Shown piece by piece: positions 1-64,000 of a stretch of DNA of 64,000 bases (its first letter is position 1; each line of letters opens with the position of its first letter). Made by a program: the position numbers and the translations under genes. The stretch spans positions 1 through 64,000 of IMG/VR virus record IMGVR_UViG_3300008267_000018; one strand, 5' to 3'. The notes beneath the pieces were generated by a model, which made no database searches, had not been told where the DNA came from, and saw only the letters and a program-made list of their open reading frames with translations. This DNA is from a virus.

Positions 1-785
1 ACGGTCAATGGGTGACAATCAAAGCTGGTTTTATTGATTTTCCAGATCTTTACACCTGCACCTGCTACTTAGTTGATCGTTGGTACAAAGACTACGGCAC
101 ATATAAAGGTGTCAACCGAGCCACAAGTAGGAATAACTGTGCTGATTTATTGGTCGTTGAAGGATACGCAACAGATCCTGCCTATGCGACAAAATTAATC
201 CAGATCATGGACAAGCAGCTTGGTACGCCAAGCAGTAATACCAGTGCTCCAGTAACATCTAAAACACTGTCAGTACCTTACTTCTATCAGTTAGACAACA
301 CATCTGGTACCGGTTACCGCGAATGTTTTTCGTCAAGCTGCGCAATGATTGCTGCTTACTACGGCAAAGTAAAGACTGATGATGAATATAATAAAATTCG
401 CGCAAAGTACGGAGACACGACAAGTAAAGATGCGCAGCTTGCCGCATTGCGCTCCCTAGGACTTCAGGCAACATTTATCACCAATGGTAATTCTTTGCTT
501 TTAGAAAATGAAATCCGTAATGGCAGACCTGTTGCTGTCGGTTGGTTACATCAAGGTAGTGTAAATTATCCCACTGGTGGCGGTCATTGGACTTGCTGCG
601 TAGGTTTTACGCCAGATGCATTCATTCACAATGATCCAAATGGCGAGGCAGATATGGTAAACGGCGGCTATGTCAGTAACTCCGCTTCGCGTGGTAAGGG
701 AGTTAAGTATAGTAAAAAGAATTGGTTGCGTCGCTGGGAATGCGACGGCAAAAATACAGGCTGGGCAATTATCGTATCAAAGTGA
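1..785 (+). CDS. Lysin, C-terminal part: glucosaminidase end plus C39-like peptidase
   Basis: The frame is already open at base 3, so this is the end of a larger protein; GTG at 12 is merely the first start codon visible. The first ~65 residues (ending YATDPAYATKLIQIMDKQ) read like the C-terminal half of a FlgJ/LytG-type glucosaminidase domain, which cuts peptidoglycan glycan strands. A Ser/Thr/Pro linker (SSNTSAPVTSKT) leads into a papain-fold C39-like peptidase domain: candidate nucleophile Cys in YRECFSSSCAM, His in TGGGHWTCC, and a following HNDPNGEA loop. Such two-domain enzymes act as virion-borne or late lysins. The substrate of the peptidase half is inferred. Family assignment is fairly secure; the N-terminal half lies outside the window. 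Confidence 0.8.
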   Translation, partial: GQWVTIKAGFIDFPDLYTCTCYLVDRWYKDYGTYKGVNRATSRNNCADLLVVEGYATDPAYATKLIQIMDKQLGTPSSNTSAPVTSKTLSVPYFYQLDNTSGTGYRECFSSSCAMIAAYYGKVKTDDEYNKIRAKYGDTTSKDAQLAALRSLGLQATFITNGNSLLLENEIRNGRPVAVGWLHQGSVNYPTGGGHWTCCVGFTPDAFIHNDPNGEADMVNGGYVSNSASRGKGVKYSKKNWLRRWECDGKNTGWAIIVSK

Positions 786-942
786 AACGTAATAAAGATT
801 TAAGAATTCGCGTCAATATGTGCTGGGAAGTTGGCAACGAAAAAAGTGCGTAACCCTCAGTAAAGAAGAGGCTTACGCAACTAGGAAATGGGTAGAAGAC
901 AATGGTGGCGTAGTCTTCTGGACTCAGGTTTTACCTGATTGA
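782..942 (+). pseudogene. Small ORF split by a frameshift in an A6 run
   Basis: A GTG at 782 overlaps the lysin stop (GTGA) and opens a frame (VKRNKDLRIRV...CWEVGNE) that stops at 851-853. The next frame, entered at the A-run 840-845, continues as KKCVTLSKEEAYATRKW followed by VEDNGGVVFWTQVLPD and stops at 940-942. The two halves together read like one ~53-residue protein. One missing A, or a -1 slip on the A-run, would explain it. The end overlaps the convergent HNH gene by 19 bases. Confidence 0.5.
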
Positions 943-1643
943 TCAGCGTTGCTGTTTAAATATGTAATTGCGTTTTGCAGATTAGAAATATCATCAAAAA
1001 ATAAACCTAAGCCTGTGTTGCAACGAGAACAAAGCAGCCCTCTTACTTTACCTGTTTCATGATCATGATCAACACATAAAATTCCGACGCCTTTTCCTAC
1101 GCCGGGTGCGTGAGCTTCTGGTATTTTGCAAATCTGACACCTATGGTTTTGTTTTGTCAATAAATAACAATAGTCGTCAGGTGTTAAATTGTATTTTTTA
1201 AGATTAGCTTTTCGAATTCTATTTTTATACTTAGTTTGATTTTTAAAACCGCAGCATTTTTTGCACCAAGAGCCTACTTTTCCAATTTTTCTTCCTTTTG
1301 GTTCCGGTGAAAAATTTTCAAATGGTTGCGGAAGGTTGCAGCTACCACAAATTTTAATACTGTCTTGCGCTAATTCATATTGTGTTTTATATCTTATTGC
1401 ATTAACTTGTGCTTTTGCGCATTTGCGACAACCTTTTCCCGCAAGATGATTTGAAGCTAGCTGCGTAAATTCACCATGTTTTGAGCAAATAAGCGTAACA
1501 GGATTTTGTTGTCTAGTAAAAGTCGATAGTACCAAGGAGTAATCGTAGGTGCTACCGTGAATTTTTTTAGCTTTTTCAATAAAATACTTTGCTCTTTCCT
1601 CTTGACTTGCGCCACGAGGAGGGCTTTGTTTATACTTAGACAT
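924..1643 (-). CDS. HNH / recombination endonuclease VII-like protein
   Basis: 239 residues. The C-terminal ~90 residues carry the endonuclease VII (T4 gp49 family) pattern: LTPDDYCYLLTKQNHRCQIC, then VDHDHETGKVRGLLCSRCN and GLGLFFDD, with the Zn cysteines and the His-Me finger His. A second Cys pair set (CGSCNLP ... CKKC) lies upstream. The N-terminal region (HGEFTQLASNHLAGKGC) resembles the Zn-binding recruitment domain seen on stand-alone phage HNH enzymes. The start at 1643 (MSKYKQS) is chosen over 1691, because the region upstream of it is a terminator hairpin. Likely a free-standing homing-type nuclease rather than a true Holliday-junction resolvase, since a second relative occurs at 16656. 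Confidence 0.8.
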   Translation of the reverse strand: MSKYKQSPPRGASQEERAKYFIEKAKKIHGSTYDYSLVLSTFTRQQNPVTLICSKHGEFTQLASNHLAGKGCRKCAKAQVNAIRYKTQYELAQDSIKICGSCNLPQPFENFSPEPKGRKIGKVGSWCKKCCGFKNQTKYKNRIRKANLKKYNLTPDDYCYLLTKQNHRCQICKIPEAHAPGVGKGVGILCVDHDHETGKVRGLLCSRCNTGLGLFFDDISNLQNAITYLNSNADQSGKT

Positions 1644-1667
1644 GGCCACACCTACTTTGTGGTAATC

Positions 1668-1699
1668 AAAACAGTGATGTTGCTGCATCACTGTTTTTT
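1668..1699. terminator. Hairpin terminator, usable on both strands
   Basis: A 12-bp stem (AAAACAGTGATG / CATCACTGTTTT) with a loop of about 6 bases is flanked by T-runs on either strand. It lies between the small gene ending at 1710 and the HNH start at 1643, so on the minus strand it would end the upstream transcript. Confidence 0.65.
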
Positions 1700-1709
1700 A
1701 TTTTAACAA

Positions 1710-1874
1710 TTAACGATCTTTAGCGCGACCAATTACTAAGCCTCCAATTTCAATTAACTTATACAGTTTGCGTGCAAACCTGTCATCACGAGGATTCGGG
1801 GTCAATGCACAAATAGCTGAACATGCTGCGTGAATGGCAAGAGCCACTTCGAAGTACTGGTTAAGATGTCCCAT
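1710..1874 (-). CDS. Small conserved-looking phage protein (54 aa)
   Basis: ATG at 1872-1874 (MGHLNQYFEVALAIH) gives 54 residues ending GRAKDR. The N-terminal half (ALAIHAACSAICALTP) is hydrophobic enough for one membrane helix, followed by a charged helical part (RDDRFARKLYKLIEIGG). This form is typical of small virion- or lysis-associated cyanophage proteins, but no function can be assigned. It is followed by the terminator at 1668-1699. Confidence 0.6.
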   Translation of the reverse strand: MGHLNQYFEVALAIHAACSAICALTPNPRDDRFARKLYKLIEIGGLVIGRAKDR

Positions 1875-1901
1875 GGTTGTATCCAGTTTTTATTATTCTA
1901 T

Positions 1902-2252
1902 CTATAGTTTTCTCATAAGCATAAAACTGCGTTGTCCTGGATCATAATTCCAAACAAAATCTTCATGTTTTGAAAACCATCTGTGGTACATACGTGCTTG
2001 TTTCTCAGGTTTTACAGAGGCACAACGAAGACAAATCACGTCATCAATATCAATTTCTTCGAGCCATTCTTTTACTTTCCTGAGTCCCAAGGCCAATGTC
2101 CTAGGTCCTTCTTTACCTGTCATAGATAAATTCAACTGACGAACGCGTTTGTTCTTGCGTAGTTTTGCCCAGTCGTTGAGTTGCCTGCGGCTTTTGCTGA
2201 TTGCTAAGGTCGCAAGCCACACGTATCCGTTCTTGATATCGAGCCATGGCAT
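1902..2252 (-). CDS. Hypothetical protein (about 116 aa)
   Basis: Basic N-terminal stretch (SKSRRQLNDWAKLRKNKRVRQ is split here over a few helices) and a C-terminal part rich in aromatic residues (ARMYHRWFSKHEDFVW, NYDPGQRSFMLMRKL). The frame is open further upstream to 2324, but that part overlaps the separate gene 2113-2328; ATG at 2252 (MPWLDIKNGY) or 2261 is the more plausible start. No family recognised. Confidence 0.5.
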   Translation of the reverse strand: MPWLDIKNGYVWLATLAISKSRRQLNDWAKLRKNKRVRQLNLSMTGKEGPRTLALGLRKVKEWLEEIDIDDVICLRCASVKPEKQARMYHRWFSKHEDFVWNYDPGQRSFMLMRKL

Positions 2253-2328
2253 CAGTCTCATCTGAAGCCAATAGCCATTTGCTATAGCTTTCGTAAATAT
2301 CTTCGGTTTTCTTTTGGGAATCATTCAT
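2113..2328 (-). CDS. Hypothetical protein (71 aa)
   Basis: Starts at 2328 with a TAATG overlap to the upstream 46-aa gene, a strong sign of translational coupling. Charged, predicted helical: ESYSKWLLASDETDAMARYQ. It overlaps the following gene by about 140 bases in another frame, so either its C-terminus or that gene's N-terminus may be misjudged. Function unknown. Confidence 0.55.
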   Translation of the reverse strand: MNDSQKKTEDIYESYSKWLLASDETDAMARYQERIRVACDLSNQQKPQATQRLGKTTQEQTRSSVEFIYDR

Positions 2329-2468
2329 TAGTCCTCATAAATACGACACTCTCTAGCCCAGGGATTCTGCTCGCAGTATAGCTCAAAATTAGTTTTAGTC
2401 TTTGCAGGAATACGTTTAGGTTTAAGTTTAACTAACTTGGTTTTTAGCCAAGAATAAAAATTTGTCAT
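2328..2468 (-). CDS. Small protein (46 aa) in coupled cluster
   Basis: ATG at 2466-2468 overlaps the stop of the preceding structural gene (ATGA). The product starts MTNFYSWLKTKL, is Lys-rich, and ends with YCEQNPWARECRIYED, a Cys/Trp signature that I associate with small cyanophage virion-cluster proteins (recollection, not searched). Coupling on both sides supports expression. Confidence 0.6.
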   Translation of the reverse strand: MTNFYSWLKTKLVKLKPKRIPAKTKTNFELYCEQNPWARECRIYED

Positions 2469-3202
2469 GGTTGAGTGGCCAGAGGAACTAATATTTCAGG
2501 GAAGGGAATCCCCTGCTGGTGCTCGCGTTGCCAGGCTTCATTCCAATCAGAAAGAGAATGAGCATGTAAATCGTTTTCTACGTAGCCCTCAATTGTGTCA
2601 ACCTCAATATAATCTTCGTTTTCATATAAGATATGAGCGTAATCCTCTAGCAACAGCTCAAATGTTGTTGTTGGAAACTCAACAACAAAAGCTACTTCAT
2701 AATCTACTGGCTCATTCCGAGTGGTTGAAATGCAAAGCATGTAGACACCTTGTTGCAACGGATAGTATTGTTGATTGCCTTTATTTAATTCGCCTGGGAT
2801 AGAGTTGTTGTACAGATTTGACTGTTGTCCCATGACATGAGCATTGAACGGAGTGGTTGTGTTGCCATCCACTTGTACCTTGATACTATCAGCATCAAAA
2901 ATTGCTCGACCCTCTATGGGATTTAGGTTTAAATCATAGACTGATAATTCAATATAGTTGGGCCTAGGCGGCCCTTTTTTTATGATCACCCAGGCAGGAG
3001 AAGCCAATCCAAGACTAAACCAATGGTTATACGTACCACCACCGTACCCACCATTAGAGTTTGCTCTTGTATCAGCTCTTCCCACAACCTGGTTGACAGG
3101 CCCCAGACTTCCTTTAAGGGAACGTACTGACAACTGATTAAACGTTCCCAAAAACAAAGGATTGTCTTGCGTCCTAAAACGTTGTGGTTGAGAAGAACGC
3201 AT
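2465..3202 (-). CDS. Putative virion structural / receptor-region protein
   Basis: 245 residues with a Gly/Asn-rich segment near residue 50 (NSNGGYGGGTYNHWF), beta-rich middle (IELSVYDLNLNPIEG) and acidic C-terminus. No enzyme motif is visible. Beta-rich composition and neighbouring small virion-like genes and glycosyltransferase suggest a tail or fibre-associated protein; this is inference. First gene of a coupled set running down to about 1710. Confidence 0.55.
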   Translation of the reverse strand: MRSSQPQRFRTQDNPLFLGTFNQLSVRSLKGSLGPVNQVVGRADTRANSNGGYGGGTYNHWFSLGLASPAWVIIKKGPPRPNYIELSVYDLNLNPIEGRAIFDADSIKVQVDGNTTTPFNAHVMGQQSNLYNNSIPGELNKGNQQYYPLQQGVYMLCISTTRNEPVDYEVAFVVEFPTTTFELLLEDYAHILYENEDYIEVDTIEGYVENDLHAHSLSDWNEAWQREHQQGIPFPEILVPLATQP

Positions 3203-3230
3203 CAGCCAAATTAAAGCTATTAATTATATT

Positions 3231-4463
3231 TTACTGCTTGTTTTTTGTTTTCTTTTTATTTTTAGGCGCATCTGCCTTGATCCCAAGTGTTGATTGAAAT
3301 ACGTCATTAAACTGAGAAGCAACCGTATCCCATGCAAAACAAGGATCTGTTACGCGTTTGTAGCATGCTTGTGCAACTTTCTCAAGGCGAGGACGGTTTT
3401 CGTAAAGCTCGGCAAGCAGCTCTGCCAGATGATTATCGTCTGGGCATGGCATGATGCGACCAAAATTAGTATCCACATCTGCATGCAGCGAACGAATAAG
3501 TTCGCCGTGTCCATCAAAGATCTCTTTGCAAGAGGTATGATCCGGAACAATTTGAGCAACACCACAAGCCGCATGTTCAAAATTGACCAGGCCCCAACCT
3601 TCCCCTTTGCACGTATTAACGCCTACATCTGCGACGTTATAAATAGTGTTTAAAAGTTCTACAGAAACAGACGGCGGATGTGCGCCTGGTGTCGTCATAA
3701 TAATTCGATTGTTAGGATCTAGTCCTTGACGACTCATTTCACGTGCAAAAAGCGGCATGATATCCCAGCCTTGATCTTTTAGTCCCATGTGCAAATACAG
3801 CTTTGCATTGGGACGACCAATTGCAAATTTTGCAAATCCGCTAATAGTGATATCAAGACGTTTGCGAAATTGATTTCGATTACCATTGAAGACAATAAAG
3901 TCTTCAGCATTTAAGCCGAGTTCTTTTCGGCATTCGAGTTTATCCTTGGGATAAAACTGACCTGACGTTACGCCATGAGGAATAACGTGGATTTCTTTTT
4001 GAGCCCCCGCTCGAATTGTTTCATAAGCGCCAAAGTTTGTGTAGCAGATAGCTGCATCCCACTCGTTGAGGGTATCCATTAATCCGCCATACCACTCATA
4101 AGAATCCATTGGATAGTACCCAATGAATTTAAAATTTAAACTTGAGCGCAAATCTGCGATACGCCTCCATTGCTCATTAATAATCCAAACATCATTGATG
4201 GTAAAAACAACATCAGGCTTTACCCGTTCAACAATTTCGCGGATACGATCTTCGCCAAAGGGTGCGTGCTGGAATCGGTTAGACGCCGGATATAGCCGAT
4301 ACACTTCTTGTAAAGGAGTGTAGTCCCCGTGCCAGTTGCATCCCAGAACATGGATTTCATATTTATTTTTTAAACGCTCAAGCACATTCTCCGTTACACG
4401 GGCAAAACCCGTAGTCGCCACAATATCACCAATCCACAAAAGTTTAGGCTTTGCTGTTGCCAT
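3231..4463 (-). CDS. Glycosyltransferase, GT-B fold, GT4-like
   Basis: 410 residues. N-terminal Rossmann half begins LLWIGDIVATTGFARVTENV, as in GT4 enzymes. The C-terminal half has the nucleotide-sugar loop: KGEGWGLVNFEHAACGVAQI carries the E-x7-E signature of retaining GT4 transferases, followed by PDHTSCKEIF. It ends in a Lys-rich tail. Together with the GT2/epimerase/RfbH-like operon at 11-14 kb it suggests glycan decoration of the virion or remodelling of host surface polysaccharide; donor and acceptor are unknown. Confidence 0.85.
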   Translation of the reverse strand: MATAKPKLLWIGDIVATTGFARVTENVLERLKNKYEIHVLGCNWHGDYTPLQEVYRLYPASNRFQHAPFGEDRIREIVERVKPDVVFTINDVWIINEQWRRIADLRSSLNFKFIGYYPMDSYEWYGGLMDTLNEWDAAICYTNFGAYETIRAGAQKEIHVIPHGVTSGQFYPKDKLECRKELGLNAEDFIVFNGNRNQFRKRLDITISGFAKFAIGRPNAKLYLHMGLKDQGWDIMPLFAREMSRQGLDPNNRIIMTTPGAHPPSVSVELLNTIYNVADVGVNTCKGEGWGLVNFEHAACGVAQIVPDHTSCKEIFDGHGELIRSLHADVDTNFGRIMPCPDDNHLAELLAELYENRPRLEKVAQACYKRVTDPCFAWDTVASQFNDVFQSTLGIKADAPKNKKKTKNKQ

Positions 4464-4514
4464 TTTGACTTACTTAACTAAAACCACTATACATGTTTAG
4501 GAAACCGGTTGCAG

Positions 4515-5198
4515 TTAGTTTTCAGCTTCGTGAATGTCTCCAGCCTCTGGCACGTAAAGAGGGTTGGTAATCGCAAGCTTATAACTTTGCTTTAGTACAG
4601 GATCAATTGTTTTTTCTTGAAGGGCTCGACGATTAAAGAGCATCAGGCGTTCAGCGTTAAACTTGGTTTCAAAAGGAGAGATTATCTGCGGTGGCATATT
4701 TCTATTCCAACTGGACACTAGATGCAGTGGGTTGCAACAAGCTTTGTTACCGCAAAGCCTAGTGACGGGAAAAGATCCAACATCTCCCCAAGCGCACTGA
4801 TACACGGCTTTGTGGATATTTAAGTTTTCAGATTTTTGTTTGCTGTAACCAGAACGATAAGAAGGTAAGCAGATGCGTTTTGGTGCTTTGTTGTCTACAC
4901 CGATAACTGGCCAGCATTCCTGGAGAGCATTGACCGTAATTCCGTTCCAAAGGCGAGCGTACTTGGCTTTGTAGTCAGCATGGAGGTAGCTGACATCAAA
5001 CCCACAGACGTTGCTCAAGATCTTGCGAACGCATTCGTAGCACCAGTGGTGGGATGAGTCTCGGATGAGATGACCGTGAGCACAGGGGTAACCCCGGTAG
5101 TAACTGTGAGACTCAAGAATCTCATCGCTGAGATTGTGAATGTCATGCAGGTAACGAAACTCAGGGATCTCAGTGGGATTCGCAATGAGACGGGCCAT
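4515..5198 (-). CDS. HNH_3-like zinc-finger endonuclease
   Basis: 227 residues. The region VTRLCGNKACCNPLHLVS matches the C-x4-CxNPxHL signature of His-Me finger (HNH_3) nucleases, the same signature as the gene at 23870. An additional Cys/His cluster sits near residue 40 (YPCAHGHLIR ... WCYECV). Adjacent to a second HNH-like gene (5201-5572), 2 bases apart. Probably homing-type; catalytic competence not certain. Confidence 0.65.
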   Translation of the reverse strand: MARLIANPTEIPEFRYLHDIHNLSDEILESHSYYRGYPCAHGHLIRDSSHHWCYECVRKILSNVCGFDVSYLHADYKAKYARLWNGITVNALQECWPVIGVDNKAPKRICLPSYRSGYSKQKSENLNIHKAVYQCAWGDVGSFPVTRLCGNKACCNPLHLVSSWNRNMPPQIISPFETKFNAERLMLFNRRALQEKTIDPVLKQSYKLAITNPLYVPEAGDIHEAEN

Positions 5199-5200
5199 GG

Positions 5201-5572
5201 TCAGAAGAGTTCAGATTTGGGGCAGTAGTTGTAGACAGCTGGTCCTGACTTGGGTTTCTTTTGATACGCAGTAGACAAGACCAGCTCCAGGCGGTTGTCT
5301 TTCCCTGGGTTTGCCTCCCCATGGATCACGTCACCACCAGTGGGTTCCTTGCCCGTCTGCAGGTACCAAACGAGTCTGTGGGCAAGGTACCGCTCTCCGT
5401 TGACACAGACCTTGTAGAAGCCTGTGGCCTGGTCGTAGGTACCAGCAGGGTCACCAACCTTTCTGTTCCTATGTGCCAGGCACCATTCCAGTCCAGAAGG
5501 AGTCTTGGAGGAGAGCTTGAGACGGCGCTTGAGCCACCAAAGCTCCGGAAAGGGCTTGTAGTTGCGTGCCAT
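5201..5572 (-). CDS. Degenerate HNH/His-Me finger protein
   Basis: 123 residues. The layout (NGERYLAHRLVWYLQTGKEP, then DVIHGEANPGKDNRLE) follows HNH_3 homing nucleases, in which the usual order is 'vDHinxdxxdNRxxNLr'. Here the first His is displaced (IHGEAN) and the final Asn-Leu-Arg is lost, so activity may be reduced. GC-richer than many neighbours. Confidence 0.6.
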   Translation of the reverse strand: MARNYKPFPELWWLKRRLKLSSKTPSGLEWCLAHRNRKVGDPAGTYDQATGFYKVCVNGERYLAHRLVWYLQTGKEPTGGDVIHGEANPGKDNRLELVLSTAYQKKPKSGPAVYNYCPKSELF

Positions 5573-5593
5573 GTGCAGACTTTGGGCCTTTTT

Positions 5594-5695
5594 CAGACAA
5601 TACCCCCTACTTTAATCTTTATCTAGGTTAAATCACAAAGATCCTTGGTTTTGTGATTTGCCTTAAGAGGGTTTGAAAGTGGGGGGTATTGTCTG
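5594..5695. repeat. Nested inverted repeat (about 100 bp cruciform-capable)
   Basis: Outer arms 5594-5613 and 5676-5695 are complementary (CAGACAATACCCCC with one mismatch, then ACTTT), enclosing inner arms 5631-5640 and 5650-5659 (AATCACAAA / TTTGTGATT). Five T follow on the plus strand. No gene is seen in 5573-5841. It could be a strong terminator/transcript end or a replication/packaging signal. Confidence 0.6.
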
Positions 5696-5812
5696 TTTTT
5701 CCCTGCAATCTCTGCACCGACACCTGGGTCTCACCATAAGACACCAATGACACCAAGGGATCTCACGCACGCAAAAACGTGACTAGTACATTCATACCCT
5801 GCAGAGTTACTG

Positions 5813-5840
5813 CGTCTCAATTCAGTCTCAAGTTGAGACG
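5813..5840 (-). terminator. Hairpin just after speD
   Basis: Stem CGTCTCAA / TTGAGACG with a 12-base loop begins one base after the speD stop. It lacks a T-run, so it may stabilise the mRNA 3' end or act as a weak terminator. Confidence 0.4.
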
Positions 5841-5841
5841 A

Positions 5842-6195
5842 CTAAGCCTCTGGTGCGATAGACCGTTTGAGTTCCCGTTCGTTATAGGTTTCCGACTTGA
5901 GTTTCACACGCAAAAACTCAGCCGCCTTATGGGTGTTGGTGGTATCGCCACAGGTGTAGAGGTCGATTGCTGCATAGCCAATCTCTGGCCATGTATGGAT
6001 TGACGCATGCGATTCCGCTAGCAGCGCCAATAACGTCACACCTTGGGGCTTAAATTTTTCGCCAATAATCCTAAGGATTGTCGCGTTAGACATTCGGAGT
6101 GCTGTCTCTAACAGCTCCTGTAGCTGGGCATAGTCATCCAGGATCTCCGCGTCACATTCGTAGAGATCCAGGATTAAGTGGCGACCATCAGACAT
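5842..6195 (-). CDS. speD: S-adenosylmethionine decarboxylase proenzyme (SpeD)
   Basis: 117 residues, the usual length of the short prokaryotic class. The signature LLAESHASIHTWPE (about residues 56-69) contains the Glu-Ser self-cleavage site that generates the pyruvoyl cofactor, and the His/Cys set continues (LYTCGDT). The enzyme makes decarboxylated SAM for spermidine synthesis and is a recurrent auxiliary gene of cyanophages. Its start overlaps the end of the primase-helicase by 8 bases, so it is expressed with replication genes. Call is secure. Confidence 0.92.
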   Translation of the reverse strand: MSDGRHLILDLYECDAEILDDYAQLQELLETALRMSNATILRIIGEKFKPQGVTLLALLAESHASIHTWPEIGYAAIDLYTCGDTTNTHKAAEFLRVKLKSETYNERELKRSIAPEA

Positions 6196-8836
6196 CTTCT
6201 AGTTCAAGCTCATCCTCCATTGTCGCATTGGTATTCGCCTTTAGGTCTACCCCGTAAAACTCCTTGTATTTTTCTTTGTCGGATGACACCTCAACAATGG
6301 AAGGCCAACCTTCATATTTTGAGCTGGATTCCCGCACTGCCACATTGATTACACGCATGCCCCTGGTATTGCGCTTGCAATAGACATTGATTCCCAACTG
6401 GTGGGTGCAGATGTCAATAAAGAGGGGCTCAAAGCGACAGCGCGACATGATGCCAACGTTGCAGTTACGGCAAAACTCTGCATAGCTGGCATACAACCAC
6501 TTATCTTTGTTGGCGTACACATGGGAAGAACCCACGGGTGCATTCCTGGTAAAGCCAACAGCAGTACTGACATTCACATCAAACACAACCTTGTGCTCCA
6601 TCCAGTCCAAGATTGGATTAGACCGCAGGGTTTGCATCTTGCTGAACTTCTTGAAGAACGGTACCTTGTTCGCCGTATCCATCAAGTAGTCACGCATGTC
6701 ACTCTCATTCATATCCAGCAGCCAGTTCACCAACCCTGGCAGCAAGTGAGCAAACTCTCCCTGGGGTTCCCCCTTGGAATTGAACTTAATCAATTCTTTT
6801 TGTTCATTAGGCCCGCCCTGGAAGGGGCGGTCGAAAGGAATGGTGAGCCGACGACGTGACAAACCAGACGTATAGTCAGTTGTTTGAATTGCTTCGTTAG
6901 CAGTAACCATGACAACACCCTTGAACTGGAAGGGTTCTTGATTCTCATTCTGATACTTACGCTCAGAACGAATCCAGTCATTACCGGTGATTGCCTTCAG
7001 CCTTGATACGGAGCCACCCCAACGGTCTGCATCCTGGAACAGCAACAGTTTTTTACCCATATAGCTTGCAGCTTCAAAACGATTCTTCTCCAGATTCTCA
7101 AAGTCCGTTGAATAAACGTTCTTGCGTCCAACCAATGCCACTGCCAAGTTTGCATAGGTCGACTTACCAGATTTACCTGGGCCTACAATCTCAACAAACT
7201 TCTGGATCTCATAGCGACCAAGGAGTGTTGCCCGCAGCCATGCCCGCAGTACTTGCGTACGCTCCCAACTGTCGTGCTGTGTATGCTTCAGCCATTTAAC
7301 AATGTCTTCACATGTAGCAGAAGGGTCATACTCATAGGGCATCTGCTGCGTCAAATACAAATCCCTGGTAAAAGGCAGCAGTTCTCTTGTGTCAATATCG
7401 AGTACACCATTCAAGAACAGTAGGTAACTACCGTCTTCATACCAATCCTTGAAATAAAGCGTAGATTGCAGGTGCTCATACATGTCACCCATCATCTTAG
7501 AGTTGAACCCCGTCTTGACCAGATCAGGCATCGACTTCAACTTGGCACGGATATCGCCATACATTTCAATCTTGCTCAGCGGTGACCAAAGGCCAGGACC
7601 TTCGTGCTGATACATGAAAAATTGCCCATGCACCAAGCTATACAGCAGATTGCCCTGGTACATTTGCAGGAGCATATCCGCAATCACATCAGACGATGCG
7701 TTTTGTACTTGTTGGTCTTTCCCTTTCTTTTCCGTTTTTTCAGTTGCCAGTTGATGCTGCTGCCTCGGTTTCCGAGTCCGCTTCTTACCTACAGCAGGAG
7801 CATTTTCTTCAAGTAGTGCCATTACTTCCAGGTCCGGTTCAATTGATTCCAACAGAGTGGACACATGTTCAAGTGTCGCATCATCAACATTCATTGCCTT
7901 GTAGTCCTGAGAAGGTTTCCAGCCCTGCTCACGAGCCACATGAATCAGAGAGCCAAGGCCACGGCCACCCCCTTTGCTAAAAGAACGCCACCGTTTTTGG
8001 CACTCACCCTCCCGATATTTTTCCGATTGCTTTGACCATTCATCCCATTCATCCAGCAACGACTCATCCAATGAATGTAACGTCTGGCCAACTGTGATCC
8101 AGATGTCGTAATCATCTGCAGCTTCCGGAGGCATCCCCCACGTTGCCTCCACAGCCAGTTGCATATCGCGTTCCAGATCAACCCTGGATTGCACCACAAA
8201 ACCAGGACCAACCATCCGAGTTGTTTCCTGGGCCGGGACCCCCTGTTTAACATTTTTATTAATAATTTCAGTCAGCAACCAGTCAGGGAAATCAGGCAGG
8301 TTATCCACCCACTCAAACCCTTGATCCGGCGCCGTAAAATACCCTTCCGTTTCAGGGTGCAAACCCATCAACACGCCCTGGTGCTTACACCAAAGGATCT
8401 CAAGCTTCTCTTTATTTCCCTCAGCGTGCCAGGTGTACTTGTTACGGATAAAATGCTTCTGTTTATCGCGTGGTAACTTGTACAGCTTGCGTTCACGCCC
8501 TGGCTTACCGCTTTGAATCGTTAGCGTTTTTGGTAAAGCTTCATCGAACTCCAGAGAGGAGACAGAAGTGATGAGGTCGTAAACAGTTGGGCCGTCAACG
8601 TCAACCCATACGAAGCCATAAGGATTGTTATAGGCGGGGCCACCAAGAAGGCCAATCGCTTTGCAAGTTCCATTTAAAATTTCTTCTTCAATTTCACGCA
8701 CACTGAATGGCTTGTTCTGCCAGCCAGTCGTATATGGGTCTTTGTTTGCGCCTAGGGGGGTGAGCGGCCAGTCGATGGGAATGTATTCGAGCTTGATTTC
8801 GCCCGGTTTGAGGGCCTGCTGGTTCTTGCTGGTCAT
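6188..8836 (-). CDS. Primase-polymerase / helicase fusion (P4/D5-type)
   Basis: 882 residues. N-terminal AEP prim-pol fold with the metal-binding DxD in FVWVDVDG (about residue 77). A PriCT_2-like linker domain follows (DDYDIWITVGQTLHSL, near 240; RGLGSLIHVAREQGW, near 300). After a Lys/Arg-rich hinge comes a superfamily III helicase: Walker A GPGKSGKST (about 552), Walker B LLLFQDADRW (about 600), sensor VVMVTANE (about 643) and Arg finger SGLSRRRLTIPFDR. It should load on the origin, unwind and prime leading and lagging strands for the family A polymerase at 26.7 kb. Long Gly/Lys-rich segment 350-375 is a linker. Confidence 0.9.
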   Translation of the reverse strand: MTSKNQQALKPGEIKLEYIPIDWPLTPLGANKDPYTTGWQNKPFSVREIEEEILNGTCKAIGLLGGPAYNNPYGFVWVDVDGPTVYDLITSVSSLEFDEALPKTLTIQSGKPGRERKLYKLPRDKQKHFIRNKYTWHAEGNKEKLEILWCKHQGVLMGLHPETEGYFTAPDQGFEWVDNLPDFPDWLLTEIINKNVKQGVPAQETTRMVGPGFVVQSRVDLERDMQLAVEATWGMPPEAADDYDIWITVGQTLHSLDESLLDEWDEWSKQSEKYREGECQKRWRSFSKGGGRGLGSLIHVAREQGWKPSQDYKAMNVDDATLEHVSTLLESIEPDLEVMALLEENAPAVGKKRTRKPRQQHQLATEKTEKKGKDQQVQNASSDVIADMLLQMYQGNLLYSLVHGQFFMYQHEGPGLWSPLSKIEMYGDIRAKLKSMPDLVKTGFNSKMMGDMYEHLQSTLYFKDWYEDGSYLLFLNGVLDIDTRELLPFTRDLYLTQQMPYEYDPSATCEDIVKWLKHTQHDSWERTQVLRAWLRATLLGRYEIQKFVEIVGPGKSGKSTYANLAVALVGRKNVYSTDFENLEKNRFEAASYMGKKLLLFQDADRWGGSVSRLKAITGNDWIRSERKYQNENQEPFQFKGVVMVTANEAIQTTDYTSGLSRRRLTIPFDRPFQGGPNEQKELIKFNSKGEPQGEFAHLLPGLVNWLLDMNESDMRDYLMDTANKVPFFKKFSKMQTLRSNPILDWMEHKVVFDVNVSTAVGFTRNAPVGSSHVYANKDKWLYASYAEFCRNCNVGIMSRCRFEPLFIDICTHQLGINVYCKRNTRGMRVINVAVRESSSKYEGWPSIVEVSSDKEKYKEFYGVDLKANTNATMEDELELEDV

Positions 8837-9018
8837 GCTCGCTTCTGTTCCTTGAGTTCTACTTTAAAGTCTCGCGTGGGGTAGTACGTTTCTTTTGTCA
8901 CAACAAATGCATGAAGATGCATGGTGGTGGGCAGACAAAAACAGTCCCCGTCCGCCGCATTATCCATGAGGCTACGGAGCGTATTTATCCACTCACCAAT
9001 GGCCACGTGAATGTCCAT
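8833..9018 (-). CDS. Small hypothetical protein (61 aa)
   Basis: Starts MDIHVAIGEWINTLRSLM and overlaps the primase-helicase start by 4 bases (ATGA), so it is the first gene of the primase-speD operon. Contains HLHAFVV and a charged C-terminus. No family recognised. Confidence 0.6.
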   Translation of the reverse strand: MDIHVAIGEWINTLRSLMDNAADGDCFCLPTTMHLHAFVVTKETYYPTRDFKVELKEQKRA

Positions 9019-9087
9019 TGGGTTGGAGATGAGACTTTTATTATCCTACGGGCACCAATCCAGACTGCCCTCAAATAATTCTATAGA

Positions 9088-9261
9088 TTACTTGGACTCA
9101 CCAGACACAGACTGGGATTTTTCAATTTCATCATCCCATTCTTTCATGATTTGATTGTAAGAATCCACCGGATCCCTGCCAGTCTCAATGCAAGACGAGG
9201 TTGCGACGGACCATGCAATACGCTTGCGTCTTTCCAAGGGATCATCAGTATTCCAGGGCAT
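9088..9261 (-). CDS. Small hypothetical protein (57 aa)
   Basis: MPWNTDDPLERRKRIAW start at 9261 chosen over 9270. Contains GRDPVDSYNQIMKEWDDEIE, acidic and helical. It is the upstream-most gene of the leftward block; the 70-base gap before it and the AT-rich 9262-9334 interval would hold divergent promoters. Confidence 0.55.
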   Translation of the reverse strand: MPWNTDDPLERRKRIAWSVATSSCIETGRDPVDSYNQIMKEWDDEIEKSQSVSGESK

Positions 9262-9334
9262 CACCACCAACCTTTCTTTTTATTCTAGATAATTTACTGG
9301 GGTTAAAATAAACAAATAAATAAATAAATAAGTC
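9262..9334. promoter_or_regulatory. Divergent AT-rich promoter interval with AAAT microsatellite
   Basis: Lies between leftward (9261) and rightward (9335) genes. It is very AT-rich and contains a tandem AAAT/TAAA repeat at about 9310-9330. No single -35/-10 pair stands out. Confidence 0.35.
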
Positions 9335-9391
9335 ATGGCTAGCAAAAAGAACTCTTCAAAACCTGCGGCAAAAACTTTAAAGCTGCTATAA
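9335..9391 (+). CDS. Possible 18-aa basic peptide
   Basis: ATG at 9335 gives MASKKNSSKPAAKTLKLL. Its Lys/Ala/Ser composition resembles the N-terminus of the next gene, so it could be a leader peptide or a truncated relative. Too short for a firm call. Confidence 0.3.
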   Translation: MASKKNSSKPAAKTLKLL

Positions 9392-9413
9392 TTAAAAAAA
9401 TAATATAAATATT

Positions 9414-9593
9414 ATGCCCGCTCCAAAGAAAAAAACACCTGCATCCAAAGCCAAAGCGGATGCGTCTAAAGCAAAAGCAGATGCCGCCGCCGCCGCCGCT
9501 GCAGCTACAAGAGCCGGAGCAGCGGTTACAAGAGCTGGAGCAGCGGTTACACGTGTCAATGCAGGACAAATTGCTGGTAAGTATGCTAGGTAA
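9414..9593 (+). CDS. Ala/Lys-rich small basic protein (59 aa) with internal repeat
   Basis: MPAPKKKTPASKAKADASKA, then an A8 run and two copies of TRAGAAV before TRVNAGQIAGKYAR. The composition resembles histone-tail-like or virion DNA-binding peptides. A TATAAT box sits upstream at about 9387. Codes in the same direction as similar Lys-rich proteins at 14.3-15.0 kb. Ends 3 bases before the convergent nuclease gene. Confidence 0.6.
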   Translation: MPAPKKKTPASKAKADASKAKADAAAAAAAATRAGAAVTRAGAAVTRVNAGQIAGKYAR

Positions 9594-9596
9594 TAT

Positions 9597-10487
9597 TTAA
9601 ATTAAATCAGGATCATATACATTACAACGTTCAATCTGGCTGTAGTACTCTTCAACGACCTGCAGCCAGTCTCCCCTCAGAGAGTCCAAGAACTTTCGGG
9701 AAATCTTAAAGACTTGTGTACGGACAGGAGTTGACACCAGGATGGCTGCTTGCTGGACCCGCATCCCAAGAGTTTGCTCAATACCAAGGTCATAAGCTGC
9801 CAACTGCTTGCAGGTTTTTTTGAATTTCATGTGACCACCCAAGAGATCACGCCATTCGACCGACCCTTTCTCCAGGTCTTTAGGCCACTTGCGACTATAC
9901 GGTTTGACACTGGTTTTTAAGTCGGCAAGCGTCAGTTTGTTTCCTACGACACCAATGATGTCAGGCGAGCCAACCCAAGCTCGCCCTTCATCGTCATGTG
10001 CCCATACTCTACCGATACCATCGTCTGATAATGTGAATTGATGTTTGTCGAGCAGAGGAGTTTCTGCCCATAACACCTCGTCAAACTGATCAAGAATCCC
10101 TGGCATACCCGACCAAAATTCCTGGTAGTCAGCAGGAATTTCAGGGTTCTTATCCCCTTTCAGGTAGCACTCCATGCCATAGTGGATAGCAGTGCCGCGC
10201 TCTGCAGCAGCTTCCTTTACGCCTGGATTGTTTTTACTCCACATCTCCAGCTTCCGTTTGTTAGCTTCGGAGGCTGTCTCTGAAATAATTGTAGTTACAC
10301 TGGGCGCCGGCCCTGTTACAAACGGGGTATGGTAATGTCGCTTTCCGTTAATTGTAATACGGGCGGGGCGGCTGTTCAGCTCCCGCATCAACTCTGGTTG
10401 CTCTTGATATTTCAGCGACCATGGATCGCTTGATTCCAGTTTAGCAACCATTAACGGTTTGTGTATATTGTTTATAACATAGCGCAT
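9597..10487 (-). CDS. PD-(D/E)XK exonuclease, RecB/Cas4-like
   Basis: 296 residues. Motifs in order: RGTAIHYGMECYL (His/Glu region near residue 98), GSPDIIGVVGNKLTLADLKT with the Asp and the D-L-K active-site triad (about 172-190), and the downstream KTCKQLAAYDLGIE Q-x3-Y motif typical of RecB-family nucleases. Probably processes phage DNA ends in recombination or replication. It is transcribed alone on the minus strand between rightward genes. A start at MVAKLE (residue 13) is possible. Confidence 0.8.
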   Translation of the reverse strand: MRYVINNIHKPLMVAKLESSDPWSLKYQEQPELMRELNSRPARITINGKRHYHTPFVTGPAPSVTTIISETASEANKRKLEMWSKNNPGVKEAAAERGTAIHYGMECYLKGDKNPEIPADYQEFWSGMPGILDQFDEVLWAETPLLDKHQFTLSDDGIGRVWAHDDEGRAWVGSPDIIGVVGNKLTLADLKTSVKPYSRKWPKDLEKGSVEWRDLLGGHMKFKKTCKQLAAYDLGIEQTLGMRVQQAAILVSTPVRTQVFKISRKFLDSLRGDWLQVVEEYYSQIERCNVYDPDLI

Positions 10488-10498
10488 TTGTCAATCAA

Positions 10499-10894
10499 AT
10501 GACACTTGATTCTTTTGAGTATCCGTGCGCGCAATGTGGTATGTGCTGCAAACAAGTAGGAAAAGTCCTGGAAAACCGTGCGGCAGTACTTCCCTTACTA
10601 CAAGACACGCCCCTTGGTCAATACCTAGTTGACTTTCCGTATCAAGCAGCGGAAGACGGATCGTGTGAGATGCTTGAAAACAACGTCTGCCTGGTGTATG
10701 ACAATCGACCCACCATTTGCAATATCAAGAATTTTGTTGAAAACCTACCCTCTGAACAAAAAGTTTTGCATTATTTAAACAACGTAGACGCTTGCAATGC
10801 CATGATGGATGCAGCCGATGTCGACCCAAGCTTGCGTATTGACAAGCAACAAGTGGAATCAGAACTACACTCTTTACTTACCGAGTCCGCATGA
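10499..10894 (+). CDS. YkgJ-type cysteine-cluster protein
   Basis: 131 residues. CAQCGMCCKQVG near the N-terminus plus later Cys residues (GSCEMLENNVCLVYDNRP, ICNIKN) match the CxxCxxCC ... C pattern of the Zn/Fe-chelating YkgJ family (PF03692). Role in phage unknown; metal-dependent modification is possible. First gene of a rightward operon with all junctions overlapping; it diverges from the nuclease gene with only 11 bases between. Confidence 0.75.
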   Translation: MTLDSFEYPCAQCGMCCKQVGKVLENRAAVLPLLQDTPLGQYLVDFPYQAAEDGSCEMLENNVCLVYDNRPTICNIKNFVENLPSEQKVLHYLNNVDACNAMMDAADVDPSLRIDKQQVESELHSLLTESA

Positions 10895-10983
10895 AAGGCT
10901 TTGAAATCTCCATCGGCACAGTCCTTGGTGCAATCTTGGTACTGACTATCATTGATATCTACATCATCTTTGGCTCTCACTGA
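10891..10983 (+). CDS. Small single-pass membrane protein (30 aa)
   Basis: ATG overlaps the preceding stop (ATGA) and the stop overlaps the next start (TGATG). Sequence MKGFEISIGTVLGAILVLT continues through IIDIYIIFGSH: one hydrophobic helix of about 20 residues. Double coupling makes it likely to be translated. Could anchor the sugar-modifying enzymes, or be lysis-related. Confidence 0.6.
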   Translation: MKGFEISIGTVLGAILVLTIIDIYIIFGSH

Positions 10984-11132
10984 TGACCAGTAACCTCACC
11001 CGGTTTTACCTAGAAGAAGAGTTTGAGTACGTTACCAAGACTCCGGTCATCGATGTAGAAACTACGGAGGCCGATGAAATTGAGCAAAAACTCAAAGATC
11101 AAGATATCATTTATACACGCGTTGACTTGTAA
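10983..11132 (+). CDS. Small acidic protein (49 aa)
   Basis: Starts MTSNLTRFYLEEEFEYV and ends in QDIIYTRVDL; rich in Glu/Asp. Its stop shares the A of the next ATG (TAATG). No known family, but it is locked into the glycan operon by overlaps on both sides. Confidence 0.6.
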   Translation: MTSNLTRFYLEEEFEYVTKTPVIDVETTEADEIEQKLKDQDIIYTRVDL

Positions 11133-11875
11133 TGTCCGAAGCACCACCCATCGAAATGATCGGCACCATGGTCCTCAACGGGGCCGATGATTTGTGGAAG
11201 CATTTTTCAAGTATTGACCATCCGCTCAAGCGATACGTTATTGTTGATAACTCAATGGGCAAGTACCCCGCAGTGCGAGGTACTATTGAACAAATTAAAC
11301 AAGACAAACCTGAGCATATTGACGAAGTTGTAATACTTCAAAACAATTTGAACGTTGGCTTTTCCGGTAGTGTCAATCAAATTGTTCGCCAGAATACCGA
11401 TTGCCCCTATTGGTGCATCTTTTCGGTTGATTGGCACCCATGCCCAGGTGAATTAGCCAAACTTGCCAAGCGCTTTACGCAACCTTTTAATCAATTTTTA
11501 TGCGACGAAACAATGAGCGGATATTCCGCTATGGTATTTAAGGCCCAGCTTGTTCAACGGGTTGGCCTCATGGATGAAAACTTTTTCCCCGCATACTTCG
11601 AAGACAATGATCATCGGTATCGCATGGAACTTAATGGGCTCTCATGGGATTACTTTCCGTTGGCCTTTGAACACAAAGTCAGCAGCACCCTGCATAGCGA
11701 CAAGAAATTTGAAAACCGAAACAATGTCACATACCACAACAACGCAATGTACTACCTCAAAAAATGGGGAGGATTACCTGGAAACGAACAGTATGAATCC
11801 CCTTTCAACAGCGAAGCCCCAGCCTCCTACTGGAGCTATGATCCAAAACGAAGCGAGAAACAACGATGGATCTGA
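11132..11875 (+). CDS. Glycosyltransferase, GT-A fold (GT2-like)
   Basis: 247 residues. IGTMVLNGADDLW and YVIVDNSMGKYP form the N-terminal GT-A strand pair; QNNLNVGFSGSVNQIV is the typical rhamnosyl-transferase-like loop, and the IFSVDWHP segment stands where the DXD lies. GLMDENFFPAYFEDNDHRYR supplies the acidic ED catalytic region. Acts in the cytoplasm on a nucleotide-sugar; donor unknown. Overlaps the epimerase by 10 bases. Confidence 0.85.
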   Translation: MSEAPPIEMIGTMVLNGADDLWKHFSSIDHPLKRYVIVDNSMGKYPAVRGTIEQIKQDKPEHIDEVVILQNNLNVGFSGSVNQIVRQNTDCPYWCIFSVDWHPCPGELAKLAKRFTQPFNQFLCDETMSGYSAMVFKAQLVQRVGLMDENFFPAYFEDNDHRYRMELNGLSWDYFPLAFEHKVSSTLHSDKKFENRNNVTYHNNAMYYLKKWGGLPGNEQYESPFNSEAPASYWSYDPKRSEKQRWI

Positions 11876-12711
11876 GTCTTTACGGCGGGACGGGCATTAT
11901 TGGTACTTATTTCAAAGGTTTATACGACTGCAGTAGTATCCCACGCGACCAGATTGAACCCCTGGGAGACGAGGTACTGTACTTAATTAGTACAACAGAC
12001 AACACTACGTTCAAAGAAAACCCGTTCGTTGATGTAGACACCAATCTTGTGCAGCTTTTGCATAGGTTGGAAGCCTGTCGTCGCACTGGGATTAAGACAT
12101 TCAACTTTGTAAGTAGTTGGTTTGTCTATGGCTCTGGCCACAACTGTCCCAATGAAGAAGTCATTTGTGATCCAAAAGGCTTTTATTCAGTCACCAAGTA
12201 TGCCGCAGAAAAACTGTGCCGCACATACTGCACTGCTCATGGGATTAACTACCGCATCCTGCGTCTAGGCAATGTCTATGGCCATGATGGTTACGGTGAT
12301 TACAGGCGCCATGCTTTGCATTACCTTATTAGACAACTGAAATGGGACCGGGATATTAACGTTTACATCAATCTGTCTCGTGATTACATCCACATTCTTG
12401 ATGCTTGTCGGGCCATTTATTTGGTCTGCAAGCAAGGCGCTCTTAACTCCACGTACAACATTGGCACAGGCATTGCAACACGCCTAGGTGATTGCCTGGA
12501 CCAGGCTAAAGACTTACTTAAATCCAAAGGGTGCGTCCTTCGTTCTAATGTTCCTTGTGATTATGACCAAGCAATTAGATTTTCTTTGGACTGTGGGCGT
12601 CTTTTTAGGTTAGGATTTGAACCACAGATTGCCATCCAACAAGGCATCACAGATCTATGTCTAAATCGAAAGTTCTGTACTCCGGACCGTACTTTGATGG
12701 AGCAGAAGTAG
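11866..12711 (+). CDS. NAD-dependent epimerase/dehydratase (SDR)
   Basis: 281 residues. Rossmann glycine motif near the N-terminus (YGGTGIIGTYF), catalytic Ser in FNFVSSWFVYGSG, and YxxxK in YSVTKYAAEK. The substrate half (LSRDYIHILDACRAIY; YNIGTGIATRLGD) is as in extended SDR sugar-nucleotide enzymes. The N-terminus is shorter than usual before the Gly motif. It supplies a modified NDP-sugar to the neighbouring GT2 and dehydrase. Its last 55 bases overlap the next gene's start. Confidence 0.88.
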   Translation: MDLSLYGGTGIIGTYFKGLYDCSSIPRDQIEPLGDEVLYLISTTDNTTFKENPFVDVDTNLVQLLHRLEACRRTGIKTFNFVSSWFVYGSGHNCPNEEVICDPKGFYSVTKYAAEKLCRTYCTAHGINYRILRLGNVYGHDGYGDYRRHALHYLIRQLKWDRDINVYINLSRDYIHILDACRAIYLVCKQGALNSTYNIGTGIATRLGDCLDQAKDLLKSKGCVLRSNVPCDYDQAIRFSLDCGRLFRLGFEPQIAIQQGITDLCLNRKFCTPDRTLMEQK

Positions 12712-13913
12712 AAGCTGCTATCAAGACACTTGAGAAAGGTGTCTGGTACCCAGCCGGCAAAGAGGTTGAAAAGTTTGAGCGTCAATTCTCCAAACGTTTC
12801 AACTTCAAAGAATCTTTAATGGTCAACAGCGGTAGCTCCGCTAACCTTGTCATGGTTGCTGCCCTCAAGGCATACTATGAATGGCCTGATGATGCTGAGA
12901 TTATTGTCAGTGTTGTCGGCTTCCCCACTACCGTCAATCCCATTATTCAAAATGGTCTGACCCCCAAGTTTGTTGACATCACCTGGAGTGATCTAAACTG
13001 GGACCTTGATGAGGTTGAAGATGCAATCACAGACAAAACGGTGGCTGTATTTAGTAGTCCTGTTCTGGGCAACAGCTATGACATGGATCGTTTGGTCGAT
13101 ATTTGTGAACGCCGTCAAATCAAACTCATTGCTGACAACTGTGATTCGTTAGGTTCTAGGTGGAATGACCTGTACCTAACAGAGTATGCAGTAGCTGCAT
13201 CCTGTTCTTTTTATCCTGCGCACCACATCACCACTCTTGAAGGTGGCATGGTATCTTCTAACAACCCAGAGATTATCCGTTTAGCTCGCCAGTTTGCCTG
13301 GTGGGGGCGCGACTGTTATTGCGTTGGCGCCTGCAACATGCTTGCCAATGGTAGTTGCAACAAGCGGTTTGATAAGTGGCTTGAGGATTACGATTGCGTA
13401 GTCGACCACAAGTATGTGTTCAGTCAGATTGGCTACAACCTAAAGCCGTTGGATCTGCAAGGTGCAGTTGGTCAAGTTCAATTACGCAAGTTTGATGAGA
13501 TCCACGACTTGCGTCGTGATAACTATTCTTTTATTAAAGAATGTTTTGCAGAATTTCCTTCTGAAGTTCGTGTAGTTGACGAGAAGCCACAAGCTGAAAC
13601 GTCATGGTTTGGTGTGCCAATTGTGTGTGACAATCCTAAAGTGAAGCATGCACTTCAGCAGCATCTTGAAAAGAATGGTATTCAAACGCGTAATTATTTT
13701 GCTGGCAATCTACTATTGCATCCAGCTTACAAGCATCTTGGCAATCCCAAAGATTATCCAAATGCATACGAGGTACTGAAACGCGTATTTTTCCTTGGTA
13801 CTTCCCCTACCTTGATTGATAGCGACTTAGATTACATTAAGAAAGTCCTTCAAGATTTTAAAGCCACATCACCTGTTGCTGTTGATGGATACTCTTTTTG
13901 TTTTAACTTGTGA
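12657..13913 (+). CDS. RfbH/E1-like sugar 3-dehydrase of the DegT/AHBA family
   Basis: 418 residues of the fold-type-I PLP family. The usual Schiff-base lysine is replaced by His in CSFYPAHHITTLEGGMV, the hallmark of CDP-4-keto-6-deoxyglucose 3-dehydrase (E1/RfbH), which uses PMP and a [2Fe-2S] cluster. A Cys-rich loop follows, GRDCYCVGACNMLANGSCNK, comparable with the C-x-C...C cluster motif of RfbH although with a few extra residues. It would remove the C3 hydroxyl to give 3,6-dideoxyhexoses. No E3 reductase is seen in the window, so host electrons would be needed. Confidence 0.85.
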   Translation: MSKSKVLYSGPYFDGAEVEAAIKTLEKGVWYPAGKEVEKFERQFSKRFNFKESLMVNSGSSANLVMVAALKAYYEWPDDAEIIVSVVGFPTTVNPIIQNGLTPKFVDITWSDLNWDLDEVEDAITDKTVAVFSSPVLGNSYDMDRLVDICERRQIKLIADNCDSLGSRWNDLYLTEYAVAASCSFYPAHHITTLEGGMVSSNNPEIIRLARQFAWWGRDCYCVGACNMLANGSCNKRFDKWLEDYDCVVDHKYVFSQIGYNLKPLDLQGAVGQVQLRKFDEIHDLRRDNYSFIKECFAEFPSEVRVVDEKPQAETSWFGVPIVCDNPKVKHALQQHLEKNGIQTRNYFAGNLLLHPAYKHLGNPKDYPNAYEVLKRVFFLGTSPTLIDSDLDYIKKVLQDFKATSPVAVDGYSFCFNL

Positions 13914-13917
13914 AGCA

Positions 13918-14166
13918 ATGCTGCCTACCTTTATACTTAAAGCACCTAGTGAATCTCAAATGGCCCTGTCCAATCAAGTTAAACAATCCGTCAATGAAGC
14001 AGCCGGTAATTTGCGCGAAGCACTAGCCTTTGCTGCACGCACAGAACACCCTATTGTCATCAGTAGTCTGACAGAGATTCTTATGCGTTTAGATTCTCTG
14101 GAGCAAATGGAAGAGTTTATGGATAAGTTTGGTAAATCCAAAGAAATCCCAAGCTCTCTTGGCTAA
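13918..14166 (+). CDS. Hypothetical helical protein (82 aa)
   Basis: Start ATG at 13918 (MLPTFILKAPSESQM), 5 bases after the dehydrase stop. The rest is strongly helical: NEAAGNLREALAFAAR and EILMRLDSLEQMEEFMD. No family recognised; operon member. Confidence 0.6.
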   Translation: MLPTFILKAPSESQMALSNQVKQSVNEAAGNLREALAFAARTEHPIVISSLTEILMRLDSLEQMEEFMDKFGKSKEIPSSLG

Positions 14167-14320
14167 CTACTCAGAAGAAGATCGACTTGCCGATTACTTT
14201 TGGAAGCTGGAAAGTGTAATACCCCAGCCTCCAAGTAATTGGGCTGTCAATGTAAAACCGTGTAAGTGGCTTAAACTAATAGAAGAAAGAAATAATAAAG
14301 CCTCTAATGGCACAGGATGA
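14159..14320 (+). CDS. Small hypothetical protein (about 53 aa), non-ATG start
   Basis: The frame runs through ANYSEEDRLADYFWKLE and PSNWAVNVKPCKWLKLIEER. The only starts are TTG at 14159 (overlapping the previous stop) or 14129. Overlaps the next gene by 14 bases. The Trp-rich middle looks like genuine coding. Start is uncertain. Confidence 0.5.
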   Translation: MANYSEEDRLADYFWKLESVIPQPPSNWAVNVKPCKWLKLIEERNNKASNGTG

Positions 14321-14591
14321 TAGCAAGTACTCCAAGCCGGAGTTACGTGAAGGTATTAAAGATCGTGTGATGGCTGGCTCCAAGGGTGGCAAGCCAGGCC
14401 AATGGAGTGCACGCAAGGCCCAACTTGTTGCCCAGCAATACGAGAAAGCAGGTGGTGGCTACAAGGGCGGCAAAAGTGAAAAGCAAAAGTCCCTAGAGAA
14501 ATGGGGCAAAGAAAAGTGGCAGACCAAAGACGAGTACGAAAAGCGCAGTAAGGCTAAAGCTGCCGCCAAGAGGTATAAAGATGGCGAGTGA
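14307..14591 (+). CDS. DUF5872-type basic protein
   Basis: 94 residues: KPELREGIKDRVMAGSKGG, KPGQWSARKAQLVAQQYEKA and KSLEKWGKEKWQT, the pattern of DUF5872 proteins recurrent in cyanophages and giant viruses. Very Lys/Gly-rich, ends in KRYKDGE. Probably nucleic-acid associated; function undetermined. Overlaps the similarly built gene 14581-14790 by 11 bases, which may be a partner or diverged duplicate. Confidence 0.75.
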   Translation: MAQDDSKYSKPELREGIKDRVMAGSKGGKPGQWSARKAQLVAQQYEKAGGGYKGGKSEKQKSLEKWGKEKWQTKDEYEKRSKAKAAAKRYKDGE

Positions 14592-14790
14592 TAAAGCAAT
14601 TCAATCCGGTTACACCAAGCGTTACTTACCAGAGAAAGCGTGGGCCTCATTGTCTAAAGAAGAACGTGAGGAGACGGATCGCAAGAAACGCGCTGGTAGT
14701 AGAGAAGGAAAACAATTTGTATCCAACACAGAATCAGCAAAGAAAGCTGGTAAAGCAGCACGTGCATCCAAACGTTACAAAGATAAATAA
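14581..14790 (+). CDS. Small basic protein (69 aa), DUF5872-associated
   Basis: GYTKRYLPEKAWASLSKEE, then KKRAGSREGKQFVSNTESAK and a Lys/Ala tail ending SKRYKDK. The C-terminal KRYKD tail is shared with the preceding gene. This 'RYLPEKAW ... GKQFVxNT' arrangement commonly accompanies DUF5872 genes (recollection). Likely nucleic-acid binding. Confidence 0.65.
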   Translation: MASDKAIQSGYTKRYLPEKAWASLSKEEREETDRKKRAGSREGKQFVSNTESAKKAGKAARASKRYKDK

Positions 14791-14823
14791 CTCACCTATA
14801 CTTAATAAAGATTCCTGATCATC

Positions 14824-15018
14824 ATGGAAAAGAAAAAAGCCATTCCCCCCAAGAAAGCTGTGCCTCCTGCCAAGGGTAAGGCTGCACCTCCGGCAAAAGG
14901 CAAACCTGCTCCTCCCGTCAAAGGTAAAGCTGGTGTATCTGATAAGCAAGCTGAAGCTCGTGATCGTTTCAAGGAAATGATTGCTAAGAAAAAAGAAGCT
15001 GCTGCTAAAAAGAAATAA
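14824..15018 (+). CDS. Pro/Ala/Lys-repeat basic protein (64 aa)
   Basis: MEKKKAIPPKKAVPP, then three 'PPAKGKAAP'-like repeats and a charged helix (RDRFKEMIAKKKEAAAKKK). Histone H1-like composition. A TATACT box at about 14803 suggests its own promoter. May condense DNA or RNA; function unproven. Confidence 0.65.
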   Translation: MEKKKAIPPKKAVPPAKGKAAPPAKGKPAPPVKGKAGVSDKQAEARDRFKEMIAKKKEAAAKKK

Positions 15019-15028
15019 GGTATCGCGC

Positions 15029-15034
15029 TATACT
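15029..15034 (+). promoter_or_regulatory. Candidate -10 box (TATACT) before a short terminated transcript
   Basis: GCGCTATACT at 15025-15034 followed about 80 bases later by the terminator at 15095-15123 would give a short RNA of about 80 nt. A GTG ORF of 13 codons (ending SRRYWR) lies within it. Weak evidence. Confidence 0.3.
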
Positions 15035-15094
15035 TTCAGTGCTCAATATCCACGTCTCGTCCCGTAGGTATTGGCGGTAAGTAGTTAGTTCTAG

Positions 15095-15123
15095 ATCTCG
15101 GCTTGAGCAACCGAGATTTTTTG
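15095..15123 (+). terminator. Rho-independent terminator
   Basis: Stem ATCTCGG / CCGAGAT with a 9-base loop, followed by six T. It closes the rightward operon (10.5-15.0 kb). Confidence 0.85.
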
Positions 15124-15130
15124 TTATACT
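15103..15130 (+). promoter_or_regulatory. Candidate promoter of the large structured RNA
   Basis: TTGAGC (15103-15108) and TATACT (15125-15130) are spaced 16 bases apart, with predicted start near 15137. The -35 lies inside the preceding terminator loop, so the two signals are interleaved. Confidence 0.45.
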
Positions 15131-15136
15131 ACTAAG

Positions 15137-15520
15137 TGATAGAGGCCAGGTCCCTGTACGCGTTAGGCACATAGCCTAGAAGGCGACACACCTGGTCCAT
15201 CACACCACCCCTATTGCTTTGTCGGTAGGGTGCAACGCATGGACCGGAAATTTCCAGTCGCCGCGTTTGCGTTAAGTCCTGCGCATGCAGGCCAGGGGTG
15301 ATCAACCCTGCCAGTTAAATCCACTGGTGAGCCGGGGACCTATTAGGCAAGCTCAATGGATTTTGTATGTAAAGCCCTGAAGCGAGCCAGGTTTTGCGAC
15401 CTGGCAACATACAGCAACACCCCTCATGCCTAGCTTGATAACGAGGACGGCTTTACACCGGGCGCACGGGCTTGCAGGCATCCTCACTCAGTTATTAATG
15501 ACGCACAAACCGAGGGGTCA
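15137..15520 (+). ncRNA. Large ornate structured RNA, GOLLD/ROOL-like candidate
   Basis: No ORF of note, but dense complementary helices: CCAGGT 15145/ACCTGG 15190; TAGGC 15164/GCCTA hairpin; GGCGAC about 15182/GTCGCC about 15257; CACCCCTA/TAGGGTG hairpin about 15205-15232; CAGGG/CCCTG and CCAGT/ACTGG hairpins 15290-15328; TGTATGT 15364/ACATACA 15406 enclosing the GCCAGGT/ACCTGGC hairpin 15385-15404; ATGCCT/AGGCAT 15426-15481; and a long-range ACCCCTC 15419-15425/GAGGGGT 15512-15518. Multi-branched size, location next to tRNA-like elements and phage context fit the GOLLD/ROOL class of giant RNAs known from phages and lake metagenomes. The class label is inference. Confidence 0.55.
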
Positions 15521-15522
15521 CT

Positions 15523-15593
15523 CAACCGGTAGTCCAGTGGCAGGACACCCCGACAAGGGAGTTAGATAGTTGGTTCGATTCCAACGCGGTTGA
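15523..15593 (+). tRNA. tRNA-like element 1 (degenerate anticodon arm)
   Basis: Acceptor arms CAACCGG / GCGGTTG pair except for one G-G, the D arm GTCC / GGAC is perfect, and the T arm GTTGG-TTCGATT-CCAAC is canonical, with A as discriminator. The anticodon arm (CCCCGACAAGGG) has only a 3-4-bp stem and no U33, so decoding is doubtful. No encoded CCA. It may be a part of the large RNA. Confidence 0.4.
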
Positions 15594-15595
15594 TT

Positions 15596-15670
15596 CACCT
15601 GGTCCGAGACAATTGGATAGTACGGCTGCTGCGCTGCAGGGCGATGTAGGTTCGAATCCTACCCAGGTGC
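15596..15670 (+). tRNA. tRNA-like element 2 (hexaloop anticodon arm)
   Basis: Acceptor CACCTGG / CCAGGTG is perfect and the T arm GTAGG-TTCGAAT-CCTAC canonical. The D arm is weak (CCG / CGG) and the anticodon stem CTGC / GCAG closes a 6-base loop TGCGCT instead of 7. The isotype cannot be assigned. Directly follows element 1 with two bases between. Confidence 0.4.
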
Positions 15671-15699
15671 TTTAGAGTGAGCAAACTCAAGCAAGTCAA

Positions 15700-16332
15700 A
15701 TGAGTTACCTCAATCACAACCTACCTACGTTCACGTGTTACATCCGAAACGAATTCCTATACAACCACAAGCAAGGCCAGGGTGATGTGACGTTGTGCGA
15801 TGTCCACTCAGTGGCTTCCCTGGAGAAACACGTCCCTTTATTTGAAGTCTTTTTAGAGAATGGTGTCAACTGGACAAGGCGTCCAATTCACGCTCTCTGC
15901 TGGAAGCCAGACGCCCCTAAGCCTGAGCTTAATGAATGCATGTGGTGGGATTGTTTCTCTCCGTATATTGATGTGCAAGTCCGGTCACGCCTCTCAAACT
16001 TACGTGCCCAGCTAATTACTTTTAAAGGGGAGAAGAAAGGTGGAGTCTATATGTTCACCCTTGACTGGTCATGGGAATCTAAATCAACTCTTAATACAAA
16101 CTTTAGTGAAACACCTGAGCATAAGTGTGCGCACTTCTTCCGGATGGATGATGGCAACTTCTATGCGTATCCCAATAACCGAGTCATCTGGTACGACGAT
16201 GCCTGGCTTAAGAACCGCATTGAAAAAAATCCTGGTTACGAGATTGACTTGACTGAGTACAGCGTGGAGAATTCACGGATGATTGAAACGTCCGATCACT
16301 TTATATACGAGACAACAGTCACAAGCAACTAG
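15700..16332 (+). CDS. Conserved-looking phage protein, function unknown
   Basis: 210 residues, rich in aromatic residues: FLENGVNWTRRPIHALCW, LNECMWWDCFSPYIDVQVR and GGVYMFTLDWSWESKS. Compact and soluble-looking with CDVHSV and NNRVIWYDD. No enzyme motif recognised. It follows the structured RNA/tRNA-like region and precedes two HNH genes. Confidence 0.6.
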   Translation: MSYLNHNLPTFTCYIRNEFLYNHKQGQGDVTLCDVHSVASLEKHVPLFEVFLENGVNWTRRPIHALCWKPDAPKPELNECMWWDCFSPYIDVQVRSRLSNLRAQLITFKGEKKGGVYMFTLDWSWESKSTLNTNFSETPEHKCAHFFRMDDGNFYAYPNNRVIWYDDAWLKNRIEKNPGYEIDLTEYSVENSRMIETSDHFIYETTVTSN

Positions 16333-16372
16333 TAATTTACTGTTATATTTACTGCAGTAATGTTTGGCTTTG

Positions 16373-16621
16373 GTGCCAACCTCCAAAGAAAAGCTCCAGC
16401 GCAATAGACAAAAGTTTCTTGAATACAAGAAGACTTTGAATTGCCAGCACTGTGGGTTGGATGATCATCGTGTCCTTGAGTTCCACCATGTTGGTGACAA
16501 GGACCATAACATATCAAATATGGTCAACCACGGATACGGCTGGCGCCGCATCGAAGAAGAAATAAATAAATGTATTCCACTATGCTGCAACTGCCATAGA
16601 CTTGAGCACTGGACCAGCTAG
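16373..16621 (+). CDS. Small HNH endonuclease
   Basis: 82 residues from GTG at 16373 (MPTSKEKLQRNRQKFLEYKK). HNH core: LNCQHCGLDDHRVLEFHHVG (CxxC and the H-H), then NKCIPLCCNCHRLEHW (second CxxC and final His). The usual small cyanophage HNH form, which may cooperate with terminase or be homing-type. A TTG at 16364 is an alternative start. Confidence 0.75.
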   Translation: MPTSKEKLQRNRQKFLEYKKTLNCQHCGLDDHRVLEFHHVGDKDHNISNMVNHGYGWRRIEEEINKCIPLCCNCHRLEHWTS

Positions 16622-16655
16622 ATGCAGTATACTATTCATAATTAAAATTTTAATT

Positions 16656-17105
16656 ATGAAAAAATGCAGTCAATGTGCTTTACTAAAACCTTTAAATGAT
16701 TTTTATAATGAGCCAAGAGTCAAGGACGGCAAACAAGCAAAATGCAAAACTTGCCACAAAAAAATTACTGAAAAATATCGCAAAAATAATCCAGAGATTT
16801 ATAGAAAAGCTAGTTTAAAAAACTGGCATTCTTTAGATATTGAAGAAAGACAAGCAAGATGGATTAAACGATATGGCATTACCACCAAAGATTACAAACA
16901 GTTACTTGAAAAACAAAATGGTGTTTGTCAGATTTGCACAAAAAGCTGCTCTTCTCGACAGTTTTTATCTGTAGATCATTGTCATAAAACAGGAAAAGTT
17001 AGAGGGCTGCTTTGCGTTAAATGTAATACAGCCCTAGGAATGTTAGATGATAACGTTGAGTATTTTACTGCCGCAATTAATTACCTTAAGAATTCCGAAG
17101 AGTAG
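16656..17105 (+). CDS. Endonuclease VII-like HNH protein
   Basis: 149 residues. N-terminal Zn pair (MKKCSQCALLK ... CKTCHKKI), then the endoVII core YGITTKDYKQLLEKQNGVCQ, VDHCHKTGKVRGLLCVKCN and LGMLDD. Homologous to the gene at 924-1643 in its core but with a shorter N-terminus, so both probably belong to one homing lineage. Very AT-rich compared with its neighbours. TATACT at 16628 is a possible own promoter. It overlaps the convergent Dps-like gene by 20 bases. Confidence 0.8.
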   Translation: MKKCSQCALLKPLNDFYNEPRVKDGKQAKCKTCHKKITEKYRKNNPEIYRKASLKNWHSLDIEERQARWIKRYGITTKDYKQLLEKQNGVCQICTKSCSSRQFLSVDHCHKTGKVRGLLCVKCNTALGMLDDNVEYFTAAINYLKNSEE

Positions 17106-17640
17106 CTTTAATTTTCCAGGCTGCTTTAAATGCCTGACCTACAAGATCCGCCATATAATTTTGAACATCAATTGCACCTACCTTGGCGGCAACAGGCTCC
17201 AGCTTTTTGGCTTTCATGCCAAGCTCTTCAAGGTTTTTGTAATACACGCCAAGCATGTCAGTGCTTTTGTAGGAAGTCACAACTTGCATAGGAGGAGCTG
17301 CATCTTTAAGCCCACTACCACACATAGGGAGTAAATAATCCATGCTGCGAACAAACTCAGCAAGGGTATCAAACTGTTCAAGGTGCGCTTCATATTGTTC
17401 TTTTAAAAATTCATGTAAGCCAAGAAAATTTGAACCCTCAATATTGAGGTGAATAAGATGTGACTGTGTCTCCAGCTCCTTGAGGTAGGCACACAGAGAG
17501 ATGCATTGCTGGATGAATGCACCTACATCACCACCAGCCTTGGACTTAGCGGGAGCTTTAGGTTTGTCCTGGGGCTGAGGAGCTGATTGAGGCTGAGGAG
17601 TTTCAGCTACTTGGTACTGCTGAGGGGTAGGGGTATACAT
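17086..17640 (-). CDS. Dps-like ferritin-fold protein
   Basis: 184 residues. After a Pro/Gln-rich disordered tail (about residues 1-40) the four-helix domain reads CAYLKELETQSHLIHLNIEG, NFLGLHEFLKEQYEAHL, FDTLAEFVRS. The H-x-N-x2-G-x-NF-x3-HE ... DTxAE pattern is that of Dps, with the two ferroxidase His, Asp and Glu retained and one Asp replaced by Lys. Dps stores iron and binds DNA under oxidative or starvation stress. In a phage it could protect or compact DNA or detoxify peroxide during infection of a photosynthetic host. Start at 17640 or 17646. Confidence 0.7.
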   Translation of the reverse strand: MYTPTPQQYQVAETPQPQSAPQPQDKPKAPAKSKAGGDVGAFIQQCISLCAYLKELETQSHLIHLNIEGSNFLGLHEFLKEQYEAHLEQFDTLAEFVRSMDYLLPMCGSGLKDAAPPMQVVTSYKSTDMLGVYYKNLEELGMKAKKLEPVAAKVGAIDVQNYMADLVGQAFKAAWKIKATLRNS

Positions 17641-17681
17641 AGTCACATGGCAATAGTACTAGTTTATCAGTCATTAATGCC

Positions 17682-19001
17682 TCAGCGGCTTACTTCTTCC
17701 CAGTCCATGGATGCAAGTACATCAGAACCAGCTTGTGCACTACTGCATGCCAAAGTTAATTCAATAGCCGTACCAGTGAGACCATTGCGTTCCAGCTGGA
17801 AAGCAAACAATGCTTCTTTCAAGATATCAATAACGGTTGAGCCTTGGTTAGAACCCGTGGCAAAACCACTGGCCAGGATACGTCCTGTACCAATGGTGAA
17901 GTCCGTGCCAGTGATGTTGTATTCAACCGAAGAGTTTGCCCCAGTGTTATCCCAGGAACCAGCCGTGGTAGTGCCGCCAACAATTACTTTCCAGTTGTAG
18001 TTTGAGTTGTTGGTAATACCCATGATTGACAACGCAGTCAAGATGACAATTGCATCAAGACGCGTTGATTTAAGACGAATAGAGATAACTGGGTACTCAG
18101 TAGAGATAACTGTTAGATCACGCGGGGATGCAACTGGAGTTCCAATAGCAGACTGAGCACCACGCAATTCATAACCACCTTCCGACAATACGGTTGAACA
18201 AACCTGCTTTAATGTACTGCTGCTTGCCGTGGTATCTAAATTAGTAATTTCATAACGCAACGGCAAAGATGCCGTTGTTATATAGGTGGATGTAATTAAG
18301 TTGGCATGGTGGAATGAATGACAGTGAACAAACGCACCATTGATTATAAACCCTGCACGTACAGTGCCAAGGCCAAGCCATTCAATATCAAACCAAAGGA
18401 TTTGTGCTTTGCTGATATCAAGTGTAAAACCTGACTGACCAGTACCATCCAGCTTGTCAATGTTCCAATTGGCTTGAGCTACTCGCGTCTCATTAACACT
18501 TCCACTTACAGAACTACGTTCAACAAAGGTTGGCTCTGTAGTTCCACTGACTTCCAGGTACATACCATTAGCCGTACCATAGTAACCAACGCGTTGCCGT
18601 AGATTTCCCTTTGCAGTATTCATTACAAAGGTCGACATAACCAACAGGGATTTCCCTGGTTGATATGAGCAAACCTTGTTGGTTTCTCTAATGACTTCTG
18701 CGCCGGATGCTGTAGTTACGTTTAGATCAACAAGTCCTTGGTTTTCATTAAATGCATAGGTACCACCAGTACCTGTAGAAGTGGACCATAGACCATTGTC
18801 GTTATAACGATGACTTGAGTCAAATAAAGTTAGAGGCGCTGATACACGTGTGCGACCAAATGCATCACCCGCCATACCCCCTGGCTGCACATAAAAACTA
18901 GATCCACTTGCAGTGGTTACTTCTAATGGATGCCCACTGCAAGTTTGTACTTTTTCTACGTGATATAAATTATCATTTTGTGGATCCCTATAGAGTGGCA
19001 T
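17682..19001 (-). CDS. Virion structural / fibre-like protein
   Basis: 439 residues, beta-rich. LYRDPQNDNLYHVEKVQTC opens, then GDAFGRTRVSAPLTLFDSS, HRYNDNGLW, and a Ser/Thr/Gly-rich repeat-like C-terminus (TTTAGSWDNTGANSS). The 'FGRxRVSxPxTLFDSxHxY' opening occurs in phage virion proteins and is quite recognisable. Probably displayed on the tail or capsid surface. No catalytic motif seen. Monocistronic between Dps-like and a zinc-ribbon gene. Confidence 0.7.
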   Translation of the reverse strand: MPLYRDPQNDNLYHVEKVQTCSGHPLEVTTASGSSFYVQPGGMAGDAFGRTRVSAPLTLFDSSHRYNDNGLWSTSTGTGGTYAFNENQGLVDLNVTTASGAEVIRETNKVCSYQPGKSLLVMSTFVMNTAKGNLRQRVGYYGTANGMYLEVSGTTEPTFVERSSVSGSVNETRVAQANWNIDKLDGTGQSGFTLDISKAQILWFDIEWLGLGTVRAGFIINGAFVHCHSFHHANLITSTYITTASLPLRYEITNLDTTASSSTLKQVCSTVLSEGGYELRGAQSAIGTPVASPRDLTVISTEYPVISIRLKSTRLDAIVILTALSIMGITNNSNYNWKVIVGGTTTAGSWDNTGANSSVEYNITGTDFTIGTGRILASGFATGSNQGSTVIDILKEALFAFQLERNGLTGTAIELTLACSSAQAGSDVLASMDWEEVSR

Positions 19002-19026
19002 TGACTTAATGCATATTTTTTTTATT

Positions 19027-19236
19027 TTACTTCCCAGTATTCCATGTATCTCTTAGGTGACCATAGTCTCTTGGCTCAGTAACAGGCACCTGCGTGTCAT
19101 TACAAACATCACAGGTTCCGTTGTGCCAAGTTGAACAGTGGTTAAGGGGACCCACGTACTCCTCTGCCTGGTACCAGTTACCATGTTGCACGCCACACCG
19201 ATAACAAACCCAGGCCGGGTATTTACTTCGTGCCAT
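19027..19236 (-). CDS. Small zinc-ribbon protein (69 aa)
   Basis: MARSKYPAWVCYRCGVQHG, then HCSTWHNGTCDVCNDTQVPV: two CxxC knuckles separated by about 40 residues, with extra His. A Zn ribbon of the kind found in many small cyanophage ORFs. Start at 19236 is preferred to 19296. Overlaps the upstream gene's end by 14 bases. Confidence 0.65.
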   Translation of the reverse strand: MARSKYPAWVCYRCGVQHGNWYQAEEYVGPLNHCSTWHNGTCDVCNDTQVPVTEPRDYGHLRDTWNTGK

Positions 19237-19594
19237 AGTTATTTCCTTGAACCAGTGAAGCAAATTCTTGAGCTTGATCATATTCTTTCTTAACAATACT
19301 TAGGTTATGGTTTGCAGCTGCAATCAGAGCTTCGTACAGATCTTTCCCTGATAATTCATTTGCAAACTCTGCAATAGTATCCAGGAAGTACTCTTCTGCT
19401 TTTTGTTTGTTTTTAACAATTTGCTCTTGGTCAAGTACATCTGACATTAAAGTTGCCACCTTGGTTGTGTTGTGAAGATTTTCCCGTGATTGCTTTGAAA
19501 TCAAAGGAGTATCCATCTCTGCAATAATACGATTTTGTTTGTACCATTCCTGCCATTTTTTGATGGCATCCATGGGTTCGTGTGGGTGATCCAT
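19223..19594 (-). CDS. Hypothetical helical protein (123 aa)
   Basis: Starts MDHPHEPMDAIKKWQEW. Predominantly helical with LMSDVLDQEQIVKNKQKAEE and ALIAAANHNLSIVKKEYDQ, consistent with a coiled-coil. No family. Overlaps the zinc ribbon gene, and is preceded by a terminator at 19603-19630. Confidence 0.6.
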   Translation of the reverse strand: MDHPHEPMDAIKKWQEWYKQNRIIAEMDTPLISKQSRENLHNTTKVATLMSDVLDQEQIVKNKQKAEEYFLDTIAEFANELSGKDLYEALIAAANHNLSIVKKEYDQAQEFASLVQGNNYGTK

Positions 19595-19602
19595 AAGTAA
19601 AT

Positions 19603-19630
19603 AAAAAACGCCCCATGAGGATGGGACGTT
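19603..19630 (-). terminator. Rho-independent terminator (minus strand)
   Basis: On the minus strand the stem AACGTCCCAT / ATGGGGCGTT with loop CCTC is followed by TTTTTT. It ends the transcript of the gene at 19646. Confidence 0.85.
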
Positions 19631-19645
19631 TCATCATAGGTACAA

Positions 19646-19942
19646 TTACGAAACTACTACTGTTTCTTCCGAACCATTTTGGGTTTCTTCTAGAAACTTT
19701 TCAATCGCCGCAATGCGTTCGAAGTACAAGTCTCGGCAGGTGGGGCCAGCCTCTGTCATGCAGAAGCGTTCCCATAGACCTGTATACACATGATCGGTTG
19801 GTTGATAAACCTGATAGATGTGCTCCAGGAAATCAGCCTTCTGCTGCTCCTTGGCAACATCCCAAGACTGAAGCTGTTCTTTCAGCCAAGGAGTATCAAA
19901 GGCACCAGTCGTATTTAATTTTTTAAGAAGCTCTTTATTCAT
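19646..19942 (-). CDS. Hypothetical protein (98 aa)
   Basis: MNKELLKKLNTTGAFDTPWL start at 19942; Trp- and Glu-rich with YTGLWERFCMTEAGPTC and RIAAIEKFLEETQ. Looks like a small soluble phage protein; function unknown. Overlaps the previous gene by 8 bases. Confidence 0.6.
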   Translation of the reverse strand: MNKELLKKLNTTGAFDTPWLKEQLQSWDVAKEQQKADFLEHIYQVYQPTDHVYTGLWERFCMTEAGPTCRDLYFERIAAIEKFLEETQNGSEETVVVS

Positions 19943-20132
19943 TGGAATCAACTGCTGTGATGGAGGTAAAGACACCCTTGATGCTAGGGCTTGCTTCAAA
20001 CAAAAGGTCGTCTACTTCATCTTGTAATGCAATTGCAATATCTTGCGGGGTTCGACCAGTGAAGCTGTCATATTCAACTTCAATGTCAACCGCAAAGGAT
20101 ACGGTTAGCTTAGGCACAGCAGTGAGAACCAT
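19935..20132 (-). CDS. Hypothetical protein (65 aa)
   Basis: MVLTAVPKLTVSFAVDIEVE, then FTGRTPQDIAIALQDEVD and ITAVDSNE. An alpha/beta small protein of the kind found repeatedly in cyanophage early regions. Coupled to 19646 by an 8-base overlap. Confidence 0.6.
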   Translation of the reverse strand: MVLTAVPKLTVSFAVDIEVEYDSFTGRTPQDIAIALQDEVDDLLFEASPSIKGVFTSITAVDSNE

Positions 20133-20157
20133 TTCTGGAATGGAGGACCCAACTACT

Positions 20158-20415
20158 TTACAGTAATCTTTCTAAAGAGTGCACTTGATTACGTTGATAG
20201 TAACCAAGACGTTCCTGAATAATTTGTGTGTAATTGATAGCGGCATCTACCATCTCAGTAGGATCCATAGATGCAGCTAAGTTTTCATTTGCTAACATTG
20301 CAGCCGTTAGTACGGTAACCTGCCACTCTAGCTTGGTCCCAATCAATGCAGGAATAGGTGTCCCATCCTGAGTAAAACCTGCCAGCAATTCAACTAGCTT
20401 GTTTGCATCAGTCAT
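20158..20415 (-). CDS. Hypothetical protein (85 aa)
   Basis: MTDANKLVELLAGFTQDGTP, a helical middle (TVLTAAMLANENLAAS) and ALNYTQIIQER-like end. No domain recognised. Separate from neighbours by 25-35 bases. Confidence 0.55.
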   Translation of the reverse strand: MTDANKLVELLAGFTQDGTPIPALIGTKLEWQVTVLTAAMLANENLAASMDPTEMVDAAINYTQIIQERLGYYQRNQVHSLERLL

Positions 20416-20451
20416 GGAACACCCGTAGTAGTTATCTAATTGTATGGCAGT

Positions 20452-20745
20452 TTATTTTTCTGCCTTGACCATGTGGTACCAATAGGCACGGGCAGCATTC
20501 TGATGGAAGCGCTTACCAAACAAAAGCTTAAGGCGCTTCTGCTCTAGCTCATCAACTTCCGTCATGTTGTACGGAAGAACTTCTTCGCCATCATTAAGGC
20601 TAGAAATTTCAAGCGTGTTGATTTCCAGCTGCAGATTAAAGTCATCTACTGCGTGGTTGTGACAACTCATCTTGATGTGAGCATCTTCCAAATCAGAAGG
20701 AGCTTCAATCTTTTGGTAGAAGGTCTCCGGGATATTCGGATGCAT
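20452..20745 (-). CDS. Hypothetical protein (97 aa)
   Basis: MHPNIPETFYQKIEAPSDLE start at 20745, overlapping the Gp157-like gene by 41 bases. The frame is open further upstream but only as a shadow of that gene. SCHNHAVDDFNLQLEIN, then KRLKLLFGKRFHQNAAR. Unknown. Confidence 0.55.
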   Translation of the reverse strand: MHPNIPETFYQKIEAPSDLEDAHIKMSCHNHAVDDFNLQLEINTLEISSLNDGEEVLPYNMTEVDELEQKRLKLLFGKRFHQNAARAYWYHMVKAEK

Positions 20746-21406
20746 CCAGCTCCACCCTTGGCTCGGAGTAGATGCGGCTTGTGCGTACCGCGTATTCTTG
20801 AGTGACTTTGACTCCGCTTGGGAGGGACTGACCGGCTTCGTACGCATTGCGGATGGCATCGAGATTTGGGAGTACTTCGTGTTTAGTTTTGGGTTCAGTC
20901 CTTTCAGCAAGGACTTCCCCTGTCATTGAACGTACCACAACATGCTTGGTCGTGGTGGTTTCTTGCTCAATGCAATACAGCTGTCGTTCTTCTGAGTTCC
21001 AAAACTCTGGATCGGACGTGATCTCAACGGTGAGATCCCTCTTCTTGGTTAGCGTAAACTGATAGTTCCTGCCCTGAATCTTATTAGATTCTTGTGGCAG
21101 GGAACGCCTGAGCCAACTGATCAAACCCTTGAGGGATCGCAGTTGGGATTCATGATGACGTTTGGCCTGGGCAATGAGTTCCCCTTCTTTCTTGATGCGC
21201 TCAAGAGCATCCTCATGGGCCGCCATAGCGTAATAGATACGGTCGACCTTCTCTGAACGGAGAGAGGCACAGGCCTCCAGCTCAGCTTGCGCCAGTTCCT
21301 GGGACTCAGGAGTGAGGAGAGGAAGACTACGTTCCAGGGCACCATAGTGCTCGTAGAGTTTGAGAATGTTTAGATCCTTGAGTTTAACCTGTGTGATTTG
21401 AGTCAT
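20705..21406 (-). CDS. Gp157-like protein
   Basis: 233 residues. LYEHYGALERSLPLLTPESQ, AYEAGQS region, and the long coiled-coil (RIKKEGELIAQAKRHHESQ) followed by LISWLRRSLPQE match the siphophage Gp157 family (PF05565), once linked to superinfection immunity in Streptococcus phage Sfi21. Its usual neighbour is SSB/recombination genes, and here the replication block follows. C-terminal ~100 residues (KTKHEVLPNLDAIR) extend beyond the family's core. Confidence 0.7.
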   Translation of the reverse strand: MTQITQVKLKDLNILKLYEHYGALERSLPLLTPESQELAQAELEACASLRSEKVDRIYYAMAAHEDALERIKKEGELIAQAKRHHESQLRSLKGLISWLRRSLPQESNKIQGRNYQFTLTKKRDLTVEITSDPEFWNSEERQLYCIEQETTTTKHVVVRSMTGEVLAERTEPKTKHEVLPNLDAIRNAYEAGQSLPSGVKVTQEYAVRTSRIYSEPRVELDASEYPGDLLPKD

Positions 21407-21421
21407 GGCTGTTCAATTGAA

Positions 21422-21607
21422 TCAGAGTTGACTGTTTAGTTTTTGCATGCGTTTTGTATAACGCTTTGCTTCACGTTCACGCATGCGTCTGTATTCTCGT
21501 GTTGACATTTGAACTGGCTTGTAATTTCCAGCATCACCACCAATAGCTTTTGTTTGTTGTTCTAAAAAACGATCAAGGCTAACCCGAGGATCAAGATCAA
21601 AGGACAT
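21422..21607 (-). CDS. Small basic protein (61 aa)
   Basis: MSFDLDPRVSLDRFLEQQTK, ending REYRRMREREAKRYTKRMQK. The Arg/Lys-rich helix suggests nucleic-acid contact. No family recognised. Confidence 0.5.
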   Translation of the reverse strand: MSFDLDPRVSLDRFLEQQTKAIGGDAGNYKPVQMSTREYRRMREREAKRYTKRMQKLNSQL

Positions 21608-21610
21608 TGC

Positions 21611-21724
21611 TTAATTAAAACAAGATTGAACTTTATTTAGTGCATAGGCCAGCAATGCTGCGGCTGCTGTCCAAAGAATATCTTTCATTACCGGAAGTAC
21701 GGCAGCAAACAAGGATTCAAACAT
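21611..21724 (-). CDS. Small membrane protein (37 aa)
   Basis: ATG at 21722-21724 gives MFESLFAAVLPVMKDILW, then TAAAALLAYALNKVQSCFN: an amphipathic start and one Ala-rich membrane helix. Preceded by hairpin-leader copy 1 and a CACTCAACTC leader, so it is expressed as its own early unit. Holin-like in size, but its location in the early block argues for another role. Confidence 0.6.
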   Translation of the reverse strand: MFESLFAAVLPVMKDILWTAAAALLAYALNKVQSCFN

Positions 21725-21747
21725 GAGTTGAGTGTATGGTTGGCGGT

Positions 21748-21771
21748 CAGTTTTACGTCATGACCAGGACG
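21748..21771 (-). promoter_or_regulatory. Hairpin-leader motif copy 1
   Basis: On the minus strand CGTC-CTGGTCAT-GACG then TAAAACTG, upstream of the 37-aa gene. Confidence 0.6.
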
Positions 21772-21776
21772 TTAGA

Positions 21777-22103
21777 TCACTCTGGTTTAGTCAGCAGTTC
21801 TTTGATAGCTTGGATTTCATCCATCAAGTCCTGGCGACTATATAACGTGAGTGAATCATAGGAACGCTCCACGATTTTTTCAGGGGCTTCAGTCTTCTGG
21901 ATAATGCGAGCCTCATCATTGACATCGTACGTAACAGTCTCGTACATTCTCCAGATCACATCATGGGGCCAACCATTGAGGTCTACGTTTTCCTCAAGTG
22001 ATGCACGAATGAGTGCATGCATTGTCTTGAAAAGAAACGTAGCCTTATCCTCAAAGATCTCAAGGTAACGATCTTCGTCAAGGCCGTAAGTGTCAATCGA
22101 CAT
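21777..22103 (-). CDS. Hypothetical protein (108 aa)
   Basis: MSIDTYGLDEDRYLEIFED at 22103, then MHALIRASLEENVDLNGWPH and SRQDLMDEIQAIKELLTK. Helical and acidic; no family. Overlaps the preceding 63-aa gene by 11 bases. Confidence 0.55.
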   Translation of the reverse strand: MSIDTYGLDEDRYLEIFEDKATFLFKTMHALIRASLEENVDLNGWPHDVIWRMYETVTYDVNDEARIIQKTEAPEKIVERSYDSLTLYSRQDLMDEIQAIKELLTKPE

Positions 22104-22284
22104 AGCAGTCAAGTGCGTTGGTTAATGCTTCAATGATAAAGGATTTTTGTCCTTTTTCACCAAGGTTTGTCCAGTATTCAAGATCTGGATCAGCATCATC
22201 CCACTCAATGCGGATGATGCAACCACCATCTTCTTCGTCAATCACAGTCACTTGCAACTTGTTTACCCAATTCGTGTTCAACAT
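22093..22284 (-). CDS. Small acidic protein (63 aa)
   Basis: MLNTNWVNKLQVTVIDEEDG, GCIIRIEWDDADPDLEYW, ending SFIIEALTNALDCYVD. A beta-strand/helix layout often seen in phage-encoded host-modifying proteins, but nothing specific. Overlaps genes on both sides. Confidence 0.55.
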   Translation of the reverse strand: MLNTNWVNKLQVTVIDEEDGGCIIRIEWDDADPDLEYWTNLGEKGQKSFIIEALTNALDCYVD

Positions 22285-22423
22285 GAGCTTTTAATACCTC
22301 TTCGACATAGTCTTCTTGGTGCATCCTAAGTTCTGCGCCAAGTTTTACAAGACCCCAGTGGGTATCTTGATCTAGTTCAAGATCGTAACGGATTGTTGTT
22401 TTGGTGTGTAAGTTGTGCTTCAT
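22238..22423 (-). CDS. Small hypothetical protein (61 aa)
   Basis: MKHNLHTKTTIRYDLELDQ, with LGAELRMHQEDYVEEVLKA. Overlaps the next gene by 47 bases and starts inside the stop region of the 311-aa gene (ATGA-type). Helical, unknown. Confidence 0.5.
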   Translation of the reverse strand: MKHNLHTKTTIRYDLELDQDTHWGLVKLGAELRMHQEDYVEEVLKAHVEHELGKQVASDCD

Positions 22424-23355
22424 TTCTTTTTGATTGCGGATTGCAGTTGTGACAATGCAGTACCAGGAAATGGTACATAGCCTGCCTCCATCATATTGAA
22501 AAACAAATCCCAGGCATGCCCTTGGTTGAATACCTCCGTTGGTTTGTACGTACGCCAGTGAGTCAATGGAGCCTGAGCACCAGACTTGGTATGCAGAAGT
22601 ACAAACTTACCATCACTGATGTGATCCTGAGGAGGTGCATACCACCATGCCACACACTTATCAGGTGTACCACTGGGCAATGCATTACGCACCTCAGTCC
22701 GCTTGCACAGCAGCTCACGGTATTTATGGAACCAAGTCAGGTGGATGCACCAGGGCTTGAATCCTTCGATCTCTTGTCGGAACAAATCCAAGTTGTTGAG
22801 CTGACGTTGAAAGGACCCGCATGAACAGAAAGGTTCAGGGACTTTGGACTCAGCTTGGTCCTCCACCAAGTCAGCGTCCATATCAATGGGCCGATTTGGA
22901 GCCCGCAACCCGTCCGGCGCAACCAAATGCCCCAGGTCCGTTTGGTCATTCTGGAGAAGAGCGATGACTTTATTGGGGTCAGATAAATGAATGAACTTGT
23001 CTGCCCAGTGTTGTTGGAGCTTGGCATTGGAAGTCAGGTGTCCGAGTGCGTGTGAGTAGTTCCAGCCCTTAAACATAACGTAAGCATTGTTATGCCATAC
23101 ACTAGGGCCACGGTAATTAGGACCAAGGTAAGAAAAGAAGTCTTTGAGTCGGTGAGTATACTGCTGGAACGCTGTCTTGATCAACGTCCGTTCATAAGCC
23201 TGCTCACTACCATCACAACGCACCACAACACAATTGTCATCTCGCAGATAAATGCCAGAGATTTCGGTGTCATCAAAGTCTGCATACGCACGACGAATGT
23301 TGGACCGTGAATAGATGAGGGCTTGAGCTGAGTTGAGTTCGGTTTGGAGTTGCAT
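22420..23355 (-). CDS. 311-aa protein with SWIM-like CxC...CxH cluster
   Basis: The middle segment PEPFCSCGSFQRQLNNLD is followed about 20 residues later by KPWCIHLTWFHKY, giving CxC-xn-CxH as in SWIM zinc fingers. The N-terminal half (RAYADFDDTEISGIYLRDDN) has the small beta-rich domain that often precedes such clusters; the C-terminal half contains WWYAPPQDHISDGKF. Possibly a DNA/RNA-binding or host-interaction factor of the early region. Starts with a CAACTCAG leader. Confidence 0.55.
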   Translation of the reverse strand: MQLQTELNSAQALIYSRSNIRRAYADFDDTEISGIYLRDDNCVVVRCDGSEQAYERTLIKTAFQQYTHRLKDFFSYLGPNYRGPSVWHNNAYVMFKGWNYSHALGHLTSNAKLQQHWADKFIHLSDPNKVIALLQNDQTDLGHLVAPDGLRAPNRPIDMDADLVEDQAESKVPEPFCSCGSFQRQLNNLDLFRQEIEGFKPWCIHLTWFHKYRELLCKRTEVRNALPSGTPDKCVAWWYAPPQDHISDGKFVLLHTKSGAQAPLTHWRTYKPTEVFNQGHAWDLFFNMMEAGYVPFPGTALSQLQSAIKKK

Positions 23356-23369
23356 GAGTCTGAGTTGAG

Positions 23370-23573
23370 TTAGATGAAGAGATCAGCGTCCTGGTCCCTG
23401 TCGTGAAGTGTATCACGATACTTGGTCCGCTTGTAGGCCAAGCGCGCCATCCGATACGTTCCGTAAAGAACGCCAGCCCAGCATACAGGACTACCAATGG
23501 CCAAGGCAACCACTCCTGCTATGGCAGCAGTTGCGGCACCATCTTTGATTGCAGCTTTTTCTTCAGGTTTCAT
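23370..23573 (-). CDS. Small membrane protein (67 aa)
   Basis: MKPEEKAAIKDGAATAAIAG, then VVALAIGSPVCWAGVLYGTY: one or two membrane helices, followed by a basic tail (KRTKYRDTLHDRD). Function unknown. Confidence 0.55.
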   Translation of the reverse strand: MKPEEKAAIKDGAATAAIAGVVALAIGSPVCWAGVLYGTYRMARLAYKRTKYRDTLHDRDQDADLFI

Positions 23574-23652
23574 TTGTGATTGTTAATACATTTTGAAGTT
23601 TTGATCTAGGGTTTACTATAGATGTAACCTATGGATGCCAACTGAATAAGCC

Positions 23653-23904
23653 ATGGAAGAAATCAAATACGTACCATTAACTAAATTTCAAATTGAACCA
23701 ACGCTTGATGATAAGTTTTGGCTAGAAAAAATCAAACGATCAATTGAAGATTGCAATTCAGTAAGTACCTTAAAAGAAATGGCGACCTTGCTTGCGCAGA
23801 TCGCCACTCAACGTCAAGGTGTGATTAGGGGATTAGTACAAGACATGTTTATTTTTAACGGCATTGCAATCAATCAAGATGACATTGCCAACCCTCCGAC
23901 TTAG
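23653..23904 (+). CDS. Plus-strand small protein (83 aa) inside minus block
   Basis: MEEIKYVPLTKFQIEPTLDD and helical KEMATLLAQIATQRQGVIRG. The only rightward gene between 17 and 43 kb. Its -10-like TACTAT lies at 23614-23619 with TTGAAG at 23593-23598 (spacing 15). Its end overlaps the convergent HNH gene by 35 bases. Function unknown, but its orientation implies its own promoter. Confidence 0.6.
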   Translation: MEEIKYVPLTKFQIEPTLDDKFWLEKIKRSIEDCNSVSTLKEMATLLAQIATQRQGVIRGLVQDMFIFNGIAINQDDIANPPT

Positions 23905-24319
23905 CTTCTGCAATTAAACGAAAAACGGTTCTTTTGTTGTAACCAACATGTTTTGCAATCACATGGACAGCAGTACCTTCTTGTTTCATTTTTAAAATTG
24001 TTTTTCTTGTTTCAAAAGTACATTTTTTTGGATGGGTTCCATGGCGCTTTTTATTGTTCATATCATTTAAATTATCTAATTGTGTTCCAAGTTTTAAATG
24101 AAGTGGATTGCAACACAATCGTACATCGCATACATGCATAACAACTTTCCCTTTAGGAATAGGACCATAAAAATGCGAGTAAGTCCACCTATGGGCTAGT
24201 CTACTCACAGGGTTTGTAGGCATTTGGCCATAGCCTGCACCCATAGTAGAGCCAAGAAAAGGCCAGCATGAAGCTGGCCCGCCCTCAGAATCAATGAGAC
24301 TGAGAAAATAATAACTCAC
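23870..24319 (-). CDS. HNH_3 endonuclease with C-terminal helix-turn-helix
   Basis: 149 residues. LAHRWTYSHFYGPIPKGK, VVMHVCDVRLCCNPLHLKLG (H-C-x4-CCNPxHL nuclease core), then GTHPKKCTFETRKTILKMK and an HTH (GTAVHVIAKHVGYNKRTVFR) that would recognise the target DNA. Typical free-standing homing nuclease inserted just after the recombination-type gene 24316; ATGA overlap with it. Confidence 0.75.
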   Translation of the reverse strand: MSYYFLSLIDSEGGPASCWPFLGSTMGAGYGQMPTNPVSRLAHRWTYSHFYGPIPKGKVVMHVCDVRLCCNPLHLKLGTQLDNLNDMNNKKRHGTHPKKCTFETRKTILKMKQEGTAVHVIAKHVGYNKRTVFRLIAEAKSEGWQCHLD

Positions 24320-25332
24320 AAGCTATTGTCCTCCCCAGTTAAAAGGTCACGAGAAGGTAATGCCTTGACTTCTACTTCATTCAATGTACGAGACACTGGA
24401 AGAACCTGCACGCCTTCTTTCATTCCATATGCTCCATTAAGTTTTTGAGCATCTTGTTTAGCATGGATGTTAATGTAATCACTGAACAGTTCCTGGAACT
24501 TCCAAGTAGATTCACGATCTTCATCAGGAATCGACATGCGATTCAAAGATTCGACCGCCTCTTCTTGGTTGCTGTAACCAGGAATGTCAAAAGATTCAAT
24601 TGCACAGATCTCAACGTTGTTGGCTCCGCGCATCTCATTGGCAAGTACTGGAGCAAATACGGTAGTTGCATAGAACTTTTCATTAAAGCTCAGCGGTACT
24701 TCAGCATCCAGTGCTTTGCTCAAGCACTTGGACATTTCCTTTTCGTACAGCTTGACCTTGTCGCTAACGTCAGTACCATTCAATCCCTTTAGTGTAAGCA
24801 CCATCGGAATCTTGTGGGCACGCTTGTTGTCCTGCGTAAGGATATACACCAGGTACTTTGTACGTACACTGTACTTACGCTTGTACATCTCACCTTTGCT
24901 GTTGGCAAGATCAGATGCAATCTTGTCAGCCTCAAACAATTCCTTGGTACTGGGATCATCAAACGTACCAATCGTCTGCCTCATCCCCGTGGTTTCCTCA
25001 ACCATGAGGGGAGAACGTAGAAGGATTTGAATACGAGGCTCAACAAAATTGAGTCCTTCTTCCACTGAAGTGTTGGGAGCCATGCCGAAAGTTTGCTTGT
25101 AGTTCCAGATAACTGAACCTTTAGCAAACTGATCTTCAGTGGCACTCCATCCGCAAGTGTCCAGATCTGAGTTCCGCACGAACCAACCTCTAGTCTTGGA
25201 CTTGTTGAGGGGCTGGATAGTAACGAGGTTCTGGTACCCCGAAACAAATTCTTTGGATTGAAAAAGTTTGAAAGAATCGAGGCCACGTGTAGCAAGCGCA
25301 GAAGTTTTCTTCGTAGTCATGGAAGCAGTCAT
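24316..25332 (-). CDS. Conserved early protein (338 aa), DUF5895-like, next to SSB
   Basis: Features seen: KLFQSKEFVSGYQNLVTIQP, WFVRNSDLDTCGWSATED, SVEEGLNFVEPRIQILLRSP, LVYILTQDNKRAHKIPMVLT. The position beside SSB and the polymerase implies a role in recombination or ssDNA management. I associate this arrangement with DUF5895-type proteins of cyanobacteria and cyanophages (recollection, not searched). No ATPase or nuclease motif is visible. Preceded by hairpin-leader copy 2. Confidence 0.55.
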   Translation of the reverse strand: MTASMTTKKTSALATRGLDSFKLFQSKEFVSGYQNLVTIQPLNKSKTRGWFVRNSDLDTCGWSATEDQFAKGSVIWNYKQTFGMAPNTSVEEGLNFVEPRIQILLRSPLMVEETTGMRQTIGTFDDPSTKELFEADKIASDLANSKGEMYKRKYSVRTKYLVYILTQDNKRAHKIPMVLTLKGLNGTDVSDKVKLYEKEMSKCLSKALDAEVPLSFNEKFYATTVFAPVLANEMRGANNVEICAIESFDIPGYSNQEEAVESLNRMSIPDEDRESTWKFQELFSDYINIHAKQDAQKLNGAYGMKEGVQVLPVSRTLNEVEVKALPSRDLLTGEDNSL

Positions 25333-25359
25333 GATGTGTTCAGGGTTTGGGCGTGGACG

Positions 25360-25381
25360 CTTTTAACGCCATCCCGAGGCG
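25360..25381 (-). promoter_or_regulatory. Hairpin-leader motif copy 2
   Basis: On the minus strand CGCC-TCGGGAT-GGCG then TTAAAAG, upstream of the 338-aa gene. Confidence 0.6.
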
Positions 25382-25386
25382 GTGAT

Positions 25387-25626
25387 CTATGCTAGATCCT
25401 TGCAGGCATCTGCGTCATAAAGAGCGCGTGCTTTTGACAAAGCTTCACGTTCATCAATGGTTTCCTGGAACGCAGAGTAGATACTGTCTTCGTGGTAACC
25501 ACAACCCTTCATAAACATTACGAAGTGCTCAAGGATCTCATCAGTAGTAACACCATCGCTTTGGAATACGATGGTGTAATCTTCTTCTTCCAAAGTAAAC
25601 TTCATCCGTTGATCAGCTTTTGACAT
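25387..25626 (-). CDS. Hypothetical protein (79 aa)
   Basis: MSKADQRMKFTLEEEDYTIV start at 25626, then QSDGVTTDEILEHFVMFMKG. Resembles small acidic phage proteins with a beta-hairpin and two helices. Overlaps the upstream gene by 14 bases. Confidence 0.6.
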   Translation of the reverse strand: MSKADQRMKFTLEEEDYTIVFQSDGVTTDEILEHFVMFMKGCGYHEDSIYSAFQETIDEREALSKARALYDADACKDLA

Positions 25627-25837
25627 TGGTTTTCTCATTGTTAGATTCAAGCTGAAGCTTGCGTGCTTCAGTAAAAATTTCTGCAATTAAATAAGAAGAC
25701 CTGGCGAGTGTTGCAACTGTTTGCGCAAACTCTTCTCCGCTTTGTTCTTTGTCTTGGAAAAAAGTGTTTATGTTTTCCATGAAAAACTCATAAGCCATTG
25801 CATCAAGAAGGCTTAGGTTGGTAATTTCAAGTGACAT
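25613..25837 (-). CDS. Hypothetical helical protein (74 aa)
   Basis: MSLEITNLSLLDAMAYEFFM, NTFFQDKEQSGEEFAQ, ending NEKTNVKS. Overlaps 25387 gene and follows SSB by 5 bases, so it lies in the SSB operon. Confidence 0.55.
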   Translation of the reverse strand: MSLEITNLSLLDAMAYEFFMENINTFFQDKEQSGEEFAQTVATLARSSYLIAEIFTEARKLQLESNNEKTNVKS

Positions 25838-25842
25838 GGTAA

Positions 25843-26658
25843 TCAGAAAGGAACTTCTTCGAGGTTGGGAGCAGAACCGTATTGACCAGGGAGTTCAGGT
25901 AGGCCACCTCCCGATGCTTGGTTCCAAGGATCAGTTGATTCTTCTAATGTGCGACCACCCCAAAGAGTAGACACATTCTCCGGCGTGCTTACCGTAGTCT
26001 GTGATTTGATTTCCCTTGGCTGATCATTCACATTTCCTTTGGGTGCAAGGGTCATGTTTACCAATTGAATCTTGGTTTGAACACGCTTTTCATTTGTGGT
26101 TTGATCGGTCCACGCATCAGTAACAAGCCGACCTTTAATGGTAAGACCCACGCCTTTACGCGTAAAGTTCACCAACAGTTCTGCGTTGTTCAACTTATCT
26201 TCATGCGAGTTGATCGCATAAAAGTTAAAGAGATCAGCTTGGTTACGACCAGTGCTAACCGACAACGTTTGGTTGCAGATCATCAAGCCAGTTGATGTGG
26301 TCTTGAATGCACGTGCATCTTCACGGTCAATGTCTTTAACACAGCGACCAGCAAGGATCACATCATTGATGATTGGAAACTCATCATTGACCTGGTGGAT
26401 AATTCCACCATGAAGTGAATGTGTTTTGGATTCAAGATCATAACGAATCTTGGCGCCATAAATAAACACCAAAGATTTTTCTTTCAGCCTGGAGAAACGC
26501 TCAGCAGTTTTGCCATAGACATTGAGTTGAATTGGAGTTGGTGCTTTGTTTCCTACGGGAGGAAGCAGTACCATGCAACGCATGGCAGTAGAGGATGCGC
26601 TGATGTAAACCTCGCGTGGAGTTTCATTCAGCTGAGCACAAACGCAGACGTGATTCAT
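25843..26658 (-). CDS. Single-stranded DNA-binding protein with two OB folds
   Basis: 271 residues. OB fold 1 about residues 1-85 (MNHVCVCAQLNETPREVYI; PIQLNVYGKTAERFSRL, LVFIYGAKIRYDLESK), OB fold 2 about 92-195 (INDVILAGRCVKDIDREDAR, ADLFNFYAINS; GLTIKGRLVTDAWTDQTT). A Pro/Gly/Gln-rich disordered tail ends in EEVPF, like the conserved SSB C-terminal tip that binds partner proteins. A tandem-OB single chain probably replaces the usual tetramer by a dimer. Preceded by hairpin-leader copy 3. Confidence 0.8.
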   Translation of the reverse strand: MNHVCVCAQLNETPREVYISASSTAMRCMVLLPPVGNKAPTPIQLNVYGKTAERFSRLKEKSLVFIYGAKIRYDLESKTHSLHGGIIHQVNDEFPIINDVILAGRCVKDIDREDARAFKTTSTGLMICNQTLSVSTGRNQADLFNFYAINSHEDKLNNAELLVNFTRKGVGLTIKGRLVTDAWTDQTTNEKRVQTKIQLVNMTLAPKGNVNDQPREIKSQTTVSTPENVSTLWGGRTLEESTDPWNQASGGGLPELPGQYGSAPNLEEVPF

Positions 26659-26683
26659 TAACTTGAGAAGTTAGGTGTTAAGG

Positions 26684-26707
26684 CAGTTTAACGTCATACC
26701 TGGGACG
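26684..26707 (-). promoter_or_regulatory. Hairpin-leader motif copy 3
   Basis: On the minus strand CGTC-CCAGGTAT-GACG then TTAAACTG, upstream of SSB. Confidence 0.6.
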
Positions 26708-26721
26708 AATCAAACAAATAC

Positions 26722-28548
26722 TCAGTGAGTCTCAGCCCAACTGTACCCAATCCTAGAGTCGCCTTCAATCTTGCAACGAAAATTAAAGAAGTCTCCAGCA
26801 GCTGGGAAAGCAATCATAGCCTGCTCCCTGATTTGATTTGTGTACACAGGATTACAAACAAGTTGAATCTCATCATGGACCATCAAGACTTGCTCCCAAT
26901 CCTTGCCGTGCACCAAGCCAAGGTTCTGTTCAATGTTGTTGTGAATGGTTACAACAACTTGCTTCATGATGATTGCACCAGCTGATTGCAATAAAACATT
27001 CAATCCTTTAAACGCAGAACGGCAATGCAACGTACGTTTATCTAATCCATATAAATAGTTGCGTGTTGAAATGTTGTTTTCAATCTCACGCTTTAATCTT
27101 TTCAATGCTGGCACGCCATCCATGAATGAATTGATTGCAGTACTTCCTAGTTTGCGCAGAACAAATTCATCTTTTTCATTCGGATCAATAATCGTACCAG
27201 CCTTGACTGATCCACATCCATACAACATTCCATACAGCAAACGCTTACTGATGTCCCTGGTCTCTACGCCAAATTGTTTTTGGTTGTAGATATGAATGTC
27301 ACCAGTTGGATCTGTTACAAGTTCTGCATACTCACCGTTATCCCAAATTGCTAAGTACCCGGCAAGGCACCTAAGCTCCAAAGCTTTAGCATCGATCCCA
27401 ATAAGATCCCAACCATCAGGAGCATGGAATAGTGAACGGCATTCTTTTCCATAAGGTGAATAACCTGCTGGCACCTGGCCCATGTTTGGTGATCGGTGTG
27501 CACAACGACCCGTAATGCATCCGTTGGTAATCACGTCACCATGCATCCGTCCGTTCTCATTGTTGACAAGCTTGAGCCAAGCATTGTTACCATCAGCAAT
27601 CTGACCAAGACGTTTCTTGATCAGCATGTATTCAGCTAATGGCTTCGCTTCTGCATACGGAAGTGCTCCGAGTATATCGTCATCAAGAGTTGGATTGCCT
27701 TTCTCAGTAGTTTTCTCTGGAACCCACCCGTATTTTTGTTGTAAGCGATCAACAATTTGCGCACGAGATCCAGGATTAAATTCTTCGTACGTGACTTTAA
27801 TAAACGGCTCGCCCTTGACATACCCACGTTTAGTGTTGTTGACCTTTGGGACAAAGACCGTTTCATGTTTGATGGGCGGGAAGATTTGTTTCAGATGTTT
27901 AACAAGTTCCTCTTCCTTTGCTCGGAGATCATCCACCAAATCAATAGCAGCATCCACATCGAAAGGAATACCCGCTCTAATTTGTCGGTTAATCGCCAAG
28001 GCAAAGTCATGCTCAAGCTTGAGCGCAGCTTGCTGGTAGTTCTGCTTGACGGTATGCTCCCAAAGTTTCTTTGTGACTTGAACGTCCTGGACACAGTAGT
28101 CCAACATCTCCTGGGAATACTCTTTGAAATCTTTGAAGTCAATCTTGTGATCAGCGAGACGCCAACCCCAGGCTTTGAGCGAAGCTGAACCCCGCAAGTT
28201 CTTTGGAACCTGCGGATATTGTTCGATGTCAAGGTCATAGAGAAGTTCTTTGGGCCAGATGAGTCGTGTGCAGATGAGTGTGTCAATGACACGTGCGTTG
28301 TGTTTGAATTCGGGATACAGCTTTTCTAATACTGGTAGGTCATAGAAGATCACGTTGTGGCCAATGAGTACATCAGCGGTTGCCAGATGATCAAGAGCAG
28401 CAGCAATACGATCAGGCCCATAAGTAAAAGTTTGTTGGGCTGTGATGTCATGAATGACAATGCAATGGGTCAGTGTGACCTTGTCATAAAGATTATTAGT
28501 CTCAATGTCAAAGATCAGCCAACGCTCATTTACGGAATCGGGCTTCAT
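26722..28548 (-). CDS. Family A DNA polymerase with 3'-5' exonuclease
   Basis: 608 residues from ATG 28548. Exonuclease motifs in order: FDIETN (about residue 13), IGHNVIFYDLPV, and LDYCVQDV. Polymerase motif A DLIGIDAKALELRCLAGY (about 383, metal Asp and Glu), motif B RLLYGMLYGCG (about 432), motif C MVHDEIQLV (about 556, metal Asp). All catalytic residues are intact. Length is that of T7/cyanophage-type replicative polymerases. It works with the primase-helicase and SSB. Start could be 28587. Confidence 0.95.
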   Translation of the reverse strand: MKPDSVNERWLIFDIETNNLYDKVTLTHCIVIHDITAQQTFTYGPDRIAAALDHLATADVLIGHNVIFYDLPVLEKLYPEFKHNARVIDTLICTRLIWPKELLYDLDIEQYPQVPKNLRGSASLKAWGWRLADHKIDFKDFKEYSQEMLDYCVQDVQVTKKLWEHTVKQNYQQAALKLEHDFALAINRQIRAGIPFDVDAAIDLVDDLRAKEEELVKHLKQIFPPIKHETVFVPKVNNTKRGYVKGEPFIKVTYEEFNPGSRAQIVDRLQQKYGWVPEKTTEKGNPTLDDDILGALPYAEAKPLAEYMLIKKRLGQIADGNNAWLKLVNNENGRMHGDVITNGCITGRCAHRSPNMGQVPAGYSPYGKECRSLFHAPDGWDLIGIDAKALELRCLAGYLAIWDNGEYAELVTDPTGDIHIYNQKQFGVETRDISKRLLYGMLYGCGSVKAGTIIDPNEKDEFVLRKLGSTAINSFMDGVPALKRLKREIENNISTRNYLYGLDKRTLHCRSAFKGLNVLLQSAGAIIMKQVVVTIHNNIEQNLGLVHGKDWEQVLMVHDEIQLVCNPVYTNQIREQAMIAFPAAGDFFNFRCKIEGDSRIGYSWAETH

Positions 28549-28759
28549 CTTGAATTGAGAGTTCTTCGCGAGAAAGGTCTTCGTCATTCTTGTTAATCCA
28601 CGTCAAGACTTGCTGTGCACCCGCACGATACGGATGAGAGAAGATCTTGTTAAGAGCTACGTCAGAGTCTAACGGAATTAATTCAAATGAATTGGATTGG
28701 TTGCACGCAGTTATTGCGTGAGGTAATCCATCTTTCCATGTAGCAATGACGTAGCTCAT
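28526..28759 (-). CDS. Hypothetical protein (77 aa)
   Basis: MSYVIATWKDGLPHAITACN, GAQQVLTWINKNDEDLSREE. It overlaps the start of the polymerase by 23 bases and looks like a small partner of the operon. Unknown family. Confidence 0.55.
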   Translation of the reverse strand: MSYVIATWKDGLPHAITACNQSNSFELIPLDSDVALNKIFSHPYRAGAQQVLTWINKNDEDLSREELSIQDEARFRK

Positions 28760-28815
28760 CGGAATAAAACAAGAACGGTCAGATGTTAACCGATCTATTT
28801 AATTATGCAAGTATC

Positions 28816-29583
28816 TTAAGATTCTTTTTTGAATGTCTTGCCATAGCCAACGAAGCCACCATCCTTCTTGCGTTGTGTAACAGCTTGCATAGCCTCAGAT
28901 CCAGCACGCTGGCTACCGTGCACCAAAAGTGCAAATGGTTTGTCACCAAGGCAATGGCTGTCGTCATGATCAATCTCAAGACCCAGCTCTGCCGCTTGCT
29001 CTTCCGTATATACAACGTAAGCAACCCGCTGGAACACATCGCTGTACTTGGGGATCAAGTAGTCGAGTGTCCCACCGGAAGATGCAGTGAGATAGAAGTT
29101 GGATGGGATTTGATCACGCAGGTTATACCACATACCAAGAGACTTGGTATAAGCATAGAACGTTTGCTTAGGTCGCTGGGCAGCAGCCATCAGCCAAGCA
29201 CGCATGTAGTTCTCAGTCCAGAAGTCACCAGACTCATGGACACGTACCAGTTTTTTTGGTGCTTGTAATGTGAGCGATAGGTCGATCAGGTCACGAAGCA
29301 ACATAGCCTGGTTCCCATTGGAGTGGATGACCTCACGAATGAGATCCCAGTTGTGCCATCGTGCCGCACGAACGTTGGGCCGCACCTCTGCCATGGCAGC
29401 AAAGCAACGGAACTCATCTGCTTCTGTGCCCGTGTACTGGGGCAGATCGGTAATGAGTCCGGTGACACGGTCAGCAAATGTCTTACAGACACCAGCGTGT
29501 GGGCATGAGTGACCAGCAGGCAGCGAGAAGATCAAACGATTCTTGAGCTTGCCGTTGCCGTTGGAGAATTTAAGGAGTTTCAT
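28816..29583 (-). CDS. Gene product 88-like protein
   Basis: 255 residues from ATG 29583. LPAGHSCPHAGVCKTFADR (a CxxC-type Cys pair), RWHNWDLIREVIHSN, VRVHESGDFWTENYMRAW and FYAYTKSLGMWYN are the marks of the GP88 family (PF17338) from mycobacteriophage and cyanophage. Conserved Cys and His suggest metal or Fe-S binding. Function unknown. Preceded by hairpin-leader copy 4. Confidence 0.75.
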   Translation of the reverse strand: MKLLKFSNGNGKLKNRLIFSLPAGHSCPHAGVCKTFADRVTGLITDLPQYTGTEADEFRCFAAMAEVRPNVRAARWHNWDLIREVIHSNGNQAMLLRDLIDLSLTLQAPKKLVRVHESGDFWTENYMRAWLMAAAQRPKQTFYAYTKSLGMWYNLRDQIPSNFYLTASSGGTLDYLIPKYSDVFQRVAYVVYTEEQAAELGLEIDHDDSHCLGDKPFALLVHGSQRAGSEAMQAVTQRKKDGGFVGYGKTFKKES

Positions 29584-29620
29584 TGGTGTTGAATGTGATT
29601 GATTAGTAGAACTGATGAAT

Positions 29621-29643
29621 GAGTTTAGGGACATCTCAGGTCC
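29621..29643 (-). promoter_or_regulatory. Hairpin-leader motif copy 4
   Basis: On the minus strand GGAC-CTGAGAT-GTCC then CTAAACTC, upstream of the GP88-like gene. Confidence 0.6.
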
Positions 29644-29695
29644 GTATCCCGTACAGGAATATTACCAGATCCCCTGCGCCGCAAGGGATTTGGTG

Positions 29696-29718
29696 CTACG
29701 ATTCGGTCGTAGTTTTTT
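29696..29718 (+). terminator. Plus-oriented terminator in a minus-strand block
   Basis: Stem CTACGA / TCGTAG with loop TTCGG and TTTTTT afterwards, reading rightward. No rightward gene precedes it within the block, so it may stop antisense transcription. Confidence 0.6.
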
Positions 29719-29941
29719 AGGAGTCACTAGGCATTCCGTCGCCGGTGGACGGCGGGCAGGTCAGTACGCGAGAGTGCTCACCATCCACCACCTCAATCAC
29801 ACCAGACATCAAGTCATCTGGTACAAAGTTCAAGGCATTGCGGATGTAGAGCATTGAGTCCGTGTACTCACGTCCATCCAATCCACCTAAAGCAATAGCT
29901 TCCCAGTGTTCAATAGCTAGTTCTTTAATTGAGTATTCCAT
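29717..29941 (-). CDS. Hypothetical protein (74 aa)
   Basis: MEYSIKELAIEHWEAIALGG, YIRNALNFVPDDLMSG and a short Ser/Pro-rich end. Starts one base after the upstream 83-aa gene's stop; its stop falls in the plus-oriented terminator. Unknown. Confidence 0.55.
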   Translation of the reverse strand: MEYSIKELAIEHWEAIALGGLDGREYTDSMLYIRNALNFVPDDLMSGVIEVVDGEHSRVLTCPPSTGDGMPSDS

Positions 29942-30193
29942 TTAAATACAAGAACTCTTTTCATCTTGTTCCAGTTCTTTTATTAAGTCTTCAACGACAT
30001 GAGAGGGAATGCAGTGTGGTGTTTCCACCCAGTCCTCACCGTAATAAGTTGTCTCTTCGGAATTCATGAGTTGCTTCAAAGCTGCGGCAACAGCATAGCG
30101 ATGCCAATACGCTCTATCTTGTTGATGACTATCCCAAAAAACCTGCATGATTTTTCTTGTCAATTTTTGAATAGCAGTAAATTTTTTGGTCAT
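29942..30193 (-). CDS. Hypothetical protein (83 aa)
   Basis: MTKKFTAIQKLTRKIMQVFW, HWHRYAVAAAL-type helix, CIPSHVVEDLIKELEQDE. Overlaps ThyX by 4 bases (ATGA). Unknown family. Confidence 0.55.
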   Translation of the reverse strand: MTKKFTAIQKLTRKIMQVFWDSHQQDRAYWHRYAVAAALKQLMNSEETTYYGEDWVETPHCIPSHVVEDLIKELEQDEKSSCI

Positions 30194-30822
30194 TCGAATA
30201 CAGCCTCGCCAATGATGGGGAATTGTTCACAGAAGATCTCTTTGATCTCCTCTGCAATTTGCCGATGCTCGAGCTGAGTGCTTACATCACAACGCAGTTG
30301 TAGGTAATGGATCCATGAACGGAGTGATCCATTCATGTACATCTTTGTCTTAGTTGCAATAGGAAGTACAGCACGTGCACATTCCTTGGCAACACCGCTG
30401 CTAACCATCTCGCGATACAGATGTTCTGCATCTTCAAACAAATGGCCAATGCGTCGATAGTATCCAGCAATTACATCAGGAGACAAATCGTCAATACTAT
30501 TCTGACGATTCTTGATGTCCTGCCTACGCAGATGTGGGATAACAGATGAGCCCAGTTCACCTACGTCCGCATACCGCTGGCTAAATTCCTGGAAAGAGAA
30601 TGAACGATGCCTTAGTATTTGCGCTGAGATACCACGAGTTGTTTCGATTTCAACACAAAGGTTAGCCATCTCGTATGGTGACCAGTGCTTGTGCTTAATC
30701 AGATAACGCAACAGGCGTGGTGCTGTATCCATGTTGTCTTGATTTTTTGGAGCGCTTACGCGTGCCATCTTGACAATCATTTCTTCTGCGTTGGGCGTAG
30801 CCCAAACAAGCTTGACGTTCAT
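30190..30822 (-). CDS. thyX: Flavin-dependent thymidylate synthase ThyX
   Basis: 210 residues from ATG 30822. The ThyX signature RHRSFSFQEFSQRY (RHRxxSxxxxSxRY, about residues 72-85) binds FAD and dUMP; KHKHWSPYEMA and MNGSLRSWIHYLQLRCD are the other family blocks. Makes dTMP from dUMP with folate and NADPH, boosting the phage nucleotide pool. An in-frame ATG at 30867 would overlap the upstream gene. Confidence 0.93.
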   Translation of the reverse strand: MNVKLVWATPNAEEMIVKMARVSAPKNQDNMDTAPRLLRYLIKHKHWSPYEMANLCVEIETTRGISAQILRHRSFSFQEFSQRYADVGELGSSVIPHLRRQDIKNRQNSIDDLSPDVIAGYYRRIGHLFEDAEHLYREMVSSGVAKECARAVLPIATKTKMYMNGSLRSWIHYLQLRCDVSTQLEHRQIAEEIKEIFCEQFPIIGEAVFE

Positions 30823-30835
30823 ACCGGAGGCGGGG

Positions 30836-31084
30836 TTAGCGTTCCCAATCATAGTTGTAACGGACATCGTTTTCGCCTTTAACAGCTTGTTCGATTAACC
30901 AATTAGACACATCATGAATTGTTTCGTTACGAAGCCTGCGATTGCAATCAACTTCAATGAGTTCAGTTGGAATACGCTCGGCAATCATACGCATAAACTT
31001 TGCATATTTTTCTCCTGGATTTGAATGCCAAGATTCATCAAGGTGTTTCATTTGAATCCATAAAGGAAGTGTGTTGTTTGCCAT
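30836..31084 (-). CDS. Hypothetical protein (82 aa)
   Basis: MANNTLPLWIQMKHLDESWH, YAKFMRMIAERIPTELIEVD and DVSNWLIEQAVKGEND. Upstream of ThyX by 13 bases. No family recognised. Confidence 0.55.
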   Translation of the reverse strand: MANNTLPLWIQMKHLDESWHSNPGEKYAKFMRMIAERIPTELIEVDCNRRLRNETIHDVSNWLIEQAVKGENDVRYNYDWER

Positions 31085-31117
31085 GGTGTTATGTTGATAG
31101 CCTTTCTAATTCTGACA

Positions 31118-31369
31118 TTAGACATTGGGTTCATCTGGTAGTTCGTTGATTAATGCATAGTCACCAATGATTGCAAGCGCTGCTTTGTTGTAAGCACGTG
31201 CTGCGTCAATCTCATTTTCATAATTGCCAAGATAGTAGCGCTTCCCTTTGTAGGTCAACGTTGCTCGGTACATACCCTTGTTGCCTCGGCTTACACCACG
31301 GTATTTGCTGTAAGCAGTAGCAGGTCTTGGCCTGGATGCCTGAGAAAGATAGAAGTCTTTATCAGTCAT
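31118..31369 (-). CDS. AP2-domain protein (83 aa)
   Basis: MTDKDFYLSQASRPRPATAY start at 31369. SKYRGVSRGNKGMYRATLTY, GKRYYLGNYENEIDAARAYN is the AP2 DNA-binding fold found in phage HNH-AP2 homing nucleases. The nuclease half is missing, so it may be a remnant or a free DNA binder. Confidence 0.75.
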   Translation of the reverse strand: MTDKDFYLSQASRPRPATAYSKYRGVSRGNKGMYRATLTYKGKRYYLGNYENEIDAARAYNKAALAIIGDYALINELPDEPNV

Positions 31370-31385
31370 TTTCCTGGTGAGATAG

Positions 31386-31562
31386 CTAACCATTGGCTTG
31401 CTCCAGTTCGTTGGCAAGTTTCCACAAGTAATCTTGAGATGCAGAATCATAAAGCTGATCCGCAGCAGCACGAAGGACGGCAGCGATGTCGTTATTCCTG
31501 TACCAAGTCTTGCGGCCAGCAGCATCCAACACCGCTTGAGCGGCAGGGGAAAGGTCAGTCAT
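31386..31562 (-). CDS. Type A module protein 1 (58 aa)
   Basis: MTDLSPAAQAVLDAAGRKTW, then NDIAAVLRAAADQLYDSAS and KLANELEQANG. Part of a paralogous family (copies at 31555, 31748 and the end of 32312). Sequential genes overlap by 8 bases. Helical, function unknown; I recall the same module in marine Synechococcus phage and host genomes. Confidence 0.6.
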   Translation of the reverse strand: MTDLSPAAQAVLDAAGRKTWYRNNDIAAVLRAAADQLYDSASQDYLWKLANELEQANG

Positions 31563-31755
31563 TGATGCCCTCCAGTTCGTCGGCGATGGTGAGGATGTTT
31601 TTCTCAGTAATACCAAAATACTTAAGTTCTTGTACCACAGCCCGCAGAACGGCGGCAGTACAGCGATAATCTTTGGCCATAGGGCCATCTAACCAGCCAC
31701 AGTTATTCATGTAAGCATCCAGCACTGCATCAGCGGCTGGGGAAAGTTCAGTCAT
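31555..31755 (-). CDS. Type A module protein 2 (66 aa)
   Basis: MTELSPAADAVLDAYMNNCG, YRCTAAVLRAVVQELKYFG, ILTIADELEGIND. Same motif as 31386-31562 with an insertion (GWLDGPMAKD). Overlaps both neighbours. Confidence 0.6.
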   Translation of the reverse strand: MTELSPAADAVLDAYMNNCGWLDGPMAKDYRCTAAVLRAVVQELKYFGITEKNILTIADELEGIND

Positions 31756-31939
31756 TAATGTTCTCCAGTTCGTTGGCAATATCTAAAATGTCTTGCCGAA
31801 TATCATCTGCTCCTTTAATACGTGATGCTAATGCATAGAGAGTAGCAATAACAATTTGACGGGAATACGAATCAGGTTCTACTTCCCATTCAGCAACAGC
31901 GTCAAAGATTGCTTGACTAGCAGGGGAAAGGTTAGTCAT
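31748..31939 (-). CDS. Type A module protein 3 (63 aa)
   Basis: MTNLSPASQAIFDAVAEWEV, then IVIATLYALASRIKGADD and ILDIANELENIND. The third copy. The ATG at 31942 would add one Met. Overlaps the type B gene by 8 bases. Confidence 0.6.
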   Translation of the reverse strand: MTNLSPASQAIFDAVAEWEVEPDSYSRQIVIATLYALASRIKGADDIRQDILDIANELENIND

Positions 31940-32276
31940 CAAGTTGCTCCAGTGCTAAACGAATGGTGTCCACCTCAGCTTCACTCCAAAAATCTTTTGG
32001 ATATTTCAGCGTTTCTAGTGCCTGTTCCTTCAAGCTCGGCGGCTTGGGGCGCATTGCTTCTTTTAAGGATTCACCCATTGGAGTAATCCTTAGATGCGGT
32101 TCATTCAAGGTATTGTAATCTAGCCACTCTGCATCTTTTGCAAGTTGTTGGTCTGCGCCCCACTGAGCAGCACGTGCAGCAATATGAAGCTCGTAAAGCC
32201 AATCACGTTCGTCATAACACTTTTCAGAAGCCCACTGCTCTATGAGCTCGCGAGGTGGGGTAATAGAGTTAGTCAT
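31932..32276 (-). CDS. Type B module protein 1 (114 aa)
   Basis: MTNSITPPRELIEQWASEKC, ARAAQWGADQQLAKDAEW, MRPKPPSLKEQALETLK and RLALEQLDD. The blocks 'ITPPxELIEQW', 'AAQWGADQ' and 'PPSLKEQALE' recur at 32718 and 37339. Only the middle 30-40 residues vary. Unknown function; typical cyanophage accessory module. Confidence 0.65.
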   Translation of the reverse strand: MTNSITPPRELIEQWASEKCYDERDWLYELHIAARAAQWGADQQLAKDAEWLDYNTLNEPHLRITPMGESLKEAMRPKPPSLKEQALETLKYPKDFWSEAEVDTIRLALEQLDD

Positions 32277-32311
32277 CGTTCGGCCTCCTGAACTCACCTA
32301 CATACGATTCG

Positions 32312-32725
32312 TCAGTCATTGGGCATAGCCTCCAGCTCGGCGGCGATGACGAGAAGTTGGGCGCGGATCTCGTCCATAGCGTCCCAACGCACAAAAGGTG
32401 TGCCGATTAGTGGAGGAGCAGTCTCTGGCACCACTTGATCCGCAGCAGCTTGCAGGGCGGCGGCAGCAATCCAGCGGGATTCGTTTAGGCAGTCATCTGC
32501 CCCCCAGGAGCTGGCACCGTTGGCGGCATCCAGCACAGCTTCAGCGGCGGGGGAGAGGTCAGTCATGGGCAGGCGATCGCTCACCGGGATGGGCTGCGGC
32601 CCCTCCGGCTCGGGCTGGTCCAGGGCGGCGCGGGCGCGTTCCAGCAAGGCGTGATGGACTTCATCCACCGCATAGGTATTGAACGCGGCGTGAAGCTCAG
32701 CGCACAGCTCTCGGTAGTCAGTCAT
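32312..32725 (-). CDS. Mosaic module protein (137 aa): C + truncated DUF551 + type A
   Basis: MTDYRELCAELHAAFNTYAV opens (a module I recall from cyanophages), ALLERARAALDQPEPEGP follows, then QPIPVSDRLP resembles the start of a DUF551 module but is cut off and runs straight into MTDLSPAAEAVLDAANGASS, the type A module (an internal ATG at 32566 could start it alone). GC-rich, unlike the surrounding AT-rich genes. Looks like a fusion made by recombination at shared module ends. Confidence 0.65.
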   Translation of the reverse strand: MTDYRELCAELHAAFNTYAVDEVHHALLERARAALDQPEPEGPQPIPVSDRLPMTDLSPAAEAVLDAANGASSWGADDCLNESRWIAAAALQAAADQVVPETAPPLIGTPFVRWDAMDEIRAQLLVIAAELEAMPND

Positions 32726-33065
32726 GGAGTTGCTCTAGTGCGCGGCGGATGGTCTGGGCGGCGTTGTTGTTGATGTGCCCACCTTCCCAAGCGTTCTCAA
32801 GCATTTCAAGCGCCTGCTCCTTCAAGCTCGGCGGATTGGGGCGGCGGGCGGCGCGGATGTAGCGAGCAAAGTCATAAGCATCCTCACCAGCGTCAATTTC
32901 AACCAGCCTTAGGCACGCCTCCAGCTCCTGGTCGGCGCCCCATTGGGCGGCGTGGTGGGCAATAAACAACTCGTATGCCCAGTTCTCGTCGTTGCTTTGA
33001 ACAGGGCTAGCAGCTGACCACTGCTGCACCAGCTCCGGCGGTGGGGTGATGGGGTGGTTAGTCAT
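32718..33065 (-). CDS. Type B module protein 2 (115 aa)
   Basis: MTNHPITPPPELVQQWSAAS, HHAAQWGADQELEACLRL, IRAARRPNPPSLKEQALEML and RRALEQLHD. GC-rich like the preceding mosaic gene, with which it overlaps by 8 bases. Shares the same blocks as 31932 and 37339. Confidence 0.65.
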   Translation of the reverse strand: MTNHPITPPPELVQQWSAASPVQSNDENWAYELFIAHHAAQWGADQELEACLRLVEIDAGEDAYDFARYIRAARRPNPPSLKEQALEMLENAWEGGHINNNAAQTIRRALEQLHD

Positions 33066-33067
33066 TG

Positions 33068-33370
33068 TTATTCTCCAAGTAATGCGCAGGTTTGATCCAT
33101 GAGTTGAGGGAATACTTCAATAGGACAAATGCGACATTGCGCATGTTCCGTTGGTGTCTTGAGATGATCCCATTGAATCATCAATACTTTCATGGTGCGT
33201 TTACCAGTTAAGAACTTGGTGCGCACTTCAACCACAGTGCCGTACCGCTGGCTGCGGTACTGAGCAATGCGTGCTTTAACTTCTTGACGCACAGCAATCA
33301 AGCCATGAGTCTTGGGACGTTCGGCAACTCGGTCACCGACTTTGTAAATGAACTGAGCTTTGGTTGACAT
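33068..33370 (-). CDS. Hypothetical protein (100 aa), SH3/KOW-like start
   Basis: MSTKAQFIYKVGDRVAERPK has the GDRV strand common in small SH3-barrel proteins, later RYGTVVEVRTKFLTGKRTMK and CRICPIEVFPQ. The ATG shares one base with the upstream stop (TAATG). Family unknown. Confidence 0.6.
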   Translation of the reverse strand: MSTKAQFIYKVGDRVAERPKTHGLIAVRQEVKARIAQYRSQRYGTVVEVRTKFLTGKRTMKVLMIQWDHLKTPTEHAQCRICPIEVFPQLMDQTCALLGE

Positions 33371-33708
33371 TAGATGTGAGTCCAAACTTTGCGATTGACA
33401 ATACGTGAGACATGCCCACGATTGATGCCGTAGATAACAGAGATAGCAAAATTAGTTTTGCCCTCTTGTTTTAACTTGCGAATGTCCAAGATGTTTTGCT
33501 CAGTCAATACTGAGAATCCATTCTTAGATCCTTGCGTATCAGCAAGCTTACCGCCTTTCTTAGGACCACGCCTATAGTTTTCATACCGTTCAATGGTACG
33601 AAACTTATGGTCGCAATCCAAACAACGGATGTAGCGTTTGGTTAATGTTTCGTAATGATCAGTACACGTAACTCGTGTGTTAGTCGATTGACACTGATGG
33701 CACTTCAT
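33370..33708 (-). CDS. NrdR-like zinc ribbon fused to helix-turn-helix
   Basis: 112 residues. MKCHQCQSTNTRVTC followed by KRYIRCLDCDHKFRTIERY is the N-terminal Zn ribbon of NrdR repressors (CxxC ... CxxC, FRTxE). After a basic linker, LTEQNILDIRKLKQEGKTNF and RGHVSRIVNRKVWTHI form a helix-turn-helix as in homing nucleases. The ATP-cone of true NrdR is absent. May regulate ribonucleotide reduction genes or be a homing remnant. Confidence 0.65.
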   Translation of the reverse strand: MKCHQCQSTNTRVTCTDHYETLTKRYIRCLDCDHKFRTIERYENYRRGPKKGGKLADTQGSKNGFSVLTEQNILDIRKLKQEGKTNFAISVIYGINRGHVSRIVNRKVWTHI

Positions 33709-34021
33709 TTGTTTTGTTGGGTTGAAGTTGATCTAGATTAAGAGCATCAAGCATGTCAACCGTTACATGCGGACTAACAAGCTTGAAGCAATCAACAATT
33801 AAATCATGTTTACGTTCTAATGGTTTGTAATAATCAAACAAAATTTCTTCTGCTCGATCAAAGTTGTCATACTGTCCAGTCAATCGTTCAAGGACATCAC
33901 TGGTCATGCAGTCAACAATTGCAGGCACAAGTGTTTCGCATACAGGACCCCATGCCCAGTCTGGGATGTGATCAACAATCTGATCAATGAGATCTAGATC
34001 AATAGGAGTTGAGCTTGTCAT
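33680..34021 (-). CDS. Hypothetical protein (113 aa)
   Basis: MTSSTPIDLDLIDQIVDHIP start at 34021. Followed by DWAWGPVCETLVPAIVDC and LERLTGQYDNFDRAEEILFD. Helical, acidic. Overlaps the zinc-ribbon gene by 29 bases. A hairpin GACCCC / GGGGTC lies just upstream (about 34028-34049). Confidence 0.55.
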   Translation of the reverse strand: MTSSTPIDLDLIDQIVDHIPDWAWGPVCETLVPAIVDCMTSDVLERLTGQYDNFDRAEEILFDYYKPLERKHDLIVDCFKLVSPHVTVDMLDALNLDQLQPNKTNEVPSVSID

Positions 34022-34069
34022 AGAGAAAGACCCCCGCTTGCGCAGGGGTCCGAACATTCCGCAAGTAGT

Positions 34070-34432
34070 TTACGCTGGCTGGGCCTGCGTGTCCACCACC
34101 TGATCCAACATTCCATTTTCCTTAAGGCGATCAAGCATGCCGCACATGATGTTGGCATGAGCATGAGTCTGCTCCATGAATGCACGTGCACGCTCTGCTG
34201 ACATGACATGGATGCCACCATCAGGAGCTACGTACTTCCAGCTGCCATCAGGCTGTGGATCCCCCTGGAGCGCAAGCCGTTCAGAGTTGTGGACGTACTT
34301 GATCTCTAGGTTGTGATAGTCATGGAGACCGTCCTGAGCTGTCCAGGTAGCGCCAATGTTGTAGCGCTGGTCAGCATCTGAGTATGCGTGGAACTCAGGG
34401 ATGATGTGCTTGAAGCAGGCAAAGATGTTCAT
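34070..34432 (-). CDS. Hypothetical protein (120 aa)
   Basis: MNIFACFKHIIPEFHAYSDA start at 34432, with DGLHDYHNLEIKYVHNSERL, PDGSWKYVAPDGGIHVMSA. Compact alpha/beta. Unknown. The hairpin GACCCC / GGGGTC near 34028-34049 lies downstream. Confidence 0.55.
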   Translation of the reverse strand: MNIFACFKHIIPEFHAYSDADQRYNIGATWTAQDGLHDYHNLEIKYVHNSERLALQGDPQPDGSWKYVAPDGGIHVMSAERARAFMEQTHAHANIMCGMLDRLKENGMLDQVVDTQAQPA

Positions 34433-34455
34433 TGTGTTTGAGTTGAGTAGATAGG

Positions 34456-34531
34456 TGGTACCCGAGGTGAGATTCGAACTCACGCTTGAGGACTTTTAAG
34501 GTCCTTGCCTCTTCCGCTGGGCTACTCGGGC
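34456..34531 (-). tRNA. tRNA with UAA anticodon (Leu by codon), class I shape
   Basis: 76 nt with encoded CCA. Acceptor GCCCGAG / CTCGGGT, D arm GCC / GGC, anticodon stem AGGAC / GTCCT, loop CTTAAAA (U33 correct; anticodon UAA), T arm GTGAG-TTCGAAT-CTCAC, A73 then CCA. U8, A14, T54, T55, C56, A58 all in place. Anticodon UAA reads UUA (Leu), but Leu tRNAs normally have a long variable arm and this one has 5 bases. The first 10 bases overlap the end of the 34522 gene. Confidence 0.85.
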
Positions 34532-34788
34532 TCACTTGGACTTACATCAATAGATGTTGAATGCCAAGTGTGATCTTGTGGCAATACTTCCATACCGTAC
34601 TGCCAGCTGTCATAGTCATCCTCATTACGAGGATCTTGTTCATCAATCAATACATAGTCAGGTGTGCCATGAGTATGTATGTACTCACCAAGGTTGGCAA
34701 GTGCCATTGCTAGCAGCTGTTGTTCTTCAAGAGTAATGTCACGGTGTTCAAACTCTTGATCAGTGTGCTTGCTAAACGGTTCAGTCAT
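34522..34788 (-). CDS. Hypothetical acidic protein (88 aa)
   Basis: MTEPFSKHTDQEFEHRDITL, then EEQQLLAMALANLGEYIHTH and a Ser/Asp-rich end (SIDVSPSEPE). Its last codons and stop (GAG TAG) are shared with the tRNA 5' end, so processing of the tRNA would cut this mRNA. Unknown function. Confidence 0.6.
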   Translation of the reverse strand: MTEPFSKHTDQEFEHRDITLEEQQLLAMALANLGEYIHTHGTPDYVLIDEQDPRNEDDYDSWQYGMEVLPQDHTWHSTSIDVSPSEPE

Positions 34789-34796
34789 GGATGAAT

Positions 34797-34826
34797 GCCA
34801 GCCCTAGTATCGAGGCTAAGGCTGGC
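34797..34826 (-). promoter_or_regulatory. Intergenic hairpin
   Basis: Stem GCCAGCC / GGCTGGC with a 16-base loop, between the 34522 gene start and the 34840 gene stop, covering an upstream leader and the downstream end of the big gene. No T-run. Confidence 0.4.
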
Positions 34827-34839
34827 AAGCCTGTGCGGG

Positions 34840-36585
34840 CTACGCAGACTTTAGCTCATCATTGCGGGAATGCAACGCCTTGCCAAAGGCTTTTGTGTAT
34901 GCATCCTTCTGCTCGTCTGTCAACCGTTGGTTTGACATGCCAACGATCTGACTGACGGTCATCATGCCCATGTCAACTTTAAGTTGAACAGTGAACTGAG
35001 GTTTGCCATCCACCATACAGAGCACAATAAAATGCTTCTTCTTGCGTACACCATCAGCATAGTCTTTGGCATTGCCGACGCAATTGCGTACGGCTTGGCC
35101 CCATGCTGACAGTTGGTGTGTGTCATGAGGCTGGAAAAATGACCAACGCTCATCATTCACTTGTACCTTGACAGGTACAGGGAATAGATCTTGAGGTAAG
35201 CCAACGTTGGGATGCTTGATCTTCCATGCTTCTGCTTGCACATGGTCATGGAACTCAGTGAGACGCCAACGCTTTGGTGCTGTAATAACAATGTTGTTAC
35301 ACAGTACATCATCTAGCATAGACAGAGTATCATTCCAGTCACTGAAGTAGAACGTAACAACGCCTGTCTCAACAGGTGTGTAGTAGCTAAAACGATGCTG
35401 TTCACTTGCTGAAGTAAACTGCAAAGCATAGTGCTGCTTAAGCATGTTAAAGAAACTAGCTGGTTGCATATTGGTACGCAACCAAGTAACAGTTCTTTCA
35501 GGAAGGTAGCGATCAAGTCGCACACCCAATAGTTCTGTCACATGTGTTTGATAGTAATCAATAGGGCAGTCCGGCCAGATTCTGTTGATATAGTCAATAG
35601 ATTGAACCAGTTTCTCGATACGCTTCCAAGGCTGTGTTAGCTTACAAAACAGATTATTGTCTGGATCATTGAACATTGCAATAGCTTCATCACATTGTGA
35701 TTGAATCCATTTACGGAAGAATGGTTTACCAACAATGTGAATGATGCGACTAATAACACTGAAGTGTTGGCCATGAACTGAGTTGTTGCTTGGATATGTA
35801 TCAGCCAATGTATAAACAAGATCAGCAGATGGCACTAGATCAAGCATTGTTTGAACAGGATTATCAAACTGTTGCCAATACTTTGTGTAGCCTTTCAACT
35901 GAAGAATGTTGGTCCAGTTGTTAGTAGTGATACGATCAAAGAATCCACGTGAGTCATGCCATTTAGGAATGGTTGCAGATAACGTAGCTTCGAATGCATT
36001 AATGGTTTCTCTAATCCATTGGCCTTTGCCATATGAAATATAAAAACCGTTCCACCACTTTGTTGTTTGTCCGTTAACAATATCTTCCTTGGTTACGTTC
36101 TGACGTACGACACAGAATTCACTGCGTCCGTACTTAACGTATTCAACGGTACGCTTACTGTTGTTATCAATAAGAGTATGAGGGATGGATTTAAGTACAG
36201 AATCTAGATTCTTGTATGCATATGCATAGCCATACACATAGTCATCTTCTTGTCCTTTAGGTGGCAGCCATGCTGCATACCACACCTTCTCGTAGTGATA
36301 GATGATGGTATGCGTAATGGTGCGTGCCGTAGGTGTAGCAACATCTACCACCTTGGTAAACCGATGATGACGTTGCTCTACGCCTCTGGAGTTGATGCTA
36401 GTTACTGCATCTTCTAAAGCTTCTGGTCTAATGACATCAGCAGGGATCAGATCAAACACAGCACCAAGTGGAAACTTGGGCTTAGCCTTGACAGCTTTAG
36501 GATTCTGCTCCCGTGCCAGTTGCTTAAGCTTGGGATCGTAGGCCAGTAGTTCTGTTTGGAGATTGGAAGGAAGACGGAATTCCAT
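34840..36585 (-). CDS. PcfJ-like large early protein (581 aa)
   Basis: ATG at 36585 (MEFRLPSNLQTELLAY). The C-terminal ~80 residues (LSAWGQAVRNCVGNAKDYAD, KKKHFIVLCMVDGKPQFTVQ, QIVGMSNQRLTDEQ) match the PcfJ-like domain found in conjugative elements and phages. The rest is unannotated, with SFFNMLKQHYALQFTSAS in the middle. Probably host-interaction or DNA-processing; unknown. Preceded by hairpin-leader copy 5. Confidence 0.65.
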   Translation of the reverse strand: MEFRLPSNLQTELLAYDPKLKQLAREQNPKAVKAKPKFPLGAVFDLIPADVIRPEALEDAVTSINSRGVEQRHHRFTKVVDVATPTARTITHTIIYHYEKVWYAAWLPPKGQEDDYVYGYAYAYKNLDSVLKSIPHTLIDNNSKRTVEYVKYGRSEFCVVRQNVTKEDIVNGQTTKWWNGFYISYGKGQWIRETINAFEATLSATIPKWHDSRGFFDRITTNNWTNILQLKGYTKYWQQFDNPVQTMLDLVPSADLVYTLADTYPSNNSVHGQHFSVISRIIHIVGKPFFRKWIQSQCDEAIAMFNDPDNNLFCKLTQPWKRIEKLVQSIDYINRIWPDCPIDYYQTHVTELLGVRLDRYLPERTVTWLRTNMQPASFFNMLKQHYALQFTSASEQHRFSYYTPVETGVVTFYFSDWNDTLSMLDDVLCNNIVITAPKRWRLTEFHDHVQAEAWKIKHPNVGLPQDLFPVPVKVQVNDERWSFFQPHDTHQLSAWGQAVRNCVGNAKDYADGVRKKKHFIVLCMVDGKPQFTVQLKVDMGMMTVSQIVGMSNQRLTDEQKDAYTKAFGKALHSRNDELKSA

Positions 36586-36616
36586 GGTGAGTTCGTAGTA
36601 AGTTCGTAGTAGTGGA

Positions 36617-36640
36617 CAGTTTAACGTCATGTCCAGGACG
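36617..36640 (-). promoter_or_regulatory. Hairpin-leader motif copy 5
   Basis: On the minus strand CGTC-CTGGACAT-GACG then TTAAACTG, upstream of the PcfJ-like gene. Confidence 0.6.
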
Positions 36641-36645
36641 TAGGG

Positions 36646-36894
36646 TTAGTCGTTATCTATTGGAAGGAGTTCCCAGTCAGGGTCGAGCTTAGCAAGATAA
36701 TCGCAGAAGCCATCTTCGTCAAGAGGGATTTGTTCTCCCTCATCCAGTTCAAAGCTAGTTCTGCATAGTGCAGGAGCGTACTCCTCAGGGTCAAGGTAAG
36801 TTGACCGATAGATGAGACGCATCTCGTCCACAATTGCTGTAACTGTGACTTCATATCCATTGATGGTTGTGTCTTCAATAGCAAGGACTTGCAT
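36646..36894 (-). CDS. Hypothetical protein (82 aa)
   Basis: MQVLAIEDTTINGYEVTVTA, IVDEMRLIYRSTYLDPEEYA, ending in DPDWELLPIDND. Acidic, beta-rich. Three bases separate it from the upstream gene; ends just before leader copy 5. Confidence 0.6.
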   Translation of the reverse strand: MQVLAIEDTTINGYEVTVTAIVDEMRLIYRSTYLDPEEYAPALCRTSFELDEGEQIPLDEDGFCDYLAKLDPDWELLPIDND

Positions 36895-36897
36895 GAG

Positions 36898-37095
36898 TTA
36901 CACCTGTGTGAGTTGTTTGGCCTGGGCAAACTGACCTTCAGGCCCATACTTCTGGACAAGGTCAGGGAATGCATCAAGCAAACGCTGCCGATTCTTTGGA
37001 TCAGCAAAGCGTAGTGCTTGTGCAATTGAGGATACAAATGATCCGCCATAGCTGTCCATGCGGGCAATCATGGCGTGTAGCTCAGTGCTGTTCAT
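36898..37095 (-). CDS. Small conserved phage protein (65 aa)
   Basis: MNSTELHAMIARMDSYGGSF start at 37095, then VSSIAQALRFADPKNRQRLL and YGPEGQFAQAKQLTQV. I recall the same 'LHAMIARMDSYGGSFV' small protein in other cyanophages. Hairpin-leader copy 6 lies about 25 bases upstream. Confidence 0.6.
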   Translation of the reverse strand: MNSTELHAMIARMDSYGGSFVSSIAQALRFADPKNRQRLLDAFPDLVQKYGPEGQFAQAKQLTQV

Positions 37096-37120
37096 GAGTT
37101 TAGGTTGAGTTGGAATGGAT

Positions 37121-37143
37121 GAGTTTAAGGACATCCCAGGTCC
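37121..37143 (-). promoter_or_regulatory. Hairpin-leader motif copy 6
   Basis: On the minus strand GGAC-CTGGGAT-GTCC then TTAAACTC, upstream of the 65-aa gene. Confidence 0.6.
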
Positions 37144-37148
37144 TTGGA

Positions 37149-37346
37149 TCAGAACAACTTGATGTTGCGTTTACTCAAGCCTGTGCCAGGCAATGAGATA
37201 GATCCACGTACACCAGATTCTCTGGCGTTAAGTGTTACCTGGAATGGTCCAAGTTGAATCGACTTAGTAAACGATTTGATTCCATGTTCAGTGACATTGA
37301 ATCCAGCAATTGTCTTGTCAAAGTTAATGGGTGACTTGTCAGTCAT
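37149..37346 (-). CDS. DUF4236-like small protein (65 aa)
   Basis: MTDKSPINFDKTIAGFNVTE start at 37346; then SFTKSIQLGPFQVTLNARES and GVRGSISLPGTGLSKRNIK. The last part resembles DUF4236 ('xSxxLGP...GVRxSxSLPGTGLSxRN'). Function unknown. Overlaps the type B gene at 37339 by 8 bases. Confidence 0.6.
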   Translation of the reverse strand: MTDKSPINFDKTIAGFNVTEHGIKSFTKSIQLGPFQVTLNARESGVRGSISLPGTGLSKRNIKLF

Positions 37347-37683
37347 CGAGTTGCTCCAGTGCTTTACGAATGATGTCGTAAGTGACATCATCAATCTTGT
37401 CTCTGTTGTATACATCGCCAAGTTCAATTAACGCTTGCTCCTTTAAGCTTGGCGGCCTGGGGCGGCGGGCGGCGCGGAGTGATGGGATGAGAGCGCAGTG
37501 AGTTACTAGGTTTTGGCAGCGCAGCCACTCACAACACGCCTCTAGCTCCTGATCGGCGCCCCAGCGGGCGGCTTGGGTGGCGATGAAATCTACAAGTCCA
37601 TCATGTTTGACCTTGGCATCAATCCAAGAATCGTGCCACTGCTCCACCAGTTCCGGCGGTGGGGTAATTGGATGGTCAGTCAT
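37339..37683 (-). CDS. Type B module protein 3 (114 aa)
   Basis: MTDHPITPPPELVEQWHDSW, AARWGADQELEACCEWLR, LRAARRPRPPSLKEQALIEL and RKALEQLDD. Third copy of the family of 31932 and 32718, 4.3 kb away. Its start has an 8-base overlap with the upstream gene, like the array members. Confidence 0.65.
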   Translation of the reverse strand: MTDHPITPPPELVEQWHDSWIDAKVKHDGLVDFIATQAARWGADQELEACCEWLRCQNLVTHCALIPSLRAARRPRPPSLKEQALIELGDVYNRDKIDDVTYDIIRKALEQLDD

Positions 37684-37975
37684 CGTAGGAATCCTCGTGA
37701 CAAAGAATGAATTTTAATTCGAAATACTCCGAATCGCTATTGTCTTTGGAATGGTACTTGGCTTCGAATCCACCAGATCCAACACATGTTTCCTTGATGG
37801 ATTCATTTAATAAATGACGTGCCCTTGCTTTAAGTCTTTGCAATGTTGGCAATGAGTATCCATTGCCTGCCGTTGTTTGCCATTGCCAGTCAAGTGCTGT
37901 CATGGCAATCAATACTTTTTCAAAGTTGAATTTGTCAATGATCTCATCGATCATTTCCTTCTGATCAGGAGTCAT
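37676..37975 (-). CDS. Hypothetical protein (99 aa)
   Basis: MTPDQKEMIDEIIDKFNFEK, VLIAMTALDWQWQTTAGNGY, TCVGSGGFEAKYH and EYFELKFILCHED. Overlaps the next gene by 4 bases (ATGA) and the type B gene. Unknown. Confidence 0.55.
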   Translation of the reverse strand: MTPDQKEMIDEIIDKFNFEKVLIAMTALDWQWQTTAGNGYSLPTLQRLKARARHLLNESIKETCVGSGGFEAKYHSKDNSDSEYFELKFILCHEDSYDD

Positions 37976-38175
37976 TTGAGGTTGTCAGGTAGTAGTGCTT
38001 GGGTGTCTTCATCATCCATGTTTGTCATGATGAACTTTTGTCCATCGGGGGCAACAAAGCCCCCGATAAAACCAATGCCATGTTTATCTGCTGATTCTTT
38101 CATCTTGGCTACAAGCTGCATAGCTTGGAGTCGTTGAAGATCAATAGAGTCTGGGATGCGCAGGCTGTCAGACAT
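37972..38175 (-). CDS. Hypothetical protein (67 aa)
   Basis: MSDSLRIPDSIDLQRLQAMQ, LVAKMKESADKHGIGFIGG, FVAPDGQKFIMTNMDDEDTQ. Contains the GIGFIGGFV/PDGQKFIM beta hairpin. No family. Preceded by a hairpin with stem TGGTCA / TGACCA in 38198-38222. Confidence 0.55.
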   Translation of the reverse strand: MSDSLRIPDSIDLQRLQAMQLVAKMKESADKHGIGFIGGFVAPDGQKFIMTNMDDEDTQALLPDNLK

Positions 38176-38280
38176 TTGATTAGTACGTGAGGTGAGTTGA
38201 GTGTGGTCACGGCAAGTCTACCAGGGTAGTCAAGCCATGACCAATGGTCTTAATGTTTCCTTAACCTTGCGGTAGGGCTG

Positions 38281-38751
38281 TTAGCTATGAAGTTCTTGGT
38301 GCTGACGCCATGCAGCTGTGTGCATTTCATCAGCAGTCAGTGGTGACTCACTGCCATAGCCAAGCTCTTCATCTGATGGTTCATAGTCAAGTTCATTGTC
38401 AAGCATGGGGATAATCTCATCATCCAGCATGGCAAGCATGGAGGGTGTGAGATGTTGATCCATTTCGTGACGTTTGCTCTCACGTTGAGAGATAGCTTTC
38501 AGTTCTTCGAGAATGTTGGCAAGCTTGTGGTACTCGTTAAGGTTGGTCTTGTGAGTAGTCATGGGTTGATTATTGGAAGATTGAGTAGTGATCTGGAACT
38601 TAATCAGTTCAGTTAGTCCAACAAGCCTGGTGATTACCAGGTCTTTGTTGTCATGAACTGTTGCATCATCTTTGAGTACTTCAGTTAATGCAAACAATGC
38701 ATCATGGATGAAAGTGATGTCTACTTCTGTGAAGGAGTACTGTTTAGTCAT
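38281..38751 (-). CDS. Hypothetical protein (156 aa)
   Basis: MTKQYSFTEVDITFIHDALF start at 38751. A two-part protein: helical N-terminal region with LVITRLVGLTELIKFQITTQ, then a second part from MTTHKTNLNEYHKLANILEE that reads like a separate protein and could have its own start. Ends acidic. Unknown. Confidence 0.5.
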   Translation of the reverse strand: MTKQYSFTEVDITFIHDALFALTEVLKDDATVHDNKDLVITRLVGLTELIKFQITTQSSNNQPMTTHKTNLNEYHKLANILEELKAISQRESKRHEMDQHLTPSMLAMLDDEIIPMLDNELDYEPSDEELGYGSESPLTADEMHTAAWRQHQELHS

Positions 38752-38840
38752 GGGTTGGTAAGTGAATGAATGGTGTGTAGTACAGAGGCATCTCTTATAG
38801 ATTAAGGTGCACCTCTGGTACTTCTGTCGGGGGGTCTGGG

Positions 38841-38870
38841 GGGTAGGCCAGTAGTTATCTGGCAATACCC
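38841..38870. repeat. 30-bp hairpin repeat, copy 1
   Basis: Identical to 39112-39141: GGGTA-GGCCAG-TAGTTAT-CTGGC-AATACCC. It folds into a stem of about 10 bp with bulges. Lies between the 38751 and 38880 genes. Confidence 0.7.
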
Positions 38871-38879
38871 TTGATGAGT

Positions 38880-39086
38880 TTAAAAACAGTTGTGAGGCGT
38901 ACCTAGTTCTTTGATCAATCGCTCAAAGGAACAATTGACTCTTGTGCCGTTAACGACTGCATAGATGTTATCGCTGCCATAAGTTGTACGCAGTTCAGTT
39001 ATCTTATCTTCTGGTATAGCTAGAAGATGAGGTCTGCCATCTGAAGTAACTTGAGTGGTTTTGAAAACAAAAATTCTTTGTGGCAT
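38880..39086 (-). CDS. Hypothetical protein (68 aa)
   Basis: MPQRIFVFKTTQVTSDGRPH, LLAIPEDKITELRTTYGSDN. Beta-rich small protein flanked by the two hairpin repeats. No family. Confidence 0.55.
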   Translation of the reverse strand: MPQRIFVFKTTQVTSDGRPHLLAIPEDKITELRTTYGSDNIYAVVNGTRVNCSFERLIKELGTPHNCF

Positions 39087-39111
39087 TGTGTTAATTACGT
39101 TGAGCTTAAAT

Positions 39112-39141
39112 GGGTAGGCCAGTAGTTATCTGGCAATACCC
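39112..39141. repeat. 30-bp hairpin repeat, copy 2
   Basis: Perfect direct copy of 38841-38870, 25 bases upstream of the 38880 gene's start. Two more hairpins follow: 39152-39173 (TTCGCTATT / AATAGCGAA) and 39182-39199 (CATAAC / GTTATG). Confidence 0.7.
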
Positions 39142-39227
39142 TGGTACTTACTGTTCGCTATTCGCAAATAGCGAATGTCAGCATAACGTTAGTGTTATGT
39201 GCCGTAGGTTAGATCAAGCCGAGAATC
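39142..39227. other. Hairpin-rich intergenic segment
   Basis: Non-coding. Contains TTCGCTATT-CGCA-AATAGCGAA and GCATAACGTTAGTGTTATG, two short hairpins downstream of the homing-type gene. No promoter recognised. Confidence 0.4.
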
Positions 39228-39770
39228 CTAAGCCAGGAGTTTACAACTGATTTCAGGCAATACATTTAATACTGAAAAATCTTTGTAAACATCTTTAACA
39301 AAGCAATTGTATTCATAGGCTAAACGAGCAGGGCATATGTGATGAGCAAGATGTTTAGACTTACCGTTTAGAGTAACGGTAGACCTAAATAAACCTCTTG
39401 TCTTGTGCCATGAAACCCCCTTGTAACCCGTAGTGTTACTAGATCTAAGTTTCATGTTTGCTGCGTTTTGAGATCTACTTGATAAACGTAGATTTTCAAT
39501 ACAGTTATTAGAACTATCTTGATCTATATGATCAACTTCATATTGACCAGGATCTGTACCTGTGGCCAGATAATAAACAATCCTGGCGCACTTATAGTTC
39601 TTTCCATTGATTTGAATTATAGATCGCTTGGATTTAAAATCATAGGCACCTGCCTGTTCACCAGGTTTGCATCGATTATTAAAGCTGTATTTAACAGCAA
39701 GACCAGTAGGAAAACTGGGGCAAAGTTCATAACGCTTTGCCACCAAATCGTAGTCAGGCATGTTGTGCAT
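39228..39770 (-). CDS. HNH endonuclease with AP2 domain
   Basis: 180 residues from ATG 39770. NGKNYKCARIVYYLATGTDP, YEVDHIDQDSSNNCIENLRL (HNH core with the DH and NN), RSQNAANMKLRSSNTTGYKG, then the AP2 fold VSWHKTRGLFRSTVTLNGK. Homing-type, inserted between two phage genes. ATG 39761 is an alternative start. Confidence 0.8.
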   Translation of the reverse strand: MHNMPDYDLVAKRYELCPSFPTGLAVKYSFNNRCKPGEQAGAYDFKSKRSIIQINGKNYKCARIVYYLATGTDPGQYEVDHIDQDSSNNCIENLRLSSRSQNAANMKLRSSNTTGYKGVSWHKTRGLFRSTVTLNGKSKHLAHHICPARLAYEYNCFVKDVYKDFSVLNVLPEISCKLLA

Positions 39771-39772
39771 AA

Positions 39773-40132
39773 TTAAATCAATCCAAGAATTGATAACCAA
39801 GAATCTACGTGGTCTGGTTCGACTTCGTCACTGCAGGGAGTGAGGCAGGTGCTGTCGAACGTGTACTCCTCGATCTCTTCGTTGGTTGGGATGTCGTACC
39901 ATCCTTCGAGATCTTCCTTGTCCTGGGCTGAGTAGTTACCACCGGCTGGGATCCAGTAGCACCTGAGGATTCCACGCTTGGTTCTGTAGACATTACCAGT
40001 GCAGGCGATGGCGCCTTTGGGTGCGTCCTGAAAGTCTGTCTCTGCTTGGAACTGCTGGTTACCTTCGTCTTCGTCGAAGGCTTCGTAGCCGAGTGCGTCT
40101 GCGATGAGCAGTTGTTCAGGTTGAAGAGACAT
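39773..40132 (-). CDS. Hypothetical acidic protein (119 aa)
   Basis: MSLQPEQLLIADALGYEAFD, KGAIACTGNVYRTKRGILRC, YWIPAGGNYSAQDKEDLEGW and VEPDHVDSWLSILGLI. Looks like genuine coding: balanced composition, no low complexity. It overlaps 39805-40284 in another frame for 328 bases. Confidence 0.6.
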   Translation of the reverse strand: MSLQPEQLLIADALGYEAFDEDEGNQQFQAETDFQDAPKGAIACTGNVYRTKRGILRCYWIPAGGNYSAQDKEDLEGWYDIPTNEEIEEYTFDSTCLTPCSDEVEPDHVDSWLSILGLI

Positions 40133-40284
40133 GAGATGAGATCTCCGATGAGTGTGATTGAGATTGAGATGAGTGTGATCAGGACAATGGCGATGTCGTC
40201 AACAATGTCGACCTGCTGTTGATTAGCAGTTGATGTCGGCACAGTTGACGAGTTGTCCTTAGTACGTTGAGTTGATTTGGTCAT
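39805..40284 (-). CDS. Membrane protein with overprinted low-complexity tail
   Basis: Begins MTKSTQRTKDNSSTVPTSTA, then DDIAIVLITLISISITLIGD as one membrane helix. From about residue 52 the frame overlaps the gene 39773-40132 and its composition becomes Ser/Thr/Lys/Pro-rich. Only the N-terminal ~50 residues are non-overlapping, so the tail may be an overprinted extension. Starts 2 bases after the 40287 gene. Confidence 0.5.
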   Translation of the reverse strand: MTKSTQRTKDNSSTVPTSTANQQQVDIVDDIAIVLITLISISITLIGDLISCLFNLNNCSSQTHSATKPSTKTKVTSSSKQRQTFRTHPKAPSPALVMSTEPSVESSGATGSQPVVTTQPRTRKISKDGTTSQPTKRSRSTRSTAPASLPAVTKSNQTT

Positions 40285-40286
40285 GG

Positions 40287-40430
40287 TTAATCACCGTGGT
40301 AAGTGGATGGGTAGTCAGTGGTATCCCAATCAGATTGATTGGATTCACGCATGGCTTGCTCCTGCTCATAGGCAATGTCTGCCATAGCATCAAGCAAGTC
40401 TGCGTTGTAGTTCTGATCAAGTTGAGTCAT
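40287..40430 (-). CDS. Small acidic protein (47 aa)
   Basis: ATG at 40428-40430: MTQLDQNYNADLLDAMADIA, YEQEQAMRESNQSDWDTTD, ending YHGD. Preceded by an ATCTCAACTCAGACC leader and hairpin-leader copy 7. Short but well positioned for expression. Confidence 0.6.
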   Translation of the reverse strand: MTQLDQNYNADLLDAMADIAYEQEQAMRESNQSDWDTTDYPSTYHGD

Positions 40431-40456
40431 GGTCTGAGTTGAGATGGAACGGTGAG

Positions 40457-40480
40457 CAGTTTAAGGACATGCTCAGGTCC
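40457..40480 (-). promoter_or_regulatory. Hairpin-leader motif copy 7
   Basis: On the minus strand GGAC-CTGAGCAT-GTCC then TTAAACTG, upstream of the 47-aa gene. Confidence 0.6.
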
Positions 40481-40498
40481 ATACGTAGTACTGATGTA

Positions 40499-40873
40499 CT
40501 ACCTCATGAGTCTGTTCTTGAAGTTGGGGATATATACATTGTCTTGGCACGGTTCCTTATAGGACCTGTACGTGACAATTGCATAGATGGCCGCTGGTGT
40601 CATGTCGTATGCCCTGGCAATAAACCCAATTGATTCATTGTATTTAGCACGGGCACGAATGTCATTGACCTGGGCATCACTAAGGAAGCCACGGTAGCGT
40701 CCACGTTTGATTGGGTCTTCCTTGAGGGGAGGACGTTGCCTCACTCTACGGATGACCTTAGTCATTGATATGGGACTGCAGTTGACAATGCTAGCGATCA
40801 GATCGTAGCGATAACCTTTGCAACGCAGATCCCAAATCTGGTCTTCTTTCAGGATAGAAATGCGTGATTTCAT
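40499..40873 (-). CDS. Double helix-turn-helix protein (124 aa)
   Basis: Two HTH units: EDQIWDLRCKGYRYDLIASI with VNCSPISMTKVIRRVR, and SDAQVNDIRARAKYNESIGF with YDMTPAAIYAIVTYRS. Such pairs occur in the DNA-recognition part of homing nucleases and in small phage repressors. No nuclease motif, so perhaps a regulator. Preceded by hairpin-leader copy 8. Confidence 0.65.
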   Translation of the reverse strand: MKSRISILKEDQIWDLRCKGYRYDLIASIVNCSPISMTKVIRRVRQRPPLKEDPIKRGRYRGFLSDAQVNDIRARAKYNESIGFIARAYDMTPAAIYAIVTYRSYKEPCQDNVYIPNFKNRLMR

Positions 40874-40899
40874 TGGATTTGAGTTGAGTTGTTGGTGAG

Positions 40900-40923
40900 T
40901 AGTTTAAGGACATGCTCAGGTCC
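40900..40923 (-). promoter_or_regulatory. Hairpin-leader motif copy 8
   Basis: On the minus strand GGAC-CTGAGCAT-GTCC then TTAAACTA, upstream of the double-HTH gene. Nearly identical to copy 7. Confidence 0.6.
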
Positions 40924-40977
40924 ATCTAATACTTGGAATCTTAATAACCGTTGTTTATCAAAGATCTTAATAACTAA

Positions 40978-41004
40978 ACAGCCATTACTTTGGTGCTGGC
41001 TGTT
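40978..41004 (-). terminator. Terminator-like hairpin
   Basis: Stem ACAGCCA / TGGCTGT with a 12-base loop; on the minus strand it is followed by TTTAGTTATT. Downstream of the 41035 gene. Confidence 0.4.
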
Positions 41005-41034
41005 CGGGTGGGGGTCTGGGGGTAAACCTAGTGC

Positions 41035-41376
41035 TTATCTTATGTATAGGTATGAACCTGCATAATCACAGTTGTGTAGGCAGGTTTCAAATGATTGATC
41101 ATCCAGTAGTTGGTACCGTGCATGTTCCGCTGGTGCTTTCCATGATGCAGGCTTATAGATAGTCCCTGTCTGTCTTGCGACAAATGCATGGACTGATCTG
41201 CCTTCATACCTGGTACCAGGACTAGAGACATGGATGATCTTGTAGTACTTAACCCCTCGCTTAACTTCGAAAGCTACGGGGCTACTGTGCTGTTTGTAGA
41301 ACTTATCTTGGAGAGTCTCGCAGAGTTGTTGGATGCGATCCTCGATAAGCTTGGTGTTAGCGCTTAGTGTTGTCAT
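41035..41376 (-). CDS. Conserved-looking phage protein (113 aa)
   Basis: MTTLSANTKLIEDRIQQLCE start at 41376, then FEVKRGVKYYKIIHVSSPGT, SVHAFVARQTGTIYKPASWK and APAEHARYQLLDD. The 'VHAFVxRxTGxIYKPASWKAPA' block is recurrent in phage virion or early proteins (recollection). Function unknown. Confidence 0.65.
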   Translation of the reverse strand: MTTLSANTKLIEDRIQQLCETLQDKFYKQHSSPVAFEVKRGVKYYKIIHVSSPGTRYEGRSVHAFVARQTGTIYKPASWKAPAEHARYQLLDDQSFETCLHNCDYAGSYLYIR

Positions 41377-41554
41377 GTTGTTGAGTAGGAGTTGGGTTGG
41401 TGATATCAATGCCGACTACAGCAGTTGCTGTGAAGCCAGCAATGATAAGTGATAGGGCTGCCACACAGATCTTACTAAGGCGAGTCTCATGAGACGCATA
41501 GTAAGAATCAAGGTGGACAAATTGCCCTGGTGCTAGACGAACGATGTGCTTCAT
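41357..41554 (-). CDS. Single-pass membrane protein (65 aa)
   Basis: MKHIVRLAPGQFVHLDSYYA, then KICVAALSLIIAGFTATAVV: one membrane helix near the C-terminus. Overlaps the next gene by 20 bases. Unknown. Confidence 0.55.
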   Translation of the reverse strand: MKHIVRLAPGQFVHLDSYYASHETRLSKICVAALSLIIAGFTATAVVGIDITNPTPTQQHDNTKR

Positions 41555-41560
41555 TGGTTT

Positions 41561-41821
41561 TCAGTTGACTGCAAGGATGTACTTAACGCATACGTAGCTT
41601 GGCACTACGTAGTAGCTAGGAATCTCGTTGAGATAGTACCATTCACCCTTGTAGTCAAGAGATATGCAAGAGTTTTCGGTAACAAGCTGTAGTGCTTTGG
41701 CGCCTGTGGTGCACCAAACCATGTATACATTCTTGTCAAACAGCAGATAGTAATCATGCTCTTTGATGTCAAACTCTTTGAGTGCAGATTGAATTTGAAT
41801 GTGGTCAAGTGTGATTGGCAT
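41561..41821 (-). CDS. Hypothetical protein (86 aa)
   Basis: MPITLDHIQIQSALKEFDIK, EHDYYLLFDKNVYMVWCTTG, AKALQLVTENSCISLDYKGE. Aromatic-rich beta protein. Preceded by a CACTCAACCC leader and a hairpin (GCAGAC / GTCTGC). Confidence 0.55.
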   Translation of the reverse strand: MPITLDHIQIQSALKEFDIKEHDYYLLFDKNVYMVWCTTGAKALQLVTENSCISLDYKGEWYYLNEIPSYYVVPSYVCVKYILAVN

Positions 41822-41860
41822 AGAGATTCAACTGGGTTGAGTGTGTGCAGACGCTGAGGT

Positions 41861-41891
41861 CTGCAGTAAAGGCCCGAAGGCCCTTAGTGCA
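41861..41891. repeat. Intergenic hairpin repeat, copy A
   Basis: CTGCAGTAAAGGCCC-GAA-GGCCCTTAGTGCA at 41861-41891. A near-identical copy is at 42445-42475. Stem AAGGGCC / GGCCCTT. Confidence 0.65.
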
Positions 41892-41895
41892 AACG

Positions 41896-42093
41896 TCAAA
41901 GGTAACGCTTATCCAGGCAATAGTATGCATCGCCTATAAAGCTACGCATGTATACCAGTTGATGCCCTGCTTTCGCTGGGCAATGTTTGACGTAATAATT
42001 GTTGAGTAACTTCTGTGCTCCTACGGATAAGAGCATACCTGCTCCTACGCCCATAACCATGGCCAGCACAGGTGTTGCGAGTGAGTCTTTCAT
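41896..42093 (-). CDS. Small membrane-anchored protein (65 aa)
   Basis: MKDSLATPVLAMVMGVGAGM, then LLSVGAQKLLNNYYVKHCPA and YYCLDKRYL. An N-terminal hydrophobic helix and two Cys suggest a membrane-tethered, possibly periplasmic, small protein. Unknown. Confidence 0.55.
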   Translation of the reverse strand: MKDSLATPVLAMVMGVGAGMLLSVGAQKLLNNYYVKHCPAKAGHQLVYMRSFIGDAYYCLDKRYL

Positions 42094-42132
42094 GTCAGTT
42101 GAGCTGAGGTTGATTGAGTGTGTTGAGAAGGA

Positions 42133-42405
42133 TCACATGCGTTGAAGCTTGCGCTCTAGTTCCATGTCAATGGAGTAATGATAGTAGTCTTCCATCTCCA
42201 TGAGCATCTCCTTCATACTTGTTGGTACGCCACCGCCAAGTGTACGTACGTCACGGTCTAGCCACTCTTGCCATTCGGCATCGGTGTCTGGGTCAAATGT
42301 ATTCCACAGCTTCTCAAAGTGAAGCTGGGTTGATTCGCCGCCATACCATGTGACGCGGTACTGTTGTTCGGCGGATGGTTTGTAGACCAGCTCAGGTGTT
42401 GTCAT
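42133..42405 (-). CDS. Hypothetical acidic protein (90 aa)
   Basis: MTTPELVYKPSAEQQYRVTW, YGGESTQLHFEKLWNTFDPD, KEMLMEMEDYYHYSIDMELE. No family. Preceded by a CTTCAACTCAAC leader, a hairpin, and repeat copy B. Confidence 0.55.
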   Translation of the reverse strand: MTTPELVYKPSAEQQYRVTWYGGESTQLHFEKLWNTFDPDTDAEWQEWLDRDVRTLGGGVPTSMKEMLMEMEDYYHYSIDMELERKLQRM

Positions 42406-42444
42406 TGTTGAGTTGAAGTAGCGTTGATGACAGGATGTTGAGTC

Positions 42445-42475
42445 CTGCAGTAAAGGCCCGTAGACCCTTAGTGCA
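42445..42475. repeat. Intergenic hairpin repeat, copy B
   Basis: CTGCAGTAAAGGCCC-GTA-GACCCTTAGTGCA at 42445-42475, matching 41861-41891 except for two bases. Both copies lie immediately before a small hairpin and a CAACTCAAC leader. Confidence 0.65.
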
Positions 42476-42479
42476 GAAG

Positions 42480-42653
42480 TCAGAGTTCAGGTTTAGGAGT
42501 AATGACGAATGCCACATCGTTAGGCATCAGTAGTGCTGCTGCCCTGATGCGGTATTCATTCAGCTTGGTGCTGACATACTCCTTAGATTTGTCACTCTCC
42601 AGCATTGCTGCTGTCGAGATGAGTGCATTGGCTAGTCCTTTGCGGATACCCAT
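42480..42653 (-). CDS. Small hypothetical protein (57 aa)
   Basis: MGIRKGLANALISTAAMLES, then NEYRIRAAALLMPNDVAFVI. Helical. Start 42653 is chosen over 42686. Unknown. Confidence 0.5.
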   Translation of the reverse strand: MGIRKGLANALISTAAMLESDKSKEYVSTKLNEYRIRAAALLMPNDVAFVITPKPEL

Positions 42654-42688
42654 GTTGTGTTGTGTAGATGCCACTGAGTGTGGCAATT

Positions 42689-42733
42689 CCTGACCAGGGG
42701 ATTTGATCCCCCGGCATCACGCTTGTGATCAGG
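42689..42733 (-). ncRNA. Three-way junction RNA element, tRNA-like end
   Basis: CCTGATC / GGTCAGG closing stem (42689-42695 with 42727-42733) encloses two hairpins, TCAC-AAGC-GTGA and GGGG-GATCAAAT-CCCC, on the minus strand. It resembles the acceptor and T arm of a tRNA without the anticodon arm. Lies downstream of the 42729 gene. Confidence 0.35.
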
Positions 42734-42920
42734 CAAGCCAATTCTGGTAGATCCAGATACGGCACTCATCGTAATCAAGGTTGACGTTGGGGTCTTTGCA
42801 CATGGCAGAAGCCTGAGCCTCTACCCATGTGCAAACGTGGCAATCAACCATGACAGGCAGCTCGATGCCACATACTGTTGCAACGTAATCGCCCTGTTGA
42901 TTAAGTGAGATACAGTTCAT
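42729..42920 (-). CDS. Small hypothetical protein (63 aa)
   Basis: MNCISLNQQGDYVATVCGIE, LPVMVDCHVCTWVEAQASAM. The Cys pair (CHVC) and Trp-rich C-terminus resemble small metal-binding proteins. Preceded by hairpin-leader copy 9. Confidence 0.55.
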   Translation of the reverse strand: MNCISLNQQGDYVATVCGIELPVMVDCHVCTWVEAQASAMCKDPNVNLDYDECRIWIYQNWLA

Positions 42921-42954
42921 GATGTTGAGGTGAGTTGATGTGGGTTTGATGCTA

Positions 42955-42976
42955 CGTTTAACGTCCAGCTTGACGT
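42955..42976 (-). promoter_or_regulatory. Hairpin-leader motif copy 9
   Basis: On the minus strand ACGTC-AAGCTG-GACGT then TAAACG, the most divergent copy, upstream of the 63-aa gene. Confidence 0.5.
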
Positions 42977-43173
42977 GTAATCCCGAGCTATTACATCGGA
43001 ATTAACTAGTATTATCAGGTAGCTATAGGATCACTGTCCTATTTGAACGCTGTGATAGCAAGGGGTTTGACCCTAAATAGCGCCCGAAATGTGTTGATTT
43101 GGTAACAAATAACAGGTATTGAGGGCTATATGAACCCCTGGTTGCCCAGGGGAATAGGTAACCGTCTACGAAG
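42977..43173. other. Hairpin-rich intergenic region
   Basis: No gene seen. Short hairpins include ATAGGA / TCCTAT (about 43024-43041) and CCCCTGG / CCAGGGG (about 43134-43151), the latter downstream of the 43174 stop and terminator-like. Confidence 0.4.
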
Positions 43174-43482
43174 TCAGGCCTTCACCTTCGCGCGGAACAC
43201 ATACTTGTCCGCCTGCTTGGTGCAGTAGACAATATACGTGCGTGCTTCGTGATAACCTTCGCCGCAATAGGCTCCGTCTCGTTCTGCTTCCCAACATGCC
43301 TCGGCTTCTTCAAACCTCAGCCATGTTGATAGCGATACAATAACGTCTTGCGGCTTCACTCCATACCTACGGAGTTGCTGCTCTGTCATTGTTACACTCT
43401 TGCCATACCACAGGTGGCTGGCTACCATCTGGCAACGGTCGTCAAACTCGACAACCTTCTGCTCTTCCTTCGTCAGTTGCAT
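43174..43482 (-). CDS. Hypothetical protein (102 aa)
   Basis: MQLTKEEQKVVEFDDRCQMV, SHLWYGKSVTMTEQQLRRYG, ACWEAERDGAYCGEGYHEAR. GC-richer than its neighbours. No family. First gene of the whole leftward early block, so probably among the first expressed. Confidence 0.6.
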   Translation of the reverse strand: MQLTKEEQKVVEFDDRCQMVASHLWYGKSVTMTEQQLRRYGVKPQDVIVSLSTWLRFEEAEACWEAERDGAYCGEGYHEARTYIVYCTKQADKYVFRAKVKA

Positions 43483-43736
43483 TAGATTAGATGCGATTGG
43501 ACTCTGCGTTGTACGGATGCGCAGCCCCCGCTATTCCCCTCCTACATACCTAAACTTCTCAAGGGTATGCACCCTTTCTTTTTTTCTTTCCGGTATTTGT
43601 TTCGGAGGGGTTGTTGGAGAAGGCTCAGGAAAATCATTTACCTTTTTGGCCCTATAAGGGGCCATTTCGAAGTAAAAAAATTAAGTAATATTCAATCTTT
43701 GTGATGTTTTTACCTAGTTAGCCCAAGTTTTTACAC
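43483..43736. promoter_or_regulatory. Early-region control segment
   Basis: About 250 bp without a gene. Contains a pyrimidine-rich run (43577-43592), and the hairpin GGCCC-TATAAG-GGGCC (43639-43654). It lies upstream of the leftward early genes and so should contain their promoter, though no clean box pair is visible. Confidence 0.4.
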
Positions 43737-43762
43737 AAAAAAGCCGAGGTGTTATCCTCGGC
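43737..43762 (-). terminator. Rho-independent terminator
   Basis: On the minus strand GCCGAGG / CCTCGGC with a 6-base loop, followed by TTTTTT. Ends the 43788-43994 transcript. Confidence 0.85.
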
Positions 43763-43787
43763 GTATCAACTTATGTTTTCGTTATCT

Positions 43788-43994
43788 TTAGAAAGTATCC
43801 CTTGCGGCTTCTGCAGCACTTACAGCTTTAGCATATTGCTGCCAATCGGGCTTTTGACGGGCTAATTCACCCCTGGAACCCTGAATAAACGTACGTACTT
43901 CAATTGGATTAGCTCCTTCGCCAGCCATCTCTTCCGCTTTGGCCTTAATTGCCTTTAAAGCAACAATTCGTTGAGCCCTATCGTTTGCGTCCAT
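43788..43994 (-). CDS. Hypothetical Ala-rich protein (68 aa)
   Basis: MDANDRAQRIVALKAIKAKA, EEMAGEGANPIEVRTFIQ, KPDWQQYAKAVSAAEAARDT. Helical. Ends at the terminator 43737. Diverges from the large late gene at 44124. Confidence 0.6.
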   Translation of the reverse strand: MDANDRAQRIVALKAIKAKAEEMAGEGANPIEVRTFIQGSRGELARQKPDWQQYAKAVSAAEAARDTF

Positions 43995-44123
43995 TGTAAA
44001 AAATTAGTTTTTACCCCAATTGGGCGTTAAACTTTTTTGATTCCCTTAGTCTATAACATCTACTTTCTGCATAACACCACGTAAAATACAAATATCAAGA
44101 ATTTAGTAAGCAAATAGTTTCTA
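43995..44123. promoter_or_regulatory. Divergent promoter region
   Basis: 129 AT-rich bases between leftward 43994 and rightward 44124 genes. Marks the switch from the early minus block to the late plus block. Possible -10 'TAAAAT' about 44093; no SD before the ATG at 44124. Confidence 0.4.
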
Positions 44124-47105
44124 ATGGCGTTAGCACCGGCCGATTTTTACGCATACAGCCGTGCCACTGGGACTCCATACCCAGAAGATCCGCAGGAAAG
44201 GGCTGAAATGGCCCCTGCTGTAGCCGAATTCCGCCGTAATCAACTCAAAGCACCTCAACAGGAGTCAAATCTACTTGCCACCATTGGTGCCGCAGCCCTG
44301 GGCCTTGGTGCATTAGCTGGTGGTGCGTATGGTGCCAGGCGTTTGTTCAAAGCTCCCCAAGGAGTGCGGGAAGCGGGGCGCAAAATCACTGATCTTCCCA
44401 GTGCCGAAGCTGTTTTACAGAGGGCTGCTGAGCCCTACAAACTCGCAGATACCACCCCACCTCCCTCTAAAACTGCAATTCCCCAAGCTACGGTTGATTT
44501 AACAACTATCCAGGAAACTCAAAAGCCTGCTGTTGTCAAACAACAGGTAGAAGCAAACGACACTGGAGCAGATCAACTGACTGGCCGTGTTGATCAACAG
44601 ATGCAACGTGATACAGACTTTGTCAAATTTAGTCGTCAAGCAGATGTTGTTGCGGAACGCAATGCACGCTTGCGTACGGCTGCAGATCAAATCTGGGGAT
44701 TTGAAGAAGAGCTTGAAGAAGCTGGTAAACGCTACCAAGCCTATCGCGCTGGTCAATCACAGTTCCGTCCGTCCGTTGCAGACTTAACTGGGTCGTTGAA
44801 CATAAAGGGTAAGGATGTTGTATTTAGCAATCAACTTGAAAGAACACAGGCTGCCCTTGGCTTGACACCTAAAGCTGCTAATGCTCAGATCAGGGATCGC
44901 ATTATGGCCATAGCATCTGCTTCTGAGGAAGAAGCTGCACGTTTAATGGATCCAAACGTACCAGTTTCTGAATTGCGTACATTAATGGGTACGACCAAAC
45001 GACTCAACCCAACAATGGAGGTACGCGGCCAGGGACAGATGGGTCCTACAGACTATGAAAACTTCCAAACCAAACGTCTTGCTGAACTTGCAGGCGAAGA
45101 AGTTGCCCAGAAATTCCTGGAGGAACGTCTAGGTACTGGTGCGACATTGACCGGCATGCGTGAAGTGAATAATCCGGAATATACGGACATCATGTTTAAT
45201 GAGTTTATTCCTCATTGGGATGAGCTTGCTGAACAAGGCGCTTTAAAGCCACGCAATACCACTGTCACTGCAGAAGACGTTGAGCGTTATGGGTTGCCTC
45301 CAGAACGGATGCATTCCAATATGTCTTTCTTTGAACGCAAAAATCTGGAACAACAAATTGATCCTGATTATGACAAAGGCGGCACTGGGCTTTATCTAAG
45401 TGAGTTTGCAGATGCCATTGGCTTATCCAAAATTCCCCAAACAATTATCGAGGGGCAACTTGGTAAACCTTTAACCGAAACACTTGGATCAAAAGAACAA
45501 TCCAACAAAGGCACTACTTTTATCCCTGGTCGAGTACAAGAAGCCGAGGGGAACGTAGAGGGCTCCTTGCGCCAATTACGTGAAATTGACGAAGCAATTC
45601 CTGTGCGTGCAACCAGGGCAGGCGAAGAAAGTACCGGTGTATTTGCCACCAGTGATCCCGAGCGTCCTTTCCGTCTTGTTGGCGAAGGTCGCCGGGAACG
45701 CAACAAAATTACCAGCGAAGATATTAATGCACAATCAACTCGCTTACGTGGTGGTTATGAAATGCCGGAAGCTACGCCCTTCTTCCAGACAGGCGGTAAC
45801 GTCGAAGTAAAACTTGACGACAAGGGTTTCATGACTCCTGTTGTAGTCAATGAAAGGGGCGGCAGAACTTTAATTACAAACTTAAATCAAGCAACAAACA
45901 CACTCGGTGTCGCAGGTACGCACAAACCAGGCGAAGAAATTCTGCGCATTCAACCTTACATGATGCAGCGCACTGTAGAAGAAGGTGGGCAGCAATTGAC
46001 TATCAAACAGCCCCTTTATGGAACTCTTCAGCAACGTACCGCTACAGGCCTAAAACCTGCCGCTGTAAGCAAAGCTGAAGTCCAAGGGATTGCCTCTGGC
46101 GCAGCTGAAAAATGGAATGGATCCGTCAATAACCGTGTTGATTGGCTTGCGCAAAATGAACCAGGGTATCTAGAGGAGAAAGGGTACGTCTTAGCTCAAC
46201 AGCAAATCCCTGGAACCCAACGCGTTAAAAATGTTGTTGTAGCGTCCCCCTTGAAGGCAGATCCAAATCTTGGCGAACCTTATCACTACACAGGTTTTAT
46301 TGCAGAACAGGTGCATACCAACCTAAAACAAAAAGGACTTGACTTACCGGTATTGCAAGATCCTTCTGCTAAACATCAATTTATTACTGACGTTACAAAT
46401 GTAACGACAGAGCGTGCGGTGTATGGCAAAAACAAAGCCAAAGAGTCTATCTTGATTCCTGGTCGCGTTGCTCAAAAAGGATTAAGTGGTATTGATCCAA
46501 TGCAATTTGAAGATGCAGGAGAGAGTGCAGGGGGTGTTGCTTTCTACACTCCTCGCGTTGATACCATCTCACAAAGAAAAACAGGTGATCAACCAGAGGC
46601 TCGAATTCTTCCTGCCGCTCTTGAATCTGGTGTTGGCCGAACTCAAGAAGAAGTACAAAACACGTTGATGATGCAAGCGGCTAATCGCAAAGAAATGCTG
46701 GAAGCAGCGCGTCTTACTCCTGGCGGCCGAATTAACCGTGAAGCCCTGGGCAGCGAGAGCGACATTCTCAATAAGTATGGCGTTTCTTCAGCTAAGTTAA
46801 TGCAAGAAGCAAATGCTCAAATGTCTCGTTCTCAGCAGTTTGTTAATCAATTACCTCAAGCGCAACGCGCTTTGGCTGAGCAACAACAAAATGCCGTTGC
46901 AGCGCAAGAAACCGCAGATGCAGTAGCCCGGCATATTGGTAACTATATTTCTGCGGCTACTCAACGGATTGACGACCCCCTCTCCTGGAAAGGCGATGTT
47001 AAACTCAAAGGAGTAGGGCAAAACGCATTACGTCCTTATACCAAACCTTCAGAGGGAATGGTTCAGGCTTTAATTAATATGTCTCGTAGTCGAGGTCAAT
47101 TATGA
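44124..47105 (+). CDS. Large virion protein, probably internal/ejection type (993 aa)
   Basis: MALAPADFYAYSRATGTPYP opens; a Gly/Ala-rich hydrophobic stretch about residue 53-68 (TIGAAALGLGALAGGAYGAR) is probably a membrane-active helix. The remainder is helical and hydrophilic, rich in Gln/Glu (PQAQRALAEQQQNAVAAQE). No domain recognised. Size and position at the start of the late block, before several Gly/Ala-helix proteins, suggest an injected internal virion protein. Coupled to the next gene by a 4-base overlap. Confidence 0.55.
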   Translation: MALAPADFYAYSRATGTPYPEDPQERAEMAPAVAEFRRNQLKAPQQESNLLATIGAAALGLGALAGGAYGARRLFKAPQGVREAGRKITDLPSAEAVLQRAAEPYKLADTTPPPSKTAIPQATVDLTTIQETQKPAVVKQQVEANDTGADQLTGRVDQQMQRDTDFVKFSRQADVVAERNARLRTAADQIWGFEEELEEAGKRYQAYRAGQSQFRPSVADLTGSLNIKGKDVVFSNQLERTQAALGLTPKAANAQIRDRIMAIASASEEEAARLMDPNVPVSELRTLMGTTKRLNPTMEVRGQGQMGPTDYENFQTKRLAELAGEEVAQKFLEERLGTGATLTGMREVNNPEYTDIMFNEFIPHWDELAEQGALKPRNTTVTAEDVERYGLPPERMHSNMSFFERKNLEQQIDPDYDKGGTGLYLSEFADAIGLSKIPQTIIEGQLGKPLTETLGSKEQSNKGTTFIPGRVQEAEGNVEGSLRQLREIDEAIPVRATRAGEESTGVFATSDPERPFRLVGEGRRERNKITSEDINAQSTRLRGGYEMPEATPFFQTGGNVEVKLDDKGFMTPVVVNERGGRTLITNLNQATNTLGVAGTHKPGEEILRIQPYMMQRTVEEGGQQLTIKQPLYGTLQQRTATGLKPAAVSKAEVQGIASGAAEKWNGSVNNRVDWLAQNEPGYLEEKGYVLAQQQIPGTQRVKNVVVASPLKADPNLGEPYHYTGFIAEQVHTNLKQKGLDLPVLQDPSAKHQFITDVTNVTTERAVYGKNKAKESILIPGRVAQKGLSGIDPMQFEDAGESAGGVAFYTPRVDTISQRKTGDQPEARILPAALESGVGRTQEEVQNTLMMQAANRKEMLEAARLTPGGRINREALGSESDILNKYGVSSAKLMQEANAQMSRSQQFVNQLPQAQRALAEQQQNAVAAQETADAVARHIGNYISAATQRIDDPLSWKGDVKLKGVGQNALRPYTKPSEGMVQALINMSRSRGQL

Positions 47106-47326
47106 CAAAAGAAAAAAAGAAAGATAAAAAGTGGATTCAAGGCGCTGATATCAAGGAAGGCGCCTTTACTGCCAAAGCTAAACGTAAAGGTATTACCTCT
47201 GCTCAGCTCCAAGAGAACGTATTATCTGATCCAGACAAGTACGATGACAAAACCGTCAAGCAAGCGCGGTTGCGTCAAACCTTGGTAGGATTACATAAGA
47301 AGAAAAAAGAAAAAACCGAAGATTGA
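47102..47326 (+). CDS. Small basic protein (74 aa)
   Basis: MTKEKKKDKKWIQGADIKEG, then AFTAKAKRKGITSAQLQENV. Lys-rich at both ends. The first residues match the style of small virion-cluster proteins in phage. Four-base overlaps with both neighbours. Confidence 0.65.
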   Translation: MTKEKKKDKKWIQGADIKEGAFTAKAKRKGITSAQLQENVLSDPDKYDDKTVKQARLRQTLVGLHKKKKEKTED

Positions 47327-47871
47327 TGGCTAGAGATTCACGCCTGGAACTAGATCGTTATATTGATTACGCTAAGGATCCGTTTACAAAAAAACGGCAG
47401 CTTAACTTTGACGAGCTATTTCAATCCCCATCAAGCGAAGGCCAATATCCCTGGAACCCCTCTCGCTTTACACAAAGCGATTTACTGCGCAAAATGATGA
47501 CGCGCAAACTTCAACTCAACCCTGGGCTGAACTTTGTTGGTAGTAGCGCAGAAGAGTACGAAGTCTTTGCCAATATCGGCAGGTTTAAACGTGTTGATGA
47601 CTATGATTTCCAAAACGGCAGGGCATTAACACCTCAGCGTCCAGAAGACCAACCCGGCTTTAACGACCTTTGGATGAGCGTTTATCAACTCAGCCCTACC
47701 ATTCCTGGAGAGAAGAAAGCAAAAAATCCAATGCCACGTGCTTCTAACCCAGATCCCAAAGGGCTGCTAATGCAAGCAGCAGAAAGCCGCGTAGATAATG
47801 AAGTCAGTGGAAATACTTCTGTTGCAGAATTACTAAGTAAATCCAAAACACCCGGTGAAGAAAAAGCCTAG
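47323..47871 (+). CDS. Hypothetical virion-cluster protein (182 aa)
   Basis: Starts at 47323 with TTG or at MARDSRLELDRYIDYAKD (47326). Followed by FTKKRQLNFDELFQSPSSEG and RFKRVDDYDFQNGRALTPQ. No family. Overlaps the previous gene. Confidence 0.6.
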   Translation: MMARDSRLELDRYIDYAKDPFTKKRQLNFDELFQSPSSEGQYPWNPSRFTQSDLLRKMMTRKLQLNPGLNFVGSSAEEYEVFANIGRFKRVDDYDFQNGRALTPQRPEDQPGFNDLWMSVYQLSPTIPGEKKAKNPMPRASNPDPKGLLMQAAESRVDNEVSGNTSVAELLSKSKTPGEEKA

Positions 47872-47912
47872 AAATAGGTTGAGTACAATAAAGAAAAGAA
47901 TTTAACAATACA

Positions 47913-48497
47913 GTGAGATTAGCCGGCGTTGCTAAAGGATTAACCAGGGCAGATCTCAAGTCTGTTGCTGGTAGCGTTGGTACCGGCAGTGCACTTGCTG
48001 GTGGTTTTGGTTTAATGGCAGGTGGGCCGGCCTTAGGTGCCGCATCTGCTGTAGCTGATTTTGCCTTAGCGTATCCCTTAACTCTGGCAGCAAGGGCTGC
48101 AAGGCCTGGTAAAACCCGCACCGTAATTAACGAAGCCGGAAAGCAAGTTACCGAACATGTACCTTCAAGGTTGGAGGGAGCGGCCAACTTAATTGGCTCT
48201 GTTGTTTCTCCGTTAGTTGCCGACGTAGCCATGGGTGGTGGTATGGCACGGCAAGTAGAACCTACGGCCACGTCACAAGATCAAACGATCATGCATCAAA
48301 TGATGCAACGTGCCGCCGTAAATGATATGCAACTTCCGCAAGAAGTGGCGCCTTACACTCAGTTTCAAACCGCCGGCTTACCTAATCGCAATCAATTTCT
48401 CAATGACTACATCTACCCACCCGTAGCGGGTACAGAAGTTGAGCTTCCTGATGTTGTGAAACGTGCATTACAACGCACTGGATTGGAGCTGGGCTAA
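47913..48497 (+). CDS. Gly/Ala-rich virion-cluster protein (194 aa)
   Basis: GTG start at 47913. GSVGTGSALAGGFGLMAGGP, ALGAASAVADFALAYPLTLA: strongly hydrophobic Gly/Ala helices near the N-terminus, then Met/Gln-rich linker (TSQDQTIMHQMMQRAAVND). Membrane-penetrating type protein. TACAAT at 47885 is a possible -10. Overlaps 48497 by one base. Confidence 0.6.
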   Translation: MRLAGVAKGLTRADLKSVAGSVGTGSALAGGFGLMAGGPALGAASAVADFALAYPLTLAARAARPGKTRTVINEAGKQVTEHVPSRLEGAANLIGSVVSPLVADVAMGGGMARQVEPTATSQDQTIMHQMMQRAAVNDMQLPQEVAPYTQFQTAGLPNRNQFLNDYIYPPVAGTEVELPDVVKRALQRTGLELG

Positions 48498-49432
48498 TGG
48501 GCGCACTACAAGGCCTCCGCAATATTGGCAGTGATATTTCAACAGGTATTAAAACTGTTGAGCAACTGCAGAGGAAATTTGACAAAGATACATTGTCCGC
48601 AGTGCCAGGCGTTAATCGTCTAGCGAGCGCCCCTTCTTTTAATCAGGCACTTGCCGCAGAAGGTATTACTGCACGTCAAACGCCTGTCCAATTTGCTGGT
48701 GCTTATGCAGCACGTGTTGCCACTGATCTAACCAATGACGGCACACGGATGCTGTTTTGGCGGTACAACCATCCCAATGCAATTGCCGATGCCATTGGTG
48801 GTGCAGCCATTGGTAAGAAAGCTGCACAAGAGATGGGTCCTCTTAAGACAGGTCTTATCAACCTCGCCGCCCTTGGCCCAGGTATTGCAGTTGCTGGCGC
48901 ATATGATCTGACCAATGTTGGTGAGATGTTTAGGCCAAAGGGTTTTGCTCAGACCTATTCACCAGAAGGTACGGATGATCGTCGTCAAACTGAACAACCT
49001 TTACAAGAGGGATTTGAGCGCTTGTTCCTGGGACGTACTGGGCAACCACTTAAGTACGAGACTGCAAAACAAGAGATTCCAGACTTGACACCTGAACGTT
49101 ATGGTAACTTCATGCGTTCTTATTACCAAGATCGTGGTTTCCTTGGCATTGCCAAAGCAACTACCGAGAACTTGCAGGGTGATCCAGAACTTCGTATTCT
49201 GAACTATCCCATTACAATTCCTTCCGCTCTTGGTGTTCTTGGTGGTGCTGGCGCCGCAGGCGTAGCTGCACGTTCTACACAAGGTCCTGGGCGCTTCCGT
49301 AAGTCAGCTGTTGCAGGTCTTGCCGGTTCTCTTGGTGGTATTCTTACCGGCAATGTTGTCAACGAAGTCATTGCCGCTGGTAATCGCCCAAGGCTGCCTA
49401 CAACTACTGAATACGAAAGTATGCAGTACTGA
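48497..49432 (+). CDS. Virion-cluster protein (311 aa)
   Basis: MGALQGLRNIGSDISTGIKT, then LINLAALGPGIAVAGAYDLT and SALGVLGGAGAAGVAARSTQ. Same Gly/Ala-rich helical style as 47913 and 49465. Possibly a minor virion protein delivered with DNA. No known domain. Confidence 0.6.
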   Translation: MGALQGLRNIGSDISTGIKTVEQLQRKFDKDTLSAVPGVNRLASAPSFNQALAAEGITARQTPVQFAGAYAARVATDLTNDGTRMLFWRYNHPNAIADAIGGAAIGKKAAQEMGPLKTGLINLAALGPGIAVAGAYDLTNVGEMFRPKGFAQTYSPEGTDDRRQTEQPLQEGFERLFLGRTGQPLKYETAKQEIPDLTPERYGNFMRSYYQDRGFLGIAKATTENLQGDPELRILNYPITIPSALGVLGGAGAAGVAARSTQGPGRFRKSAVAGLAGSLGGILTGNVVNEVIAAGNRPRLPTTTEYESMQY

Positions 49433-49464
49433 TAGAATCTATTTTATAAGAAACATTTTTAATA

Positions 49465-50316
49465 ATGGCCGTATATTCAGACCCCTGGTCGTCGCCTGTA
49501 CAGGCTCCTTATAGTACGTTAAATTACAATATTGGGACTACGCCTACCCCTCAATCTTTTGCGGCACAGGCGCGTGAACAAATTAAAGAAAAAATGCAGA
49601 GCGGCAGGCAAGCTGTTCAAGGAGCTGTTCAACAAGGTGGTGAACTTCTTCAAGGGCTGGCTAATCGTCCCGGCCTTGGGCGTGCAGCATTCCTTGGTGG
49701 AATGGTTCCAGGTGCAATGACCGCTGCATCGGAAGCTGCTTCAGGGCGTGCGCTAGGTGCAGGCGTAGCTCTTGGTGCAGGAGCACTTACTGCAGGATTA
49801 GGCACCGCTCTATTGAAAGCTCCTAACCCACTTGCAAAACTTGCCGGTGGTGCATTGATGCTTGGCGGCACGGTCATTCCTGGCATGGCTGCTACTGGTG
49901 CAGAAGCTGTTCGCCAAGAAGTAACTGGTCGTCCAACAGAAGGTAAAGAAGGTGACTTCCAAACTGAAGTTGCCCGCCGTCGTCAACTTGCAGGTGTAGA
50001 CCTTGAGTTAGGTCGCAACGAATTAGGAATGCGCACTGATAACATCGTTGACCTTACTCAACGTTTAAATGCTGTAGATATTGAACAACAAAAAGCTCAA
50101 TATCCCATTCTTGCCAAGATGAAGAACGATGAGCTAACTCGTTCTCAAGCAATGCTCAACTCCCAGAACAATGCTTACATGCAGCAGATGGTTCTTGGGA
50201 CGGCCAGCAACCTTGTCCTGGATGCTCAGCGGGAGCGTGGCGCACTTGCACGTCAATACATCGCTTCTAGCCCCTACAACGTCGTACTAGCGGCTCCTAA
50301 CGTTTCGATTGGTTGA
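49465..50316 (+). CDS. Virion-cluster protein (283 aa)
   Basis: MAVYSDPWSSPVQAPYSTLN, Gly/Ala helix region GLGRAAFLGGMVPGAMTAAS and LGAGVALGAGALTAGLGTAL (about residues 70-140), then charged coiled-coil (QRLNAVDIEQQKAQYPILAK). Same family style as its neighbours. A TATAAG-like box about 49447. Confidence 0.6.
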   Translation: MAVYSDPWSSPVQAPYSTLNYNIGTTPTPQSFAAQAREQIKEKMQSGRQAVQGAVQQGGELLQGLANRPGLGRAAFLGGMVPGAMTAASEAASGRALGAGVALGAGALTAGLGTALLKAPNPLAKLAGGALMLGGTVIPGMAATGAEAVRQEVTGRPTEGKEGDFQTEVARRRQLAGVDLELGRNELGMRTDNIVDLTQRLNAVDIEQQKAQYPILAKMKNDELTRSQAMLNSQNNAYMQQMVLGTASNLVLDAQRERGALARQYIASSPYNVVLAAPNVSIG

Positions 50317-50318
50317 TC

Positions 50319-50783
50319 ATGGCATACTCCTTTGATCCCAAAGCACCTTTCTTAGGTGGTATTGCAGGACTTAATTCCCCTGGCTCTAGTGGCACACCTG
50401 ATTCTGCTTTTGGTGGAATGTTAAATGTAGCTCCGTTAACTCCTGGTTTTACTGGTGCTCAAGCGGGAGCTAGCTTACCAGAAGGCGTGGATCCTAATCT
50501 GGGTTTCTTGATGAATTGGCAACAACAACAACAAGAACAAACAAGGAGAGAAAGTAAGCAAGATTTGGCAGAGATAATGGCACAACGAGAAAAAGAATTT
50601 GAAAAAGCAGCAACATACAAAACGCTTTCTCAAATTCCAAATACAATTGCGTCCATTGGTCAAGGTCTTGCTGCAACTTTGTATAACCCAGCAAGTGTTG
50701 AGATTGCGTCCAGAACTCCTGGATTACTAGCTGGCGTTTATGGACAAGCCATTGGTAGTGCCCGTCAAAAATATATCAGCTAG
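50319..50783 (+). CDS. Virion-cluster protein (154 aa)
   Basis: MAYSFDPKAPFLGGIAGLNS start at 50319. Gln/Glu-rich coiled-coil segment (QQQQEQTRRESKQDLAEI; MAQREKEFEKAATYKTL). Ends GSARQKYIS. No known domain. Overlaps the previous gene end. A TATAAT box at 50786 precedes the next gene. Confidence 0.55.
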   Translation: MAYSFDPKAPFLGGIAGLNSPGSSGTPDSAFGGMLNVAPLTPGFTGAQAGASLPEGVDPNLGFLMNWQQQQQEQTRRESKQDLAEIMAQREKEFEKAATYKTLSQIPNTIASIGQGLAATLYNPASVEIASRTPGLLAGVYGQAIGSARQKYIS

Positions 50784-50885
50784 GTATAATAAAGCTAATG
50801 ACGTATTCATTGCCGCCAACATTAACACAAAGGCCGTTTGATACCGCGTCTTCTTTTTCTACCAATCACCAAGCCAGCAGGTGCC

Positions 50886-51266
50886 ATGGATCCCGGAACA
50901 GCTACTTTAATTGGAGGTGGTATCTCCGCTCTTGGCAGCGGGGCAAGTGCTATTGGCGGTAAAAATGCAGGGAACCAAGCACGGGCTGCTGCTCGTGAGC
51001 AAGCTGCAGCAGTACAAGCCGCAGGACGTGAAGTTCCTCTTGTAAATTTTGGTCTTGATGTAGCCGGTAAAAAATTCGATACTTTATTTGGTGGTCCAGC
51101 GGACCGTTTTAATCTTGCTCAAGATACTGCACTGCAAGGAGCCTTAGCAACTGATCCAGGCTCTTATGGCTCCATCGAAGCACGTAGACAACAACTGCTT
51201 CGAAATCAAGAGTTATTTGGTGCACGCACCCCTGGTTATGGAGCCGCCTTTAGCAGGTTTGTGTAA
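50886..51266 (+). CDS. Gly/Ala-rich protein (126 aa), N-terminus unsettled
   Basis: MDPGTATLIGGGISALGSGA, SAIGGKNAGNQARAAAREQA, ARTPGYGAAFSRFV. A second frame from ATG 50798 (MTYSLPPTLTQRPFDTASSF) reads like a proper N-terminus but is out of frame and ends at about 50962. Either two overlapping genes or a frameshift between 50880 and 50900. Gly-rich membrane-active style. Confidence 0.5.
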   Translation: MDPGTATLIGGGISALGSGASAIGGKNAGNQARAAAREQAAAVQAAGREVPLVNFGLDVAGKKFDTLFGGPADRFNLAQDTALQGALATDPGSYGSIEARRQQLLRNQELFGARTPGYGAAFSRFV

Positions 51267-51295
51267 ACTAAAATAAGTTCAACGCAGTAAGTAAA

Positions 51296-51961
51296 ATGCC
51301 AAAAAATAAAGAAAATAGCGATATCTATAGCGGCATTTTTGGCGCAGATAAATCTTCTATGCCAAGTCCGACTGGCGAACAATTTGAGAATTTAACAAAT
51401 GCATTAAGAGCATCTTCAGCTGGCTTAGGCGGCGGTGGGAGTGGTTCAATGCTCGGCGTGCGGGAGGCCCAAAAAAGTCTTGGTGATCTCTCAAGGGTTT
51501 ATCGTAAGTTTGGTAAAAACATAGGAGATTTTGAATCATATTTAAGTAGTGCAGTTCAGCGGGGAACACTAGCTCCTGAATTAGCCGAACAATCTTATTT
51601 AAACGCTGCAATGTTTTCTAATGCCAAGAAACCATTAGAAGGAGCAGAAAGGCTTGGGACAATGGAGCAAGGTTTTGTTGATCCCAAAAAATATGAAAGG
51701 TATCAACCTTTTATGCAGCTAAATGCTCAACAACTTTTGGGGCGTAATTTGAGTGCCAACGAAATGAATGCATATACAGAAGCTTTCCGTGGAATGGGAA
51801 TCTACAAACCTGCAGATGTTTCTGCTGCTTTTGGTAATATGCTTATGACTACTCCGGAAGCCAGGAGTCGTGAAGTCGTAGTAGATAAAGACTTGTTTAA
51901 AGACAAAACAAAAACTACAGACGAGCTTCTTGCCATGAAACAATCGTTCTTAAATTCTTAA
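51296..51961 (+). CDS. Virion-cluster protein (221 aa)
   Basis: MPKNKENSDIYSGIFGADKS, Gly/Ser patch (LGGGGSGSMLGVREAQKS), helical remainder with LSANEMNAYTEAFRGMGIY and a Lys-rich end. No domain recognised. Confidence 0.55.
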   Translation: MPKNKENSDIYSGIFGADKSSMPSPTGEQFENLTNALRASSAGLGGGGSGSMLGVREAQKSLGDLSRVYRKFGKNIGDFESYLSSAVQRGTLAPELAEQSYLNAAMFSNAKKPLEGAERLGTMEQGFVDPKKYERYQPFMQLNAQQLLGRNLSANEMNAYTEAFRGMGIYKPADVSAAFGNMLMTTPEARSREVVVDKDLFKDKTKTTDELLAMKQSFLNS

Positions 51962-51985
51962 TTTATAATATAAAAAAAGATAGTC

Positions 51986-52696
51986 ATGCCGCAATCTAGA
52001 CAGGAAAAAGAAAGGGCTCAAAAACTTCTCGAAAGTTTTGGTGCCAATATCAGTAAAAACGAATTAAAACGATTTGAAGATAAAGGATTTTCTGTCAATA
52101 AAGCTCAGAATTATGCCCAAAATCAAGGAGGTGTGCGTCTCGGTGATAATGCGCGTGACTATGTTAAGGCCGGGGGAGCGTCTAGTGCACAAACAACAGT
52201 GACACCTGACCCTGATCTTGATCCAATTGTAACTAACGATTTTGTTGATTTTCAGGGACGCACAATGTCCCGCGATCAATTTAATGTTGAATCTGAAGCA
52301 TATATTAGAAATTTGCAAGGCGGTATTGATAAAGAGCTGGAAATTTTACGAGGTTCAAGTAATGAAAATATTGCAGGGATTCAAGCTGGGGCTCAAACAT
52401 TTGGTTACGCTGCAGATGAACGGGCACGCAAATATGTAGCAGATCGTGCAGGAATAACTGCAGAAAACGTTGAAAATATCCGCGCTAAAAACAATCTTGA
52501 TCTTCAATCAATTGTTAATGCCGGTTTAAAAGATGTTGCAAATATTCAAGGAGAAACTTCACGAGATGTAGAAAAAACTCGTGGTGAGTTTGGCTTGAAA
52601 CAGGAAGAAACTCGTCAAGCGGGTGGGCGCGATATTGCACGTATTGCAGGAAGGGCTGGTATCTACCAAGGTTTAATGGGAGCTTTTAATTTCTAA
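51986..52696 (+). CDS. Virion-cluster coiled-coil protein (236 aa)
   Basis: MPQSRQEKERAQKLLESFGA, DRAGITAENVENIRAKNNLD, ARIAGRAGIYQGLMGAFNF. Long helical heptad-like stretches. A TATAAT box at about 51964-51969 lies just upstream. No family. Confidence 0.55.
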   Translation: MPQSRQEKERAQKLLESFGANISKNELKRFEDKGFSVNKAQNYAQNQGGVRLGDNARDYVKAGGASSAQTTVTPDPDLDPIVTNDFVDFQGRTMSRDQFNVESEAYIRNLQGGIDKELEILRGSSNENIAGIQAGAQTFGYAADERARKYVADRAGITAENVENIRAKNNLDLQSIVNAGLKDVANIQGETSRDVEKTRGEFGLKQEETRQAGGRDIARIAGRAGIYQGLMGAFNF

Positions 52697-52723
52697 TTGT
52701 TATAATTAAAAAATAGCTTTTGC

Positions 52724-52729
52724 TATACT
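52724..52729 (+). promoter_or_regulatory. Candidate extended -10 (TGCTATACT)
   Basis: TGCTATACT at 52721-52729, about 23 bases before the ATG at 52752. Codon choice in the next gene looks like that of the well-expressed capsid gene. Confidence 0.4.
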
Positions 52730-52751
52730 TTAAGAAACACTGTAGGTAAAC

Positions 52752-53006
52752 ATGGCCTATTCCGATACTATTGCTGGTATCAATGCCGCCCTTGCACGCG
52801 GCGAAATTGATGCCGCAACTGCAACCGCTCTCAAGAAGCAAGCTGCCGAAGGTGAGTATGGTACTAAATCTTTTGACATCGGTGAATTCGAAGGCCTCCT
52901 GGGCCGCCTGGAAGGTTCCAAGATGCGTCAGAAGCGCCAAGAGAGTGTTGAGGGCCGCCGTGGCACCATGACACAAGGTCTTGCTAGCATGATGAGCAAC
53001 TTCTGA
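52752..53006 (+). CDS. Small helical protein (84 aa)
   Basis: MAYSDTIAGINAALARGEID, then TALKKQAAEGEYGTKSFDI and QESVEGRRGTMTQGLASMMS. Own candidate promoter at 52724. Probably abundant. Function unknown. Confidence 0.6.
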   Translation: MAYSDTIAGINAALARGEIDAATATALKKQAAEGEYGTKSFDIGEFEGLLGRLEGSKMRQKRQESVEGRRGTMTQGLASMMSNF

Positions 53007-53008
53007 TA

Positions 53009-53179
53009 ATGCAAACTTCTGCCGATCCCAAGGCTCAGCCTACCGAGGGTGCAGATTTAAATCTGTACAAAAAGGCGGCAGAAGTTGCTTATCAATTTGC
53101 CAAGAAACGTTCTGAAAAAGAACCTGAAACAACCGAAGATACTTTCGGCGCAAACGATACAAAAGAACCAAGGCAGTAG
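53009..53179 (+). CDS. Small acidic protein (56 aa)
   Basis: MQTSADPKAQPTEGADLNLY, then KKAAEVAYQFAKKRSEKEPE. Starts 3 bases after the previous stop. Low complexity, Glu/Lys/Thr-rich, ends with a charged tail. Unknown. Confidence 0.55.
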   Translation: MQTSADPKAQPTEGADLNLYKKAAEVAYQFAKKRSEKEPETTEDTFGANDTKEPRQ

Positions 53180-53184
53180 CTTAA

Positions 53185-53466
53185 ATGAACAGTTTTATTA
53201 ACACTGGTTCGGATTACGCCGATGATCCGTATTCTCTTCTATTTGATGAAGAGAAAGCCAAGAAAGCTGCTGCTGCTGCTAAGATCTTCCAAGATGTCTC
53301 CGTTGGTTCTTCCAAGGAGAAAATGAAGGAACAAGGAGCACAAGAACGTGAAACCATCACGCGAGGAGCAACAGAGCAGCGTCAGTCCGCTGAACAAGCC
53401 CAGGAGTTCGGCGAGAGGGACGAAGCACGCGATTACTCCCAGGCCCAGCGAGCTTATCGATATTGA
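53185..53466 (+). CDS. Hypothetical protein (93 aa)
   Basis: MNSFINTGSDYADDPYSLLF, then AKKAAAAAKIFQDVSVGSSK and a Gln/Arg/Glu-rich helix (QRQSAEQAQEFGERDEAR). It overlaps the following frame for 119 bases. Unknown. Confidence 0.5.
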   Translation: MNSFINTGSDYADDPYSLLFDEEKAKKAAAAAKIFQDVSVGSSKEKMKEQGAQERETITRGATEQRQSAEQAQEFGERDEARDYSQAQRAYRY

Positions 53467-53953
53467 GGTTTTTAAAACCTGGATCGATAATCTGGACAGT
53501 GCATCCGAAGAGGCTTACCTTTCTTTCTGCAAGGATAACAATTCTGTTATTGAATGCTTCCTCTATGCCAGATTCCTTGGCTATGAAGGGAGCATTGTTG
53601 CGTGTGACCTATGGGTAAACAGCGAGTTTGAAAAGCCTGATCATAGAAAAGTTCTTCTCAATGAAATTGAGGAGATGCAGGAAGATATTCGAAAGTTACG
53701 ACAAGCTGTTGAGGATGATATCGTCAAGCGAGATGCGGGTGTCGCCAGGATCGCCAGCATGCAAAAAGAGCTTCGTGGAACTATTGCTCAATTAGATCTC
53801 TTCACCTCTTCTAGGGATCGCAAGGGCTTACTGATGGCTGGCGCTGATCGCGCTATTCGTGAGTTAGTATTTATCTTCAAAGATGATCCTATTGAAATCC
53901 CCTTGCACGAAGCATCGATGAGCGTATGGGCTCGCATGCAACTCGAAGAGTAG
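53348..53953 (+). CDS. Hypothetical helical protein (201 aa or less)
   Basis: Well-formed from about 53445 (SELIDIEVFKTWIDNLDSAS, CKDNNSVIECFLYARFLGY, MQKELRGTIAQLDLFTSSRD). No ATG/GTG/TTG exists in frame between 53348 (GTG) and about 53440, so either GTG 53348 is used, overlapping the preceding gene out of frame, or a frameshift joins it to 53185-53466. Confidence 0.55.
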   Translation: MKPSREEQQSSVSPLNKPRSSARGTKHAITPRPSELIDIEVFKTWIDNLDSASEEAYLSFCKDNNSVIECFLYARFLGYEGSIVACDLWVNSEFEKPDHRKVLLNEIEEMQEDIRKLRQAVEDDIVKRDAGVARIASMQKELRGTIAQLDLFTSSRDRKGLLMAGADRAIRELVFIFKDDPIEIPLHEASMSVWARMQLEE

Positions 53954-53983
53954 TACTCTTAAAATAAACAAAAGACCAAAACA

Positions 53984-54283
53984 ATGTCTGCTTCTACAGA
54001 TATCCCTGATCTTGCTGGGCGTATGCCAAGCATCGTTCGCAACCTTCAACGGGAACGCATGGGTCTTGGCCCTACCCAGAACGTTGCTGGCGCTAGTGAT
54101 ATCGCTAGTACAGCTAAAGCAATGTTTGGTACTACCCCACCAGATACCGAGGTAAATGGCAAACAAAATGCCCCCGCAGCTCCTGGCACACTTCAAGAAG
54201 ACCGAAGCGAAGAAGGAGGACGGCTCGCAGATGAACGACAAGGAAAAACACAAGGCCGCCTTGGAAAAAGCACGCAAGTTTAA
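53984..54283 (+). CDS. Small protein (99 aa), C-terminus overlaps next gene
   Basis: MSASTDIPDLAGRMPSIVRN, LQRERMGLGPTQNVAGASDI, then GTTPPDTEVNGKQNAPAAPG and a low-complexity end. Its last 128 bases overlap 54156-54305 in another frame. The N-terminal ~57 residues look like real coding. Confidence 0.5.
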   Translation: MSASTDIPDLAGRMPSIVRNLQRERMGLGPTQNVAGASDIASTAKAMFGTTPPDTEVNGKQNAPAAPGTLQEDRSEEGGRLADERQGKTQGRLGKSTQV

Positions 54284-54305
54284 AGAGTCACGTTCTAAGA
54301 AATAA
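54156..54305 (+). CDS. Small basic protein (49 aa)
   Basis: MANKMPPQLLAHFKKTEAKK, then DGSQMNDKEKHKAALEKARK, ending ESRSKK. The pattern 'PPxLLxHFK...KDKxxxALEKAR' occurs as a small cyanophage protein near terminase (recollection). Lies 30 bases before terL. Confidence 0.6.
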   Translation: MANKMPPQLLAHFKKTEAKKEDGSQMNDKEKHKAALEKARKFKESRSKK

Positions 54306-54334
54306 GTTAGTATTAACTTAATTGCAAACATAGA

Positions 54335-55861
54335 GTGCCTTCTTATCTTCACCTTGCTTACAGGCGCAACGCACGTGCTGCCTCCAAGAACTACAAAGTA
54401 AGGGAAAATAAGAACGAGGATTCACTCCAACGTGCAAGGGATGACTTCGGTTATTTCTGTGAGTATGTAGCCGATAAACCTCCAGCGGAACACCACAAAG
54501 AGTGGCACCGTAAGTTCGTAACAGATCAAGATAGTTCCTGTCTAATTAAAATTGCTGGGCCTAACGTTGACCTACTTGCTCCTCGTGGTTCAGCGAAAAG
54601 CACTGTACTTGGCTTGTTAACTGCCTGGGCAATTGGCATCCATACGACAGCTAAGTTACCTCTGCAGATTCTTTACCTTTCTTATACCGTTGATATTGCA
54701 CGCTCTAAGTCTGCAACAATCAAACGAATCATTGAAAGCAAACGATATCAAGAAGTCTTTCCAACAGTACGTCTTCTTAAGAACGTAACCAGTAATGAGT
54801 ATTGGTCTATTGACCATAAGTTTGCCGGCATCGACGTAACCGGTGACGAACAATTTACGCTTTGTGCGGCAGGCTTAAAAGGTTCAGTGACCTCCAAGCG
54901 TTCGCACTTGGTAATGATTGATGACGCCATCAAATCAGCCGCTGATATTGCAAACCCTGACATCAGAAAAATGATGCAGGACAACTGGAACGCGGTGATC
55001 GCACCAACGATGTTTGAAGGAGCACGTGCCATCTGCCTTGGTACCCGCTTCAGGCATGATGACATTCACTCCACTACGTTCAACGAACAAAACAATTGGC
55101 AGCAGATTATTCTGTCAGCAATTTACAATGACCCTAAGACCGGTGAAGAGATGTCTTACTGGCCAGAGATGTGGTCATTGGACTATTTAAAAGAAAAGAA
55201 ACGACAAGCGCCTATTGCTTTTTCGTTCCAGTACATGAATCAAATTATCAGGCAAAACGAACTTTCGTTGGCACCTGAATTGATTGTCAAAGCTGAAATC
55301 TCCACAGAGTTCGATGCCCTTGGTATTGGCGTTGACTTGTCTGCTGGCATCAAGGAAAAGAACGATTACACAGTCATGGTCCTTGGTGGTCGCATTGGCG
55401 ACCGCATTCATATTATCGATTACCGACGTATTCGAGTAATGGGTAATTTGGAAAAACTAGATGCAATGAAGGAGCTTCTCAATGATTGGTCTATTCTTGG
55501 TCGTGATGACAGTGGCAATTATTTCCCTACTTATTCAACTTGCGATATATGGTCCGAAGCTGTTCAATACCAAGCATCGCTAGAAGCAGACTTTAAGCGT
55601 GTTTGTTTAAGTAACGAAGGATTGTATAACTTGATCTGGCACCCCGTCAAAGGATTCCGCGCAGATAAGCTGGCGCGTTTCCGTGGAATTATCGGCATGT
55701 TTGAAGATCGTAAGATTATTTTCAATCGCTACCGTAACTTCACTGCGATGTTTGAAGAACTAACCAACTTTGGTGTCAGTAGTCACGATGACTGTGTTGA
55801 TGCACTTGTCTGGTTGGTAACAGGCCTGGCAAGGAAGGGACAATTGCAGCTTGATTACTGA
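54335..55861 (+). CDS. terL: Terminase large subunit
   Basis: 508 residues, GTG start at 54335. ATPase Walker A LAPRGSAKST (about residue 84-92) and Walker B LVMIDDAI (about 194); GAKEISTEF region leads to the RNase H nuclease with GIGVDLSAG (about 333) and the closing HDDCVDALVW (about 486). Packages concatemeric DNA through the portal, cutting at headful or specific ends; no terminase small subunit is recognised nearby. Length is typical. GTG start also seen for portal and capsid genes. Confidence 0.93.
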   Translation: MPSYLHLAYRRNARAASKNYKVRENKNEDSLQRARDDFGYFCEYVADKPPAEHHKEWHRKFVTDQDSSCLIKIAGPNVDLLAPRGSAKSTVLGLLTAWAIGIHTTAKLPLQILYLSYTVDIARSKSATIKRIIESKRYQEVFPTVRLLKNVTSNEYWSIDHKFAGIDVTGDEQFTLCAAGLKGSVTSKRSHLVMIDDAIKSAADIANPDIRKMMQDNWNAVIAPTMFEGARAICLGTRFRHDDIHSTTFNEQNNWQQIILSAIYNDPKTGEEMSYWPEMWSLDYLKEKKRQAPIAFSFQYMNQIIRQNELSLAPELIVKAEISTEFDALGIGVDLSAGIKEKNDYTVMVLGGRIGDRIHIIDYRRIRVMGNLEKLDAMKELLNDWSILGRDDSGNYFPTYSTCDIWSEAVQYQASLEADFKRVCLSNEGLYNLIWHPVKGFRADKLARFRGIIGMFEDRKIIFNRYRNFTAMFEELTNFGVSSHDDCVDALVWLVTGLARKGQLQLDY

Positions 55862-55899
55862 TCCTAAAATAAATAAATAAAATAATTTTTTTTATTTCA

Positions 55900-56193
55900 G
55901 TGGGACCAGAATATCTTGCACTTGGTTTAACCACAGTTATTTCTGCTGTCACAGGCGGTAGCTGGGCAGTAAATAAATTATTAGATAGACAGCAAGAGCG
56001 ATTAAAAAGCGCTTATGATTATATCAATTCTCAAAAACGAAGGATTGATATTTTGGAAGATCAAATCAATCGCATGCCACTGGAGTATGTATTGAAGGTT
56101 GACTTCCTCAGGGAAATAAAAGAAATGCATGATAACTTTAAGCAGATCAACAATAAGCTTGATAAGCTAATGGAAAAGCTTTTGGAAAAATGA
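55900..56193 (+). CDS. Membrane-anchored coiled-coil protein (97 aa)
   Basis: GTG start at 55900: MGPEYLALGLTTVISAVTGG, an N-terminal membrane helix, then a charged coiled coil (RQQERLKSAYDYINSQKRR, LREIKEMHDNFKQINNKL). Could be a holin- or spanin-like lysis component or virion-associated. Between terL and an AbrB-like gene; 4-base overlap with the latter. Confidence 0.6.
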   Translation: MGPEYLALGLTTVISAVTGGSWAVNKLLDRQQERLKSAYDYINSQKRRIDILEDQINRMPLEYVLKVDFLREIKEMHDNFKQINNKLDKLMEKLLEK

Positions 56194-56372
56194 GTTACAT
56201 CTTGGAGATCCAGGAGGACGAAAACGGAGATCAATACATTACGCTACCCGATGAGGTGGTTGACGAGCTTGGCTGGCAAGAGGGGGATATTCTTAACTGG
56301 GACGTAAAAGGTAATGGTATTATTCTTAACAAAGTCAATGATTGCTCTGGTTACGAAGTAATAGAAGAGTAA
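56190..56372 (+). CDS. AbrB/MazE-like DNA-binding protein (60 aa)
   Basis: MSYILEIQEDENGDQYITLP, DEVVDELGWQEGDILNW, DVKGNGIILNKV. The swapped-hairpin AbrB pattern (LPxxVxxxLGWxxGDxL) is clear. Could be a late regulator or antitoxin-type domain. No partner toxin is seen. ATGA overlap upstream. Confidence 0.7.
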   Translation: MSYILEIQEDENGDQYITLPDEVVDELGWQEGDILNWDVKGNGIILNKVNDCSGYEVIEE

Positions 56373-56395
56373 AATAGAAACAAAGAGAGGCTTAG

Positions 56396-56857
56396 ATGTA
56401 TTACGCAGGTGAAAGCAATGTCCCTGGTGCGCCAGGTAACTTAATGGCTCGCGGAATTCCTGTTGGTCAGGACCCACGCCTTCCCATGTCCCAAGCAGAT
56501 TTTCAGCATCACATGGGACTGGAAAAATTAAACCGTATTCTGGGTCCCATTGAGGAACAACGCGGGCTTCAGCGTTTTCAGGAAGTCATGCGTCAAAACA
56601 TGCAAGGAGCATCTATACCTGGAACGGGGGGAACTCCAATGGGTAACGCTGGCCTTTTCATGGGCGCTCAGCTTGGGCAAGCGATACCACAAGGACCCAA
56701 TACTCCATTACCTGCTCCAGGCTGGAACCCTGGAATGATTAAGCCCCCTGGCGACCCTTCTTTCCGACCCAGTCCTCAGTGGGAAAAACCAGGTCCTACT
56801 CCCGGCTCAACAATGCCTTGGCAAGCCGCTGGATTCCAGAACAAAACAATTTCTTGA
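56396..56857 (+). CDS. Pro/Gly-rich virion protein (153 aa)
   Basis: MYYAGESNVPGAPGNLMARG, Met/Gln/Gly-rich (LGPIEEQRGLQRFQEVM) and Pro-rich C-terminus (KPPGDPSFRPSPQWEKPGP). Disordered. Lies directly before the portal gene. Function unknown, maybe a head-assembly or minor capsid protein. Confidence 0.5.
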   Translation: MYYAGESNVPGAPGNLMARGIPVGQDPRLPMSQADFQHHMGLEKLNRILGPIEEQRGLQRFQEVMRQNMQGASIPGTGGTPMGNAGLFMGAQLGQAIPQGPNTPLPAPGWNPGMIKPPGDPSFRPSPQWEKPGPTPGSTMPWQAAGFQNKTIS

Positions 56858-56892
56858 TTTATTGTTAGTATTAATCAAACAGAGGAGCAATA

Positions 56893-59211
56893 GTGGCTGA
56901 CGCTGTAAGTCGACTTAAGGAAATGGTTAATTCCTATCTTGAGAAAGATGGGAGTGTTGGCGTCGACACGGGCATCATTGCTTCTCACATTGCTCAGATG
57001 AAACTTTTTGGCATTCGCCAAGGAGTTGAATTCTTCCCGTCTCAAGACAACTTTGGTGCACAGCGCAAAGACTTTCTCGACCGTGTACTGAAGTACAACA
57101 AGATGGATATCCGCCTGGATTCCATTTGGGAATACTTCTTGTGTGACGGGAAGGGTCTTTTTTATATCCGTCCTACTAAGGTAAGCTATCGCCTTTACTA
57201 CTTCCGTGCTCACGAATACCGTTCTTATTACAACGTAGACGGTGAGCTGGATGAGGTGGTGATCATCTACAGTTACAAAGTCCGCAAGGGCTTTGGTTTA
57301 AACGACAATATCAACATCAAGAGCATCACTGGTGGTGCAGTAACAGGCGACCAAGGTGCCAAGCGTTACATTAGGCTTTCTATTAAAGCTGATGAAATTG
57401 AAGAAACTCACTCCGAAGGTGAAATGTCATTTGACATGCCTTCCTATGCAGTGCCAGGGAAAACTAAAACGTTTAAAAATACGTTAGGCTTTATCCCTTG
57501 CGTTGAAATCTTCAACAACCCCAAAGGCTTCTCTACCGAAGGGGTCGGAGATTTTGATTCGATGGCCAACCATATCGTCATTCATGATGAAATGGTTCGC
57601 ACGATGCGCAAGAACGTGCAGTTCTTTGGTAACCCAACACTTCTCTCATCACGTCCCAAAACGGACCTGATGGAAGCTGGGGGTGACACCACTATTCAGC
57701 GCCCCTCCATTGCTGCAAACTCTGGTTTCAATAGTCCCAGTGCATTAAGCCGGTCGACGTTTAAGTCTGATCCCATCAGTCGTGGAGTTGACGGTACTAT
57801 CCGCGTGCCACGCGTCATTGCTAACCTGGAACCAAACGACCGTGTTGGCTACATTGTTCCAGATGCCATCACTGGTGACCAAAACGCATTTGCACGGCAG
57901 TACCGAGAAGAGATTCGCACCGCACTTGGTGGCGTTGATGAACTTTCAATTTCTGCTGGCGTAACAGCAACGGAATACAAGTCGCTGTTTGGACGTGTTT
58001 CCGCAACTTCCAAGAAAAAAGCAAATGCCATCTATACGCATGGCATCTGCCGTTGCCTTGAATTGATTGTTTACCAAGAAGAGCAACTATTCAAGAACAC
58101 CCTGGCACAAGCAGCCGGACTTGAGAAACCTGTTGCACCTTCTAAGGGCTCATCCGAAGAAGAAGTTGCCGCATATGAAGAGGCGCTTAAGCAACATAAC
58201 GATAAAGTTAAACAGTTAATGATGGCTTGTGTTCAGGCCCAGCAGATTCCACCTGGAGTCATGGGCTTGATTCCTGACGGGGATGTCACAATGCTTTGGC
58301 GTTGGCTAGGTCCTGTGTACGAAGACTCGACACAAGATATCCTCAACAACTCCATTGTGGTGCGTAACCTGCAAGAATTAGGTGTTGATAGCATTGAAGC
58401 ACTGAAATACCTCTTCCCGTCTAAGACGGATGAGGAACGGGCCGAGATGTTATCTGGGTTCCCGTTCAGGATGGTTAACGAATTGCAGAGTGCTTACTCT
58501 CAGTTTGCCAAGCTAGTGGGGGGAATGATGCAGACGCCCCACCCGCAATCACCGGATCTTCCGATGGCTGCGGATCCAAGATTGGATTTAACCCCGTATC
58601 TGTATCGAACGCTAGAAGCTTTACAAAAGGAGATGAGTTATGCAGGACGCTACCGTCCAATCGATCCCACAGATGAGCCCCGCACAGCCGTCAGTAGCCC
58701 CGAGCAGCTACGTGACAGCAGCAGCTCCGGCACCCAGCAGCTACCAAGCGGCTCCGGTGGCGTACCAAGTGGGGACCGCTTACCCCCAAGCGATTCCTCA
58801 AGCGAATATCAGCTACCAATCCGCCCCTACTCAGTACGCCCCCCAATCCCAACCGGCGGAAGCTCCTCAGGGGAATCCATGGGAATCGGCGTTCAACAAG
58901 GTGGTGAACCTGCTGAGCGCACCAGTTCAATCCCCGTTCCAGGGTCAACAATCAGCTCCGACGACCTATACCCCGGCCAATTACGGACAGCCCAGCAGCC
59001 CAGCTACCTGGAACTCGGCAGCCCCGACCTCATTAACCAACCCGGCCTCATTGCCCAGCTCTTCCCAAACTTCCTCGAGTCCCTCCTTGGCGGACGTAGC
59101 GGATTACCTGGGTCTGAGCCAGGAAAGCCGAGTGGTGATCGACGCGTACGGGGTGGAAGCTCCGGCTCTGCTAAACCAGTACGCCCTTCAACTCGAAGGA
59201 ATGCTCGATAG
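56893..59211 (+). CDS. Portal protein with unusual overprinted tail
   Basis: 772 residues, GTG start with SD GAGGAGC. Residues about 1-590 form a portal-like core: SRLKEMVNSYLEKDGSVGVD, DGKGLFYIRPTKVSYRLYYF, DFDSMANHIVIHDEMVRTMR, GVTATEYKSLFGRVSATSKK, DGDVTMLWRWLGPVYEDST. From about 590 the protein becomes Ser/Pro/Gly-rich and its coding overlaps the scaffold-like gene (58640) out of frame for 572 bases. Forms the head-neck channel for DNA packaging. Core call is good; the tail is the odd part. Confidence 0.8.
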   Translation: MADAVSRLKEMVNSYLEKDGSVGVDTGIIASHIAQMKLFGIRQGVEFFPSQDNFGAQRKDFLDRVLKYNKMDIRLDSIWEYFLCDGKGLFYIRPTKVSYRLYYFRAHEYRSYYNVDGELDEVVIIYSYKVRKGFGLNDNINIKSITGGAVTGDQGAKRYIRLSIKADEIEETHSEGEMSFDMPSYAVPGKTKTFKNTLGFIPCVEIFNNPKGFSTEGVGDFDSMANHIVIHDEMVRTMRKNVQFFGNPTLLSSRPKTDLMEAGGDTTIQRPSIAANSGFNSPSALSRSTFKSDPISRGVDGTIRVPRVIANLEPNDRVGYIVPDAITGDQNAFARQYREEIRTALGGVDELSISAGVTATEYKSLFGRVSATSKKKANAIYTHGICRCLELIVYQEEQLFKNTLAQAAGLEKPVAPSKGSSEEEVAAYEEALKQHNDKVKQLMMACVQAQQIPPGVMGLIPDGDVTMLWRWLGPVYEDSTQDILNNSIVVRNLQELGVDSIEALKYLFPSKTDEERAEMLSGFPFRMVNELQSAYSQFAKLVGGMMQTPHPQSPDLPMAADPRLDLTPYLYRTLEALQKEMSYAGRYRPIDPTDEPRTAVSSPEQLRDSSSSGTQQLPSGSGGVPSGDRLPPSDSSSEYQLPIRPYSVRPPIPTGGSSSGESMGIGVQQGGEPAERTSSIPVPGSTISSDDLYPGQLRTAQQPSYLELGSPDLINQPGLIAQLFPNFLESLLGGRSGLPGSEPGKPSGDRRVRGGSSGSAKPVRPSTRRNAR

Positions 59212-59602
59212 TGCCGTAGCCTGGGGCCAACGTGCACAAAATCTGATTGGTGGTTATGCCGATTTTGCGGTTGCTGAGCATACCGAGAATCTGGCTTATA
59301 ACGAAATCCTGACCAACCCTGATGTTCTTAGCGATTACACGCTGAAGTTCTTTGGTCCTGAAGGTCCGTACCCCGTGTACGAAAATGAAGCTCAACTGGA
59401 AACCCGTGGTTATCCCACCGCTCCGGTTCAAGCTAACTACGGTGAGTTCCCTGCTCCTCCTGCTGCTTCTGCTCCTCAGCAACCTGAAAACTTCTGGGGC
59501 AGCTTTAAGCAACAAATGGAAACTAGCCCTGAAAACGCTTGGCGTCTTCTGAACTATGCCCAGCCCAACGTGGTTGCAAACAAACTGTTTGTGATGGAGT
59601 GA
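58640..59602 (+). CDS. Scaffold-like head assembly protein
   Basis: 320 residues. N-terminal ~165 residues are Pro/Ala/Gln/Ser-rich (MQDATVQSIPQMSPAQPSVA), and overprint the portal tail. The C-terminal part is structured (LSQESRVVIDAYGVEAPALL, AVAWGQRAQNLIGGYADFAV, NFWGSFKQQMETSPENAWRL). Position between portal and capsid gene, disordered N-terminus and helical C-terminus suggest a scaffolding or head-vertex protein. Structured part begins where the portal frame ends. Confidence 0.65.
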   Translation: MQDATVQSIPQMSPAQPSVAPSSYVTAAAPAPSSYQAAPVAYQVGTAYPQAIPQANISYQSAPTQYAPQSQPAEAPQGNPWESAFNKVVNLLSAPVQSPFQGQQSAPTTYTPANYGQPSSPATWNSAAPTSLTNPASLPSSSQTSSSPSLADVADYLGLSQESRVVIDAYGVEAPALLNQYALQLEGMLDSAVAWGQRAQNLIGGYADFAVAEHTENLAYNEILTNPDVLSDYTLKFFGPEGPYPVYENEAQLETRGYPTAPVQANYGEFPAPPAASAPQQPENFWGSFKQQMETSPENAWRLLNYAQPNVVANKLFVME

Positions 59603-59606
59603 GGCA

Positions 59607-60233
59607 ATGAATATTGCCGGTAAGTTCTCTCCGATGTTATCCAGGGCTAAGCAAGAGCTTACTACTGGCGCATTGAGTCCGGCAAAAACTGCTGCCATGG
59701 CACCATTGGCCTACGGGCTGATTGGTGCTGGCGGTTCAGTTGCCGGTAATTTATCTGACGAAGAAAACGAAGGTGCAGGTCGCATTCTTACCGAAGCTGC
59801 ATTAGCAGGCTTGGGTGGCGCAGCTGCAGGTCGAGCCATTGGTCAGATTGGCAAAGAAAACATTGCTCTTCAAAGAGGCATTGGTAATCTAGAGCGCGAA
59901 GCAACGCCTTATATTTCACGTGCGTTATATGCTGCAGAAGCAGGTGCGCGTGACACGGCAAAAGCTGCAAATCAAAAAGCTATTCCCATGCTGGAGCGTC
60001 TTGGTAAACAGCAGCAACTCCTTAACTTGAGTCGCGCTGAACAAGGTGCCACAATGGCAGCTGCTCCTATCGCGGCTGGTATTGGTGGCTTGGTTGGCGG
60101 TGGCGTTTCTAACGTTGCCGGCTTAATGCTCCCTGGGTTCCAACAGCAACAACAGTACGTGGATCCTGAGCAATACGGCTCAAGTAACACGATGGGTGCA
60201 CGTGCATCCACGACCACAGCCCAGTACATGTAA
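59607..60233 (+). CDS. Head-region membrane-like protein (208 aa)
   Basis: MNIAGKFSPMLSRAKQELTT, a Gly/Ala helix AALAGLGGAAAGRAIGQIGK, and IAAGIGGLVGGGVSNVAGLM at the C-terminus with QQQQYVDPEQYGSSNTMGAR. It has the same Gly/Ala-hairpin style as the 47.9-50 kb proteins. Precedes the capsid gene. Function unknown. Confidence 0.55.
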   Translation: MNIAGKFSPMLSRAKQELTTGALSPAKTAAMAPLAYGLIGAGGSVAGNLSDEENEGAGRILTEAALAGLGGAAAGRAIGQIGKENIALQRGIGNLEREATPYISRALYAAEAGARDTAKAANQKAIPMLERLGKQQQLLNLSRAEQGATMAAAPIAAGIGGLVGGGVSNVAGLMLPGFQQQQQYVDPEQYGSSNTMGARASTTTAQYM

Positions 60234-60334
60234 TTAACTAAATTACGGGCTGCTAAAATTTGTGTTAGATAAGACATATAAATGTCTGAATCTTTCACCC
60301 GATAAATTCCTGCGACACTGGAGGATAAAGTAAA

Positions 60335-61504
60335 GTGTTCATTGATAACGACTTTCCAAAGATTTTGGGCGCCGAACTCTATCGGCCCCATCCTGCTTAC
60401 ATTGCCGAAATGGCAGTGGAGCCTGTGGTTGTCCACGACTTCACTCGTCAGCCCGGTCAAACTGTTCAGTTAGACCGCTACAAGTTCTGGGGTACCCCTG
60501 GTACTAAGGATAGCCGTGAGCGTATTGCCGACCAAACCATCGGTACCGCTAACAGCCGTAACATCACCAAGGAAAAAGTCCTGGTGGTGCTTAAGGAATA
60601 CACCGGTCCTGCGGACCCCGGCGATCCGACCCAGCCTTCGACCTTCAAGATTGCTCGTGAGACCCTGATCACTGCTCAGCGCCTTCTGCTGGATAGTGGC
60701 AACCTCAACATGTTCCACCAGTCCATCGGTAGCCTGACGCTGCTTGATGACTATCGTCGTTGGCGCGACCGCGTCTTCATTGACGAACTTGCCAAAGCTG
60801 AAGCCAATGGTGCCGCTTCCTCTACCCAGGGTGGTTACTACTTCCCCGGCGGCAAAGTTAAGGACGCCTCTGGTCGTGTATCCTACACCCAAGCTCAGTA
60901 CGAAGCCCAAGTGCAGCAGTTCCAGGTGCGTACCGACCTGCTGACCGTTGTTAAGGATCTGCGTAAGCGCAACGTGCCGACCTTCGCTGATGGTCTGTAT
61001 CGTTGTATTTGCGATCCCACTTTCATGATGCACCTGCGTCGTGACCCCGACTTCCGTGAGATCGCTCGTTACTCTGGTAACCCCGGCCAAGGCATGTACA
61101 TGGGCAACCCCATGCTGCCTAACAACGCCAGCTTCTTCCAGGGTCCCCAAGCTGGTCAAGGTTACTTCCTGGCTGGCGAACCTGTCATGCCGACCGGCGT
61201 GCAGTTTGAAGGCGTCAAGTTCTTCGAGTCGACCAACTTCCCGACCAAGAGCATCACTGCCGACCTCAATATCGGTGGTAGCTCTAACTACACTTCTTAC
61301 GAAGTTGCTCAGGGTTACTTCTTCGGTCCTCAAGCTATTGGCGTTGGCATCGGCGGCCCTAATGCCCAGGTGCTTATCAACAATAACGACGACTTCAGCC
61401 GTTTTATCATCTTAATTTGGCAGCTGTATGCTGGCTTCGAGATTCTGAACAAGGACTTCGTGACCACCGCCTTCAGCTTCCTGCAAGACGACGGCACCAT
61501 CTGA
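60335..61504 (+). CDS. Major capsid protein, N4-gp56 type
   Basis: 389 residues, GTG start with a strong SD (GGAGG, 60321-60325). IAEMAVEPVVVHDFTRQPGQ and VQLDRYKFWGTPGTKDSRER, FRMIADxT-like start, LRKRNVPTFADGLYRCICDP, FRxLRRDPDFREIARYSGN region, VPTGVQFEGVKFFESTNFP and WQLYAGFEILNKDFVTT are family blocks of the N4-gp56 capsid group (HK97 fold). Codon use is GC-richer and biased, suggesting high expression. Forms the head shell. Confidence 0.85.
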   Translation: MFIDNDFPKILGAELYRPHPAYIAEMAVEPVVVHDFTRQPGQTVQLDRYKFWGTPGTKDSRERIADQTIGTANSRNITKEKVLVVLKEYTGPADPGDPTQPSTFKIARETLITAQRLLLDSGNLNMFHQSIGSLTLLDDYRRWRDRVFIDELAKAEANGAASSTQGGYYFPGGKVKDASGRVSYTQAQYEAQVQQFQVRTDLLTVVKDLRKRNVPTFADGLYRCICDPTFMMHLRRDPDFREIARYSGNPGQGMYMGNPMLPNNASFFQGPQAGQGYFLAGEPVMPTGVQFEGVKFFESTNFPTKSITADLNIGGSSNYTSYEVAQGYFFGPQAIGVGIGGPNAQVLINNNDDFSRFIILIWQLYAGFEILNKDFVTTAFSFLQDDGTI

Positions 61505-61535
61505 TAACAATAAATAAATTATCTAGGAGAAATAA

Positions 61536-62333
61536 ATGACCTATTTGTCTTCCAAAAAAATCTACCCAGGCAACTGGGCAGAGCCTCTGAACGGTTGGTA
61601 TAAGAATATCGACAACAGCCAGGATGGAACCAATGATGGTTCCAAGGGCGGCCCCACTTCGGTGCTGGCTACCCCTGGCTATCGTTATTTCCAACAGCGT
61701 GGTTACGTGGCTGTTACCGCCACCTCTGGCACTCCTGTTGCTACGGGTAACGTGATCATTCCTTCGCCTTACCGCCAGGATGACACCCGTACCGACATCA
61801 CCGGCATGGTGATCTCTGGTACCACCGCCCAGCCTGCTTTTGTGTATCGCACTGCCGTCTCCGTTGCCTCTGGCTGGGGCGATGGCCGCGTGGCTTCCGG
61901 TGTGTATGCCGCCACCGGTAACGTGATCTCCTTCGGTCGTGACTCCAGTGGCCCCACCGCCGCTTCTGGCGTTGGTGAAGGTGTGATCCAAGCCAACCTG
62001 ACTTCCAGCACCTCTGGTGACGCAGCTACCAAGATTTACTTCGCTGGTGGCAGCCAAGCTTTTGGTACCGCTCCGTTCATCACTGCTACTGGCGGTGCTG
62101 GCGTTTCCGGCGGTGTGTGCTACTACGCTGCTACCACTGGCACCACTCTGAAAGTGTTTGCTAAAGGTGCTGCTAACGACACCTCTACTTCTGGTGGTTT
62201 CTACATCTCGACCGCTGATGCTGCTGCTGGCCGCACCGGTTACCTGGTTGTGGAAGTTTGCTACATCCAGCCCGATGATGCCCCCGGTTACGAGGACATC
62301 GATGGTTACCTGACTGGCCGCACTGTTAGCTGA
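61536..62333 (+). CDS. Minor structural / decoration-like protein (265 aa)
   Basis: SD AGGAG at 61524-61528. MTYLSSKKIYPGNWAEPLNG, then Gly/Thr/Ser-rich beta strands (SGTPVATGNVIIPSPYRQDD, GGAGVSGGVCYYAATTGTTL) ending DIDGYLTGRTVS. Codon use like the capsid gene, so abundant. Probably a capsid decoration or head fibre protein. Immediately downstream of the capsid gene. Confidence 0.65.
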   Translation: MTYLSSKKIYPGNWAEPLNGWYKNIDNSQDGTNDGSKGGPTSVLATPGYRYFQQRGYVAVTATSGTPVATGNVIIPSPYRQDDTRTDITGMVISGTTAQPAFVYRTAVSVASGWGDGRVASGVYAATGNVISFGRDSSGPTAASGVGEGVIQANLTSSTSGDAATKIYFAGGSQAFGTAPFITATGGAGVSGGVCYYAATTGTTLKVFAKGAANDTSTSGGFYISTADAAAGRTGYLVVEVCYIQPDDAPGYEDIDGYLTGRTVS

Positions 62334-62345
62334 TTAGGTTAATAT

Positions 62346-62370
62346 AAGACCAGAGAGAAAATCTGGTCTT
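62346..62370 (+). terminator. Hairpin abutting the next start codon
   Basis: Stem AAGACCAGA / TCTGGTCTT with a 7-base loop, ending one base before the ATG at 62372. It may attenuate the capsid transcript or hide the start of the HhH gene. Confidence 0.5.
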
Positions 62371-62371
62371 T

Positions 62372-62785
62372 ATGATTCTTCATCAGCATAAAAAAACAGG
62401 CGCTCGCGTCAAGATCGTAAGCGAATGGGATAATGGCGATTGGTTCATGGTCGAAGATCAGGACGGTCGCCTTTACACTGCTTACAAAACTGAACTTATC
62501 CCTGATGAGCAAGCTACCAAAAAGGTGACTGCTCTTCAAGTAAAAGATAAGGCGGCACAGGAAGAGCCACGTACTTTTCCTCCGGACACTCGCTTGAACA
62601 TCAACTCAGCCACCGCCCAAATGATCGCAGATCATATCAAGGGCATTGGACTGAAGACTGCCCGAGAGATCAAAGATCTACAGATGTCCTTATCGGGTGA
62701 GAGATTTAACAGCCTTGAGCAGTTGAAACAAATCAAAAGAGTTGACTGGAGTGCGGTCTTGGCAGCCGATTTAATAAGGGTCTGA
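62372..62785 (+). CDS. HhH-domain protein (137 aa)
   Basis: MILHQHKKTGARVKIVSEWD opens an SH3-like strand set; ALQVKDKAAQEEPRTF is a linker; then LNINSATAQMIADHIKGIG, LKTAREIKDLQMSLSGERF form a ComEA-type helix-hairpin-helix (non-specific DNA binding), ending RVDWSAVLAADLIRV. Possibly a head-completion or adaptor protein. Its last ~11 residues are repeated beyond the HNH gene (63286-63336). Confidence 0.7.
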   Translation: MILHQHKKTGARVKIVSEWDNGDWFMVEDQDGRLYTAYKTELIPDEQATKKVTALQVKDKAAQEEPRTFPPDTRLNINSATAQMIADHIKGIGLKTAREIKDLQMSLSGERFNSLEQLKQIKRVDWSAVLAADLIRV

Positions 62786-62799
62786 TTTAAACGCATAAC

Positions 62800-63258
62800 T
62801 CAACCAAGAGGGGTAACACCCCTCTTTTTCATTATGGCGTTGAATTTTTCTTTATTTCTTGTTTTTATGTGATGGCATGTGCCACAGAGAACCTGGCATT
62901 TTTTTATTTCTTTTTCAAGTCTTTTTTTGCTAAACGTACCCCCTCGTCCAATGTTAAATTTTTTATCGTAAAGATGATCAAAATCTAGTCCCTCAGGGTG
63001 TTCGTTATACCCACAGCATGCGCAACCTTCTGTTATTTTTAAATTGTTCATCCAGTTTCTGTTTTCAGAAGACAAACGTTGAGATCTTTTTTTGTCATAG
63101 GCTTTTTTCTTTTCTTGTTGGTCGGGACTCATCCATACCTCTAAAAAAGTTCCGTCTTGTTTAATTTTTTTAAAGTTGTAACCAATAAAAATAAAGCCGT
63201 CTTCCCTGCAGTCGCCGTGTTTAAAAAATGCCCCAGTTTTTGGATTAATTCTTTTCAT
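62800..63258 (-). CDS. HNH endonuclease inserted on the opposite strand
   Basis: 152 residues. AFFKHGDCREDGFIFIGYNF, CACCGYNEHPEGLDFDHLYD (CxxC, then DH), KCQVLCGTCHHIKTRNKE (CxxCH). A complete HNH core with Zn cysteines. AT-rich, convergent to the late block, and flanked by the true and the displaced C-terminus of the HhH gene. Ends within the terminator 62806-62829. Homing-type mobile gene. Confidence 0.8.
   Translation of the reverse strand: MKRINPKTGAFFKHGDCREDGFIFIGYNFKKIKQDGTFLEVWMSPDQQEKKKAYDKKRSQRLSSENRNWMNNLKITEGCACCGYNEHPEGLDFDHLYDKKFNIGRGGTFSKKRLEKEIKKCQVLCGTCHHIKTRNKEKFNAIMKKRGVTPLG
62806..62829 (+). terminator. Rho-independent terminator
   Basis: Stem AAGAGGGGT / ACCCCTCTT with loop AAC followed by T5. 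Ends the HhH gene transcript; the HNH stop (62800) sits just at its far side. Confidence 0.85.
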
Positions 63259-63285
63259 TTTTAAGATAGCAAAATAAAACTATAA

Positions 63286-63336
63286 CACCTGAAACGTTTT
63301 ATTGCCGTACTTGCTGCCGACTTAGTCCGCGTTTAA
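63286..63336 (+). pseudogene. Displaced 3' end of the HhH gene
   Basis: Reads HLKRFIAVLAADLVRV then TAA (63334-63336); the intact gene ends RVDWSAVLAADLIRV. Nine of the last 11 residues match while the codons differ. Explained by insertion of the HNH gene together with a recoded C-terminus. Followed by the gene's presumed original terminator (63352-63375). Confidence 0.65.
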
Positions 63337-63351
63337 CTTGTCTCCTACTGG

Positions 63352-63375
63352 CCCCTGGGAAACCAGGGGTTTTTT
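63352..63375 (+). terminator. Rho-independent terminator
   Basis: Stem CCCCTGG / CCAGGGG with a GAAA tetraloop followed by T6. Now isolated from any intact gene; it fits as the original end of the HhH gene's transcript. Confidence 0.88.
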
Positions 63376-63402
63376 AGTCTTAAAATTAAAAATAAAAGAA
63401 TA

Positions 63403-64000
63403 ATGGCAGGAATTGCATTCTTAGGAAATATTGGCAGTACCGGAACCTCCACTGGTCCGCATGGTCACGTCTATGTAAAGGACCTTGGCACTGGAAAACA
63501 TATTGATCCGAGCACTATTCGTAGTGCTTTAACTGGGTTGCGTATTGGCGAGCAAAAAATTCCTGCAATTATCAAAAACAAAGAAGGTCAATTAGTTTTA
63601 AACCCGGCTTCCAACGTAGCCGTCACATCTAAATTTGGTCCTCGCACTGCGCCAACTGCTGGAGCATCTTCTTTCCACCAAGGTGAAGATTGGGCTCTTC
63701 CTCAGGGAACTCCTGTTTATATGGAAGGTGCGGGTAAGTTTACCCCCCTTGCCAATCAAGGTGGTTACGGAAACCTGGCAACATTTAAAACAGGAGATAA
63801 CAAATACGAAGTAGGTATCGGACACATGGCAAGCCTTGGCAAGGCTGCAGAATTCGCAAGCAATCAAACGCCAACTGCTAACGCACAAAACACTGGATCC
63901 AATATGGATTCTTTTGTGCAAGCCATGATGTACGGAGCATCCCTGGCACAACCCAAGCAAAAGACTTTGCAGCAGTCTATGTTTGAACAGATGGCAGCTT
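63403..64000 (+). CDS. M23-type peptidase (LytM), circularly permuted; 5' part
   Basis: Open to the window edge. Residues 11-25 (GSTGTSTGPHGHVYV) look like the C-terminal HxH strand of an M23 domain; residues 91-96 (FHQGED) form the HxxxD zinc motif with PQGTPVY following; GIGHMASL (about residue 138-145) supplies the catalytic His strand. The order is therefore HxH, HxxxD, H instead of HxxxD, H, HxH. It would cut peptidoglycan cross-links. The end, which may include further lysin domains, is outside the window. Confidence 0.75.
   Translation, partial: MAGIAFLGNIGSTGTSTGPHGHVYVKDLGTGKHIDPSTIRSALTGLRIGEQKIPAIIKNKEGQLVLNPASNVAVTSKFGPRTAPTAGASSFHQGEDWALPQGTPVYMEGAGKFTPLANQGGYGNLATFKTGDNKYEVGIGHMASLGKAAEFASNQTPTANAQNTGSNMDSFVQAMMYGASLAQPKQKTLQQSMFEQMAA

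What the first reader, a model, noticed from the sequence alone, without database searches (positions are those of the whole stretch)
15103..15690. Large multi-helix RNA region followed by two tRNA-like elements (GOLLD/ROOL-like candidate)
About 560 bases between genes hold no ORF but many long-range and local complementary pairs, including ACCCCTC 15419/GAGGGGT 15512, ATGCCT/AGGCAT around 15426-15481, TGTATGT/ACATACA around 15364-15412 and GGCGAC/GTCGCC around 15182-15262. A terminator and a -35/-10 pair lie just upstream, and two tRNA-like folds with degenerate anticodon arms follow. Giant ornate RNAs (GOLLD, ROOL) are known in phages and often neighbour tRNAs, with GOLLD first found in a lake; this fits that description but the label is inference.
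Basis: partly seen in the sequence, partly recalled or inferred. Interest (0 to 1): 0.85.

Follow-up and report, generated by a model that had tools for sequence, protein, structure and literature searches.

The report
Phage tRNA-linked RNA decoy array
A lake cyanophage carries a tandem array of small folded RNAs, one derived from the RNA antidote (abiF) of a bacterial suicide toxin and another a tRNA look-alike with a non-anticodon arm, which most likely act as RNA decoys against host defences rather than as one giant GOLLD/ROOL-type RNA.

Summary
In detail: 15138-15670 is a structured, non-coding stretch behind a conserved promoter. It is not GOLLD/ROOL/HEARO: no Rfam hit to them even at E<=10. 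Relatives show a mosaic of separately shuffled small RNAs. M1 (15138-15201): covarying H-type pseudoknot, in at least 120 viral contigs, often ending 0-4 nt before a tRNA; no Rfam family. M2 (15274-15362): covarying, no Rfam family. M3: hairpin. M4 (15419-15518): abiF-RNA derivative whose apical loop has grown to 73 nt; in the orthologous locus L414 the same slot holds a canonical abiF RNA (46.6 bits). TLE1 (15523-15593): tRNA body whose anticodon arm is replaced by a covarying stem, GACAA pentaloop and invariant bulged A. TLE2 follows. abiF RNA is the antitoxin of the HEPN toxin AbiF. These phages carry the RNA without the toxin: Abi_2 in 0 of 22 phage records, against 14 of 17 abiF-RNA-bearing bacterial genomes. 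Best explanation: an RNA anti-defence array, an AbiF antitoxin mimic plus other decoys, on a tRNA-type precursor. Anatomy and orphan status are shown; neutralisation of a host AbiF is inferred. abiF RNA in one cyanophage (S-CREM1) was already reported, without this interpretation in the passages read.

The parts
15095..15122 (+). Terminator hairpin of the upstream genes (ATCTCGG/CCGAGAT, then T6)
   Evidence: Read from sequence; stem letters change on both sides in L007, L015, L025 and S-EIV1.
15103..15130 (+). Promoter of the array (TTGAGC-16-TATACT)
   Evidence: Consensus scan; TATAAT 12-13 nt before M1 in L007, L011, L016, L025, L031, L321.
15138..15201 (+). M1: H-type pseudoknot, AGAGG 15141-15145 with CCCT 15152-15155, CCAGGT 15146-15151 with ACCTGG 15190-15195, a TAGGC/GCCTA hairpin between, outer GAT/ATC
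   Evidence: 73 unique copies: B/B' paired in 347 of 366 cells, shuffle maximum 279 of 1000; at least 120 viral contigs.
15206..15232 (+). Hairpin CACCCCTA/TAGGGTG
   Evidence: Read from sequence and predicted fold; similar hairpin in L016; function unknown.
15234..15273 (+). Hairpin closed by AACGCA/TGCGTT around GGACCGGAAATTTCCAGTC
   Evidence: Occurs directly before M4 in L016 and before M2 in L006.
15274..15362 (+). M2: structured module, two hairpins and a helix TGAGC/GCTCA inside AATCC/GGATT
   Evidence: 13 unique sequences with changes on both sides in several helices; lies directly before canonical abiF RNA in L182, L256, L414.
15364..15413 (+). M3: hairpin closed by TGTATGT/ACATACA with inner GCCAGG/CCTGGC
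   Evidence: Also in L020 without M2.
15419..15518 (+). M4: abiF-derived RNA, CCCCTC-A-TGC-[73-nt loop]-GCA-CAAACC-GAGGGG-T
   Evidence: Pattern unique in the window, none in 40 shuffled windows; canonical abiF RNA in the same slot in L414 (46.6 bits) and L321 (49.7 bits); loop series 23/56/58/73 nt.
15523..15593 (+). TLE1: tRNA-like element, canonical D and T arms, anticodon arm replaced by ACCCC-GACAA-GGG-A-GT (GACAA at 15552-15556)
   Evidence: ARAGORN 'tRNA-???'; 66 unique copies, arm stem covaries, bulged A in all 66, GACAA in nearly all.
15596..15670 (+). TLE2: second tRNA-like element, acceptor CACCTGG/CCAGGTG, unusual anticodon arm
   Evidence: Homologues in L011, L020, L031, L194, L212, L243, L414; not called by ARAGORN in the window.

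Best explanation
The region is one transcription unit that makes a string of small structured RNAs used as decoys against host RNA-based defences. The best identified module, M4, descends from abiF RNA, the RNA antitoxin that binds and silences the HEPN toxin AbiF; the phage has the antitoxin RNA but no toxin. During infection it would bind AbiF of the host or of a rival mobile element, keep it inactive and prevent abortive infection, as pseudo-ToxI does for ToxN. The tRNA-like elements downstream probably give the precursor tRNA-type ends: RNase P cleavage at their 5' side would free the 3' end of M4. They may also be decoys for tRNA-cutting or tRNA-binding host factors, since the anticodon arm of TLE1 is replaced by a conserved non-anticodon hairpin. 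M1 and M2, with pseudoknot-like folds and similar positions, are candidate mimics of other antitoxins. Shown: anatomy, covariation, modularity, homology of M4 to abiF RNA, absence of AbiF. Inferred: transcription, processing, AbiF binding, and the roles of M1, M2, TLE1 and TLE2.
For: Canonical abiF RNA stands in the slot of M4 in the orthologous locus L414 and in L321. abiF RNA is found in cyanophages S-SZBM1, S-CREM1, S-SRM01 and mycobacteriophage Baka. The RNA is an orphan: Abi_2 in 0 of 22 phage records, at least 13 of which carry abiF or abiF-like RNA, against 14 of 17 bacterial genomes that carry the RNA; 111 of 113 viral abiF sites have no AbiF-like gene within 3 kb. abiF RNA RCd22 neutralises AbiF in cis and in trans by direct binding (PMC12373285). 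An RNA antitoxin mimic in a phage has a precedent, pseudo-ToxI (PMC3475682). Cyanobacterial plasmids carry AbiF with an upstream abiF-like RNA. M1, M2 and TLE1 covary. The modules sit directly before tRNAs: next tRNA within 40 nt in 57 of 68 abiF cases and 63 of 108 M1 cases.
Against: The conserved apical loop CUCUCAACGAU is replaced in the window copy and Rfam does not score it, so AbiF binding may be lost or changed. No AbiF was shown in a known host of these phages. No expression or binding data. M1 and M2 were not found beside any toxin gene (plasmids only). Adjacency to tRNAs could equally mean a role in tRNA metabolism.
Confidence: 0.55

Rival explanations
1. The modules are 5'-leader elements that help make or stabilise phage tRNAs (5'-end protection, RNase P recruitment, transcript stability); abiF-like sequence has been reused for that purpose.
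For: M1 and abiF RNA end 0-9 nt before many different tRNAs; M1 lies close behind promoter-like sequence.
Against: Canonical phage abiF RNA keeps the same core AAGCYTCTCAAYGATGCTCAAA as in bacteria, where it lies beside AbiF, which tRNA processing would not require; several unrelated modules occupy the same place; many phage tRNAs lack any of them.
Confidence: 0.2
2. M4 in this phage is a decaying or diverged relic of an abiF mimic that no longer binds AbiF, while M1 and TLE1 have unrelated functions.
For: The 73-nt expansion removes most of the conserved loop; sub-threshold for Rfam.
Against: Outer and inner stems and CAAA are kept in all nine expanded copies, with compensatory changes inside the insertion (window GAGGA/TCCTC, S-EIV1 GAGAA/TTCTC; read). 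Cyanobacterial AbiF RNAs also have altered, hairpin-capped apical parts.
Confidence: 0.15
3. The RNA belongs to a complete phage-borne AbiF system used to exclude other phages.
For: Some prophages carry complete AbiF systems (PMC12373285); 2 of 113 viral sites have an AbiF-like gene nearby.
Against: No Abi_2 protein in the window record or in 21 other phage records, including complete isolates.
Confidence: 0.05
4. A single large ornate RNA of the GOLLD/ROOL kind.
For: Long, structured, phage-borne, next to tRNA-like elements.
Against: No Rfam match up to E=10; parts occur separately and in other orders; one part is abiF-derived.
Confidence: 0.03

Closest known systems
abiF RNA (Rfam RF03085), antitoxin RNA of AbiF, such as RCd22 of Clostridioides difficile
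   Same: Outer 6-bp stem, unpaired A, 3-bp inner stem, CAAA linker, GGGGU end; canonical members in orthologous phage loci.
   Different: Window copy has a 73-nt apical loop and does not score with the Rfam model; no AbiF gene in the phage.
pseudo-ToxI of phage PhiTE (Blower 2012, PMC3475682)
   Same: Phage non-coding RNA resembling the RNA antitoxin of a host abortive-infection toxin, without the toxin.
   Different: Different toxin family (ToxN, not AbiF); repeats of one element rather than a mosaic; not tied to tRNA genes; function there is experimentally shown.
abiF sRNA of cyanophage S-CREM1 (PMC9964418)
   Same: abiF RNA in a cyanophage tRNA cluster, 4 nt before tRNA-Gly.
   Different: Reported there as a conserved sRNA; the passages read do not discuss toxin neutralisation; M1, TLE1 and the mosaic are not described in them.
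Racr RNA anti-CRISPRs (PMC10651486)
   Same: Phage non-coding RNA that mimics an RNA part of a host defence system (abstract).
   Different: They mimic CRISPR repeats; none of the modules here was tested against CRISPR repeats.
Theta ribozymes beside phage tRNAs (PMC10879173)
   Same: Small structured RNAs adjacent to phage tRNAs.
   Different: Here the modules mostly lie 5' of the tRNA; M1 lacks elements of the HDV fold as I recall it; no Rfam ribozyme match.
GOLLD and ROOL RNAs
   Different: No covariance-model match; composed of independent modules.

Membership tests
abiF RNA (RF03085) | Outer 6-bp stem, unpaired A, 3-bp inner stem and CAAA linker | tested here: met
   CCCCTC-A-TGC...GCA-CAAACC-GAGGGG; inner pair switches A-U/U-A across copies.
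abiF RNA (RF03085) | Apical loop CUCUCAACGAU | tested here: not met
   Window loop is 73 nt; only the AYGAY end is kept. Met in L414 and L321 in the same slot.
abiF RNA (RF03085) | Covariance-model score above the gathering cut-off (37 bits) | tested here: not met
   No match in the window up to E=10; orthologous L414 46.6 bits and L321 49.7 bits. The window copy is therefore filed as abiF-derived, not as a member.
abiF RNA (RF03085) | Partner AbiF (Abi_2, PF07751) encoded next to it | tested here: not met
   Absent from the 84.6-kb record and from 21 other phage records; present in 14 of 17 bacterial genomes with the RNA.
RNA antitoxin mimic (pseudo-ToxI kind) | Neutralises a host toxin during infection | not testable with these tools
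   Needs expression or infection experiments.
RNA antitoxin mimic (pseudo-ToxI kind) | A cognate toxin exists in potential hosts | tested here: inconclusive
   AbiF with an upstream abiF-like RNA on cyanobacterial plasmids; Synechococcus/Cyanobium chromosomes could not be searched.
tRNA (RF00005) | tRNA body with covarying acceptor and T stems | tested here: met
   TLE1 copies score 33.3 and 32 bits, cut-off 29, in L003 and L414; covariation.
tRNA (RF00005) | 7-nt anticodon loop on a 5-bp stem | tested here: not met
   Replaced by a GACAA pentaloop on a stem with an invariant bulged A.
GOLLD / ROOL / HEARO | Covariance-model match | tested here: not met
   No match at gathering score or up to E=10.
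Theta / HDV-like ribozyme | Nested double pseudoknot with self-cleavage beside a tRNA | tested here: not met
   No Rfam ribozyme match; M1 topology lacks a hairpin between B and the second strand of the first stem. Cleavage itself was not testable.

The most novel reading that the evidence does not exclude
Cyanophage tRNA clusters are RNA anti-defence islands: shuffling cassettes of RNA decoys, each cut out by tRNA processing and each aimed at a different host RNase (abiF type against AbiF, M1 and M2 against unknown toxins with RNA antitoxins, TLE1-type tRNA look-alikes against tRNA-cutting enzymes). Part of the debated function of phage tRNA arrays would then be to carry RNA antitoxin mimics.
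Probability: 0.33. Interest if true: 0.92.

Novelty: new variant of a known kind. Interest (0 to 1): 0.8.

Why it matters
If true, aquatic phages widely carry an RNA antidote to AbiF, the family proposed as ancestor of Cas13, and keep it next to tRNA genes together with at least two covarying RNA families absent from Rfam (M1, M2) and a tRNA-like family with a non-anticodon arm (TLE1). It gives a concrete, testable reason for part of the non-coding content of phage tRNA clusters, and a way to find unknown toxins: look for what M1, M2 and TLE1 bind in cyanobacteria.

Tried and rejected
GOLLD/ROOL/HEARO, RNase P, riboswitch or ribozyme families: no Rfam match. tmRNA: ARAGORN finds none. Complete phage-borne AbiF system: no Abi_2. 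Plasmid homologues of M1/M2 or of the 73-nt-loop M4: none convincing. The pairs ATGCCT/AGGCAT and GGCGAC/GTCGCC were dropped as not conserved. A first alignment of whole loci showed mosaic structure rather than one alignable RNA, so modules were analysed one by one. A regular expression meant to count expanded-loop abiF copies was faulty and returned none ('abiFx'); it was replaced by that.

Full report
What is there. The window is 64 kb of an 84.6-kb virus record. Between a row of small basic genes and the gene at 15700 lies an interval that is also without annotated genes, for the most part, in the syntenic phage S-EIV1, a freshwater Synechococcus phage. Its DNA is 87% identical to S-EIV1 over 15416-15595. 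Complementary 7-mers are about twice as frequent as expected (23 against 10.3, 2 of 300 shuffles as high) and the fold is better than most shuffles (z -2.7).

It is not GOLLD or ROOL. No Rfam model reaches its gathering score at the site, and up to E=10 only three unrelated matches far below threshold appear.

It is a mosaic. A pattern scan for the tRNA-like element found 29 viral contigs. Alignment and blast of the window against them, and against the loci of a second scan, show sharp breakpoints that cut the region into modules: M1, two hairpins, M2, M3, M4, TLE1, TLE2. Each occurs in other orders or in other company. For example L016 lacks M2 and M3, L020 has M3 without M2, L194, L212 and L243 place TLE2 directly after abiF RNA, and L188 has TLE1 before abiF RNA.

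M4 is abiF-derived. cmscan of relatives gave abiF RNA (RF03085) in S-SZBM1 at 55.7 bits, in S-CREM1, S-SRM01 and mycobacteriophage Baka at 52.2, 49.3 and 39.7 bits, and in L256 at 55.7 bits. The decisive locus is L414. It has the same terminator-promoter, M1, M2, TLE1 and TLE2 as the window, with a canonical abiF RNA (46.6 bits) where the window has M4. L321 has canonical abiF RNA (49.7 bits) directly before TLE1. The window copy is CCCCTC-A-TGC-[73]-GCA-CAAACC-GAGGGG-T. This pattern with the AYGAY loop end is unique in the window and absent from 40 shuffled windows. Copies with loops of 23, 56, 58 and 73 nt form a series, and the inner stem switches between AGC/GCT and TGC/GCA. Because the conserved loop and the model score are not met, the window copy is called abiF-derived, not a member.

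The RNA is an orphan. A gene family next to abiF RNA in bacteria was assembled from the genome scan and one representative was confirmed as Abi_2, PF07751. PF07751 is absent from the window record and from 21 further phage records including complete genomes, but is found in 14 of 17 bacterial genomes that carry the RNA. At least 13 of the 22 phage records carry abiF or abiF-like RNA (my count). Of 113 canonical abiF sites in viral loci only 2 have an AbiF-like gene within 3 kb; many of these loci are fragments, and that search used a profile built from mostly Bacteroidota sequences. The abiF RNA of C. difficile neutralises AbiF in cis and in trans by direct binding, and stem integrity matters (PMC12373285). 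Phage PhiTE evades ToxIN with an antitoxin-mimicking RNA (PMC3475682). An antitoxin mimic is therefore the most economical function, but it is inferred.

Hosts. Cyanobacteria do have AbiF: plasmids of Picosynechococcus PCC 7002, 8807 and 73109, Synechococcus NIES-970, Synechocystis PCC 6714 and Cyanobacterium aponinum PCC 10605. In four loci examined (PCC 7002, PCC 73109, NIES-970, PCC 6714) the AbiF gene is preceded by an RNA with the same outer stem, A, CAAA and GGGU end but a hairpin-capped apical part that Rfam does not score. The expanded loop of the window copy may therefore be a cyanobacterial trait rather than decay. Whether the actual hosts carry AbiF is unknown.

M1 is a real RNA family. 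Without specifying the B or B' letters, 73 unique copies show them complementary in 347 of 366 cells against a maximum of 279 in 1000 partner shuffles, with 21 different B sequences. A second helix pairs AGAGG with CYCU, giving an H-type pseudoknot (read from sequence; these letters were fixed by the search pattern, so they do not test it). The next tRNA starts within 40 nt in 63 of 108 M1 cases and 57 of 68 abiF cases. In the S-EIV1-like group a TATAAT box starts 12-13 nt before M1, and a -10-like box lies within 20 nt in 84 of 142 copies (no chance level was computed for these AT-rich flanks), so M1 probably starts the transcript. Among isolates M1 and TLE1 were found only in Synechococcus phages and cyanophages. 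Rfam has no match to M1. M2 shows changes on both sides in several helices in 13 sequences.

TLE1 is not a worn-out tRNA. In 66 unique copies the acceptor and T stems covary as in tRNA. The anticodon arm is replaced by a stem whose inner four pairs are kept in 62, 66, 66 and 65 of 66 copies, each above every shuffle, a GACAA loop, and an A bulge on the 3' side in every copy. The fifth pair, at the base, is not better than shuffles. The same arm sits on other tRNA-like bodies in L196 and L215. It cannot read codons by known rules; a protein-binding or decoy role is inferred.

What was known. The S-CREM1 paper (PMC9964418) reports an abiF sRNA in that cyanophage as conserved and probably functional; the passages retrieved do not mention toxin neutralisation. 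Searches of the held open-access library found no paper proposing phage abiF RNA as an antitoxin mimic; subscription papers were not searchable.

Limits. Locus flanks are short. Shuffles do not remove relatedness of sequences. No expression or binding data exist here.

Noticed in passing
L173, L176, L178, L182, L193, L226, L256 (just 3' of abiF RNA): A further kind of tRNA-like element, with short D-arm and an anticodon arm of the form CTAGGC-AGATA-GCCTAG (5-nt loop). The same hairpin sits inside M1 of the window (15164-15180) and alone in S-SZBM1 (L005 about 2900-2920).
   Followed up: partly
L270 2509-2544 and 13 other Mycobacterium phage records: abiF RNA also in lytic mycobacteriophages (Baka, Optimus, Wanda and others), about 270 nt before tRNA-Gly in Baka; overlaps the annotated start of a hypothetical gene.
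   Followed up: partly
L432 3869-3924 and 3930-3985: Two M1 pseudoknots in direct tandem, 5 nt apart, reminiscent of tandem RNA antitoxin repeats.
   Followed up: no
L196 and L215, just 3' of abiF RNA: The GACAA plus bulged-A arm of TLE1 on clearly different tRNA-like bodies.
   Followed up: no
L002 about 4190-4290: The TLE2 homologue of S-EIV1 appears to have a hairpin insertion in its anticodon arm.
   Followed up: no
L027 7281-7366: A match above cut-off to selenocysteine tRNA (49.2 bits, cut-off 47) and a wcaG RNA at 9088-9187 in a viral contig that also carries TLE1.
   Followed up: no
L267 746-1644: In S-CREM1 wcaG RNA, TLE1, manA RNA and abiF RNA lie among tRNAs within 900 nt, so wcaG and manA may also be tRNA-cluster modules rather than only gene leaders.
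   Followed up: no
window 34456-34531, minus strand: The only ordinary tRNA found in the window, tRNA-Leu(TAA), far from the array.
   Followed up: no
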